Part shown: one piece after another, positions 1 through 42,683 of the stretch
How positions within the stretch are numbered: position 1 is the first letter of the stretch
How the letters are laid out: every line of letters starts with the position of its first letter
Assembly: GCF_025791835.1 (NCBI RefSeq)
Contig: NZ_JAOXLP010000030.1
Location: forward strand, 1 to 42,683
DNA from: Roseomonas xinghualingensis
Lineage (GTDB): Bacteria > Pseudomonadota > Alphaproteobacteria > Acetobacterales > Acetobacteraceae
Direction: 5' to 3'
DNA length: 42,683 nucleotides
Notes under the pieces: model-generated
Databases searched by the model: none
Seen by the model: only the letters and a program-made list of their open reading frames with translations
Told to the model about the DNA's origin: nothing
Translations under genes and position numbers: made by a program

Positions 1-333
1 CAGCTCTATGCGGAACTACCGCCCATCGCGCTCCGCGAGGGCGTTGTCGCGTACTGCCTGGACGGCCGCGGCGGCCTGCCCTGCTGGGCCTGGGTGCGCG
101 CCGGTCAGTGGTGCCTGCTCAACAGCGAGACACCGGTGTCCACCATCCCGGGCGCGCTTGGCCTGCCGGTAACCCACCCGCTGGATCCGGACTTCGCCCG
201 TAGCAACGAGCCAGCTCTTCGCGTCACCGCCCGGTGGTTTGAGCCGGCCCTTCGCATCAGTGCCCGCGCCCGGCGCGGCTTTCTTTCGGATAACGGCAGC
301 CCCGGGCGGGCCATGCTGGGAGCGCGCGCATGA
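1..333 (+). CDS. Phage structural protein, C-terminal part (5' end outside window)
   Basis: An open frame runs from the first base of the window to TGA at 331-333, so this is the last 110 codons of a longer gene. I do not recognise a family. The visible part is rich in Trp, Arg and Leu and ends in a basic stretch. The next gene starts at ATG 330, overlapping the stop codon (ATGA), so the two are probably translationally coupled in a late phage operon. A tail or baseplate role is inferred only from its position upstream of the tail-like and lysis genes. Confidence 0.6.
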   Translation, partial: QLYAELPPIALREGVVAYCLDGRGGLPCWAWVRAGQWCLLNSETPVSTIPGALGLPVTHPLDPDFARSNEPALRVTARWFEPALRISARARRGFLSDNGSPGRAMLGARA

Positions 334-1610
334 AGATCGAGCGCCTCGATCGCCTCGTCACCTATTCCCGCGCCGATCGGGCGATCCATTGGGATGAGGG
401 TGGACTGCCGCTGAGCCACGCGGCCAACGTCCTGCCCTACGAGTATAGCTTGGCCTCGCCCTACGAACTGCTCGGCTGGCCCTGCTTCGATGAGCTGGTG
501 AACTGCATCCGCAACCCGCTGGGGGTTCCCTCCGGCGGTGCGGGGAGTGCGCCGGTCAACGTCAGCACCTCCATCAACGCCGGCGGGCCGAGTGTGTCGT
601 GGCTCGGGCCCATGACCGTTGACGGCATCGAGGGATGGGGCTTCGCGCTCGGCGGCACGTCAACCGCCGTCGGAACGGTCCAGATCCTGCTGGAGGCGGC
701 CAATGTCGTCACCCAGCCGAGCTCCTACAGCGCGGCGGACGGGCTGGCGCTGGGCTTCTACACCAAGCTGCTGGGAGGCTCGACCGCCCTGCTCAGCAGC
801 CATGGCACGCGCATTTCCGAGTATAATGCCGAGAACTCCAGCATCGCGACGGGTTCCCAGACCGGCCTGGCGCTGCCGACGGCGGAGCCGGCGGTGGATC
901 AGTACCGGGAGCAGAGCCGGGTTGGCACGCTCAGCGGCAGTGCGGCCTACGCGCGTCCTATCCTGCAATGGGGTTGCCAGATCGGCACCCATGATGCGCA
1001 GATCTTCATCGGTGCTCCCCGTTTCCGGCCCGCCAATCAGCCGGCCGGCATCGTCCTGCCGGCGGCCGGCACGGTCGCCAACTCCCACCGACGCGCCGGC
1101 CTGCTGGCCTACGCGCCCCGCTACGTGGCCAGCCAGCTGAACCCTCTTGGCGGCATGACCTGGGTCGAGTTCCTGGTCTCCGGCGTCGCCTCGAAGGACC
1201 GGGTCATCGTCCAGCGCGACGATGGCACGGATGCCAGCCGTGTGGCGCTGGTGATCCCGGCCGGCACGCTGCAGGTCGAGGCGCGCGCCTATGTCGGCGG
1301 GGTGCTGGTGGGTGTGACGGGACGGGTCGGCACGATCACCCCGGGCGTGGTCTCCCGCGCCGGCCTGCGCGCCGTGCCGGCCCGCGTGGCGGGGAACATC
1401 GCGAGCCAGATAGGTGTGTGCCTGGACGGCGGCGAGATCCAGTCCGTGGCATGCGCCCTGCCGACCTGCACCGCCCGCCTGGTCGGCCGCGCCCGCGCGC
1501 CAGGGGCGGCGCTGGATGGGTGGGTGCAGGACACTGGCGAGTTCAACCTGCGCGTGGGCGACGGCGACTTCCGCCGGTTCAGCGTGGCGGGCACCGAGGT
1601 CGCCCAGTAG
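330..1610 (+). CDS. Phage tail/appendage-like protein, function unassigned
   Basis: A 426-residue protein starting at ATG 330 inside the stop of the previous gene. It has no signal peptide or membrane segment. The middle is rich in Gly, Ser, Thr and Ala with alternating hydrophobic residues, as expected of a beta-rich structural protein, and the C-terminal third (about 270-426) looks like one or two compact beta domains. I could not assign a named family. Its place directly before the membrane and lysis genes fits a distal tail or receptor-contact protein. That role is an inference; the coding call is firm because of length, codon use and coupling to the gene before it. Confidence 0.7.
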   Translation: MKIERLDRLVTYSRADRAIHWDEGGLPLSHAANVLPYEYSLASPYELLGWPCFDELVNCIRNPLGVPSGGAGSAPVNVSTSINAGGPSVSWLGPMTVDGIEGWGFALGGTSTAVGTVQILLEAANVVTQPSSYSAADGLALGFYTKLLGGSTALLSSHGTRISEYNAENSSIATGSQTGLALPTAEPAVDQYREQSRVGTLSGSAAYARPILQWGCQIGTHDAQIFIGAPRFRPANQPAGIVLPAAGTVANSHRRAGLLAYAPRYVASQLNPLGGMTWVEFLVSGVASKDRVIVQRDDGTDASRVALVIPAGTLQVEARAYVGGVLVGVTGRVGTITPGVVSRAGLRAVPARVAGNIASQIGVCLDGGEIQSVACALPTCTARLVGRARAPGAALDGWVQDTGEFNLRVGDGDFRRFSVAGTEVAQ

Positions 1611-1632
1611 GGCACCTCCGAAAGCGGTTGAA

Positions 1633-2157
1633 ATGACCAAGACGAGCGAACCAGCCCGGGGGCCATCGCCATGGCTGTCCCCGGCAATCACGCTGGCCGG
1701 CATGGCGCTGACCATCGGACTCCTGCTGATCGGCGTGGGCCGTGACAGCGGCACCATGGCGGGGCGGCTGGATGCGCTGCAGGGCGAGATCCAGCTGGTG
1801 AAGTCCAGCCTCTCCAGCCTCGATGCCAGCATGAAGGCCGCCCGCAGCGAGCAGCGCACCGATATGGAGCGGCTTGCCAGCACGGTCACCAGCCTGGACC
1901 GCCGGGTGATTGAGGTCGACGCCACTCAGCGTGCCTCCGACCGCCGCTGGGAAGAGACCAACCGCATCCAGGACGATCGGCAGCGCGTCATGGGCGACAT
2001 CCTGACCGCCATGCGGGACGAGTTTGTCCGCAACGGCCTCCGGCTCTCCCCGCCGCAGCGGCGGCAGAACGGCAGCATCCAGAGTGGTCCGCAGCCCCTC
2101 GACCTGCGCCCCGTCCGCTGGCTGGCGCCGCTCGAAGGAATCGTCGCGGCTCCCTGA
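1633..2157 (+). CDS. Small phage membrane protein with coiled coil (holin/XhlA-like candidate)
   Basis: A 174-residue protein; the ATG at 1633 is chosen because the longer frame upstream overlaps the tail gene. One hydrophobic segment lies near residues 17-35 (AITLAGMALTIGLLLIGVG). It is followed by a long charged heptad-like region (about 38-120) predicted to form a coiled coil, then a basic Pro-rich tail. One N-terminal membrane segment with a long coiled coil is seen in accessory holin-type proteins of lysis cassettes. The gene lies about 90 bp before another small membrane protein and just upstream of the spanins. No diagnostic motif is visible, so it could also be another phage membrane-associated protein. 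Confidence 0.55.
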   Translation: MTKTSEPARGPSPWLSPAITLAGMALTIGLLLIGVGRDSGTMAGRLDALQGEIQLVKSSLSSLDASMKAARSEQRTDMERLASTVTSLDRRVIEVDATQRASDRRWEETNRIQDDRQRVMGDILTAMRDEFVRNGLRLSPPQRRQNGSIQSGPQPLDLRPVRWLAPLEGIVAAP

Positions 2158-2247
2158 GCCGCCGCTTCTCGCCTCCACCCCTGAGCTCACCCCCCGCCGG
2201 CATCTCGCCGGCGGCGCTGCCGCGCGTCCGCGGTCCCGAGGATCCCC

Positions 2248-2736
2248 ATGCCCGAGCTGCTCTCCCTCCTGATCTCCTCCTTCGGCTCGGAGGCGATCGC
2301 CTATGTGGCCTCCGCCCTGGCCGGCATCGTCAGCGCGGCCGTGCTGGCGCTTCTGCGCGCCGGCTGGCGCAGCCTGGTGGCACGCGGCGCCCAGCAGCAG
2401 GCCGACGCGAACCGCACCACGCTTGGCCACCTGGCCGACTTCGCCGGCCGCGCCGCCAACCTGCTGAACCTGGCCGTGCTGGCGGATCCCGACGCCTCGG
2501 AGAAGATCAACCAGATCCTCGCCCAGCTGCGGGACGACATGGCGGCCGAGGCCCAGGGCAGCTTGGCCAAGATTGGCAGCGATGCCGCCGGCGCCGAGCG
2601 CCTGATCACCCGCATCGCTGCCGAGAAGCTGCCGGCCCAGGTGGCCGCCGTGGCGGCGGCTTCCGGGCAGGATCCGCAGGCCGCCGTGAAGGCGGCCGCC
2701 GAGAGCCTGCTGCGCGCCGCCGGCCTCTCCCGCTGA
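2248..2736 (+). CDS. Small phage membrane protein, holin candidate
   Basis: A 162-residue protein starting at ATG 2248. Residues about 15-42 form one long hydrophobic segment (AIAYVASALAGIVSAAVLALL), followed by a basic WRSLVAR boundary and an Ala-rich helical domain. It sits directly upstream of the inner-membrane spanin, where many phages carry the holin. The endolysin downstream has no export signal, so a pore-forming partner is required, and this protein and the one encoded at 1633-2157 are the only candidates in the window. At 162 residues it is longer than most holins (60-140), so the assignment is tentative. Confidence 0.5.
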   Translation: MPELLSLLISSFGSEAIAYVASALAGIVSAAVLALLRAGWRSLVARGAQQQADANRTTLGHLADFAGRAANLLNLAVLADPDASEKINQILAQLRDDMAAEAQGSLAKIGSDAAGAERLITRIAAEKLPAQVAAVAAASGQDPQAAVKAAAESLLRAAGLSR

Positions 2737-2746
2737 GGGGGCGGCG

Positions 2747-3169
2747 GTGACCGTCCCGGCCGCCCTGGTCCTGCGCTGGGGCTCGGTCGCTCTGGTCGTG
2801 TTCGGCCTGGCGGTCGCCCTGCTCTGGTACCGGGCGGAAGCGACCAGGGCGCGGGCCGACGCGGCCCAGCATGCCGCCGCCCTGGCCGCCGGCCAGGCCG
2901 CGCTGGCCGAGCTGCGCGCCAGTGCCGCGCGCAACGAGGCCGCCCTGACCGCCGATGCCCAGGCCCTGCGGGCGCGGGCGGAGGCGAGCGCCGCCACCAG
3001 GAGAATCATCCATGCCGCCGCACCCTCGGCCGCCTGCCTGGCGAGCCCTGCTGTTGCTGCTGCCCTTCGCAGCCTGCGCGGCACCGGCGCCGCAGATCCA
3101 GCTGCAGCGCCTCTCGGTCCCGGCCGGCCTGCTGGCCTGCCAGGCACAGCCGGAGCCGCCCCTCGATAG
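2747..3169 (+). CDS. Inner-membrane spanin (Rz-like)
   Basis: A 140-residue protein starting at GTG 2747, ten bases after the previous stop. An N-terminal membrane anchor (about residues 5-25, VALVVFGLAVALLWY) is followed by an Ala/Arg/Glu-rich helix (about 28-88) that should form a periplasmic coiled coil, and a Pro/Ala/Gly-rich tail. This is the layout of lambda Rz. A lipoprotein gene starts inside it in another frame (ATG 3012), the classic overlapping Rz/Rz1 arrangement. Spanins fuse the inner and outer membranes in the last step of lysis of Gram-negative hosts. Sequence is poorly conserved in this family, so the call rests on topology and the nested partner. Confidence 0.75.
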   Translation: MTVPAALVLRWGSVALVVFGLAVALLWYRAEATRARADAAQHAAALAAGQAALAELRASAARNEAALTADAQALRARAEASAATRRIIHAAAPSAACLASPAVAAALRSLRGTGAADPAAAPLGPGRPAGLPGTAGAAPR

Positions 3170-3287
3170 CGCCGATGACGCCGACCTCGCGGGCTGGGTG
3201 CTCGACCTGGCCGAGGCCGGCGCGGACTGCCGCGCGAAGCTCGAGCGCGTGCGCGACCTGGTCGCGGCGCAAGCCGCGCACCCCTGA
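3012..3287 (+). CDS. Outer-membrane lipoprotein spanin (Rz1-like), nested in Rz
   Basis: A 91-residue protein starting at ATG 3012, in a different frame and overlapping the Rz-like gene by 158 bases before running 118 bases past it. The N-terminus is a lipoprotein signal peptide: a basic start, LLLLL, then a lipobox-like LPFAAC with Cys about residue 21 as the expected lipid site. The mature part is short with several Pro residues (APAPQ, QPEPP) and a C-terminal charged helix. Together with the inner-membrane spanin it should span the periplasm. The lipobox placed after a Leu run, plus the overlap, make this call firm. Confidence 0.75.
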   Translation: MPPHPRPPAWRALLLLLPFAACAAPAPQIQLQRLSVPAGLLACQAQPEPPLDSADDADLAGWVLDLAEAGADCRAKLERVRDLVAAQAAHP

Positions 3288-3310
3288 TCCCTCTCTTCCC
3301 GGAGCGCCCT

Positions 3311-4510
3311 GTGATCCTGCTTCCCAACCTGCAGAAGTACGACCCCTATTTCGGCTATGCGCGCGGCACGACCGGCGGTGACGGTGGCACGCTCCACACC
3401 TGCACCTCCGCCCAGCAGATCGCGGACGTGCTGAAGGCCAAGAAGCCCGACGACAAGGCCATCATCTACATCCCCGGCCTTCTCGACGCGGGCAAGTTCA
3501 GCGATGTCGAGGTGAAGGGGCAGAAGAACATCACCTTCGTCGGTGACGGCCGCTCGACCTCTATGGTCGGCATCGGGCTCAAGCTGGTTGCCGCCGAGAA
3601 CATCATCCTCTTCAACCTGTCCATCGGCCGGGTGAACCGTGGCCCGAAGGATGCGATCGGCATGGAGACCGATTGCCGCCGCATCGTTGCCCTGCATTGC
3701 GACCTCTACGGGGACATGAAGGCCGGCAAGGATACCTATGACGGCCTGTTCGACGGCAAGCGCGGGACGCAGGAATACGCGATCGTGCTCTGCGACGTGC
3801 ACGACCACCACAAGGCGCTGCTGCAGGGCTACAGCGACGGCGACACCAAGCCGGACAATGACCGCTACTTCTCGGCCATCCTGAACCGCTTCCGCCATTG
3901 CGGCTCGCGCCTGCCCTCCATCCGCTTTGGATTCGCGCATGTGTTCGGCAATCTCTACGAGGACATCGAGACCAGCGGCGTGAACTGCCGCATGGGCGCG
4001 CAGGTCTGCGTGGAGCTGAACACCTTCCGGCGCGTGAAGAACCCGGTTGTGGCGATCGACAGCGACTTGCCGGGCTTCTGGAACCTGATCGACAACGAGT
4101 TCCAGGACTGCGAGTACAGCAAGCTCGGCAAGGGCGAGGCGAGCGCGGCGGACGGTCAGCCCACCTGCAGCTTCCGCCCGCCCTACACCCTGCCGCCGCT
4201 GTCCCGGACGCAGTGCCTGGAGCTGGTGCAGCACGCCGGCCTGATCACTGCTGACACCGTGCCGCTGCCCGGCTTGTCCGATGAGCATGCGCCGCAGCCG
4301 GAGCCTCCTCCGTTCGTGCCGCAGCCCTCCGAGCCGGAGCCCGCCGAGCCGCCGCAGGAGACGCCGGCCGAGGGCCCCTCGCTGCTGGAGCGGGTGACGG
4401 CGCTGGTCGTGGATCTGCAGGGCCTGCCGGCAAGCCCCGAGCGGGATGCCGCGGTCATGCGGGCGCGGGAGACCCGCTTCTGGGTGAAGGAGGCCTCGGC
4501 CGAGGCATGA
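3311..4510 (+). CDS. Phage-encoded pectate-lyase-like protein (PL1 beta-helix) with Pro-rich tail
   Basis: A 399-residue protein starting at GTG 3311 behind GGAGCG. Residues about 10-275 read as a right-handed parallel beta-helix of polysaccharide lyase family 1. The conserved calcium-region block TYDGLFD lies at 143-149, HDHHKALLQG at 164-173 (Lys168), and the catalytic-type motif SRLPSIRFG at 199-207, with Arg200 and Arg205 matching the family pattern RxPxxRxG. After about residue 285 comes a Pro/Glu-rich linker (about 318-355) and a short helical end. There is no signal peptide. The gene lies between the spanins and the endolysin and overlaps the endolysin start (ATGA, 4507-4510). PL1 enzymes cleave polygalacturonate by beta-elimination; here it may act as a virion depolymerase or a cargo gene. 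Fold and motifs are seen; substrate and role are inferred. Confidence 0.75.
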   Translation: MILLPNLQKYDPYFGYARGTTGGDGGTLHTCTSAQQIADVLKAKKPDDKAIIYIPGLLDAGKFSDVEVKGQKNITFVGDGRSTSMVGIGLKLVAAENIILFNLSIGRVNRGPKDAIGMETDCRRIVALHCDLYGDMKAGKDTYDGLFDGKRGTQEYAIVLCDVHDHHKALLQGYSDGDTKPDNDRYFSAILNRFRHCGSRLPSIRFGFAHVFGNLYEDIETSGVNCRMGAQVCVELNTFRRVKNPVVAIDSDLPGFWNLIDNEFQDCEYSKLGKGEASAADGQPTCSFRPPYTLPPLSRTQCLELVQHAGLITADTVPLPGLSDEHAPQPEPPPFVPQPSEPEPAEPPQETPAEGPSLLERVTALVVDLQGLPASPERDAAVMRARETRFWVKEASAEA

Positions 4511-5316
4511 GCGAGGTCCTGGTGCGGGGGCTCACCCCCGCAGACCGCGCCCGCGCCGCCATGGCGCTGGGCGTGGATGTCCCCACCGTGCAGACGGTGC
4601 TGACCGTCGAGACCGGCAATGCCGGCGGCTTCCTCGCCGACGGCCGCCCCAGGATCCTGCTGGAGGCGCACCTCTTCAGCCGGGCCACCAAGCGCCGCTG
4701 GGATGCCTCGTATCCCAAGATCTCGGCCCAACCCTGGGATCGCCGGCTCTATGTCGGCGGGGCAGGGGAGTGGCGCCGCCTAGACCAGGCCATCGCCCTG
4801 GACCGGACGGCGGCGTTGCGCAGCTGCTCCTGGGGCCTGGCGCAGATCCTGGGCTCGAATTTCGGCGCCTGCGGCTTTGACGATGTGGAGGCCTTCGTGG
4901 CCGCCATGTCGGAGAGCGAGGGGCGGCAGTTGGACGCCTTCGTGGCCTTCATCATCCACGAGGGGCTGGCGCCGCTGCTGCGGGCCCGGGCCTGGGCAGC
5001 CTTCGCCCGCCGCTACAATGGGCCGGGCTACGCCCAGAACGCCTATGACCAGAAGCTCGCAGCCGTGTATGCCGAGCTGGCCGGCAGGCCGGCGCCGCAC
5101 CTGCCCATCGTCGGCATGCTGCGAATCGGCATGCGGGGCGAGGCGATCCGCCGCCTGCAGGAAGCGCTGAACCGAGGGGCCAACCGGCCCCCCATCCTGG
5201 TGGACGGCATCTTCGGGCGCAGCACCGAGATCGCGGTCCAGCAGTTCCAGGCCGCGCGCGAGCTGGATGTGGACGGCGTGGTGGGGCCTGTCACGGCAAA
5301 GGCCCTGAAGCTTTAG
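4507..5316 (+). CDS. Endolysin: N-acetylmuramidase domain plus peptidoglycan-binding domain
   Basis: A 269-residue protein, ATG 4507 overlapping the previous stop. Residues about 10-190 match the phage N-acetylmuramidase domain (DUF3380 type): a likely catalytic Glu35 in VLTVETGNAGGF, the following ILLEAHLFSR (50-59), a SCSWGLAQILG block (106-116) and the RRYNGPGY motif (168-175). Residues about 203-266 are a PG_binding_1 repeat (IGMRGEAIRRLQEALN and VDGIFGRSTEIAVQQFQ). It should cut the glycan backbone of the host wall. It has no signal peptide or SAR anchor, so release depends on a holin. It is the last gene of the late lysis block and is followed by 190 bases without a gene. Confidence 0.85.
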   Translation: MSEVLVRGLTPADRARAAMALGVDVPTVQTVLTVETGNAGGFLADGRPRILLEAHLFSRATKRRWDASYPKISAQPWDRRLYVGGAGEWRRLDQAIALDRTAALRSCSWGLAQILGSNFGACGFDDVEAFVAAMSESEGRQLDAFVAFIIHEGLAPLLRARAWAAFARRYNGPGYAQNAYDQKLAAVYAELAGRPAPHLPIVGMLRIGMRGEAIRRLQEALNRGANRPPILVDGIFGRSTEIAVQQFQAARELDVDGVVGPVTAKALKL

Positions 5317-5506
5317 CGCCTACCGACTAGAAATTCCCGAGAGGCCCATTCAGTATCTGGGGCTCTCGGCGACGTCCGCCGCGCGAGCACCGGCGCGGGG
5401 GCCCAGGCAGCTGCAACTGCCCGAGCCGCATGGCTGGAGACCATGCACGGATAGACCGCCCCGCTTCCCCCGGCCGGGGAGGGGCTTAGTAGAACGTCAC
5501 GAGAAC

Positions 5507-6322
5507 ATGGTGTCCACCCTCCTGCCGGCTTCGCCGGCGGCGCCGCCCGCAGCTTACCTGGGCGGCAAGAAGAACCTGGCGCGGCGAATCATCGCCCGCC
5601 TCGGTGCCATCCCCCACACCACCTATGTCGAGCCTTTCATTGGCATGGGCGGCATTTTCCTCCGTCGCCCCTTCCGGGCGAAGGCGGAGGTGATCAACGA
5701 CATCAGCACCGATGTCGCGAACCTCTTCCGGATCCTGCAGCGCCACTACGTGCCGCTGATGGACATGCTCCGCTGGCAGCTCACCAGCCGCGCCGAGTGG
5801 GACCGCCTGAAGGCGGCCAATGCCGACACCCTGACTGACCTCGAGCGCGCGGCCCGCTTCCTCTACCTGCAGCGCCTGGCCTTCGGCGGGAAGGTGTCCG
5901 GCCGGAACTTCGGCGTGGATCCGGCAACGCCCGCCCGATTCGACGTGGCGAAGCTCGGGGGCGTGCTGGAGGAGGTGCACGAGCGGCTGTCGGGCGTGGT
6001 GATCGAGCGGCTACCCTACAGCCAGCTGCTGCCCCGCTACGACCGGCCGGGCACCCTCTTCTACCTCGATCCGCCCTACTGGGGCTGCGAGAACGACTAT
6101 GGAGAGGGGGTTTTCAGCCGCGAGGACTTCGAGCGCTTGGCGGATCTGCTGGCGGGTCTGAAGGGCCGCTTCCTCCTGTCCCTCAACGACACGCCAGGTG
6201 TCCGGCAGGTCTTCAGCCGCTTCGCGATCGAGGAGGTGGAGGTGACCTACTCAGTCGGCCAGCACGCCGGACGTCGGCCGCCTGCTCGCGAGGTCCTCAT
6301 CTCCGGCCCGATGGCCGGCTGA
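5507..6322 (+). CDS. Orphan DNA adenine methylase (D12 class N6 methyltransferase)
   Basis: A 271-residue protein, start ATG 5507. The SAM-binding region has YLGGKK (17-22) and the motif-I-like YVEPFIGMGG (40-49); the catalytic motif DPPYWG is at 188-193. This order (motif I before DPPY) is that of Dam-like alpha-group adenine methylases. No restriction endonuclease is beside it, so it is an orphan methylase. It stands alone between the lysis genes and the attachment site, which suggests a prophage gene for protecting phage DNA from restriction or altering host methylation; the target sequence cannot be read from the gene. The segment 5317-5506 upstream has no convincing coding frame, only a GC palindrome near 5468-5486. 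Confidence 0.85.
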   Translation: MVSTLLPASPAAPPAAYLGGKKNLARRIIARLGAIPHTTYVEPFIGMGGIFLRRPFRAKAEVINDISTDVANLFRILQRHYVPLMDMLRWQLTSRAEWDRLKAANADTLTDLERAARFLYLQRLAFGGKVSGRNFGVDPATPARFDVAKLGGVLEEVHERLSGVVIERLPYSQLLPRYDRPGTLFYLDPPYWGCENDYGEGVFSREDFERLADLLAGLKGRFLLSLNDTPGVRQVFSRFAIEEVEVTYSVGQHAGRRPPAREVLISGPMAG

Positions 6323-6343
6323 CCATCATCAGAACTGTGTAGA

Positions 6344-6380
6344 AGCCCCCCGGTGGAAATCCCACCGGGGGGCTTTTTTT
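6344..6380 (+). terminator. Rho-independent terminator after the methylase gene
   Basis: A 13-bp perfect stem (6344-6356 with 6362-6374, rich in G and C) with the five-base loop AAATC is followed directly by a run of T to 6380. It lies 22 bases after the methylase stop and would end prophage transcription before the chromosomal transporter operon. Confidence 0.93.
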
Positions 6381-6575
6381 GTGCCTTTAGTTCCGAGCTG
6401 TGGGTGGAGCCGACAGGCCGATCTGGTAGCCAAGACTGAGCTCTGTACGGGGCCACGGCTAACCCTATTTGCCTTCGATGCCTGGTAGCCGGGTGGTAGC
6501 CCGCGGGGCCTCGAGCCAGTGGGCTGGGTTGTGCATTGCAGCAGGGATAGGCCTTCTGCCTCGCTGACCCAACGC

Positions 6576-6620
6576 CTGGGGGACTGGGGGTCGTGGGTTC
6601 GAATCCCGCCGCTCCGACCA
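6576..6620 (+). other. Prophage attachment site: 3' half of a tRNA-Pro(GGG) gene
   Basis: The sequence from 6576 reads as the anticodon loop CTGGGGG (anticodon GGG), the 3' anticodon stem ACTGG, a variable loop, a complete T arm (GTGGG, TTCGAAT, CCCGC at 6593-6609), the 3' acceptor strand CGCTCCG (6610-6616), discriminator A and CCA. The required 5' parts are absent: the five bases before the loop (AACGC) do not pair with ACTGG and no CGGAGCG acceptor strand lies upstream. This is the displaced half left when a phage integrates into the anticodon-loop region and restores the tRNA at its other end, which would lie beyond the left edge of the window. Confidence 0.85.
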
Positions 6621-6731
6621 TTCTTCCTCCGGCACGATATATCATCCCTCAATCGCTTGCACGGCCCTGGTGGGACCGGCATGGTTTCGTTCCAGCCGCG
6701 AAGACGGCGCTCAGGGAACGAGGCGGACCGG

Positions 6732-7515
6732 GTGAGGGATTACATCCTCGAGACGGAGGGTTTGACGAAGGAGTTCCGCGGCTTTGTCGCGGTCTCGGAT
6801 GTGTCGCTGCGGATCAGGCGGGGTTCGATCCATGGTTTGATCGGCCCGAATGGGGCGGGCAAGACGACCTGCTTCAACCTTCTGACGAAGTTCATGCAGC
6901 CCACGCGTGGGGTGATCCGCTATGACGGGCGGGACATCACGCGGATGCCGCCGGCCAGGGTGGCGCGTCTGGGGCTGGTGCGGTCCTTCCAGATTTCAGC
7001 GGTGTTCCCGCACCTGACGGTGTTGGAGAATGTGCGGATAGCGCTGCAACGCGAGCGCGGCGGCTCCTACGACTTCTGGCGCAGCGATGCGGTGCTGCGG
7101 CGCTATGACGAGCGGGCGATGGCTTTGCTCGGCGATGTGGGGCTGACCACCTATGCCCAGGCGCCGGCCGGAACCCTGCCCTATGGGCGAAAGCGGGCAT
7201 TGGAGATCGCGACCACGCTGGCGCTTGAGCCGGTGCTGATGCTGCTGGACGAGCCCACCGCCGGCATGACCCATGAGGATGTGGACCGGATCGTCGAGCT
7301 GGTGCGCCGGGTGGCGCAGGGACGGACGGTGCTGATGGTCGAGCATAATCTGAAGGTGGTGGAAGGCTTGTGCGATGCCATCACCGTGCTGACGCGCGGG
7401 CGGGTGCTGGCCGAGGGGCCCTATGCCGAGGTGTCGCGCAACCCGGAGGTGATCGCGGCCTATCTGGGGAGCGATCCCTCGGTTTCGGGCGGCAGCCAGG
7501 GGGGAGTGGCGGCCC

Positions 7516-7523
<8 letters not shown>
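6732..7523 (+). CDS. livG: Branched-chain amino acid ABC transporter ATP-binding protein
   Basis: The start GTG 6732 gives a 263-residue protein beginning DYILETEGLTKEF, the usual start of the family, with AGGCGGA upstream. ATG 6681 in the same frame is an alternative. Walker A GPNGAGKT is at 38-45, the Q-loop at about 86, the LivG-type signature LPYGRKRALE at 149-158, Walker B LLDEP at 171-175 and the H-loop His at 205. It is the first of five genes of a complete importer and overlaps the next gene by eight bases (ATG 7516, stop 7521-7523). The cargo is a branched-chain amino acid or a related small molecule; the gene does not tell which. It starts only 111 bases after the tRNA relic, so the prophage now lies directly upstream of this operon. 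Confidence 0.9.
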
Positions 7524-8253
<730 letters not shown>

Positions 8254-8259
8254 GCGCGT

Positions 8260-8277
8260 GGCCGTCTGAAGGCGGCC
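8260..8277 (+). other. Intergenic hairpin between livF and the binding-protein gene
   Basis: A 7-bp stem (8260-8266 with 8271-8277, one G-U pair) closed by TGAA, with no T run after it. It lies seven bases after the livF stop and ahead of an AT-rich stretch carrying the AGGA ribosome site of the next gene. It could act as an RNA processing or stability element; that is inference. Confidence 0.45.
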
Positions 8278-8324
8278 CGTGCATCGAATACCAAAATCAA
8301 AGATTATTTGGGAGACGAACAGGA

Positions 8325-9560
8325 ATGACCATCGACCGCCGAACTCTCCTGGGTGGCGCCGCCGCCGTGCCCGTCCTCGGCGCGCTGCCCTGGCGCAGCG
8401 CCCGCGCGCAGGCGAATACGCTCAGGCTTGGCGTGCTGACCGACATGTCCGGCACTTACCGCGATGGAAGCGGACCGGGCTCTGTCGCCGCCGTGCGCCA
8501 GGCCGTGCAGGACAGCGGTGTCGCCGGCCGCGGGATCAATGTCGAGGTGCTGCAGGGCGACCACCAGAACAAGCCTGACGTCGCCTCCACCATTGCCCGC
8601 CAGTGGATCGACCGCGACGGCGTGGATGTGATCATTGATGTCGCTACCTCCTCCTGCGCCCTCGCCGTGCATGGCGTGGTGAAGGAGAAGAACCGGATCA
8701 TGCTGAACTCCACCGGAGCGACGGCGGATCTGACGGGCTCGGTCTGCAATCCGAACACCATCCACTGGACCTACGACACCTGGATGCTCGCCAACTCCAC
8801 CGGCGGTGCCATGGTGAAGGCGGGTGGCGACAGCTGGTTCTTCATCACGGCTGACTACGCCTTTGGCCATGCGTTGGAGCGCGACACCAGCGATGTGATC
8901 AAGAAGGCGGGCGGCCGCGTGATCGGCTCGGTGCGCCATCCCTTCCCGGGCACGACCGATTTCTCCTCCTTCCTGCTCCAGGCGCAGCAATCCCGCGCCA
9001 AGGTCGTCGGCCTCGCCAATGCCGGCGTGGACACCATCAACAGCGTGAAGCAGGCGGCGGAGTTTGGCCTGCCCCGGCGGCAGAAGCTGGCCGTGCTGCT
9101 GATGATCATCAGCGACGTCCACAGCCTCGGCCTGCAGACCGCCCAGGGGCTGGTGCTCAGCGAAACCTTCTACTGGGATCTGAACGACCGCACCCGTGCC
9201 TTCGCCAACAAGGTCAAGGGCGCGATGGGCGGCGCCATGCCGAGCATGTGGCAGGCGGGCTGCTACAGCGCGGCGCTGCACTACCTGAAGGCGGCGGCCG
9301 AGATGGGCGTGGCCCAGGCCAAGGCGAGCGGTGCCGAGACGGTGACGCGGATGAAGGCCATGCCGACCGATGACGATGTGTTCGGCCCCGGCTCCATCCG
9401 TGCGGACGGCCGGAAGATCCACCCGTCCTATCTTTTCGAGGTGAAGGCACCGGGCGAGAGCAAGGGTCCCTGGGACTACTACAAGCTCGTCCGCACCACC
9501 CCCGCGGAGGAGGCCTGGCGCCCGCTGAACGAGGGCGGCTGCTCTCTCGTCCGGACCTGA
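8325..9560 (+). CDS. Periplasmic substrate-binding protein of the branched-chain-type ABC importer
   Basis: A 411-residue protein starting at ATG 8325 behind AGGA. The N-terminus is a Tat-type signal peptide: DRRTLLG, a hydrophobic Ala/Val/Leu core, then an ARAQA cleavage region near residue 28. The mature protein opens LRLGVLTDMSGTYRDGSG, the type I periplasmic-binding fold of the LivJ/LivK/UrtA family. Two Rossmann-like lobes and conserved blocks such as WFFITADYAFGHALE and FPGTTDFSSFL place it in the alphaproteobacterial group whose ligands include amino acids, amides and aromatic acids. Ligand specificity cannot be read. It sits between the ATPase and permease genes of one operon and is flanked by two hairpins. 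Confidence 0.9.
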   Translation: MTIDRRTLLGGAAAVPVLGALPWRSARAQANTLRLGVLTDMSGTYRDGSGPGSVAAVRQAVQDSGVAGRGINVEVLQGDHQNKPDVASTIARQWIDRDGVDVIIDVATSSCALAVHGVVKEKNRIMLNSTGATADLTGSVCNPNTIHWTYDTWMLANSTGGAMVKAGGDSWFFITADYAFGHALERDTSDVIKKAGGRVIGSVRHPFPGTTDFSSFLLQAQQSRAKVVGLANAGVDTINSVKQAAEFGLPRRQKLAVLLMIISDVHSLGLQTAQGLVLSETFYWDLNDRTRAFANKVKGAMGGAMPSMWQAGCYSAALHYLKAAAEMGVAQAKASGAETVTRMKAMPTDDDVFGPGSIRADGRKIHPSYLFEVKAPGESKGPWDYYKLVRTTPAEEAWRPLNEGGCSLVRT

Positions 9561-9569
9561 TCAGCAACG

Positions 9570-9590
9570 CGGGGGGCCCCATGCCCCCCG
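9570..9590 (+). other. Intergenic hairpin between binding-protein gene and livH
   Basis: An 8-bp GC-only stem (9570-9577 with 9583-9590) with a five-base loop, nine bases after the binding-protein stop and without a following T run. In ABC operons such hairpins often protect the upstream message or reduce read-through, so the binding protein is made in excess of the permease. The structure is seen; its role here is inferred. Confidence 0.6.
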
Positions 9591-9610
9591 CCCATCACGG
9601 GTGACGCGCC

Positions 9611-10498
9611 TTGCTCGAGGAACTTCTCTTTCAGCTGGAGATGTCGGCGCCGCAGATCGTGCTGGGGCTGGTGAACGGCGCGTTCTACGCGTTGTTGTCG
9701 CTGGGTCTGGCGGTGATCTTCGGCATGCTGAATGTCATCAACTTCGCCCATGGCGCGCAGTTCATGATGGGCGCCTTCGTCGCCTGGATGCTGCTGAACT
9801 GGCTGGGCATCCCGTACTGGGGAGCGCTGGTGCTGTCGCCGCTGATTGTGGGTGCATTCGGGGTTGTTCTCGAACGCACCATGATCTCGCGCCTTTACAA
9901 GCTGGATCATCTCTACGGGTTGCTGCTGACCTTCGGCCTGGCGCTGATCATCGAAGGGGTGTTCCGCAACCAGTTCGGCTCCTCGGGCCTGCCCTATTCG
10001 CCGCCTGCGGCGCTGACCGGCGCACCGATCGATCTCGGCTTCATGATGCTGCCGAAATACCGCGTCTGGGTCGTCGTCGCCGCCATGGTGATCTGCCTCG
10101 CCACCTGGCTGGTGATCGAGAAGACCCGGCTCGGCGCCTATCTGCGCGCCGCCACCGAGAATGCCCCCCTGGTGCAGGCCTTCGGCGTCAACGTCCCGCG
10201 CATGATCACCCTGACCTATGCCGCCGGCGTCGCGCTGGCCGCGCTGGCCGGGGTGCTGGCGGCCCCGATCTACTCCGTGAACCCGGGCATGGGGTCGAGC
10301 TTCATCATCACCGTCTTCGCGGTGGTGGTGATTGGCGGCATGGGCTCCATTCTCGGATCGGTGATCACCGGCTTCGGGCTCGGCCTGGTCGAGGGGCTGA
10401 CCAAGGTCGTCTACCCCGAGGCCTCGGCCACCGTCATCTTCGTCATCATGGCGATCGTGCTGCTTGCACGCCCCGCCGGCCTGTTCGGGAGGGCCTGA
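9611..10498 (+). CDS. livH: Branched-chain amino acid ABC transporter permease
   Basis: A 295-residue membrane protein. TTG 9611 is taken as the start; ATG 9641 is an alternative that keeps the conserved MSAPQIVLGLVNGAFYALLSLGL opening. About eight hydrophobic segments and the signature GGMGSILGS near residue 240 are those of the LivH family. It forms the membrane pore with the next gene product. It follows the binding-protein gene after a 50-base gap that contains a hairpin. Confidence 0.9.
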   Translation: MLEELLFQLEMSAPQIVLGLVNGAFYALLSLGLAVIFGMLNVINFAHGAQFMMGAFVAWMLLNWLGIPYWGALVLSPLIVGAFGVVLERTMISRLYKLDHLYGLLLTFGLALIIEGVFRNQFGSSGLPYSPPAALTGAPIDLGFMMLPKYRVWVVVAAMVICLATWLVIEKTRLGAYLRAATENAPLVQAFGVNVPRMITLTYAAGVALAALAGVLAAPIYSVNPGMGSSFIITVFAVVVIGGMGSILGSVITGFGLGLVEGLTKVVYPEASATVIFVIMAIVLLARPAGLFGRA

Positions 10499-10502
10499 CA
10501 CC

Positions 10503-11498
10503 ATGGCTTCCGCCACCACCGCCCCGCCCGGCACCCCCGCCCTGCCGCCGGTCGCCGCCCAGAGCTTCCTCGGCTTCACCCGCGCCCAGGCCATCGCCCT
10601 GCTGCTGATGATCGCCGCGCTGATCGTCTGCCCCTTCTTCCTCTACCCGCAGTTCCTGATGAAGCTGCTTTGCTTCGCCCTCTTCGCCTGCGCCTTCAAC
10701 CTGCTGATCGGCTATGTCGGCCTGCTTTCCTTCGGCCATGCCGCCTATTTCGGCATGGGCAGCTATGTCGCCGCCCATGCGGCCAAGGTCTGGGGGCTCA
10801 CCCCCGAGCTCGCCATCCTGCTCGGCGGCGCCAGCGGTGCCGTCCTCGGCCTCGCCTTCGGCTGGATCGCCATCCGCCGCCAGGGCATCTACTTCGCCAT
10901 GATCACCCTGGCCCTTGCCCAGATGGTCTATTTCTTCTGCCTCCAGGCGCCCTTCACCCATGGGGAGGATGGCATCCAGGCCATCCCCCGGGGCCATCTC
11001 CTCGGCCTGATCGACCTGCGCGCCGATATGAGCCTCTACTGGTTCATCGCGGGCCTCTTCCTCGCCGGCTTCCTGCTGATCCACCGCATCATCCACTCGC
11101 CCTTCGGCCAGGTGCTGACCGCCATCCGCGAGAACGAGCCGCGCGCCACCTCGCTCGGCTACCGCACCGATGACTACAAGCTCGTCGCCTTCGTCCTCTC
11201 CGCGGGCATCGCGGGCATCGCGGGGGGCGCCAAGTCCATCGTCGTCGGCATCGCTACCCTTACCGATGTCCACTGGACCATGTCCGGGGAGGTCGTGCTG
11301 ATGAGCCTGCTCGGCGGCCTTGGCACCCTTTTCGGGCCTGTCCTCGGCGCCGCCACCATCGTCTCCATGCAGACCTACCTTGCCCCGTTCGGCGCATGGG
11401 TCACGGTGATCCAGGGGTGCATCTTTGTCCTCTGCGTCCTCGCCTTCCGCGCCGGGATCGTCGGCGAAATCGGGCGCATGCTCCGGGTGAGGCTGTAG
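10503..11498 (+). CDS. livM: Branched-chain amino acid ABC transporter permease
   Basis: A 331-residue membrane protein starting at ATG 10503, four bases after livH stops. The conserved LivM blocks are clear: NLLIGYVGLLSFGHAAYFG near residue 65, the cytoplasmic coupling-loop region AIRENEPRATSLGY near 210, and MSLLGGLGTLFGPVLGA near 265. It is the second permease subunit and the last gene of the five-gene transporter operon. A longer frame open from 10464 overlaps livH and is not needed to explain the domain. Confidence 0.9.
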   Translation: MASATTAPPGTPALPPVAAQSFLGFTRAQAIALLLMIAALIVCPFFLYPQFLMKLLCFALFACAFNLLIGYVGLLSFGHAAYFGMGSYVAAHAAKVWGLTPELAILLGGASGAVLGLAFGWIAIRRQGIYFAMITLALAQMVYFFCLQAPFTHGEDGIQAIPRGHLLGLIDLRADMSLYWFIAGLFLAGFLLIHRIIHSPFGQVLTAIRENEPRATSLGYRTDDYKLVAFVLSAGIAGIAGGAKSIVVGIATLTDVHWTMSGEVVLMSLLGGLGTLFGPVLGAATIVSMQTYLAPFGAWVTVIQGCIFVLCVLAFRAGIVGEIGRMLRVRL

Positions 11499-11550
11499 CT
11501 CTCGCGGGGAGCTTGAAGCGGGGGCATCGCGGGCCGATCTTCGGCAGGCC

Positions 11551-11673
11551 ATGAATCCTGCTTCCGTCCCCACACCCGCCCGGCGCCTGGCGGGCCTTGC
11601 GCTCCTCGCCGCCGGCGTCGGCTTTACGGGGATGCTCAGCTTCATCCATGTGCTGGTGGAGTTGTTCGGTTGA
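11551..11673 (+). CDS. Membrane microprotein coupled to the XpaC/TelA genes
   Basis: A 40-residue ORF from ATG 11551 to TGA 11671-11673. After a short polar start with basic residues (PARR), one hydrophobic segment (LAGLALLAAGVGFTGMLSFIHVLVELF) covers most of the protein. Its stop overlaps the TTG start of the next gene in the four bases TTGA (11670-11673), the same coupling style used between the next two genes (GTGA, 12410-12413). The ribosome site is weak. No family is recognised. The coupling and the clean membrane segment are the reasons for calling it; it could work with the XpaC-like membrane protein. Confidence 0.55.
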   Translation: MNPASVPTPARRLAGLALLAAGVGFTGMLSFIHVLVELFG

Positions 11674-12413
11674 AGGCGCCGCGCAGCCCCTACCGGGGGT
11701 TCGATAAGCTTCCCGGCTGGTGGACAAGCCTTCGCGGCCTTCCCATCGGGTTTTTCGCGCTGCCCTTCGTGCCAACCTTCTTCTTCGCCCTGGCGGGCGG
11801 GAATGGGAGGCTGATCGGCGGCTGCATCGCGGGGCTGGCGGGTGTTGGCCTGGCGATGGTCCGCCTTGCCCGTGCCCGGCACGGCGATGCGCGGCAGGCG
11901 GCGGCGATGTTGGGGGTGGGGATCGGGTTGGCGGCCGGATTTGCCGGTGGCACGGGGCCGATCGGCGCCGTGGTGCTTGGTCTCATGGCGTGGGGCGGCG
12001 CCCGGCTGCTCTATGAGGGCGTGACGGAAGCCGCGCCGCCACCCCCGCCACGCCCCGCGCCGCCGGATGGGCTGGACCCCCTGCGCGCCCGCATCAGGGC
12101 CCTGCAGGAGGGAGATCCGCGGCTGTTGCCGCCGGCGAATGCCATGCGCGGGTTGCTGGACGAGTTGTCGGTGCGTCCGGACGCGGCCGGGCAGGCGCGC
12201 CGGGTGCTGGTGGTGGGGGTGGACGGGCTGGAACGCATCGCTGCGCGGCTCGCCCAGGGAGCCCGGCCACCGGAGACGCTGCCGGTTCTGCTGGGCGACC
12301 TGACGAGGGCTGCCCGGCAGTCTGCGGATGATCTCCGCTCCGCGGAGACCGAGGCGCTGGAGATCCAGGTGAAAGTTCTGCAGGACCGCCTGCACCAGGA
12401 GGGCATTGCGTGA
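11670..12413 (+). CDS. XpaC-like membrane protein (partner of TelA)
   Basis: A 247-residue protein starting at TTG 11670. The N-terminal half has several hydrophobic segments (about 25-42, 46-62, 78-112). A Pro-rich linker (PPPPPRPAPP, about 121-130) follows, then a helical cytoplasmic domain with the pattern of the 5-bromo-4-chloroindolyl phosphate hydrolysis (XpaC) family. Genes of this family usually sit directly before telA, as here. The overlap with the next gene (GTG inside the stop) shows coupled expression. The biochemical role of the family is not established; it is associated with cell-envelope stress and toxic-anion tolerance. Confidence 0.7.
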   Translation: MKAPRSPYRGFDKLPGWWTSLRGLPIGFFALPFVPTFFFALAGGNGRLIGGCIAGLAGVGLAMVRLARARHGDARQAAAMLGVGIGLAAGFAGGTGPIGAVVLGLMAWGGARLLYEGVTEAAPPPPPRPAPPDGLDPLRARIRALQEGDPRLLPPANAMRGLLDELSVRPDAAGQARRVLVVGVDGLERIAARLAQGARPPETLPVLLGDLTRAARQSADDLRSAETEALEIQVKVLQDRLHQEGIA

Positions 12414-13474
12414 GCGAGGATATGCTGCAACCCGCGCCGGAGCGCGTGACCGAACTCGCCGACCGGATCGACCTGAACGATCCCGTCAGCATCACGCGCT
12501 TCGGGCAGGAGGCCCAAGGCCGTGCCGCAGCGGCCGCCGATGCCATGCTCGGCTCCGCCCGCAGCGACGCGGTGGGGGAGGCGGGTGAATCCCTCTCCAA
12601 GTTACTCTCCACCCTGCGCGGCTTCGATGTGACGAAGCTGGATGAGAAGCCCGGCTTCTTCGCGCGGATATTCACCAAGGCCGGTGCCGAGACCACGGCC
12701 ATCCTTCAGCGCTATGAGAGCGTGCGGGGACAGGTGGAGTCGATCGGCGACAAGCTGGAGACGCACCGCACGCGGCTGATGGAGGATGTGGAGCGGCTGG
12801 AGCGCCTCTATGAGGCGACGCTCAGCTGGTTCCATTCCCTGGCCGACCATGTGGCGGCGGGCGAGGCCGTGCTGGCCCGCACCGACGCCGAGGCCATTCC
12901 GGCGGCCGAGCGCGCTGCGCAGGACCCCTCCGATCCGCTGGCGCCGCAGCGCCTGCGTGACCTGCGCGCCGCGCGGGAGGACTTGGACCGGCGCGTGCAC
13001 GACCTGCGGCTGACGCGGCAGGTGGCGATGCAGGCGCTGCCCTCGATCCGGCTGATCCAGGAGAACGACAAGGCGCTGGCCGGGCGGATCTATTCCGTGC
13101 TGGCCAATACCGTCCCGCTCTGGCGCACCCAGCTGGCCCAGGCGCTGGCCCTGCAGCGCATGCGCGAGGCCGGGCAGGCGGTGCGCGCCGCGACCGACCT
13201 GACCAATGAGCTGCTGACGGCCAATGCCGAAGGGCTGCGCCGCGCCAATGTAGAGGTGCGGACGGAGATCGAGCGCGGCGTGGTCGATCTGGAGGCCGTG
13301 CAGAAGGCGAATGTCGCGCTGGTTTCGACCATCGAGGATTCGCTGCGCATCGCGCAGGAAGGCCGGGAGCGGCGGGTGGCCGCCACCAAGGCGCTGGGCG
13401 AGGCGGAGGCGGAGATCAGGCGCGCGCTGATCGCGGCCCGGGCTCCGGCCTCAACCCCGGCCAAGAAGCACTAA
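12410..13474 (+). CDS. TelA-family protein (toxic anion resistance type)
   Basis: A 354-residue protein starting at GTG 12410. It is almost entirely helical and charged, with no membrane segment. Family blocks are visible: an ITRFGQEAQ opening near 27-35, a DVERLERLYE region near 125-134, LPSIRLIQENDKAL near 210-223, and the conserved centre TNELLTANAEGLR near 265-277. TelA proteins are cytoplasmic, were first named for tellurite resistance, and are often encoded with XpaC-like membrane proteins. The C-terminus is Lys/Ala/Pro-rich. Its TAA stop overlaps the stop of the convergent hydrolase gene. Confidence 0.8.
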   Translation: MSEDMLQPAPERVTELADRIDLNDPVSITRFGQEAQGRAAAAADAMLGSARSDAVGEAGESLSKLLSTLRGFDVTKLDEKPGFFARIFTKAGAETTAILQRYESVRGQVESIGDKLETHRTRLMEDVERLERLYEATLSWFHSLADHVAAGEAVLARTDAEAIPAAERAAQDPSDPLAPQRLRDLRAAREDLDRRVHDLRLTRQVAMQALPSIRLIQENDKALAGRIYSVLANTVPLWRTQLAQALALQRMREAGQAVRAATDLTNELLTANAEGLRRANVEVRTEIERGVVDLEAVQKANVALVSTIEDSLRIAQEGRERRVAATKALGEAEAEIRRALIAARAPASTPAKKH

Positions 13475-14412
13475 GCCGGGGGCACGGCGCCCACCTGCTC
13501 GACGATCCGGCGGTAATGCTCCGGCCGGCGGTGGGCGGCGAAGTTGAACATCTTCTCCTTGCCCTGGCGGCAGAGGTCGAGGTCGCAATCGGCAACCAGC
13601 ACCTCGTCGCCCAGGGTCTTCGCCTGCGCTACGATCACCCCGTTCGGATTGACGATGACGGAGCCGCCGATCAGGCCGGAGCCGTCCTCATTCCCGGCCT
13701 TGGCCACGCTGACGGCCCAGGTGGCGTTCATATAGGCGTTGGACTGGGCCGCGAGCGTCGAGTGGAAGGTCCGCAACTCCTCGTTCTCGGTGCTGCCGCC
13801 ATTCGGATCATAGGCGGCGGAGTTGTAGCCCATCAGCATCAGCTCCACGCCCTGTAGCCCATAGACACGCCAAGCCTCGGGCCAGCGGCGATCGTTGCAG
13901 ACGAGCATGCCCATCACCAGCGCACCCCATCCGTCCGGGCCCCTGAAGGCAGGGAAGCCGAGATCGCCATATTCGAAATATCGCTTCTCCAGCTGCTGGA
14001 AGCGGTCGCCCGCGCGTGGCTCGACCGAACCGGGAAGATGAACCTTGCGGTACTTGCCGAGGATGGCGCCATCCGGTCCCGTGGTGATGGCGCTGTTGAA
14101 GCGCTTCCCATCCTCGGTGCGCTCGGCATAGCCGACATAGAAGCCGACCCCGAGCGAGCGCGCCCGGTCGAAGAGGGGCTGCACCTGTGGGTTGGGCATC
14201 GACGTTTCGTAATAGGCGTCCAGCTCCGCGCCATCGAGCAGCCAGCGGGGGAAGAAGGTGGTGAAGGCGAGTTCGGGGAAGACGACCAGCTTCGCACCCT
14301 GGCCCGCCGCCTGTTCGAGCAGCGCGATCATCCTGGCGAGGATGGCCTCGCGGCTGTCGGTGCGCTGGTTGGGGCCCATCTGGGCTGCGGCGAGACGAAG
14401 GATGCGGGGCAT
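13471..14412 (-). CDS. N-carbamoyl-D-amino-acid hydrolase-like nitrilase
   Basis: A 313-residue protein on the minus strand from ATG 14412 (MPRILRLAAAQMGP); longer starts up to 14526 lack family similarity. The nitrilase triad is complete: Glu47 in VFPELAFTTFFPRW, Lys123 in GKYRKVHLPG and Cys172 in VCNDRRWPEAWR. These blocks closely resemble N-carbamoyl-D-amino acid amidohydrolase of Agrobacterium, which converts N-carbamoyl-D-amino acids to D-amino acid, CO2 and ammonia; length also fits (about 304-313). It lies 113 bases downstream of a TRAP-type binding-protein gene on the same strand. Another carbamoyl or amide substrate is possible. Its stop overlaps the convergent telA stop (13471-13474). 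Confidence 0.82.
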   Translation of the reverse strand: MPRILRLAAAQMGPNQRTDSREAILARMIALLEQAAGQGAKLVVFPELAFTTFFPRWLLDGAELDAYYETSMPNPQVQPLFDRARSLGVGFYVGYAERTEDGKRFNSAITTGPDGAILGKYRKVHLPGSVEPRAGDRFQQLEKRYFEYGDLGFPAFRGPDGWGALVMGMLVCNDRRWPEAWRVYGLQGVELMLMGYNSAAYDPNGGSTENEELRTFHSTLAAQSNAYMNATWAVSVAKAGNEDGSGLIGGSVIVNPNGVIVAQAKTLGDEVLVADCDLDLCRQGKEKMFNFAAHRRPEHYRRIVEQVGAVPPA

Positions 14413-14525
14413 GGCGGATATGTCCTGACGCGGGTCGGCAAGGGAGCCGGTGGGATTCATGCCGCAAAGGGAACCCGCCGGTCGAGAGCCGGCCAGGGGC
14501 AGGCCGGTGGCCTGCCCCTGAGCCA

Positions 14526-15629
14526 TCAGCGCCGGGCGGTGGCCTGGGCGACGTAGTTGTCGAAGGACAGCTCCGCCACGCGGTGCCAGATCCGCATGTC
14601 GTCCCGGTGCTTGGACCAGCTCTCGTGGATCCTCGCGAAGTCCGGGTTCTTCGCTACCAGCTCCTTCTCGATGTCGAGAGAGACACGCAGGCAGTTGTCG
14701 AGCATGTCGCGGGAGAAGGGGCGGAGCTGCGCGCCCTGGGCGACGAGGCGGCGCAGGCTGTCCGGGTTACGAATGTCGTAGCGCGCGACCATCCAATGGG
14801 TCGCCTCCGCGCAGGCCGTGCGGATGGCGGCCTGGTAGGACTTGGGCAACTCGTTCCATTGGTCGAGGTTCACGTAGAAATAGGTGGAAGCCGCGCCCTC
14901 CCACCAGGCGGGGTAGTGGTAGAAAGGCGCGACGCGCACGAAGCCGAGCTTCTCGTCATCATAGGGGCCAAGCCATTCGGCGGCGTCGATCGTGCCGCGT
15001 TCCAGCGAGGCATAGATGTCGCCTCCGCCGATCTGTTGCGGCACGCCGCCGAGGCGCGAAAGCACCTCGCCCGCCAACCCGCCAAGGCGCATCTTCAGCC
15101 CCTTCAGGTCCGTGGCGGGGCCGAGAGCCTTGCGGAACCAGCCACCCATCTGTGCGCCGGTCGCGCCCAGTGGCATGCCGTAGACGTTGAACTTGCGGTG
15201 CAACTCATTCATCAGCTCGATGCCGTCGCCCTGATACATCCAGGCATTCTGCTGGCGGGTGTTCAGGCCGAAGGGCAGGCCCGTGGCGAAGGCGAAGGCC
15301 TCGTTCTTGCCGGTGTAGAAGAAGCTGGTGGTGTGGGCGCATTCCACGCTGCCGGACTGCACCGCATCCAGCGCCTGCAGCGGCGGCGCGATCTCTCCGG
15401 CAGAGAAGACGCGGATCTGGAAGCGATCGTCCGTCAGCTCCGCCACCGCCTTCGCGAAGACTTCGCCGGCGCCATAGATGGCGTCCAGCGAGCGCGGATA
15501 GGAGGAGGTGAGGCGCCAGCGCAGGGGCGGCTGCGCCGTCTGCGCAATGGCAGGTGCGGCAAGACCCGCGGCTCCGGCGGCAAGCGTCGCGGCTTGCCCG
15601 GCCCGGCCCAGAAGGGCGCGGCGTTCCAT
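14526..15629 (-). CDS. TRAP transporter solute-binding protein (DctP family)
   Basis: A 367-residue protein from ATG 15629 with GGAGG upstream. The signal peptide begins MERRALLGRAG, has an Ala-rich core and ends near AIAQ (about residue 28); the twin Arg suggests Tat export. The mature part carries the DctP pattern: RWRLTSSYP at the start, a FYYTGK-like segment, LKGLKMRLGG before the hinge, and GTIDAAEWLGPYDD in the ligand region, as in the group that binds 2-oxo or aromatic acids. No DctQ or DctM membrane genes are nearby, so it depends on a permease elsewhere. It lies upstream of the carbamoylase-like gene, possibly as one transcript. Confidence 0.85.
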   Translation of the reverse strand: MERRALLGRAGQAATLAAGAAGLAAPAIAQTAQPPLRWRLTSSYPRSLDAIYGAGEVFAKAVAELTDDRFQIRVFSAGEIAPPLQALDAVQSGSVECAHTTSFFYTGKNEAFAFATGLPFGLNTRQQNAWMYQGDGIELMNELHRKFNVYGMPLGATGAQMGGWFRKALGPATDLKGLKMRLGGLAGEVLSRLGGVPQQIGGGDIYASLERGTIDAAEWLGPYDDEKLGFVRVAPFYHYPAWWEGAASTYFYVNLDQWNELPKSYQAAIRTACAEATHWMVARYDIRNPDSLRRLVAQGAQLRPFSRDMLDNCLRVSLDIEKELVAKNPDFARIHESWSKHRDDMRIWHRVAELSFDNYVAQATARR

Positions 15630-15754
15630 GGCTTTTTCCTCCGTTGATCTCTCGGCCACTACCGCCATAGCGGGGGCAAGGCCAGCGCCGTGTGCTTGAC
15701 CTGCCTTCGCCATGGGTGTGCCATCCTCGCATAAGGAACAGGAGGACGGACCGA

Positions 15755-16819
15755 ATGCGCGCCTGGGCAGTGGTAGAGACAGGGAAGCCCTTGCAGGCCC
15801 TCGACTGGCCAACGCCGGAGCCTCAGGGCACCGAGGTGCTGGTCGAGGTGACGCATTGCGGCGTCTGCCATTCCGACCTTCATATCTGGGAGGGTGGCTA
15901 CGACCTCGGCAGCCGCGGGCGGCTTTCCATGCAGGATCGAGGCATGTCGCTGCCGCTGGCCATGGGGCATGAGATCGTGGGCCGCGTCGCCGCCATGGGG
16001 CCGGAGGCCGAGGGCGTCGCGGCCGGGGAGATGAAGGTGGTCTTCCCCTGGATCGGCTGTGGGCGCTGCGAGCGCTGCTCCGCCGGTGAGGACAACATGT
16101 GCGCGAATGCGGCGCGCACCATCGGCATCTATCGGCACGGCGGCTATGCGACGCATGTGCTGGTGCCCGATGCGCGCTACCTCGTGCCGCTGGATGGCCT
16201 GCGCCCCGAGATCGCCGCGACCTATGCCTGCTCCGGCATCACCGTGCATTCCGCGATCAAGAAGCTTGGCGATATCTCGCCGGACGAGCCGGTGGTGATC
16301 ATGGGTGCGGGCGGGCTTGGCCTGAATGCCATCCATATGCTGAAGGCGCTCGGCCACAAGCGGATCGTCTCGGTCGATCTCTCGGCGGAGAAGCTGGAGG
16401 CGGCCAGGACGGCGGGCGCCACGGAGACGGTGCTGGCGCAGGGCGAGGGGGTGAGCGCGGCCATCGTGGAGGCCTGCGGCGGCCCCGTCATGGCGGTGAT
16501 CGACCTGGTGAATGGCAGTTCCACCGCCCGCTTCGCCTTCGATGCGCTCGGCAAGGGAGGCAAGCTGATTCAGGTCGGGCTGTTCGGCGGCGAGCTGACG
16601 GTGCCGCTGCCGATCATGGCCATCCGGGCCCTGACGGTGCAGGGCTCTTATGTCGGCTCGCTGAACGACCTGAAGGCGGTGATGGAGCTGGCCAAGTCTG
16701 GGAAGCTGGCGCCGCTGCCTGTCACCACCGAACCCATGCCCGAGGCCAATGCCGTGCTGCAGCGGCTGCGGGACGGCAAGGTGACCGGCCGCGTGGTGCT
16801 GCGGGCCGAGGCCGCCTGA
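15755..16819 (+). CDS. Zinc-dependent alcohol dehydrogenase (MDR superfamily)
   Basis: A 354-residue protein from ATG 15755 with AGGAGG about ten bases upstream. The GroES-like domain has the catalytic-zinc pattern CGVCHSD (Cys38) and GHE (His72, Glu73), and structural-zinc cysteines in GCGRCERC (102, 105, 108) with Cys116 following. The nucleotide-binding fold has GAGGLG near residue 186. It should oxidise an alcohol or reduce an aldehyde with NAD(P). It is divergent from the TRAP binding-protein gene with a 125-base shared control region, which suggests but does not prove a common role. Confidence 0.88.
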   Translation: MRAWAVVETGKPLQALDWPTPEPQGTEVLVEVTHCGVCHSDLHIWEGGYDLGSRGRLSMQDRGMSLPLAMGHEIVGRVAAMGPEAEGVAAGEMKVVFPWIGCGRCERCSAGEDNMCANAARTIGIYRHGGYATHVLVPDARYLVPLDGLRPEIAATYACSGITVHSAIKKLGDISPDEPVVIMGAGGLGLNAIHMLKALGHKRIVSVDLSAEKLEAARTAGATETVLAQGEGVSAAIVEACGGPVMAVIDLVNGSSTARFAFDALGKGGKLIQVGLFGGELTVPLPIMAIRALTVQGSYVGSLNDLKAVMELAKSGKLAPLPVTTEPMPEANAVLQRLRDGKVTGRVVLRAEAA

Positions 16820-16899
16820 TGGGCGGGCAGGGGCCTCACCGGCTCCTGCCGTCAACGCACCTCCGTGGGGCACCGCGCCGATGGCGGATGGAACGCACG

Positions 16900-16928
16900 A
16901 AAACCGCGCAAGGCATAGCCTTGCGCGG
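16900..16928 (-). terminator. Rho-independent terminator of rpmG (minus strand)
   Basis: A perfect 11-bp stem (16904-16914 with 16918-16928) with a three-base loop. On the minus strand it is followed by TTTT (16903-16900), and it lies 47 bases beyond the rpmG stop. The symmetrical stem may also slow transcription coming from the dehydrogenase gene on the plus strand. Confidence 0.85.
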
Positions 16929-16975
16929 CGGCTCTGTGGGAACCGGTGCGGGGCGGGCGGTGGCCCGCCCGCGGA

Positions 16976-17143
16976 TTACTTGATCTTCGCCTCGCGGAAG
17001 ACGACGTGCTTGCGCGCCACAGGGTCGTACTTCCTCTTCTCCATCTTCCCGGTCGCGTTCCGTGTGTTCTTCTTGGTCACGTAGAAGTAGCCGGTGTCGG
17101 CGGAGCTGACGAGGCGGATCTGGATGGTGTTGGACTTGGCCAT
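16976..17143 (-). CDS. rpmG: 50S ribosomal protein L33
   Basis: A 55-residue protein from ATG 17143 to TAA 16976-16978. It starts [20 protein letters not shown] and has the basic [18 protein letters not shown] core and the [10 protein letters not shown] end typical of bacterial L33. The version here lacks the paired zinc-binding cysteines, as usual in alphaproteobacteria (the C- form). It is a component of the large ribosomal subunit near the E site. It lies 122 bases downstream of the S41 protease gene on the same strand and has its own terminator. Confidence 0.96.
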
Positions 17144-17265
17144 TTTCTGACTCGGGACTCGATTCCACAGGGGCGGTCACCGGCCAGAGCCGGTTCGCTA
17201 AGGGGGCGCAACCTAGCGGGCGAGGCGCGCGCGTCAAGCATAAAGGCGCCCATGACGGCCGTGCA

Positions 17266-18750
17266 TCAGCGGGCGAGGGCCGCGCGGTACAATTCGGGCC
17301 TTTCCAGCACGGCCTGGGCGGCCAGGCGATCGGCATCCCGGCCCTCGCTGGGCGGGCAGGCGTTGCGGAGGGCCGCGACCTCGCTCATGGGCACCGGCGC
17401 CCTGGCAGCCCGGGCGCGGGCGAGGGGAACCGCCATCGGGTCGTCGCGCGTGCCCAGCGTCGCCAGGTTGCGCGCCATTTCCTGCTCGCCCCTGCTGGTG
17501 CAGACCGCCGGCAACACGCCCAGCATCTGAAGCGGCCAGCCCCGCGGCGCCAGGATGAGTGACCAGGAGAGCGCCAGCTCGGCCCCGTTGGGCAGGGGCA
17601 CGAGAACCTGAATCAGCCCCTTGCCCATGGTTGTGCTGCCGATCACGACCCCTCGCCCATGATCCCCGATCGCCGCCGCCACCACCTCGGCGGCGGAGGC
17701 GGTGCGGCCATCCACCAGCACCACCAGGGGGCGCCCATTGGCGAACTCCGTTCCTTTGGCGTTGAAGCGGCGGATCGAATCCGGGTGGCGGCCCTCAGTG
17801 GCGGCGAGCGTGCCGGAGGTGATGAAGGAATCCGCCACCTGGATTGCCTGCTGCAGCAGCCCGCCGCGATTGCCGCGCAGATCCAGCACCACGCCCAGTG
17901 GTGCGGCCTCCGCCGGTACATCGCCCAGAGCGCGGTCCAGCTGCGCCGGGGTGGCGGTGGAGAAGAGCGGCACCTGCAGCCAGAGAATGCCGTTCCGCAC
18001 CTCGGCCGATACGGAGTGGCGCGGCGAGGCGCGGCGGGTCAGCACCAGTTGTAGGCGCCTCCTGCCGCGCTGGACGGTGAGGAGCAGGCTGCTGCCCGGC
18101 GGGCCCTCCAGGGCGGAGAGCGCCTGGCCTACGTCATCCACGCTGATGGCGATGCCATCGGCATCTAGTAGCCGGTCCCCGGGCCGCAGACCGGCGCGGG
18201 CCGCCGCGCCATCCGGGGTCACCTCGCCCACGGCGATGCCGCGCCGGCCCTGGCCGATGAGGGTAAGACCGAGGTCACTGGCGCCCAGCCGCCGCTCCCG
18301 GCCCTGCCGGGCCTCCTCGGGCGTGGTGTAGCGGCTGTAGGGGTCCAGGTGGTTGAACACCTCCTCGAAGCCGGCCTGGAGCATGGCTTGGCGCCCAGCG
18401 CGCCGCAGGGCAGGGGATTGCCGCTCGGCTTCGGCATAGAGGGCAGCCACGGCATCAGCGGCGGATTGCGGCGTGTTGCCGGCCAGCCGGTCGGCCGAGA
18501 GCTGGTCCGAGAAGGACAGCACCAGGGCCTGTTCGCGCCTGGCGGCGGAAAGATAAGGGTCGATCGCCTCCAGTCCGCGCAGTGCCCAGAGGCCGACGAG
18601 CACCGGGTCCGTGGGTTCCAGGTGCCGCTCGGCGATGGCGGTGAAGGCGGCGCGCAGGATCGGCGCCATCTCCTGCGCCCGGGCGGGCAGGGCGAAGGCG
18701 GCGAGCACGAGCAGAGCGGTGCCGGCCAGCATCGGCCGCACCCGGCCCAT
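17266..18750 (-). CDS. S41-family periplasmic serine protease (Ctp-like) with PDZ domain
   Basis: A 494-residue protein from ATG 18750; longer starts would overlap rnr. A signal peptide is clear (LLVLAAFALPARA, cleavage near residue 25). A helical N-terminal region is followed by a PDZ domain (about 156-240, with LGLTLIGQGRRGIAVG and GLRPGDRLL), then the S41 core with VVLDLRGNRGG (288-298). The Ser-Lys dyad is in place: Ser352 in GRTASAAEVV and Lys377 in TMGKGLIQ. Such proteases trim C-termini of envelope proteins. The gene is 29 bases downstream of rnr and probably part of the topA-rnr transcript. Confidence 0.85.
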   Translation of the reverse strand: MGRVRPMLAGTALLVLAAFALPARAQEMAPILRAAFTAIAERHLEPTDPVLVGLWALRGLEAIDPYLSAARREQALVLSFSDQLSADRLAGNTPQSAADAVAALYAEAERQSPALRRAGRQAMLQAGFEEVFNHLDPYSRYTTPEEARQGRERRLGASDLGLTLIGQGRRGIAVGEVTPDGAAARAGLRPGDRLLDADGIAISVDDVGQALSALEGPPGSSLLLTVQRGRRRLQLVLTRRASPRHSVSAEVRNGILWLQVPLFSTATPAQLDRALGDVPAEAAPLGVVLDLRGNRGGLLQQAIQVADSFITSGTLAATEGRHPDSIRRFNAKGTEFANGRPLVVLVDGRTASAAEVVAAAIGDHGRGVVIGSTTMGKGLIQVLVPLPNGAELALSWSLILAPRGWPLQMLGVLPAVCTSRGEQEMARNLATLGTRDDPMAVPLARARAARAPVPMSEVAALRNACPPSEGRDADRLAAQAVLERPELYRAALAR

Positions 18751-18779
18751 AACCCGGTGGAGAAGGCAGGCCGCGCCCT

Positions 18780-21086
18780 TCAGCGCCGATGCTTCTTGGC
18801 GGATTTCGGCTGCCGCATGGTGATCTTCTGCCGCCCGCGCGGCGGCGTGCCCTGCCGTGGAGCGGGAGTCGCGCGCGGGTCGCCCTGCATGAGCTGGAAG
18901 GTCAGGCTGCCAGTGCGTGGCACGGCTTCCGACAGCCGTACCTCGACCTCCTGCCCGAGCGTGAAGGTCAATCCGGTGCGGCGGCCAATCAGGCGCATCG
19001 CCGCTTCCTCGTGGAGCCATTGATCGTCCGGAAGTGCGCTGGTCGGAACGATTCCGCTGGCGCCGTTCTCCTCCAGTGTCACGAAGAGACCGAAGCGTGT
19101 CACGCCCGAAACGCGCGCCAAGAATTGCACACCGACGCGATCAGCCATGAATGCAGCGAGATACCGGTCCACCGCATCCCGTTCCGCCAGCGCGGCGCGT
19201 CGTTCGGTTTTGGTGATGTGCTCGCCCGTATCCGGCATTTGCGCGGCCTCGGCATCGGTAAGCCCGTCATCACCGAGCTTCAGGCCGCGAATCAGGGCGC
19301 GATGCACCAGCAGATCGGCATAGCGGCGGATCGGGCTGGTGAAATGCGCGTAGCGTGGCAATGCGAGGCCGAAATGACCGATGTTGTCCGGATTGTACTC
19401 GGCCTGCGACTGTCCGCGCAGGATGGTCTCGCTGACCAAACGCGACTCGGGCGCGTCCTTCATCTTGTCGAGGATGTGGGCGAAGTCGCGCGGCTTCACC
19501 TGGCTGGATGGCGGCAGGGTGATGCCGAATCCACCGAGGAAGCTCCGCAGCGTCTCCATCTTCTCGTCGGATGGGCGATCATGGATGCGGTACATGCAGG
19601 GCATGTGCAGCCGTTCCAGCTCCTCGGCCGCGCAGACATTGGCGGCGACCATGAACTCCTCGATCAGCCGGTGGCTGTCGAAGCGCGGGCGCGGCGCGAC
19701 GGAGAGGACCTTGCCGTCCGGATCCAGGATCACGCGGCGCTCGGGGATGTCGAGGTCGAGCGTGCCGCGTCGCAGGCGCGCTGCCAGAAGCGCATCGAAG
19801 GCGCCGTAGAGGCGGGCGATATGGCCCGGTGCGAGCCCGGCATCCTCAGCAGCATCCCGCGCGGCTTGCACCTGTTCGTAGGTGAGGCGCGCGGCGGAGC
19901 GCATGAGGCCACGGCCGAACCGGTGGCCGGTCTTCATGCCTTCGCGGTCGAAGCGCATCTCGACATAGAGGCAGCCGCGATCCGCGTCCGGCTTCAGGCT
20001 GCACCAGCCATTGGAAAGGGCCTCGGGCAGCATCGGCACGACGCGGTCGGGAAAATAGACGGAGTTGCCGCGCAGCTTCGCCTCGCGATCCAGCGGGGAG
20101 GCGGTGCGGACGTAATGCGCCACATCGGCGATGGCGACGATGATGCGCCAGCCATCACCATCGGGCTCCGCGAAAACGGCGTCGTCGAAATCCCGCGCAT
20201 CCTCGCCGTCGATGGTGACGAGGGGAATGTCACGCAGGTCGTCACGGTTTACGAGGGGCACGGCCCGCGCGCGCTCGGCGGCCTTCACCGCTTCATCGGG
20301 AAACTCGGCCGGGATGCGGTGGGCGGCGATGCAGAGGCGGGAGACGGCGCGGGGCTCATCCATCCGCCCCAGCCGCTCCACCACGCGCACGGGCTTCGGG
20401 CCCATGAAGCGCTCACGCGAGCCGCCGGGAATGAGTTCGGCCAGAACCAGCTCACCTTCCTCGGCCCCGTTCTCCTGGCCAGGCGGCACGATCCAGGCTG
20501 TGCGGACGCGGCGATCCACCGGCTCGATCAGCCCTGGGCTGTAGATGCCCAGGATGCGGGAGGGAGAGCCGCCGCCGATGCGCTTGAAGGTGCGGCCTTC
20601 ATACTTGTTGCCGCCGATGCGGGTGATGCGGGCCAGTACGCGGTCCCCCGGCGCCAGGGCGGGTTGGCCAGGGCGTTCGGGGCGCATGTAGACAACCGGC
20701 TTTTCCGCGCCATCCCAGGTGATCGGCCGGGCCATGGGCTCGCCATCGGCGTCCAGGCCGAAGACCTCCAGGGCGGCCATGTCGGGCAGATTCGCGCTGT
20801 GGCGGATGGTGCGGCGGCCGACCGAGGCGATGCTGCCTTCCTCCTTCAGCTCGGCCATCAGGGCACGCAGCGCCGGGCGCTGGTCGCTGGAAAGTCCGAA
20901 ATGACGGGAGATCTCGGTCTTGCCGACACGGCCCGTGGCGCCGCGCAGGAAGGCGCGCAGCTCCTCGCGGCTCGGCAGCGGGTTGGGCTCGCCACCGGCG
21001 GCACGGGGGCGCGGACGGACCGGGGCGTCGCCTCCCGCCGGGCCGGACCCGCCCCGGCGGGGCTTGCGCGGGGGAGGCGCCGCCAA
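18780..21086 (-). CDS. rnr: Ribonuclease R
   Basis: A 768-residue exoribonuclease starting at TTG 21086, one base after the topA stop. Domains in order: basic N-terminus, winged-helix region (about 37-92), cold-shock domains (about 105-245), RNB catalytic domain (about 260-600) with Asp293, Asp299, Asp301 and Asp302 in TIDGEDARDFDDAVF, an S1 domain (about 650-735) and a basic tail ending KKHRR. It degrades structured RNA 3' to 5'. The TTG start is accepted because no better start precedes the winged helix and because it is coupled to topA. The basic tail fits RNA binding. Confidence 0.92.
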   Translation of the reverse strand: MAAPPPRKPRRGGSGPAGGDAPVRPRPRAAGGEPNPLPSREELRAFLRGATGRVGKTEISRHFGLSSDQRPALRALMAELKEEGSIASVGRRTIRHSANLPDMAALEVFGLDADGEPMARPITWDGAEKPVVYMRPERPGQPALAPGDRVLARITRIGGNKYEGRTFKRIGGGSPSRILGIYSPGLIEPVDRRVRTAWIVPPGQENGAEEGELVLAELIPGGSRERFMGPKPVRVVERLGRMDEPRAVSRLCIAAHRIPAEFPDEAVKAAERARAVPLVNRDDLRDIPLVTIDGEDARDFDDAVFAEPDGDGWRIIVAIADVAHYVRTASPLDREAKLRGNSVYFPDRVVPMLPEALSNGWCSLKPDADRGCLYVEMRFDREGMKTGHRFGRGLMRSAARLTYEQVQAARDAAEDAGLAPGHIARLYGAFDALLAARLRRGTLDLDIPERRVILDPDGKVLSVAPRPRFDSHRLIEEFMVAANVCAAEELERLHMPCMYRIHDRPSDEKMETLRSFLGGFGITLPPSSQVKPRDFAHILDKMKDAPESRLVSETILRGQSQAEYNPDNIGHFGLALPRYAHFTSPIRRYADLLVHRALIRGLKLGDDGLTDAEAAQMPDTGEHITKTERRAALAERDAVDRYLAAFMADRVGVQFLARVSGVTRFGLFVTLEENGASGIVPTSALPDDQWLHEEAAMRLIGRRTGLTFTLGQEVEVRLSEAVPRTGSLTFQLMQGDPRATPAPRQGTPPRGRQKITMRQPKSAKKHRR

Positions 21087-21087
21087 C

Positions 21088-23787
21088 TCAGCCGGACCGC
21101 TTCGTGCCGGCGGGCTTCGCCGCCGCCTTGGCCGGGGCCTTCTTGGTGGCCGGCTTTTTGGCGGGGGCCTTCTTCGCGGCCGTGGCCTTCGCCGGTGCCT
21201 TGGCGCGGGCAGGCGTCTCGGCGGCGGCCTTCTTCGCTGGGGCCTTGCGGCTGGCAGCGCCCTTCTTCGGCGCCAGCACCTTGCCCTTCTCGGCCAGCAG
21301 CGCGACGGCCTGATCGAGGGTGAAGTCCTCCATCTGCACGCCGCGCGGGAGTGAGGCGACCATGTTGCCGTGCTGGGCGAAGGGTCCGAAGCGGCCGCGC
21401 TTCACCTCCACCGGAGCGCCATCCTTGGGATGGTTGCCCAGGGTGACGCCGCGCGGCTTGGCATTGGCCAGCAGCTCCACGGCACGGTTCATGCCGATGG
21501 AGAGGATATCGTCGCCCGGCGTGATGCTCTGCGACAGCGCTCCCATCTTCAGATAGGGACCGAAGCGGCCGAGATTGGCCGTGATCTCCTCGCCCGTTTC
21601 CGGATGCAGGCCGATGATGCGCGGCATGTTCAGCAGCGCGATCGCCCGGTCGAGTGTCAGCGTATCGGGGTCCATGCCGCGTGGCAGGGAAGCGCGGCGG
21701 GGCTTGGTTGCCTTGCCCTTCTCATCCGTGCCCGGCTCGCCGAGCTGGACATAGAGGCCATAGGGGCCCCGGCGGACCGAAACCTCCTGGCCGGTGGCGG
21801 GATCGGTGCCGAGGCTGCGCGGGCCTTCATTCGCCGCCTCCTCGCCCTCGGCGCCGGGAACGGCGAGGGGGCGGGTGTAGCGGCATTCGGGGTAGTTCGA
21901 GCAGCCGATGAAGGCGCCCGTCCGCCCCAGGCGCAGGCCCAGCCGGCCCTGCTGGCAGTTGGGGCAGAGGCGTGGGTCGGTGCCGCCCTCATTGGCCGGG
22001 AAGAAGTGCGGGCCGAGATCCTCGTCCAGCGCGTCGATGACGTCGCTGATCTTCAGGTCCTTCGTGGCGTCCACCGCGGCGCGGAACTGGTCCCAGAACT
22101 CGCGCATCACGGCGCGCCAGTCGGCGCGGCCACCTGAGATGTCGTCGAGCTTCTCCTCCATCGCCGCTGTGAAGTTCGTGTCCACGTAGCGTTCGAAGAA
22201 GGAGATCAGGAAGGCGGTGACCAGCCGGCCGCGATCCTCGGGCACGAAGCGGCGCTGCTCCAGCCGGACATAGTCGCGGTCCTGCAGGGTCTGCAGGATG
22301 GAGGCATAGGTGGAGGGACGGCCAATGCCGAGCTCCTCCATCTTCTTCACCAGCGAGGCCTCGGTGTAGCGGGGCGGGGGCTGGGTGAAGTGCTGGCTGG
22401 CCGTCACCTCGCCGCGCTTCGGGGCATCGCCCTCGCGCATCGGAGGGAGGGTCTTGTTCTCATCGTCGGCGGCCAGGCGGCTGTCGTCGATGTCCTCACG
22501 GTACAGCTTCAGATAGCCGTCGAAGGCGATGACCTGGCCGGTGGCGCGGAGGCGTGCCTTGCCGGCACCATCGTCCAAGTCCACCGCCGTCTGGTCCATC
22601 TCGGCCGATGCCATCTGGCTGGCGACGGCGCGCTTCCAGACCAGGTCGTAGAGGCGGCGCTGGTCCGGGCTGAGGTAGCGGGCTACCTCCTGCGGCGTGC
22701 GGCTGACATCCGTGGGGCGGACGGCCTCATGCGCCTCCTGGGCGTTCTTCGCCTTGGAGGTGTATTCGCGCGGGGCGGCGGGCAGGTAGTCCGGGCCGAA
22801 GGCGGAGTTCACATGGTCGCGGATGCCCATGATGGCTTCGCGCGCCATGGTGACGCCGTCGGTTCGCATATAGGTGATGAGGCCGACCGTCTCGCCGCCG
22901 ATATCCACGCCCTCATAGAGCTGCTGGGCGAGGCGCATGGTCGCCTGGGCGCCGAAGCCGAGCTTGCGGCTGCTCTCCTGCTGGAGGGTGGAGGTGGTGA
23001 AGGGCGGCGGCGGGTTGCGGCGGACGCGCTTCTTCTCGACGGAAGCGACGGTGAAGCTGCCGCCCTCGACCAGCGCCTTCGCACGAAGGGCGGAGGCCTC
23101 GTCCGGCAGGTCGAACTGGTCGAGCTTCTTCCCTTCCAGATGCGTCAGGCGCGCGGTGAAGGGGGCGCCTGCCGGGGTGCGGAAGCCGGCCTCGATGGTC
23201 CAGTACTCGCGGGCCTTGAAGGCCTCGATCTCGGCCTCACGGTCGGTGACCAGCCGCAGCGCCACGGATTGCACGCGCCCGGCCGAGCGGCTGCCCGGCA
23301 GCTTGCGCCAGAGCACGGGGGAGAGGGTGAAGCCGACGAGATAGTCCAGGGCGCGGCGGGCCAGATAGGCGTCGATCAGCGGCTCGTCGAGGTCGCGCGG
23401 GTTCTCGATGGCGTGCTGGATGGCGCGCTTGGTGATCTCGTTGAAGGTGATCCGGTAAACCTCGATGCCCTTCAGGGCGCGCTTGTTCTCCAGCATCTCC
23501 CGGACATGCCAGGAGATGGCCTCGCCCTCGCGGTCAGGGTCGGTGGCCAGGTAGAGGCGCTTGGCATGGCCGGTCTTCAGGGCCTGGGCGATTTCGCGGA
23601 CCTGCTTCTCGCCCCGGTCCTCGGAGGACCAGTCCATGGCGAAGTCCTCCTCCGGCCGGACGGAGCCGTCCTTGGGAGGAAGGTCGCGGACATGGCCAAA
23701 GGAGGCCAGCACCCGGTAGCCGGAGCCGAGATACTTGTTGATGGTCTTCGCCTTGGCAGGCGATTCCACGACGACGACGTCTGTCAT
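21088..23787 (-). CDS. topA: DNA topoisomerase I
   Basis: An 899-residue protein from ATG 23787 (MTDVVVVESPAKAKTINKYL). The TOPRIM acidic motif ATDPDREGEAISWH is at 81-94, and the active-site Tyr306 lies in GLITYMRTDG. A four-Cys zinc motif (CPNC and CSNYPEC) follows the catalytic part, then repeated C-terminal domains (FGPYLKMG and FGPFAQHG). The protein ends in a Lys/Ala/Pro-rich tail of about 70 residues, a common alphaproteobacterial extension for DNA binding. The enzyme relaxes negative supercoils. It is preceded by dprA with a 10-base gap and followed at once by rnr. Confidence 0.96.
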   Translation of the reverse strand: MTDVVVVESPAKAKTINKYLGSGYRVLASFGHVRDLPPKDGSVRPEEDFAMDWSSEDRGEKQVREIAQALKTGHAKRLYLATDPDREGEAISWHVREMLENKRALKGIEVYRITFNEITKRAIQHAIENPRDLDEPLIDAYLARRALDYLVGFTLSPVLWRKLPGSRSAGRVQSVALRLVTDREAEIEAFKAREYWTIEAGFRTPAGAPFTARLTHLEGKKLDQFDLPDEASALRAKALVEGGSFTVASVEKKRVRRNPPPPFTTSTLQQESSRKLGFGAQATMRLAQQLYEGVDIGGETVGLITYMRTDGVTMAREAIMGIRDHVNSAFGPDYLPAAPREYTSKAKNAQEAHEAVRPTDVSRTPQEVARYLSPDQRRLYDLVWKRAVASQMASAEMDQTAVDLDDGAGKARLRATGQVIAFDGYLKLYREDIDDSRLAADDENKTLPPMREGDAPKRGEVTASQHFTQPPPRYTEASLVKKMEELGIGRPSTYASILQTLQDRDYVRLEQRRFVPEDRGRLVTAFLISFFERYVDTNFTAAMEEKLDDISGGRADWRAVMREFWDQFRAAVDATKDLKISDVIDALDEDLGPHFFPANEGGTDPRLCPNCQQGRLGLRLGRTGAFIGCSNYPECRYTRPLAVPGAEGEEAANEGPRSLGTDPATGQEVSVRRGPYGLYVQLGEPGTDEKGKATKPRRASLPRGMDPDTLTLDRAIALLNMPRIIGLHPETGEEITANLGRFGPYLKMGALSQSITPGDDILSIGMNRAVELLANAKPRGVTLGNHPKDGAPVEVKRGRFGPFAQHGNMVASLPRGVQMEDFTLDQAVALLAEKGKVLAPKKGAASRKAPAKKAAAETPARAKAPAKATAAKKAPAKKPATKKAPAKAAAKPAGTKRSG

Positions 23788-23797
23788 TACGGGCCTG

Positions 23798-24919
23798 CTA
23801 GGCCTCCAAATGCGTTTCGCGCTGAATGCCGGACCGCATGATGCGGTTTCCCGGCAGAGCTTCAATCAACCCCGCCAACTCCAGTTCCAGGAGCGCGGCC
23901 CGGGCGTCTGGGGCGGAGAGGTGGCAGCGCCGGAGCACCTCGTCAACCGCGACAGGTGTGGGGCCGATCAGAGCGAGGAGGCCGGAAGCCCTTGATTCCT
24001 CGCGCGCTACAGGCGCGTGCGTGGGAGCACGCGCGCGCGCGCGCGAGGGGCGCGGGGTGAACAGGGGCACAGCCTCGGCGGTGACGGGGAGGGTGGCGAG
24101 GATGTCGGCGGCACCCTCGCAGAAATGCGCCCCGTGGCGGAGGAGGTCGTTCGAGCCCTGGCAGCGCGGGTCCAGCGGGGAGCCAGGGACGGCATAGATC
24201 TCTCGCCCGGCCTCGGCGCCCAGGCGGGCGGTGATGAGGGTGCCGGAGCGTGGTGCGGCCTCCACCACCACGATGCCCAGGGAAAGACCCGCCACAATCC
24301 TGTTCCGCTTGGGGAAGTGCCGGGCAAGGGGAGCCGTGCCGAGCGGGGCCTCTGCCAGGAGGAGGCCGTGATCAGCGATGCGGTCCTGCAGGTCCCGGTT
24401 CTCGGGCGGGTAGGCGACGTCCAGCCCGCCGGGGATGACGGCGATGGTGCGGCCGCAGCGGAGGGCGCCGAGATGGGCGGCGGTGTCTATGCCACGCGCA
24501 AGGCCGGAGGTGACGGTGACACCGGCCTCCGCCAGGGCCTCGGCCATATCCTCCGCGATGCGCCGTCCGCCGGCCGAGGCATTGCGGGCGCCGACCAGCG
24601 CCACCTGGCGGGAGGGAAGGAGGGCGGCGTTGCCGAGGGCGGCCAGGACCGGGGGCGCGTCGTCCAGCAGGGCCAAGAGGGGCGGGTAGGCGGGGGTGCC
24701 GATATGGAGCCAGATGCCGCCCATGGCGAGGACGGCCTCGTGCTCCCGCTCCACGGCGCCCGGATCGGCAAGGGCGAAGCGGCGGTCGGGGTCCGCGGCG
24801 GCGGCACGGAGCGCCTGGGCGGCATTTCCGTGCCGCGCCATCAGGCGGCGGAAGGTCTGGGGGCCGATCCCCTCGGTGCGGGCCAGCCGCAGGCGGGCGA
24901 GGGAGTCGGCGGGGGTCAT
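23798..24919 (-). CDS. dprA: DNA-processing protein DprA
   Basis: A 373-residue protein from ATG 24919, sharing one base with the plsY stop. The N-terminal SAM-like region is followed by the Rossmann-fold DNA-binding core with VALVGARNAS (about 103-112), GVTVTSGLARGIDTAAHLGAL and the EAAPRSGTLITARLGAEAGRE block. A C-terminal winged helix (about 300-365) is joined by an Arg/Ala/Pro linker. DprA loads RecA on incoming single-stranded DNA in natural transformation. The linker is encoded by a (CG)8 dinucleotide run (24030-24045), a possible slippage site. Longer upstream starts overlap plsY and are not used. Confidence 0.92.
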   Translation of the reverse strand: MTPADSLARLRLARTEGIGPQTFRRLMARHGNAAQALRAAAADPDRRFALADPGAVEREHEAVLAMGGIWLHIGTPAYPPLLALLDDAPPVLAALGNAALLPSRQVALVGARNASAGGRRIAEDMAEALAEAGVTVTSGLARGIDTAAHLGALRCGRTIAVIPGGLDVAYPPENRDLQDRIADHGLLLAEAPLGTAPLARHFPKRNRIVAGLSLGIVVVEAAPRSGTLITARLGAEAGREIYAVPGSPLDPRCQGSNDLLRHGAHFCEGAADILATLPVTAEAVPLFTPRPSRARARAPTHAPVAREESRASGLLALIGPTPVAVDEVLRRCHLSAPDARAALLELELAGLIEALPGNRIMRSGIQRETHLEA

Positions 24920-25503
24920 TACTTGCCCTGACCTATCCGGGGCTCGGTGCCGGCCAGGAGGCGCCGGATGTTCGCGTGATGGCGGATGAAGACATAGATC
25001 ACGATCAGCGCCACTGGCCAGAAGAGCGGCCAGCCGCCCCATAGAAGGGCGACCAGCGCGGCCACGGCCATTCCGGTGAGGGCGCTGGCGGAGGAGATCC
25101 TCGAGATCTTCGCCATGGTCAGCCAGGTGAGGCCCGCCGCCACGAAGACCGGCCAGGCGAGGGCCAGGAACACGCCCAGCGCCGTTGCCACGCCCTTGCC
25201 GCCCCGGAAGGCTAGCCAGGGCGGGTGGCAATGGCCCAGCACGGCGCCGATGGCGGCGAAGCCGGCGGTTTCAGTGCCGAAGACGGCGTGCGCGATCCAG
25301 ACGGCCACCGCGCCCTTCAGGAAGTCCAGCGCCAGCGTGGCCGCGGCTAGCTTCTTGTTGCCGGTCCGCAGCACATTGGTGGCGCCGATGTTGCCCGAGC
25401 CGATGGCCCGGATGTCCCCCAGCCCGGCGGCCTGGGTGAGGATCAGCCCGAAGGGGATCGAGCCCAGCAGAAGCCCCAGTATGCCGGCATAGGCTACGTT
25501 CAT
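24919..25503 (-). CDS. plsY: Glycerol-3-phosphate acyltransferase PlsY
   Basis: A 194-residue membrane protein from ATG 25503, which overlaps the pyrC stop (ATGA). Five hydrophobic segments are visible. The three PlsY motifs are present: GSIPFG near the N-terminus, GSGNIGATNVLRTGNKK (about 36-52), and GHCHPPWLAFRGGKGVAT (about 90-107). The enzyme transfers acyl groups from acyl phosphate to glycerol 3-phosphate, the first step of phospholipid synthesis. Position between pyrC and dprA is common in alphaproteobacteria. Confidence 0.93.
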   Translation of the reverse strand: MNVAYAGILGLLLGSIPFGLILTQAAGLGDIRAIGSGNIGATNVLRTGNKKLAAATLALDFLKGAVAVWIAHAVFGTETAGFAAIGAVLGHCHPPWLAFRGGKGVATALGVFLALAWPVFVAAGLTWLTMAKISRISSASALTGMAVAALVALLWGGWPLFWPVALIVIYVFIRHHANIRRLLAGTEPRIGQGK

Positions 25504-26768
25504 CCGAAGACGCGCCTGCCGGCCTTCCAGGTGCCGAGCACCCGGCCTTCCAGCGCCCGCCCGTCGAAGGGCGAGTTCTGCGCCTTTCCGGGTAGCTTGC
25601 CGGCCTCGACCTTCCAGCCCCGGTCGGGGCTGAAGAGCACGAGGTCGGCCGGGGCGCCGGGGGCAAGGCGGCCGGCCTCTAGGCCGAGCAGCTTCGCCGG
25701 GGCGGCGGTCAGCAGTTCCAGGGCGCGCATCAGGGAGAGCTTGCCGGAATGGAACTGGGCGAGGGTGACGCCGAGCAGCGTCGCCAGCCCGGCTCCACCG
25801 GGCTCGGCCTGGGCGAAGGGCACGCGCTTGTCATCGGCATCGCGGGGCTGGTGGTCGGAGGCGATGGCATCGATCGTGCCATCGGCCAGGGCCGCGACCA
25901 CGGCCTGCCGGTCCGCCTCCCGCCGCAGGGGCGGAGAGAGCTTGGCATAGGTGCGGAAGTCGCCGATCGCCGTCTCGTTCAGGTCGAAATAGGGGGGCGC
26001 GGTGTCGCAGGTGACGCGCAGCCCCTCGGCCTTGGCGGCGCGGATCAGCTCCAGCGCGGCGCCGGTGGAGACATGGGCGAAATGCACATGGCCGCGGGTG
26101 AGGCGGGCGAGCGCGATGTCGCGGGCCACCATCATCGCCTCGGCGGCGGCGGGGGCGGAGGGAAGGCCCATTCGGGTAGCCATCTCGCCTTCGGTCGCCG
26201 CGGCGTTGCGGGTGAGGGAGGGCTCCTCCGGGTGCTGCACGATGAAGCTGCCGAAGGCGCGGGCATAGGAAAGGGCCAGGCGCATCATGCGCGCCTCGGC
26301 GATGGCGCGGGTGCCGTCGGTGAAGGCGATGGCGCCGGCTTCGCGCAGCAGGCCGAACTCGGTCATCTCCTTGCCGGCGCAGCCGCGGGTGGCGGCGCCA
26401 TAGGGGAGGATGGAGAGGCTGCCCGTCATCTCGCCGCGGCGGAGCATGAATTGCAGCGTGGCGGGATCATCCAGCGCCGGCTCGCTGTCAGGCAGGGCGC
26501 AGAGGGTGGTGATGCCGCCTGCCGCGGCCGCCTCGGCCGCCGATTCAATCGTCTCCCGGTGCTCATGGCCGGGCTCGCCCAGGGAGGCGCGCAGGTCGAT
26601 CAGGCCGGGGGCGAGGATGGCGCCGCCGCAATCCACCACCGTCGCGCCTTCCGGCGCGCCGGTGCCGTCGAGCGAGGCGATCAGCCCCTTCTCGATCAGG
26701 ATGCTGCCAGGGGAGTCGCGCCCCGTGGCCGGGCAGACCAGGCGGGCGTTGTTGAGGATCAAGGTCAT
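25500..26768 (-). CDS. pyrC: Dihydroorotase-like protein lacking the HxH zinc motif (PyrC'/PyrX type)
   Basis: A 422-residue amidohydrolase-fold protein; ATG 26768 is used, with a GTG one codon upstream. The family motif DxHxHxREPG is replaced by DLRASLGEPG (58-67): both metal-binding His and the substrate-binding Arg are missing. Later ligand-type residues remain (VQHPEEPS, FAHVSTG, IASDHQP). Proteins of this type beside pyrB in Pseudomonas are inactive dihydroorotases that serve as structural partners of aspartate transcarbamoylase. The gene overlaps pyrB, whose TGA lies in the GTGATGA at its start, which supports a joint complex. Activity is inferred absent; a true dihydroorotase would then be encoded elsewhere. 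It is commonly annotated pyrC. Confidence 0.85.
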   Translation of the reverse strand: MTLILNNARLVCPATGRDSPGSILIEKGLIASLDGTGAPEGATVVDCGGAILAPGLIDLRASLGEPGHEHRETIESAAEAAAAGGITTLCALPDSEPALDDPATLQFMLRRGEMTGSLSILPYGAATRGCAGKEMTEFGLLREAGAIAFTDGTRAIAEARMMRLALSYARAFGSFIVQHPEEPSLTRNAAATEGEMATRMGLPSAPAAAEAMMVARDIALARLTRGHVHFAHVSTGAALELIRAAKAEGLRVTCDTAPPYFDLNETAIGDFRTYAKLSPPLRREADRQAVVAALADGTIDAIASDHQPRDADDKRVPFAQAEPGGAGLATLLGVTLAQFHSGKLSLMRALELLTAAPAKLLGLEAGRLAPGAPADLVLFSPDRGWKVEAGKLPGKAQNSPFDGRALEGRVLGTWKAGRRVFG

Positions 26769-27706
26769 CACGAGTTCCGCCGCTGGTTCTGGGCCAGCAC
26801 GTCCAGCACCGCCATGCGTACGGCGACGCCCATCTCCACCTGCTCGCCGATCACGCTTCGGGTGGGGTCGTCGGCGATGGCGCTGTCGATCTCCACGCCG
26901 CGATTCATCGGGCCGGGATGCATGACGATGGCGTCGGGCTTGGCGTGGCGCAGCTTCGCCGCATCCAGCCCGTAGAAGCGGAAGAATTCGCGGGCGGAGG
27001 GAACGAGGCCACCGGCCATGCGCTCCTTCTGCAGGCGCAGCATCATCACGACATCGGCGTCCTTCAGCCCGGCCTTCATGTCATGGAAGACCTCGACGCC
27101 CAGCTCCTCGACCTCGGATGGGATCAGGGTGGGCGGGCCGACCACGCGGACGCGGCAGTTCATCGCGAGCAGCAGGTGGATGTTGCTGCGCGCCACGCGG
27201 CTGTGCAGCACGTCGCCGCAGATGGCGATGGTGAGGTTCTCCAGCGTTCCCTTGCGGCGGCGGATGGTCAGGGCATCCAGCAGGGCCTGGGTCGGGTGCT
27301 CATGCGTGCCGTCTCCGGCATTGACCACGCCCGCATCCACCTTCTGGGCGAGCAGGGCGGGGGCGCCCGACTGGGCATGGCGGACCACCAGCAGGTCCGT
27401 CTTCATGGCGTTGAGGGTGGAGGCCGTGTCGAGCAACGTCTCGCCCTTGTTCACCGAGGAGGTGGAGACGGACATGTTGATCACATCCGCGCCCAGCCGC
27501 TTGCCGGCCAGCTCGAAGCTGGTGCGGGTGCGGGTGCTGTCCTCGAAGAAGAGGTTGATCAGGGTCAGGCCCCGCAGCACATCCCGCTGCGTCTTCCCGC
27601 CGCGGTTCAGCAGGGCATAGGACTCGGCCAGATCCAGCAACTCGGCAATATAGGGTGGCTCCAGCCCTTGCAGCGCGAGGAGGTGCCGGTGCGGATAGAG
27701 GGGCAT
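26768..27706 (-). CDS. pyrB: Aspartate carbamoyltransferase catalytic subunit
   Basis: A 312-residue protein from ATG 27706 ([18 protein letters not shown]). The carbamoyl-phosphate motif STRTRTSFE lies near 57-65, HPTQALLDA near 137-145, [12 protein letters not shown] near 164-175, and [11 protein letters not shown] near 271-281. It joins carbamoyl phosphate to aspartate in pyrimidine synthesis. No pyrI regulatory subunit is present; the dihydroorotase-like partner follows with an overlapping start. The upstream 67 bases separate it from the divergent acetyltransferase gene. Confidence 0.94.
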
Positions 27707-27773
27707 GGGGCCTCGTGCGGACGGGGTGGACGGAGCGCGGAGTCGCGCCTGTGGCTGTGTAAGGGAGGCCGGG

Positions 27774-28274
27774 GTGGCGGAAAAGGCTTGGGCGTGGCGG
27801 GCCATGAGGGAAGAGGATCTTCCGGCCGTCTCCGCCATCGCTGCGGCGGTGCATCCTGGCTACCCGGAATCGGATGCCGTCTTTGCCGAGCGGCTGCGGC
27901 TGGCGCCGGAGACCTGCCTGCTCCTGGAGATGGCGGGAGCGGCGGCGGGTTACGTGCTGGCCCATCCCTGGTACCGGGGCCGCCCCCCTGCGCTGGACAG
28001 CCTGATCGGTGTGCTACCCTCGGCGCCGGAGGTCCTTTACCTGCATGACATCGCCCTGCTTCCGGCGGCTCGCGGGACAGGTGCGGGAAGGGAGGCTGTC
28101 CGGCTGGTGGGGAACCGGGCCAGGGGCCTGCCCATGGCACTGGTCGCGGTTGGCGGGGCAAGTGGCTTCTGGGAAGGGCAGGGCTTCCGCAGGATGCGGG
28201 ATGAAGGCTTCGATGCGCTGCCACCAGGCTATGGTCCGGATGCGCTCTATATGGAAAAGCCCTTTCCAGGTTAG
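27774..28274 (+). CDS. GNAT-family N-acetyltransferase
   Basis: A 166-residue protein. GTG 27774 is chosen because GGGAGG lies just upstream and the domain starts at once ([15 protein letters not shown]). The acetyl-CoA region is visible as [23 protein letters not shown] (about 85-107), a variant of the Q/RxxGxG/A loop, followed by the typical [11 protein letters not shown] late strand. The substrate cannot be read. It is divergent from pyrB and convergent with ruvX, and appears to be a single-gene unit. Confidence 0.75.
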
Positions 28275-28303
28275 GCCGCGCAGCCCTGGCTTGGCCGTGC
28301 CGG

Positions 28304-28798
28304 TCAGCTCGCTTCCTCTGCCGCGCGGGGCTGCGTCGCATCCAGGGCCGCCTGGAGCATGTAGGCCGCTGCTGCCGCATCCACGGCCTTGGCCCGCTTT
28401 GCCCGGCTGAGGTCGGCCTCGATCATCATCCGGTTCACTGCCGAGGAGGATAGGCGTTCGTCCCAGAGGGCGACGGGCAGCCCAACGGCATCGGAAATGG
28501 CCATGGCCCAATCCTTCGCCGCCTGGGCGGCGGGGCCGAAGGAGCCGTCCAGGCCCAGGGGCAGGCCGCAAACCAAGCCACCTGCGCCTTCCTTCTCCGC
28601 GATGCGGCGGATCTCGGCGGCATTGGCAGCCAGCTTGGCCCGGGGAAGGCTGCCATAAGGGCTGGCTAGCATCAGCATCACGTCGGACAGGGCGATACCG
28701 ACGATCTTGCGGCCGGGATCGAGCCCGATCAGCCGGGCATGGCGGGGGAGTGCGGCGCGCAGGGCGGGGAGGGGGGTAATGGGCATGGTCCCATCCAT
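28304..28798 (-). CDS. ruvX: Putative pre-16S rRNA nuclease / Holliday junction resolvase-like RuvX (YqgF)
   Basis: A 164-residue protein; ATG 28798 or 28786 are both possible starts. The RNase H-like fold shows LIGLDPGRKIVGIALSD (about 23-39, first Asp), GGLVCGLPLGLDGS (about 74-87) and LWDERLSSSAVNRM (about 112-125) with the catalytic Glu, then DAAAAAYMLQAALD near the end. The family matures the 5' end of 16S rRNA and was first described as a resolvase-like protein. It is divergent from gatC, a common neighbour. Confidence 0.88.
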   Translation of the reverse strand: MDGTMPITPLPALRAALPRHARLIGLDPGRKIVGIALSDVMLMLASPYGSLPRAKLAANAAEIRRIAEKEGAGGLVCGLPLGLDGSFGPAAQAAKDWAMAISDAVGLPVALWDERLSSSAVNRMMIEADLSRAKRAKAVDAAAAAYMLQAALDATQPRAAEEAS

Positions 28799-28884
28799 CC
28801 TAGCCCTTCACGCGGCCCTTGACTTCGGGGGGCTCGGCGGCTTCCTGACCCCACTCTGCCCAATTTAGGGATTTCTGCCCGACC

Positions 28885-29172
28885 ATGTCCCTCGACCTGA
28901 AGACCGTGAGGCGCGTCGCGTCCCTCGCCCGGCTCCATCTGGAGGAGGGGGAGGACCAGCGCCTGCAAGCTGAGCTGAATGGCATCCTGGGCTGGATCGA
29001 GCAGCTTCAGGCGGTGGACACCACCGGGGTGGAGCCGCTCTCCGGCGCCGGGGGCACGGCCATGCCGATGCACGATGATGTGGTGAATGATGGCGGCAAG
29101 GCGGAGGCGGTGCTCGCCAATGCTCCGGACCGCGTCGGCGAGTTCTTCGCCGTTCCGAAGGTTGTTGAGTGA
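28885..29172 (+). CDS. gatC: Aspartyl/glutamyl-tRNA amidotransferase subunit C
   Basis: A 95-residue protein from ATG 28885. It opens [23 protein letters not shown], the typical helix of GatC, and has the central [19 protein letters not shown] block and an FFAVPKVVE end. GatC wraps around GatA and links it to GatB. Its TGA (29170-29172) shares a base with the gatA ATG (TGATG), so the three gat genes form a coupled operon. The 86-base gap to divergent ruvX should hold its promoter; a TTGACT at about 28820 is present but no good -10 is seen. Confidence 0.94.
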
Positions 29173-30653
29173 TGAACCCCACCGATTTCACGATCCGCGG
29201 CGCGCTTGAGGCGCTGAACGAGGGCCTCGTCACCTCCGAGGCGCTGACCCAGGCCCATCTGGAGGCCATCGCCGCCCTGAACCCGCGGCTGAACGCCTTC
29301 ATCACCGTGACGGCGGAGCGCGCGCTGGAAGCCGCGAGGGCTTCCGACAAGCGGCGTTCGGACGGGATCGTCGGGAAGCTCGAGGGCATCCCGTTGGCGA
29401 TCAAGGACCTGTTCTGCACCGAAGGCGTCCGCACCACGGCCGCCAGCCGCATCCTGGGCAATTTCACCCCGCCCTATGAGAGCACGGTGACGGCCAACCT
29501 GCTGCGGGATGGCGCCGTGTTCCTGGGCAAGGTGAACCTGGACGAGTTCGCCATGGGCTCTTCCAACGCCACCTCGGCCTATGGGCCGGTGGAGAACCCC
29601 TGGAAGCGCGGGAATGACGACGGGACCACGCTGGTTCCGGGCGGTTCCTCGGGCGGCTCGGCGGCGGCGGTAGCCGCGCGGCTGGCGCTGGGCGCGACGG
29701 CGACCGATACGGGCGGCTCCATCCGCCAGCCGGCGGCCTTCTGCGGCATCGCCGGCATCAAGCCGACCTATGGGCGCTGCTCGCGCTGGGGCGTGGTGGC
29801 CTTCGCCTCCTCGCTCGATACGCCGGGCCCGGTGGCGCGCACGGTCGAGGATTGCGCGATCCTGCTGGAGAGCATGTCCGGCCATGATCCGAAGGACAGC
29901 ACCTCCGCCAACCTGCCCGTGCCCGATTTCGCCGCCGCCTGCGCGCGGGGCGTGAAGGGCCTGCGGATTGGCGTGCCGCGCGAGTACCGGCTGGAGGGCA
30001 TGCCCGAGGAGATCGAGGCGCTGTGGCAGCAGGGCCTGGCCTGGCTGCGCGCCGAGGGTGCGGAGATCGTCGACATCTCCCTGCCGCACACGAAATACGC
30101 GCTGCCGACCTATTACATCGTGGCGCCGGCCGAGGCGTCCTCGAACCTCGCGCGCTATGACGGCGTGCGCTACGGCGCGCGGGTGGGCGGCGAGGACCTG
30201 AAGGACCTGTATGAGCGCACCCGCGCCGCCGGCTTCGGCGACGAGGTGAAGCGCCGCATCATGATCGGCACCTATGTGCTGAGCGCCGGCTATTACGACG
30301 CCTATTACCTGAAGGCGCAGAAGGTGCGCGCGCTGATCAAGCGCGACTTCGACGAGGCCTTCGGCAAGGTAGACGCCATCGTGACGCCCGCCACGCCTTC
30401 CGCTGCCTTCGCGGCGGGGGAGAAGCAGGACGATCCGGTGGCGATGTATCTGAACGACGTGTTCACCGTGACGGCGAATCTCGCGGGTATTCCCGGCATG
30501 ACGGTGCCGGCGGGCTATGACCGCCAGAGCCTGCCGCTGGGGCTGCAGGTGCTGGCCCGTGACTTCGACGAGGAAACCGTCTTCGCGGTCAGCGCGACCA
30601 TCGAGCGCGCCGCCAATCTGACGAAGCTGCCGCAGGTGAGGGCTTTCGCATGA
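29172..30653 (+). CDS. gatA: Aspartyl/glutamyl-tRNA amidotransferase subunit A
   Basis: A 493-residue amidase-signature protein from ATG 29172. The Ser-cisSer-Lys triad is present as Lys78 in PLAIKDLF, Ser159 in [11 protein letters not shown] and Ser183 in [10 protein letters not shown]. It releases ammonia from glutamine, which GatB uses to amidate Asp-tRNA(Asn) or Glu-tRNA(Gln). Length matches the family (about 485-495). It overlaps gatB by four bases (ATGA, 30650-30653). Confidence 0.96.
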
Positions 30654-32104
30654 GCTACACCATCGAGGGCGAGACCGGCCCCTGGGAGTTGGTGATCGGG
30701 CTTGAGGTTCATGCCCAGGTGACCAGCAACGCCAAGCTGTTCAGCGGCGCCGCGACCGAGTTCGGCGCGGAGCCGAACAGCCAGGTGAGCTTCGTCGATG
30801 CGGGCTTCCCCGGCATGTTGCCGGTGATCAACCGTGAATGCGTGGCGCAGGCCGTGCGGACGGGGCTGGGGCTGAACGCGCAGGTGAACCCCTGGTCGCG
30901 CTTCGACCGGAAGAATTATTTTTACGCAGACCTGCCGCAGGGCTACCAGATCAGCCAGTTCGCCCATCCGATTGTGGGCGAGGGCAAGATCACCGTCGAG
31001 CTGTCGGATGGCAGCACGAAGGAGATTGGCATCACCCGGCTGCATCTGGAGCAGGATGCGGGCAAGTCCATCCACGACCAGCACCCGACCAAGACCTTCA
31101 TCGACCTGAACCGCTCCGGCGTGGCGCTGATGGAAATCGTGTCGGAGCCCGACATGCGCTCGCCGGAGGAGGCGGGTGCGTATCTGACGAAGCTGCGGCA
31201 GATCCTGCGCTATCTCGGGACCTGTGACGGCAACATGGAGCAGGGCTCCATGCGCGCGGATGTGAACGTCTCCGTCCGCAAGGTCGGCGAGGGCTTCCGC
31301 ACGCGCTGCGAGGTGAAGAACGTCAATTCCATCCGCTTCGTCATGCAGGCGGTGGAGGCCGAGGCGCGGCGTCAGATCGAGGTCTGGGAATCCGGTGGCA
31401 CGGTCGATCAGGAGACGCGCCTGTTCGACACCTCGCGTGGTGTCACCCGCTCCATGCGGAGCAAGGAGGACGCGCATGACTACCGCTACTTCCCCGATCC
31501 GGACTTGCCGCCCCTGGTGATCGATCCGGCCTGGATCGAAGAGCTGAAGGCCGGGTTGCCGGAGCTGCCGGATGCGCGCTGCACCCGTTACGTGAACGAA
31601 TTCGGCCTATCCGCCTATGATGCCGGCGTGCTGGTGGCGGAGAAGGAGACGGCGGCCTTCTATGAGGAAGTGGCCGCCGGGCGCGACCCGAAGATGGCGG
31701 CGAACTGGGTGATGGGCGACTTCTTCGCCATCCTCAACAAGATGGGACGCGGGATCGAGGACAGCCCGATTTCGGCGAAGCATCTCGGTGCCTTGCTGGA
31801 CCTGATCGCGGACAAGACCCTGTCCGGGAAGATGGCGAAGGAAGTGCTGGAGGCGATGGCGGAGACGGGCAAGCCGCCCGGGACCATCGTGGAGGAGCGC
31901 GGCCTGCGTCAGGTGACGGATACCGGCGCCATCGAGGCGGCGGTGGATGCCATCCTGGCCGCCAACCCGGACAAGATCGCGCAGTACAAGGCCAAGCCGA
32001 CGCTGTTCGGCTGGTTCGTCGGCCAGGTGATGAAGGCCTTGAAGGGGCAGGGGAACCCGGCCCTGGTGAACGAGGTGCTGAAGGCGAAGCTGGACGGCGC
32101 CTGA
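30650..32104 (+). CDS. gatB: Aspartyl/glutamyl-tRNA amidotransferase subunit B
   Basis: A 484-residue protein from ATG 30650. The catalytic cradle shows [12 protein letters not shown] near the start, [18 protein letters not shown] (about 89-106) and [14 protein letters not shown] (about 163-176). The C-terminal helical and YqeY-type tail domain covers about 330-480. GatB phosphorylates the tRNA-bound Asp or Glu and completes amidation with ammonia from GatA. It is the last gene of the operon; the next gene is convergent, six bases away, with no clear terminator hairpin between them. Confidence 0.96.
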
Positions 32105-32110
32105 TCCACG

Positions 32111-33055
32111 TCAGCCCTGCGTGTTGCCTCCCGGTTCGTCCTCGGTGGGCAATTCGCAGTGGTTGTGGATGTCGGTGGCGGCGATGGCAGCATGGCCCAT
32201 CGCCACCACGATCTGGTTCAGCCCACGCACCACGTCCCCGGCGGCGTAGAGGCCGGGAATGCTGGTGCGGTTGTGATCGTCCACGATCAGGGCACCGGCC
32301 TCGTCATGCTCGGCGCCCAGGGCCAAAGCGAGATCGGAGCGGATCTTGAGGCCCAGGGCGGAATAGAGCGTCTCGAAACGGTGCTCCTGGCCGCCGGCGC
32401 GGATGGCGCTGATGCGGTCGCCCTCCATCTCCAGCGCCTCGATCCGCGAGGTGATGACGCGGATGTTGTGTTCCCGCGCGCGGGCCTCGTCCTCCTCCGA
32501 GAGTGCCTGTCCCAGGGTGAGGAGCGTCACATCCGGCGTGTAGCTGCGCGCGACGAAGACAGCCTCTCCCAATCCCCGCGCACCATGGCCAAAGACTGCG
32601 ACACGGCGGCCCCTGGCCTCGTAGCCATCGCAGATGGGGCAATAGCGCAGCAGCCCGCGCTGGACGGCATCCGGCAGGTCCGGCAACTCTGGCTCGATAT
32701 CGACGCTGCCGGTTGCCAGCAGCACGCGGCGGGCGCGGAGCTGCCTTGCACCGGCATCCCCCTCCAGCGTCGCCACGAAGCAGCCGGGCTGCCTGAGCAG
32801 GCCGGAGACACGGGCGGAAAGGGGCTTCACCCCGTATTGCGCCAGGTTCTCGCGCTGGCGCCGGAGCATCTCGGGGCCGCCTATACCCTCGGAAAAGACA
32901 GGGAAGTTGTGGCTGGTGGGGATCCAGGCGGCGCGGCTGGCGCCACTGTCCACCAAGGCAATGCGGCGGTTGAAGCGTACGAGATAAAGGGCTGCGGTGA
33001 GCCCCGCAGGGCCCCCGCCGATAATCAGGCAATCGAGAACGCCATCTTCCGCCAT
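32111..33055 (-). CDS. Thioredoxin-reductase-like FAD/NAD(P) oxidoreductase
   Basis: A 314-residue protein from ATG 33055 with GGAGG upstream. The FAD-binding motif is [16 protein letters not shown] (about 10-25), the redox motif CPICDG (about 140-145) matches the Cys-x-x-Cys-Asp site of thioredoxin reductases, the NAD(P) fold has [12 protein letters not shown] (about 154-165), and the late FAD motif is [14 protein letters not shown] (about 276-289). The protein is of the small class that reduces disulfides with NADPH; the exact partner (thioredoxin, ferredoxin or a small thiol) is not known. It is not in an operon with a thioredoxin gene. Confidence 0.85.
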
Positions 33056-33129
33056 GAGCCACCTCCGCGCCTGGATAGGACGCACGGAGGGGCTTGGCGT
33101 TTCATGCGGTGTACCGCGCCTTGGGCCTG

Positions 33130-33450
33130 CTACCGGCCGAGCGAGGCAATGATCCCGCGATTATAGTCACGGATCATGCCGGGGATGAGGAAGAGATCCA
33201 CCAGCAGCCAGAGGCCGATGACGAAAAGGCCGAGATAGCCGATGGCGATGAAGGTGAGGGCCCAGGAGATCAGGCTGATCGCCAGCATCACGAGCCCGCT
33301 GGTCATGCGCCCCGCGTAGAAGCGATGGGCGGCGAACCAGCCGAGGAAGAACCAGAGGATGTAAGCGACCAGCACCGAACGTTTGTTGGCGTCGTAATGC
33401 ATCATCGCCGCGGTGTCGCTCATGCCGGGGATAGGGCCGGGGCCGGACAT
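33130..33450 (-). CDS. TM2-domain membrane protein
   Basis: A 106-residue protein from ATG 33450; ATG 33423 ([11 protein letters not shown]) is an equally good start. Residues about 24-95 form the TM2 domain: [25 protein letters not shown] followed by a second and third hydrophobic segment and the [13 protein letters not shown] end. TM2 proteins are small inner-membrane proteins without a settled function. It lies between the reductase and the P450 gene, all on the minus strand, with gaps of about 70 bases on either side. Confidence 0.85.
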
Positions 33451-33519
33451 GCGGGATCGAATCCTTTCGTGTTGGCGGTACAGAGTGACCGCAATCGGCT
33501 GCGCAGGCCAGAAGCGGCC

Positions 33520-34887
33520 TCAGCGCCGCCCCACCCACATGGGCATGCCGCGGGCGGGGCGTAGGGTGATACGCATCTGAAGGCCGGGATCGAGGCCAGG
33601 TTCAGAGCGCAGCCGGGCGGCGGGCAGGAGGGTGGCAAGGATGGCCACCGCCTCGTCCATGGCGAAGCCCAGGCCAATGCAGATGCGCGGGCCAGCGCCG
33701 AAGGGAAGCCAGGCGTAGCGGTGGCGCGCCTTCACGGCTTCGGGCGCGAAGCGGTCTGGATCGAAGCGCTCGGGGTCCTGCCACAGGCCCGGCAGGCGGT
33801 GGGTGGCATAGACGGGGACGAAGACGGCCGAGCCTGGCCTGATGCGGGTTCCGTTCAGTTCCACCTCCCGCAGTGCCATGCGGGCCACGATGGGGGCTGG
33901 CGGGTAGAGGCGCAGCACTTCCTGGATGGCCTGGCGGGTGCGTGGAAGGGCCGCGACATGGGCCGCCTCCAGCGGGCTGCCGCCGGTTACACCGGCGATC
34001 TCCTCCAGCAGGCGTTCCTCCTCGGCCGGATGCTTCGCCAGCAGGTAGAAGGCCCAGGTGAGGGCGAGAGCGGTGGTTTCGTGGCCGGCGGTGATGAAGG
34101 TCAGCAGATTGTCGGCGATGTCGCGGTCGTCCATCGCCTGTCCCGTTTCGGGGTCGCGGGCGGCGATCAGCAGGGCGATCAGGTCCTCGCGCTCCGAGCC
34201 TAGGCGTCGGCGCTCGGACACCAGGCGCAGCAACTCGTCCCGCAGGTAATCCCGTGCCCGGGCCGCGCGGCGCTGGCCCGGATAGGGTGTCCAGGCAGGG
34301 GCGCGGGCCATGGCGAGGGCGATCGACCAGCCCGTGCTCTCCAGATAGTCGGTAATGCCCTGCTCGACCTTTGCCACGTCGATGGCGCCGTGGCCGGAGA
34401 GCATCGTCTCTACGATGATGTCGAAGGTGGTTCGCATCATCTCATGGCCGAGTTCCACCCTAGAGCCCGAGGGGAGGGCCAGCCAGCGGTCCCGGGTGCG
34501 GGCGGCGGCGTCCAGCATGGGCTGGAGAAAGGATTTCAGCCGCTCATGCCGGAAGATCGGGGCAACGGCCCGGCGCTGCCAGCGCCATCGCTCGCCATCG
34601 GCGGTGAGGATGGCATCGCCCAGCGCCGGGGAGAGGGCGCGGCGCATGCTGTCCGCCTTTCCATAGGCATCGGCATCGGTCAGCAGGACCTGCTGGATCA
34701 GTTCCGGGGATGTGACGAAGATGCGTTCCCGCCCAAGGATCGTACGGACGGCCATGGACTGTTCGAAGGCTTCCCGCGGCAGGGCTTCCAGCGGGTTGCG
34801 GATGACGGCCCTTAGGAGGGCGAGGCTGCCGAGCGGTTTCTCTGGCAGCGGGACGCGGGCGAGGTCGGGCAAGTGGGTGTCCGGCAT
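33520..34887 (-). CDS. Cytochrome P450
   Basis: A 455-residue protein if ATG 34887 is used; a GTG at 34968 would add 27 residues without family features. All P450 signatures are present: the I-helix oxygen-binding AGHETTA, ExxR in EVLRLYPP, and the heme loop FGAGPRICIG with the axial Cys, plus HRYAWLPFG just before it. There is no N-terminal membrane anchor, as usual for bacterial P450s. It resembles the fatty-acid or terpenoid hydroxylase group, but the substrate is not evident. No ferredoxin or ferredoxin reductase gene is adjacent. It is divergent from a glutathione S-transferase gene. Confidence 0.9.
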   Translation of the reverse strand: MPDTHLPDLARVPLPEKPLGSLALLRAVIRNPLEALPREAFEQSMAVRTILGRERIFVTSPELIQQVLLTDADAYGKADSMRRALSPALGDAILTADGERWRWQRRAVAPIFRHERLKSFLQPMLDAAARTRDRWLALPSGSRVELGHEMMRTTFDIIVETMLSGHGAIDVAKVEQGITDYLESTGWSIALAMARAPAWTPYPGQRRAARARDYLRDELLRLVSERRRLGSEREDLIALLIAARDPETGQAMDDRDIADNLLTFITAGHETTALALTWAFYLLAKHPAEEERLLEEIAGVTGGSPLEAAHVAALPRTRQAIQEVLRLYPPAPIVARMALREVELNGTRIRPGSAVFVPVYATHRLPGLWQDPERFDPDRFAPEAVKARHRYAWLPFGAGPRICIGLGFAMDEAVAILATLLPAARLRSEPGLDPGLQMRITLRPARGMPMWVGRR

Positions 34888-34982
34888 GTCAGGTGGGATA
34901 TCGTCCTGCGGGGCCGCTGGTTCCAGGGTGGCTTCCCTCGGCCTTCCGGCGGGGGGATGCTCCGGCACGAGGAGACCGCCGA

Positions 34983-35612
34983 ATGATCACGCTTCACACC
35001 TGGAACACCCCCAATGGCCGCAAGATCAGCGTGGCGCTGGAGGAAATGGGCCTGCCCTACACGGTAAAGACCGTGAATATCGGTGCCGACGAGCAGTTCC
35101 GGCCAGAGTTCCTGGCGATCAGCCCGAACAACAGAATTCCCGCAATCGTGGACGATGAGGGGCCGGGTGGGCAGCCGATCAGCGTCTTCGAATCGGGGGC
35201 GATCCTGCTCTACCTCGGGGAGAAGACCGGGAAGTTCCTGCCACGCGACCTGCGAGCCCGCGTGCCGGTGCTGGAATGGCTGATGTGGCAGATGGGCGGA
35301 TTCGGGCCGATGCCGGGCCAGGTGCACCATTTCCTGATGCAGCCGGACGGGCCGGCTAAGGATTACGGCCTGGCCCGCTATGGGAAGGAGACCCGGCGCC
35401 TTTATGGCGTACTGGAGAAGCGCTTGGCCGGACGGGATTTCGTGGCGACCGAGGGCGAGCCGAGCATCGCGGATTTCGCCATTATCGGCTGGGCTTGGCG
35501 GCATGAGCGGCACCAGGTGCCCTTCACCGAGCTGCCGAATGTGGCCGCCTGGTACGACCGGATGATGGCCCGGCCAGCCACGAAGCGCGGCTTCGAGGTT
35601 GCCCTGTCCTGA
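34983..35612 (+). CDS. Glutathione S-transferase (YfcG/Ure2-like)
   Basis: A 209-residue protein from ATG 34983 behind AGGAGA. The N-terminal thioredoxin-like domain has TWNTPNGRKISVALEEMGLPY (from residue 6), the cis-Pro region NNRIPAIVD (about 52-60) and the SVFESGAILLYL glutathione site (about 70-81). The C-terminal helical domain has the conserved PSIADFAIIGWAWR (about 162-175). TxNTPNG is the start of the Nu-class YfcG/YghU type with disulfide reductase activity. It is divergent from the P450 gene and ends 68 bases before a tRNA. Confidence 0.88.
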   Translation: MITLHTWNTPNGRKISVALEEMGLPYTVKTVNIGADEQFRPEFLAISPNNRIPAIVDDEGPGGQPISVFESGAILLYLGEKTGKFLPRDLRARVPVLEWLMWQMGGFGPMPGQVHHFLMQPDGPAKDYGLARYGKETRRLYGVLEKRLAGRDFVATEGEPSIADFAIIGWAWRHERHQVPFTELPNVAAWYDRMMARPATKRGFEVALS

Positions 35613-35680
35613 CCGTTTGACGGGAGCGCGAGGGGCGGCTAGAAGCAGCGCCTGCAACGCCGTGTGACTTCCACTCCTGC

Positions 35681-35773
35681 GGAGGGGTGGCCGAGTGGCC
35701 GAAGGCGGCGGTTTGCTAAACCGTTATAGGATGTCAAGTCCTATCGTGGGTTCGAATCCCATCCCCTCCGCCA
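35681..35773 (+). tRNA. tRNA-Ser (anticodon GCU)
   Basis: A 93-base class II tRNA. The acceptor stem GGAGGGG (35681-35687) pairs with CCCCTCC (35763-35769), followed by G and the encoded CCA. The anticodon loop is TTGCTAA within GGTTTGCTAAACC, giving anticodon GCT, and a long variable arm is present (ATAGGATGTCAAGTCCTAT), the mark of serine tRNAs. The T loop is TTCGAAT. Everything to its right in the window is accessory and IS-rich. Confidence 0.97.
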
Positions 35774-36059
35774 TTTCCTTCTTTTCCAATACGTTGTGGT
35801 GTGGATATCCATCATTCGTCCTTACGGATGTAGGTGCCGCGTCGGCATCTTCTACGCCGGACAGGGGCATTTCTGTGCTACGTGAGTGCTACGGCGGCTG
35901 ATCACGTCGAAGGGATCTCGACATGCTGGGACAGTGGTCTGCCCGCCGACGGTCGATCTGCCCGGCTGCCTAGAGTCGCTCCAGCAGAGACCGGTGCGAG
36001 GCGGGCCTCCGCCGCTCCACGGCTGATTTAGACATCCCGTATGCGGACGGTACCCGCCG
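35774..36059 (+). other. Non-coding stretch between tRNA-Ser and IS3 remnant
   Basis: A T-rich start after the tRNA could help end its transcription. No convincing gene is seen. Stop codons are frequent in all frames and short pieces resemble broken coding sequence. The segment CTGATTTAGACATCCCG near 36023 lies where the left end of the IS3-type element would be, but no matching inverted repeat was found downstream. Confidence 0.4.
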
Positions 36060-36418
36060 ATGGAGTGCATGATGACGACAGAGACGACAGATGCCGCTGG
36101 TCCCGGCCGGGGTGGCTGGATGTCGCAGCAGCGCAAGCAGGACGCGGTGTTGCGGCTGCTCCGGGGCGAGGACGAGGACCTGGAGACGGTGTCGCGGGCA
36201 CTGGGCGTGACGGCGGCCACTCTGAGCGGCTGGCGCGCCGCCCTCCCGGCTGCTGTGAGGCAAGCCTAGCGACACGGCCCAATGGCGGCGAGATCTGGAG
36301 AGCGAGGGGCACAAGGCGCGGCTGGGCGAGATGCTGCTTGAGCGCAAACTGCTGGAGGCGAAGGTCGCAGCCCTTGAAGGGGGGGCACCCTTTGGTCCGG
36401 CGGAGGTCACGGCCATGA
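36060..36418 (+). pseudogene. IS3 orfA, frameshifted
   Basis: The first frame gives MSQQRKQDAVLRLLRGED and an HTH-like region DLETVSRALGVTAATLSGWR, then stops at 36269. The expected continuation moves to the +2 frame (EASLATRPNGGE), then to the +1 frame (SEGHKARLGEMLLERKLLEAK), and finally, after a run of seven G near 36378-36384, back to the frame ending RRRSRP at TGA 36416-36418. At least three frame changes are needed to read one protein. A single programmed shift is normal between orfA and orfB in IS3 elements, but not this pattern within orfA. Confidence 0.75.
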
Positions 36419-37230
36419 GACTGACCGCCTCGCCCAGCAAGGGCAGGTCCTACGGTCTGGGCCGGGTGTGTCGGGCCTGGCGCAAGTCCCGCGCCACCCT
36501 TTACCGCCATCGCACCCCCCTGGGCAGAGCAGCCGCGGCGGCCAGGGCCGGTTGGGCCGATGCCGGATGGCGCTGCTGGAGGCGATCCGGGCCGTCCTCG
36601 CGGCCTCTCCCTTCCACGGCGAGGGCCACCGCAAGGTCTGGGCAAGGCTGCGCCTGCAGGGTGTGCGGACCTCCCGGCGCCGTGTGCTGCGGCTCATGCG
36701 CGAGCACGGCCTGCTCGCCCCGTCGCGGGTCGGTGTGCTTACGCAACCACGACGGCACCATCCTCCCTGACGCGGTGTACATCACGTGGGGCACCGATAT
36801 GACCACTACCTGGACCTACAAGGGCCAGGCGGCGATGTTCGTTGCCATCGACCACCACAGCGTCGGGTGTATCGGCCTTCATGCCGCCTGGTACGGCGCC
36901 CGCTTCGAGGCCCTTGAGCTTTTCAGGCAGGGCGTGCGTCAGCACTTCGGCGGCTTCGCAAAGGGCATCGCGGCGGGCCTCGCTCTCCGCCACGGCCACG
37001 GCTCGAAGTACATGTCCGAGGCCTTTCAAGGCGAGCTGACGTTCCTTGACGTCGAGAACTCGCCCGCCTTCGTGCGGGCACCCGAGCGGAATGGCTGCGC
37101 TGAACGATTCATCCGTACCCTCAAGGAGAACCTCCTGTGGGAGCGAACCTTCGATACCGTCGAGCAACTCCGCCAGGCGCTGCTTGATTTCCGTCGGATC
37201 TACAACTCGACTTGGCTGATCGAGCGAAGG
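36415..37230 (+). pseudogene. IS3 orfB transposase, frameshifted and 3' truncated
   Basis: The frame from ATG 36415 starts MRLTASPSKGRSYGLGRVCRAWR. Between about 36560 and 36740 the family sequence (EAIRAVLAASPFHGEGHRK and the helix ending MREHGLLAPSR) is in another frame. The original frame resumes with NHDGTILPDAV and carries the DDE core: Asp in WGTDMTTTW, Asp in VAIDHHS, and Glu in NGCAERFIRTLKENL. Similarity ends after STWLIER; the remaining residues of the open frame to 37434 are unrelated. It cannot make an intact transposase. Confidence 0.78.
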
Positions 37231-37375
37231 TTTCAGAAGACCGGATGCTGTCCGACAGGATATGCTTTCAACCGCGGCACTCGCCGCATAGAATCCACTC
37301 AGGTGCATCAGAAACTGCGGGCGGTACGATGGCTCGTTCCCGCCGGCGATCCGCTCAACGTTCGGAAAGGGGGTC

Positions 37376-37624
37376 ACCCACCGCACCACCGCCTACAGGA
37401 ACAATGGGCTCGAGCAGGGTCACCGCGGTATTAAGGGCCGGGTCCGATGCATGCGTGATTTCAAGAGATTCACCTCAGCAGACCGACTTTGCCAGGCCTA
37501 TGACGAACTCCGCAGCCACCTTCGCCCGCGCGCCCGTCACAACCAGTCTGTCTCCGCCAGTCGCTCTCGCCTCCTTCACGTTTGTCGTGCCATAGCCGCG
37601 CTCGCAATCCTCGGTGCGGCGTAG
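37376..37624 (+). pseudogene. IS6-family transposase, C-terminal fragment
   Basis: An open stretch ending at TAG 37622-37624 reads THRTTAYRNNGLEQGHRGIK, then FKRFTSADRLCQAYDELRSH. This is the end of an IS6-type transposase, where the last catalytic Glu (NNxLEQxHRGIK) sits near the C-terminus. No start codon or N-terminal domain in this frame is seen; upstream is other sequence continuing from the broken IS3 element. It is a relic. Confidence 0.65.
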
Positions 37625-37716
37625 GCGGAAGTCGCCTTCCACCTCAAGCCGTCAGGTTCTGCGCGAGGGCTTACAGATCTCCTCCACAGCGGCAGCGCCG
37701 CGGAGTTGGCTTGGCC

Positions 37717-38694
37717 TCAGGTCATGCTGATGTTGGCGGCGCGGATCACCGGTGCCCAGCGCTCGACCTCCGCCCGCATCATCGTGCCCATTTCCGCGGG
37801 AGTAGAGGCAGCGTAATCCGCTCCCAGCGGCACGAGTTTTGCCTTGGAGGCGGGGTCGTTCAGTGCGTCGCCGATATCGGCCGAGATCTTCTCGACCAGC
37901 GCGGCAGGTGTCCCCGCTGGTACCGCGATCCCGTTCCAGGATTGAGCCTCGAAGCCCGGTAGGATCTCGGCGATCGTGGGTACATCTGGCAGGTTCGCGT
38001 TGCGCTTCGCGCCGGTGACCGCGACTGCACGCACGCTACCCGATCGAATATGGGGCAAGGAAGTCTGCAGCTGGTCGAACATGAGCTCGATCGTGCCGGC
38101 GAGCTGATCCGTCACGGCTGCAGCGGAACCACGATAGGGGATATGCACGAGGTCGAGCCCTGTCCGCAGCTGTAGCATCTCGCCGATCAGATGGTGCGCG
38201 GTGCCGATACCTGGTGAGCCGTAGCGCAGCGGCCCGCGACCAGCCTGCGCCTCAGCGATGAAGCTGTTCAGGTCCCGTGCCTTCACCGTTTTGTTGACTG
38301 TCATGACATGGTCGGTGGAAAAAACGAGGGAGACTGGGGCGAGATCGCGCTGCGGATCATAGGGCATCTTCCCATTGAGCAGCGGACCGGTCGCCAGAGG
38401 ATAGGCCGCAGCGATCAGCCAAGTGTGCCCATCAGGAGCAGAACGGGCGACGTACTCGCCGCCGATGCCGCCACTCGCGCCGGGACGGTTCTCGACGATG
38501 ACTGGTGTGCTGTAGCGCTGCGAGAGGAAGTCGGCAATCACGCGGGCAGAACTGTCGGTCGCGCCACCAGGGGTGAAGGGAACCACGAGGCGCACTGGGC
38601 GACTGGGGAAGCTCTTCGCCCTAGCAGGGTGGTTAAGCAGTGCTGGAAGGGCGAGAGCACTGCCAAGAAGAATGCGGCGCCTTACAGATAGCAT
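37717..38694 (-). CDS. Tripartite tricarboxylate transporter substrate-binding protein (Bug/TctC family)
   Basis: A 325-residue protein from ATG 38694. A signal peptide is seen (VRRRILLGSALALPALLNHPARA, cleavage near residue 27, Tat-like RRR). The Bug signature blocks follow: PVRLVVPFTPGGATDSSARV, VIVENRPGASGGIGGEYVA, the ligand region YRGSAAAVTDQLAG and the late DVPTIAEILPGFEAQSWNGI. These proteins bind small organic acids in the periplasm. No tctA or tctB gene is near, so it is an orphan, a common state for this expanded family. It is flanked on both sides by transposase fragments, so it may have been brought in with the accessory region. The 22-codon extension upstream lacks support. Confidence 0.88.
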   Translation of the reverse strand: MLSVRRRILLGSALALPALLNHPARAKSFPSRPVRLVVPFTPGGATDSSARVIADFLSQRYSTPVIVENRPGASGGIGGEYVARSAPDGHTWLIAAAYPLATGPLLNGKMPYDPQRDLAPVSLVFSTDHVMTVNKTVKARDLNSFIAEAQAGRGPLRYGSPGIGTAHHLIGEMLQLRTGLDLVHIPYRGSAAAVTDQLAGTIELMFDQLQTSLPHIRSGSVRAVAVTGAKRNANLPDVPTIAEILPGFEAQSWNGIAVPAGTPAALVEKISADIGDALNDPASKAKLVPLGADYAASTPAEMGTMMRAEVERWAPVIRAANISMT

Positions 38695-38960
38695 AGTCGA
38701 AACTCCTGAGCAGGCATATGGCGTGTGTCGCGCCGATACTCGTCGGCACGCCACCATCTACCCTTTGATTTTCGACCGGCGTTCTTGCGTATGCTGCCCC
38801 ATGACGTGACAGTGCGGGGGGATTAGCGCCCGTCCGACATGTAAGGCAAGACCCTAGGTTCAGGACCCGCTGATTTGGGGTGGCGCCTGATCTGATTGAC
38901 TGTTTCCATGGCGGCCGTGTCAGGTTGGCGGCTTGGTAGGGCAGTAGCAGCCTGCCTTGT

Positions 38961-39239
38961 ATGGCGACCCCGCCCAGTCCCTACCGCGGCTTCCGCTACC
39001 CGGCTGAGGTCGTCGAGTATGCCGTATGTAACATGGAGCGCGCTGGGGCCACCTGGGCGGCGGCTGCCCCCGGTGTCCTTGCCGCAAACACTACGGCAGA
39101 CTCCACTTCCGACGTGTGGCGCGACCATCGGCAGGCGATGCGCGATCACGAGAACAGGCAGATGGAGTTGCGCCAATGCATCCGGTCATGGAGGTCTGCG
39201 CGATCAGAGGCGGAGCTGAGATCGGAGGAAGCGAGGTGA
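38961..39239 (+). CDS. Hypothetical protein starting with an IS6-like N-terminal segment
   Basis: A 92-residue ORF from ATG 38961. The first 22 residues (SPYRGFRYPAEVVEYAV) look like the N-terminus of an IS6-family transposase. From residue 23 the similarity ends and a charged helix-rich sequence follows (DVWRDHRQAMRDHENRQMELRQ). It may be an expressed chimera made when an IS6 copy was truncated, or simply a relic with an open frame. The segment 38695-38960 before it holds no convincing gene. Confidence 0.4.
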   Translation: MATPPSPYRGFRYPAEVVEYAVCNMERAGATWAAAAPGVLAANTTADSTSDVWRDHRQAMRDHENRQMELRQCIRSWRSARSEAELRSEEAR

Positions 39240-39806
39240 TATCGCTTGAACGATTGCCTGAAAATGCAAGCCTCGAGAGGCGCCCCGATCTCGATCGTGA
39301 ATGTTTGCGGCAGGGCGCTAGATGTTTTTTACTGCCGGGATGATTGGTGCAAGGATAGCCGGCAAGAGCCGGGAGGCCAGGATGACCTCCTGGCCAGCAC
39401 TACGATCCAATGAAGGAGGTCCATTGGATCGTTGGCTGTGAGTTGATGGATTCCTACGATAAGGGCTTCTGCATGAGGGAAGAAGGAACGGAGAGCTGAG
39501 GCTGGATGAGTGCGGAGCCGCCGCAGGTTCGCATCATCACGCTCGAACCGTTCGCGGAAAGTCGCCAGCGTCATCTGCTATCCTGATGCAGGGCAGCCTG
39601 TGGGTCATCGTCCAGGATGACGTAGAGGACGGCTGGACGCCGCCTTGGGAACGGGAACAGCGACGACCCCATCCGCCTGGCGTGGGACCATGACGTGGAG
39701 AGTCGGGGCAACCGCTGAGGCGGGTCACCGGCCGGCGGCCCGCGCCGGCTCAATGCGAGGCGCGGGCTTCCAATCCAGGCACAAGCACAATCCGGCAGGA
39801 AACGGC
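39240..39806. other. Region without a firm gene; two hairpins
   Basis: No strong coding signal is present on the plus strand. A minus-strand ORF is listed separately with low confidence. Two neighbouring inverted repeats stand out: a 7-bp GC-rich stem at 39375-39381 with 39389-39395, and a perfect 10-bp stem at 39403-39412 with 39422-39431 whose loop reads AAGGAGGTC. Codon use on both strands looks mixed, as in decayed DNA. Confidence 0.45.
39329..39574 (-). CDS. Hypothetical small protein
   Basis: An 81-residue ORF from ATG 39574, with AGGA about six bases before the start. The sequence has a charged N-terminal helix (FRERFERDDANLRRL) and a hydrophobic middle (LLHWIVVLA). A 60-residue ORF upstream ends in the ATGA that starts this gene, which could mean coupling, but that ORF looks weak. 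No family is recognised. The 39403-39431 inverted repeat lies inside it. Confidence 0.3.
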   Translation of the reverse strand: MTLATFRERFERDDANLRRLRTHPASALRSFFPHAEALIVGIHQLTANDPMDLLHWIVVLARRSSWPPGSCRLSLHQSSRQ

Positions 39807-40484
39807 ATGATCAGCGCGCAGGAGGCCCGGCAGCGCGGGCTTAGGTCCTCCAGTACCATTCGCACGGCGGCGGCTCAGCACGCGAGAGGCTACTGGGTTC
39901 TGAATGACCTCGTCCGATACAACGACGGGGAGCAGGGCTGGCGGTACCGAAGAGAGCGCCCATCCTTCGGAGGATCCTGGGCCCTCGTGACGTTCGAGGG
40001 CAGGGAGGAAGCGGAAGCTGCGGCCCAGGCTGACAACGCCGCTCGCGCCCGGGAAGAGGAGGTGCGCGCGAAGCGCGCGGTCGAGGAGGCCGAGCGTGCC
40101 GCCTCCCTCCAGCGGAAGCTCGCCAAGCAGGACGAGTGCGCCCGCCGCCTCAGAGATGAGGAGGCGCTGATGCTGGAGGAGGGATCGCCCGGCACCAAGA
40201 TACCCCTCGCGTCCCACCGGAGAGCATCTCCGCTACTGGAGCGACGGCGGCACACCTGGGGGAGATTGCCGCTACTACCGCAGAGATGCCCTATCTCCGG
40301 CGGGTGCTGTGCGTCAGCGCATACCCGCACCGGATCTACCATAGCGATGATGGCATCTCCTGGCGTGTTCAGGTGTCGTCCTACGGCTACCCGGCCACAC
40401 CGACGGCGCGGGAGAAGGAGATCGCGCGGAGAGCCAGGATTGCTGATGGCTTTGGCTTCGATCCGGAGTCCAACTGGGCGGTGA
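39807..40484 (+). CDS. Hypothetical protein with long charged helix, probably frameshifted near its 3' end
   Basis: From ATG 39807 (AGGA upstream) the protein reads about 130 residues of normal-looking sequence: GYWVLNDLVRYNDGEQGWRYRRE and GSWALVTFEGREEAEAAA, then a long Ala/Glu/Arg coiled coil (about 75-130). After about 40200 the frame turns into low-quality Arg/Ser-rich sequence, while a better-looking reading appears in the +1 frame (GEHLRYWSDGGTPGGDCRYYRRD, about 40215-40285) and then in the frame of the next ORF. The 225-residue ORF is therefore unlikely to be a true product in its last third. No known family. Confidence 0.5.
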   Translation: MISAQEARQRGLRSSSTIRTAAAQHARGYWVLNDLVRYNDGEQGWRYRRERPSFGGSWALVTFEGREEAEAAAQADNAARAREEEVRAKRAVEEAERAASLQRKLAKQDECARRLRDEEALMLEEGSPGTKIPLASHRRASPLLERRRHTWGRLPLLPQRCPISGGCCASAHTRTGSTIAMMASPGVFRCRPTATRPHRRRGRRRSRGEPGLLMALASIRSPTGR

Positions 40485-40912
40485 CGAAGGGGGAGATTCG
40501 AAAGATCCTCAAGCCGCGCGCCAACGAGCTGCTAGAGCAGGCGAGCATCAAGAGGCTGCTGGACGAGGCCCTCGCCGCCGGGAAGCGCTGCCTCGTCGCG
40601 GGCAACGTAGTCTTTTGGTACGAACAGCGCGACCTGTGCTGGGAGGTGAAGAAGGTGGCTCCCAGGCCGCTGAAGGATCAGGAGGGGAGCGCGCTGTGGC
40701 TGGAGGGCAAGATCCTCTCCACGAACCACGGGCGCCTCATCATCCTGCCCTACCGAAAGTCCAACGGGCAGTTGATCCCAGGCCACACCAAGAACTCGCG
40801 GAACGACGGCCCCGCGAGGAAGCGCCATCCCGACCACTACGTCGAGATCCCATTTGAGGTGGTGAAGGGCGACCTCATGGTTGGGCTGCACGGAGAGATG
40901 TTCTACGAATAG
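40286..40912 (+). CDS. Hypothetical protein, possibly the 3' part of a split gene
   Basis: A 208-residue ORF from ATG 40286, overlapping the previous ORF by 199 bases and lacking a ribosome site. The frame is open without an ATG back to at least 40190. The sequence looks genuinely coding: IYHSDDGISWRVQVSSYGYP, a charged helical region (about 35-110), then a compact C-terminal part with CLVAGNVVFWYEQRDLCWEV, GRLIILPYRKSNGQL and YVEIPFEVVKGDLMVGLHGE. No family is recognised. The poor start and the overlap suggest one ancestral gene from 39807 to 40912 broken by small indels. Confidence 0.55.
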   Translation: MPYLRRVLCVSAYPHRIYHSDDGISWRVQVSSYGYPATPTAREKEIARRARIADGFGFDPESNWAVTKGEIRKILKPRANELLEQASIKRLLDEALAAGKRCLVAGNVVFWYEQRDLCWEVKKVAPRPLKDQEGSALWLEGKILSTNHGRLIILPYRKSNGQLIPGHTKNSRNDGPARKRHPDHYVEIPFEVVKGDLMVGLHGEMFYE

Positions 40913-40919
40913 GAGCGGG

Positions 40920-40963
40920 AAGCTTGGTTGCACGCAATCAAGCTTGGTTGCATGCAATCAAGC
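40920..40963. repeat. Two tandem 20-bp repeats forming overlapping 22-bp dyads
   Basis: A 20-base unit occurs at 40920-40939 and 40940-40959 with one difference (GCACGC against GCATGC), and a third copy begins (AAGCT) at 40960. Each unit with its flanks forms a dyad of 22 bp (40922-40943 and 40942-40963) centred on TTGCAYGCAA and bounded by GCTTG and CAAGC. It lies eight bases after the stop of the upstream ORF and 124 bases before the start of the next gene, in the only clearly AT-rich stretch here. An operator pair is a reasonable inference. Confidence 0.7.
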
Positions 40964-41086
40964 TGACATCACTTTGTCAGTCTGCAGAATCATTATCCGA
41001 CATCAAGAAGATCGAAATTCTATCAAGAAATATAAGGAACCTAGGCATCGCGCGGTTTCCGCTCCTATCGGCGGTAGGAGGGCACC

Positions 41087-41467
41087 ATGCCAAAATCGCT
41101 CATCACCACTATCCTCGAAGGAGGATGCTACTGGAAAGCTCAAGATCCAGCCTATGGCCATGGGATCGCACTGGAGCGCAACACCCGCTTTCGGATAGCC
41201 GAGTATGGCGAGAAGAGCCACATCTTCACATCGGGCGTCTGCCGAGACGGCTGGTTTGTCGTGGAGGATGGGGCGCAGAAGGGGACTCACTTCCCTACTG
41301 CCAGTGCGGCTGTTAACAAAGTTCGGTTGCCGTCGACGAACGCCTACCTCTACATGCACTTCGAAATCGGGGGCAATGGGAGGTGGCGGGCCGCATGCGG
41401 GCGATGGCATGCTTCGCTGTGGATCCCGGCGAGGCATTCGCCCTGGATATCGCGGAGGGCATTCTGA
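41087..41467 (+). CDS. Hypothetical protein
   Basis: A 126-residue ORF from ATG 41087 with a strong ribosome site, GGAGG, about eight bases upstream. The first hundred residues look like an ordinary soluble domain (GGCYWKAQDPAYGHGIALE, SHIFTSGVCRDGWFVVEDG, TNAYLYMHFEI). The end is Arg/Trp-rich and may be out of frame. I recognise no family. Its upstream region contains the tandem dyads. It overlaps the next small ORF by 73-85 bases. Confidence 0.55.
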   Translation: MPKSLITTILEGGCYWKAQDPAYGHGIALERNTRFRIAEYGEKSHIFTSGVCRDGWFVVEDGAQKGTHFPTASAAVNKVRLPSTNAYLYMHFEIGGNGRWRAACGRWHASLWIPARHSPWISRRAF

Positions 41468-41652
41468 GAACCAAATTTCCGGAAGTCTACCGAGGGATGG
41501 ATGAGCCGTCGCTCATCAAGGTTTCAGCCCGGCTGGTCAGGAAGAATCCCGCTCTGATTGATGAGGGACGCCGGCGGCGCGAAGGTATGGAGAGCGTCAG
41601 CAGAACGCGCCTCGACAGATTGCCTTCGGATGGGCCTGAATTGCGCGTGTAG
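41395..41652 (+). CDS. Hypothetical small protein overlapping the previous gene
   Basis: An 85-residue ORF from ATG 41395 (GTG 41383 is an alternative), with GGGAGG about ten bases upstream. The sequence MACFAVDPGEAFALDIAEGILRTKFPE and the charged C-terminal helix (about 37-75) look coding. It overlaps the preceding ORF in another frame, so either the two are separate coupled genes or one gene has been split by a frameshift near 41380. No family is recognised. Confidence 0.45.
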   Translation: MRAMACFAVDPGEAFALDIAEGILRTKFPEVYRGMDEPSLIKVSARLVRKNPALIDEGRRRREGMESVSRTRLDRLPSDGPELRV

Positions 41653-41735
41653 CAGTCCGCGGTGACGCTTGGCCGTTTCTTCTGTGTGAGGCTAGGCTGT
41701 TACCGCGACTTTCTCGTCGGCCGCGGAGAACCCCG

Positions 41736-41909
41736 ATGCCTTATCTCGCCTATACGCTGTCGGACGGGGACCGCGCGAGGATCCTCGAGTTCTTCCAGCC
41801 CGCAGTGGGCATGGAGGTGGTCTGTCATCACGTCACTCGGGGGTTTCCGGCGGGGATGGAACCCGGCGCGCCGGTCGGTCTGGCCGGCTGTACCACTGCT
41901 TCAGCCTGA
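41736..41909 (+). pseudogene. Truncated gene, possible 2H phosphoesterase-like N-terminus, cut by an IS6 fragment
   Basis: From ATG 41736 the frame reads MPYLAYTLSDGDRARILEFF, then EVVCHHVTRGFPAG and GAPVGLAG, and closes at TGA 41907-41909 after 57 residues. The HHVT block resembles the first H-x-T motif of 2H-type phosphoesterases, and small proteins with a similar opening exist, but one motif is thin evidence. The second motif would lie beyond the point where IS6 transposase sequence begins (about 41888), so the gene has lost its 3' part. Confidence 0.4.
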
Positions 41910-42515
41910 GCCTACGTGACGTCGAGCTGATCCTGGCCGCCCGAGGGGCCGTGGTGAGCTACGGGACCATCCGTGAGTGGGGCCTGCACTTTGGTCGGCG
42001 GTTCGCGAATGCTCTGAAGCGGCGTCGGCGGAGGCCGGGCAATAAAAGGTTACTGGACGAGGTGTTTGGCCGCATCCGCGGCAAACAGCACAATTTCTGG
42101 TGCGCGGTCGACCATGACGGCAAGGTGCTCGACATTCTCGTGCAGAGCCGTGGAAGCGCCAAGGCCGCCAAGCAGATCTTCCGCAAGCTGCTGAAGGATT
42201 TGCAATACGTCCCGCGTGTGATCGTCGCGGACAAGCTGAAGAGCTACGCCGCAGCGAAGCGCGACATCCTGCCCGGGGTGGAGCACCGGCAGAGCCGGTT
42301 TCGCAATAACCGGGCCGAAGTGTCGCACCAGCTAACCCGACAACGAGGGCAGCAAATGCAGCGGTTCAAATCGGCCCACCACACGCAGCGCTTCCTATAC
42401 ACACAGCCGGATCCACAAACACTACCAGCTTCGCTGCCACCGCGTGACCACCACTGAATCCGTACCGCTCGTGACGCGGCATTCCGCACAGGGCGAGATG
42501 TGGCTGGAACTGCAC
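41888..42515 (+). pseudogene. IS6-family transposase, 5' truncated and 3' frameshifted
   Basis: In one frame from about 41888 the sequence reads YHCFSLSLRDVELILAARG and then VVSYGTIREWG, followed by the DDE core: Asp in LLDEVF (a typical WHLDE-type first Asp), Asp in CAVDHDGKVLD, Asp in VIVADKLKSY, and a possible last acidic residue in NNRAEVSHQ. The standard N-terminal VWLY is interrupted: GTCTGG is followed by four extra bases before CTGTAC. The open frame ends at 42457, but family sequence (HSRIHKHYQLRCHR) continues in another frame from about 42395. It is therefore inactive as it stands. ATG-type starts are absent; GTG 41951 opens the longest formal ORF. Confidence 0.75.
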
Positions 42516-42568
42516 GTGCCGTGTGAGGCCATCAGCAGCCGTAAGCTCTCAGCATTGGTAAGCGAGGG

Positions 42569-42683
42569 CTACAGGCCCTTGCCGTGATTGGCTGACGCTC
42601 GGGGCGTTTTCGGGTCGGCCCAGCACCAGGGCATGAGCTCGTCGATGCGGCTGTTGGGCCAGCCCTCGACAAGGCGGGTCAGC
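42569..42683 (-). CDS. IS66-family transposase, C-terminal end (rest outside window)
   Basis: On the minus strand, from the right edge to TAG 42569-42571, the sequence reads LTRLVEGWPNSRIDELMPWC, then WADPK. This matches the extreme C-terminus of IS66-type TnpC transposases (the family ends with a WPxxRIDELLPWxW-like block). The gene's main part lies to the right of the window. Confidence 0.7.
   Translation of the reverse strand, partial: LTRLVEGWPNSRIDELMPWCWADPKTPRASANHGKGL

Follow-up and report, generated by a model that had tools for sequence, protein, structure and literature searches.

The lysis cassette of a Roseomonas prophage was found to contain a gene for an enzyme of polysaccharide lyase family 1 (PL1), the pectate lyase family, immediately ahead of the endolysin gene. 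Our best explanation, which we regard as probable, is that this gene encodes a soluble lyase of the late lysis operon that would be released at lysis and cut a uronate capsule of the host. The argument draws on the family, modelled fold and catalytic residues of the protein, the place of its gene in the operon, the recurrence of that place in five phage copies, the absence of the gene from sister cassettes and its distribution alongside one capsule exporter.

The window, that is, the whole stretch of 42,683 nucleotides that was analysed, is contig C53 of the draft genome here called G000 (132 contigs, 4.88 Mb). Bases 1 to about 6,620 form the right end of a prophage, with the following features:

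330..1610, + strand: tail-type phage protein, by similarity; first gene of the prophage segment in the contig
1702..2157, + strand: coiled-coil protein with one transmembrane (hydrophobic) segment, lysis-region gene
2248..2736, + strand: holin candidate, from one hydrophobic segment and its position
2747..3169, + strand: Rz-like i-spanin (phrog_214, 5.2e-7; N-terminal hydrophobic segment)
3012..3287, + strand: Rz1-like lipoprotein o-spanin, out of frame within Rz (phrog_456, 2.3e-5; LPFAAC lipobox-like motif)
3311..4510, + strand: PL1 pectate-lyase-family enzyme, 399 aa (profile and structure matches)
4507..4510, + strand: ATGA overlap of the PL1 stop and the endolysin start (sequence)
4507..5316, + strand: endolysin, N-acetylmuramidase with a peptidoglycan-binding domain (PF11860, 8.4e-60; PF01471, 6.8e-14)
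5507..6322, + strand: D12-class DNA adenine methylase at the prophage end (PF02086, 4.3e-20; phrog_56, 8.8e-82)
6345..6378, + strand: terminator-like hairpin with a T run after it (visual reading)
6597..6620, + strand: 3' remnant of a tRNA gene (T arm, acceptor, CCA), read from the sequence

The PL1 gene shares its strand and gene run with the holin candidate and the endolysin, and its overlap with the endolysin start recurs in C73 (a G000 contig with a second prophage) and in the IMG/VR contigs L041 and L042; with the window, these are all four readable junctions. A place in a lysis cassette, overlapping the endolysin start, had been claimed in the sequence-only reading of the window and is borne out. 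Several of the neighbouring assignments are less firm. ‘Holin’ denotes a candidate by gene place in every phage compared; the candidate in the window (2248..2736) gave nothing above cut-off, with two weak Pfam matches (0.011 and 0.087) and none in PHROG or NCBIfam. The product of 330..1610 has no Pfam or PHROG match of its own at E 0.1, and its tail-type label comes from a 26% protein match to a protein of prophage G163 that matches tail PHROG 5939 less strongly than it does PHROG 8610, a family of unknown function; the gene itself is 95.3% identical in DNA to that of the second prophage (1,595 columns). The gene at 1702..2157 is 70.8% identical in DNA (329 columns) to the corresponding place of prophage G006, and its family matches are all weak (e.g., Rz-like phrog_89, 0.04). 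For the Rz1-like protein, the match to LysC PF23793 (0.0042) is below cut-off, and both this and the phrog_456 match were obtained on a longer reading (2955-3287).

The tRNA remnant, where ARAGORN found no whole tRNA, is probably the right attachment site of the prophage, and by eye the translations 3' of the prophage end are of chromosomal transport genes. The sole whole tRNA gene that ARAGORN reported in the window is a tRNA-Ser (GCT) at 35681-35773. The left part of the prophage lies outside the contig. As C73 begins at the same point as C53, with 95% identity, the assembly was probably broken by a repeat.

Both the PL1 family and the beta-helix fold, first proposed from the sequence, have held. 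The protein matches PF00544 (Polysaccharide lyase family 1) at 61 bits against a curated cut-off of 24, and its predicted fold is a right-handed parallel beta-helix of PelC type. A comparison with PelC-type lyases, suggested earlier as a check, was run, and the model matched pectate lyase structures across residues 9-319, the closest solved structures being pectate lyases (PDB 7xks, 3vmv and PelC 2pec). Of the relatives retrieved for the gene, the nearest with a name is from Roseomonas harenae. The catalytic Arg/Lys and calcium-region Asp residues that had been picked out in the sequence are invariant in an alignment of 10 PL1s. If the alignment is ungapped, R200 corresponds to Arg279 in the Pel enzyme of B. 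subtilis; the other catalytic and calcium-region residues presumably have their usual roles in the family. The predicted activity is calcium-dependent beta-elimination on a uronate polymer. The lyase domain (about residues 10-320) is followed by a Pro-rich linker (about 322-352) and a helical hairpin (about 358-398). The tails of the window and L043 proteins gave no Pfam match that would make the hairpin a known domain, and two other PL1 tails gave only weak Pfam matches below cut-off (DprA_N, 0.16; SEC-C, 0.097). A simple hydropathy scan of the window, C73, L041 and L042 copies showed no hydrophobic N-terminal segment, and the window protein has no RTX tail.

The same slot is occupied by PL1 in five phage copies, four of them whole and a fifth truncated where its contig stops. 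G000 has PL1 genes at six places; that at C73:3031-4071, inside the second prophage, is 60% identical to the window protein, and the order there is the same tail gene as in the window, other lysis-region genes, PL1 and a Phage_lysozyme (PF00959) endolysin. The window protein as sole query retrieved no relative from IMG/VR (2.9 million contigs), and a profile of ten PL1s retrieved three contigs (L041, L042 and L043). A second PL1 profile scan and a scan with a holin-candidate profile returned the same three, although scans of this kind depend on exact peptide words or on a coarse initial filter, so that some relatives may be overlooked. In all three contigs PL1 follows a holin candidate (phrog_1544, of unknown function; one candidate also weakly matches holin phrog_3427, 0.003). 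The next gene encodes a GH108 endolysin in two of them, and the third contig stops inside PL1. The four copies with a next gene present therefore adjoin three endolysin types (PF11860, PF00959 and GH108), and across the five phages the PL1 gene is preceded by 2 to 23 bases. A tailspike moved by assembly error, named earlier as an outcome that would undo the finding, is spoken against by this shared slot beside three endolysin types, and was rejected since the arrangement recurs in contigs from other samples. The holin candidates of L043 and C73 are 86% identical, so these phages probably infect the same kind of host.

Outside this set the arrangement appears to be rare, as had been supposed: tblastn against 50,697 phage records gave no match for the window PL1, the C73 PL1 or the RTX-type PL1 of C34, nor for the tail hairpin. 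PHROGs gave no match for the window or L041 proteins. In the viral fold library BFVD (E 10), none of the best 50 of 259 matches was close (best TMq 0.39); a Dickeya phage fragment named as a pectate lyase family protein had a TMt of 0.59 among the matches listed. Distant PL1s, at 35.6% identity or less, occur in 11 plasmid records. One of 385 genomes matched in a scan of the class, this being the window's own genome, and five of 397 matched in a scan of the family at 1e-20. As for the spanin-PL1-endolysin order that the sequence-only reading proposed to search for, PL1 ahead of an endolysin recurs in phages, and no endolysin neighbour was seen at the family-scan places outside G000. A fifth genome of the genus, G022, was dropped since its match (5.3e-4) covers residues 298-352 only and is not a match to the lyase. 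Among the papers listed in literature searches, titles and abstract openings described no lyase within a lysis cassette; we do not claim its absence from print.

Comparison with related cassettes indicates how the gene is placed. The prophage of G006, a genome without a PL1 match, has an endolysin and a methylase with 82.8% (787 columns) and 86.0% (959 columns) DNA identity to those of the window, yet its holin-place gene ends at the endolysin start, with spanins and PL1 absent between them. C73 has a third lysis cassette at its far end, in which the pre-lysozyme gene touches the lysozyme gene with no PL1, and none was seen by eye in the lysis region of prophage G163, which was found via the tail gene. 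From these sister cassettes, PL1 is an accessory gene: where present, it sits just ahead of the endolysin and replaces the preceding gene as its overlapping partner. The far end of C73 (L017 13708-18737) is a second, oppositely oriented prophage end within the same 18.8-kb contig, reading by eye as integrase, methylase, HicB-like gene, then Phage_lysozyme and holin-place genes. A HicA/HicB-like pair, also identified by eye, lies between the endolysin and methylase of the G006 prophage (L069 10080-10741), and a HicB-like gene occupies the same slot in C73 (L017 4822-5226).

Absence from sister cassettes could also mean that PL1 is functionless, either a passenger in decay or a gene inserted by chance. 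The NG86 dN/dS ratio of 0.62 between the window and C73 copies, weak as evidence of constraint, is compatible with such decay; other ratios are 0.32 (L042/L043 and L041/L043) and 0.11 (two chromosomal copies). The occurrence of four whole copies and one at a contig end in the same slot, beside three endolysin types and with catalytic residues kept, makes this the least probable of the readings considered here.

In a PL1 tree of 15 rows, from which the RTX-type PL1s of G001:C10, G010 and G384 were left out, the RTX-type chromosomal enzymes separate (100/100) from a second group made up of the five phage copies and two non-RTX chromosomal copies, those of C88 and G008. With the RTX group as outgroup, these two are placed between phage pairs (94/96, just under the strict threshold). 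Either phages captured a host PL1 repeatedly, or the chromosomal copies are of phage origin; the genes in question (L018 1084-2043 and L022 8370-9329), which have no Pro-rich tail, may perhaps be phage genes taken into a capsule locus. The RTX-type family, recognised by eye from C-terminal RTX-type repeats (Pfam-checked in L109), is represented in L019, L020, L021, L023-L029 and L109, with several members per genome in G000 and G008 and four near a capsule exporter.

The host genomes bear on the substrate. PL1 is present in four of 15 genomes of the genus. A KpsE-type protein is found at 1e-20 in all 15, but a close relative (46-100% identity) of the KpsE-type exporter of C38 occurs in exactly the four PL1 genomes, the other 11 having relatives at 27-32% only. 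If kinship is disregarded, a match of this kind has a chance probability of 1 in 1,365 (1 over 15 choose 4). On an rpoB tree of 14 of the 15 genomes (G011, with a split match, was left out) the four do not form one clade, yet two label changes suffice, so the match amounts to less than four independent events. G384, from another genus and the only other PL1 genome among the 397 at 1e-20, also has the exporter (53%). An RTX-type PL1 lies 3 to 14 kb from the exporter in G008, G001, G010 and G384, whereas G000 has its exporter and the host PL1 nearest to it on separate contigs. The close KpsE gene of G008 is split over two reading frames (L023, G008:C44, 12111-13345).

The neighbourhoods of these genes include enzymes of sugar metabolism. 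The G384 locus encodes an NAD-dependent sugar epimerase, an ABC exporter, a UDP-glucose/GDP-mannose-dehydrogenase-family enzyme, a glycosyltransferase and the RTX-type PL1. In G000, the C88 PL1 adjoins a second PL1-family enzyme (PF00544, 1.4e-8), a glycosyltransferase and a dehydrogenase nearest to UDP-glucose 6-dehydrogenases. The nucleotide-sugar dehydrogenase near the RTX-type PL1 of G001 is nearest to TviB of the Vi capsule, and NCBIfam ranks KpsE, KpsM and Vi-export families for the exporter parts. The NCBIfam scores for epimerase, dehydrogenases and exporter parts fall below the curated equivalog cut-offs. The co-distribution of the exporter and these sugar-enzyme neighbourhoods point to a host that exports a capsule with a uronic acid, the exact sugar (galacturonate or an N-acetyl form) being deduced from gene families. 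A 1,068-aa protein with no Pfam domain above cut-off (L022 50-3256) adjoins a type I secretion ABC transporter and two lyase genes.

Not all host genes fit such a setting. Among 13 host PL1 genes in five genomes, four lie near the exporter, that of C88 is in the dehydrogenase cluster and that of G008 C76 has another lyase gene and a type I secretion system beside it, but seven have no capsule genes nearby by eye (G000 C34, C41 and C45; G008 C43, C95 and C49; G001 C67), which weighs against a capsule target. These seven, and the closeness of the solved pectate lyases, would suit a plant-related role in which PL1 is a pectinase moron that lets lysogens use pectin. Such nutritional cargo is very improbable: with no visible signal and no RTX tail, export by living lysogens is not expected, the gene lies inside a lysis operon, and some host PL1s sit in capsule-type loci. 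The PL1 genomes track one capsule exporter, which favours the host capsule over plant pectin as the target. Of the options first put forward for this gene, cargo freed at lysis and acting on a host polyuronate capsule is accordingly the one now favoured, and activity on plant pectin is set low.

The other use of a capsule lyase would be at entry. The tail hairpin could dock the lyase on the tail or baseplate of the virion, so that the capsule is opened as infection begins; this possibility also counts against release as a soluble enzyme. It is common for phage depolymerases to be built into the virion as tailspikes (PMC6966330, in the part consulted), and a Pro-rich tail, a possible docking tail, is present in all five phage copies and absent from the two chromosomal copies closest to them. 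Tailspike depolymerases with ‘pectate lyase’ domains likewise combine a beta-helix with capsule cutting, but they are virion proteins, whereas the modelled match of PL1 to solved lyases starts at residue 9-18, with no N-terminal particle-binding domain. Pectate lyases are described as monomeric in the passages seen of PMC7949094. The gene follows the holin candidate (and, in the window, the spanins) and is coupled to the endolysin, outside the tail module. Moreover, L043 has a baseplate gene (phrog_120) and a tail region that by eye is unlike that of L041 and L042, and L041-L043 have separate large genes ahead of the lysis region, one with an esterase domain, which by size and place may encode tail fibres. 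Taken together, a virion-borne depolymerase is unlikely. SASA carbohydrate esterase domains occur in large late genes both of a PL1 phage (L043 4730-7237) and of a phage without PL1 (L069 3175-5445), and these proteins may deacetylate capsule at entry.

The enzyme can be set beside several known systems. With the PL1 pectate lyases (7xks, 3vmv, 2pec) it shares the fold, the catalytic Arg/Lys and the calcium-region Asp; it differs from them as a phage lysis gene product with no visible signal, a Pro-rich linker, a C-terminal hairpin and a substrate that is predicted. The capsule depolymerase VexL (PDB 6fi2), whose substrate is Vi, is a bacterial capsule-locus enzyme, unlike the phage lysis gene of the window. 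Closer in logic is PghP of Bacillus phage phiNIT1, which seems not to be part of the virion, is released by the burst at the end of infection and is thought to be host-derived, with LevP as a second enzyme beside it (PMC6966330); PghP-like genes also occur in B. subtilis prophages, according to the portion consulted of PMC4497714. PghP and LevP are likewise phage-encoded, but they are unrelated enzymes of a phage with a Gram-positive host, and the passages on phiNIT1 that we consulted give no place beside the endolysin. An engineered T7 with a free K1 endosialidase releases a capsule enzyme at lysis and suffered a tragedy of the commons (PMC3564837, in the part consulted). That system is man-made, and the present arrangement is natural and recurrent. 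What sets the present case apart is its enzyme family, a Gram-negative host and a constant position within the lysis operon.

Phage lysis is usually described as a breach of membrane, wall and outer membrane, and the capsule is normally discussed at entry. From the short upstream gaps and the lack of a visible export signal, we infer that PL1 should be produced together with the lysis proteins and escape as the cell is breached. Under our preferred reading of release at lysis, in which late expression, solubility, substrate and benefit are all deduced, the lyase would build up in the cytoplasm alongside the endolysin; the holin would open the inner membrane, the endolysin would degrade the wall and the spanins would breach the outer membrane. 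The lyase, released by the burst at the cell surface, would then cut the uronate (most likely galacturonate) capsule by calcium-dependent beta-elimination, which may free the progeny from the capsule shell and open neighbouring capsules. The same release and location would also serve a lyase that, in the manner of a receptor-destroying enzyme, strips capsule to keep progeny from sticking to debris or kin cells, or one that blocks rival phages, and a free tailspike that strips capsule and blocks adsorption is a hypothesis discussed in the part of PMC6966330 consulted. Clearing of adsorption sites cannot be separated from the preferred reading by sequence, but nothing supports the capsule as receptor, and we consider it quite unlikely.

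More broadly, and tentatively, as a possibility rather than an expectation, PL1 may add a stage to lysis, in which a dedicated, free capsule lyase related to host capsule-locus lyases removes the outermost polysaccharide layer, a public good that selection would maintain where hosts are capsulated and spatially structured. With a recurrent lyase gene in the lysis operon, escape through the capsule becomes a question that can be put in genetic terms and tested. As a natural counterpart of the engineered free-enzyme T7 (PMC3564837, as far as consulted), it also allows one to ask how such a public good is kept. Finally, the finding suggests that Roseomonas-type bacteria make a uronate capsule and offers candidate enzymes for cutting it.
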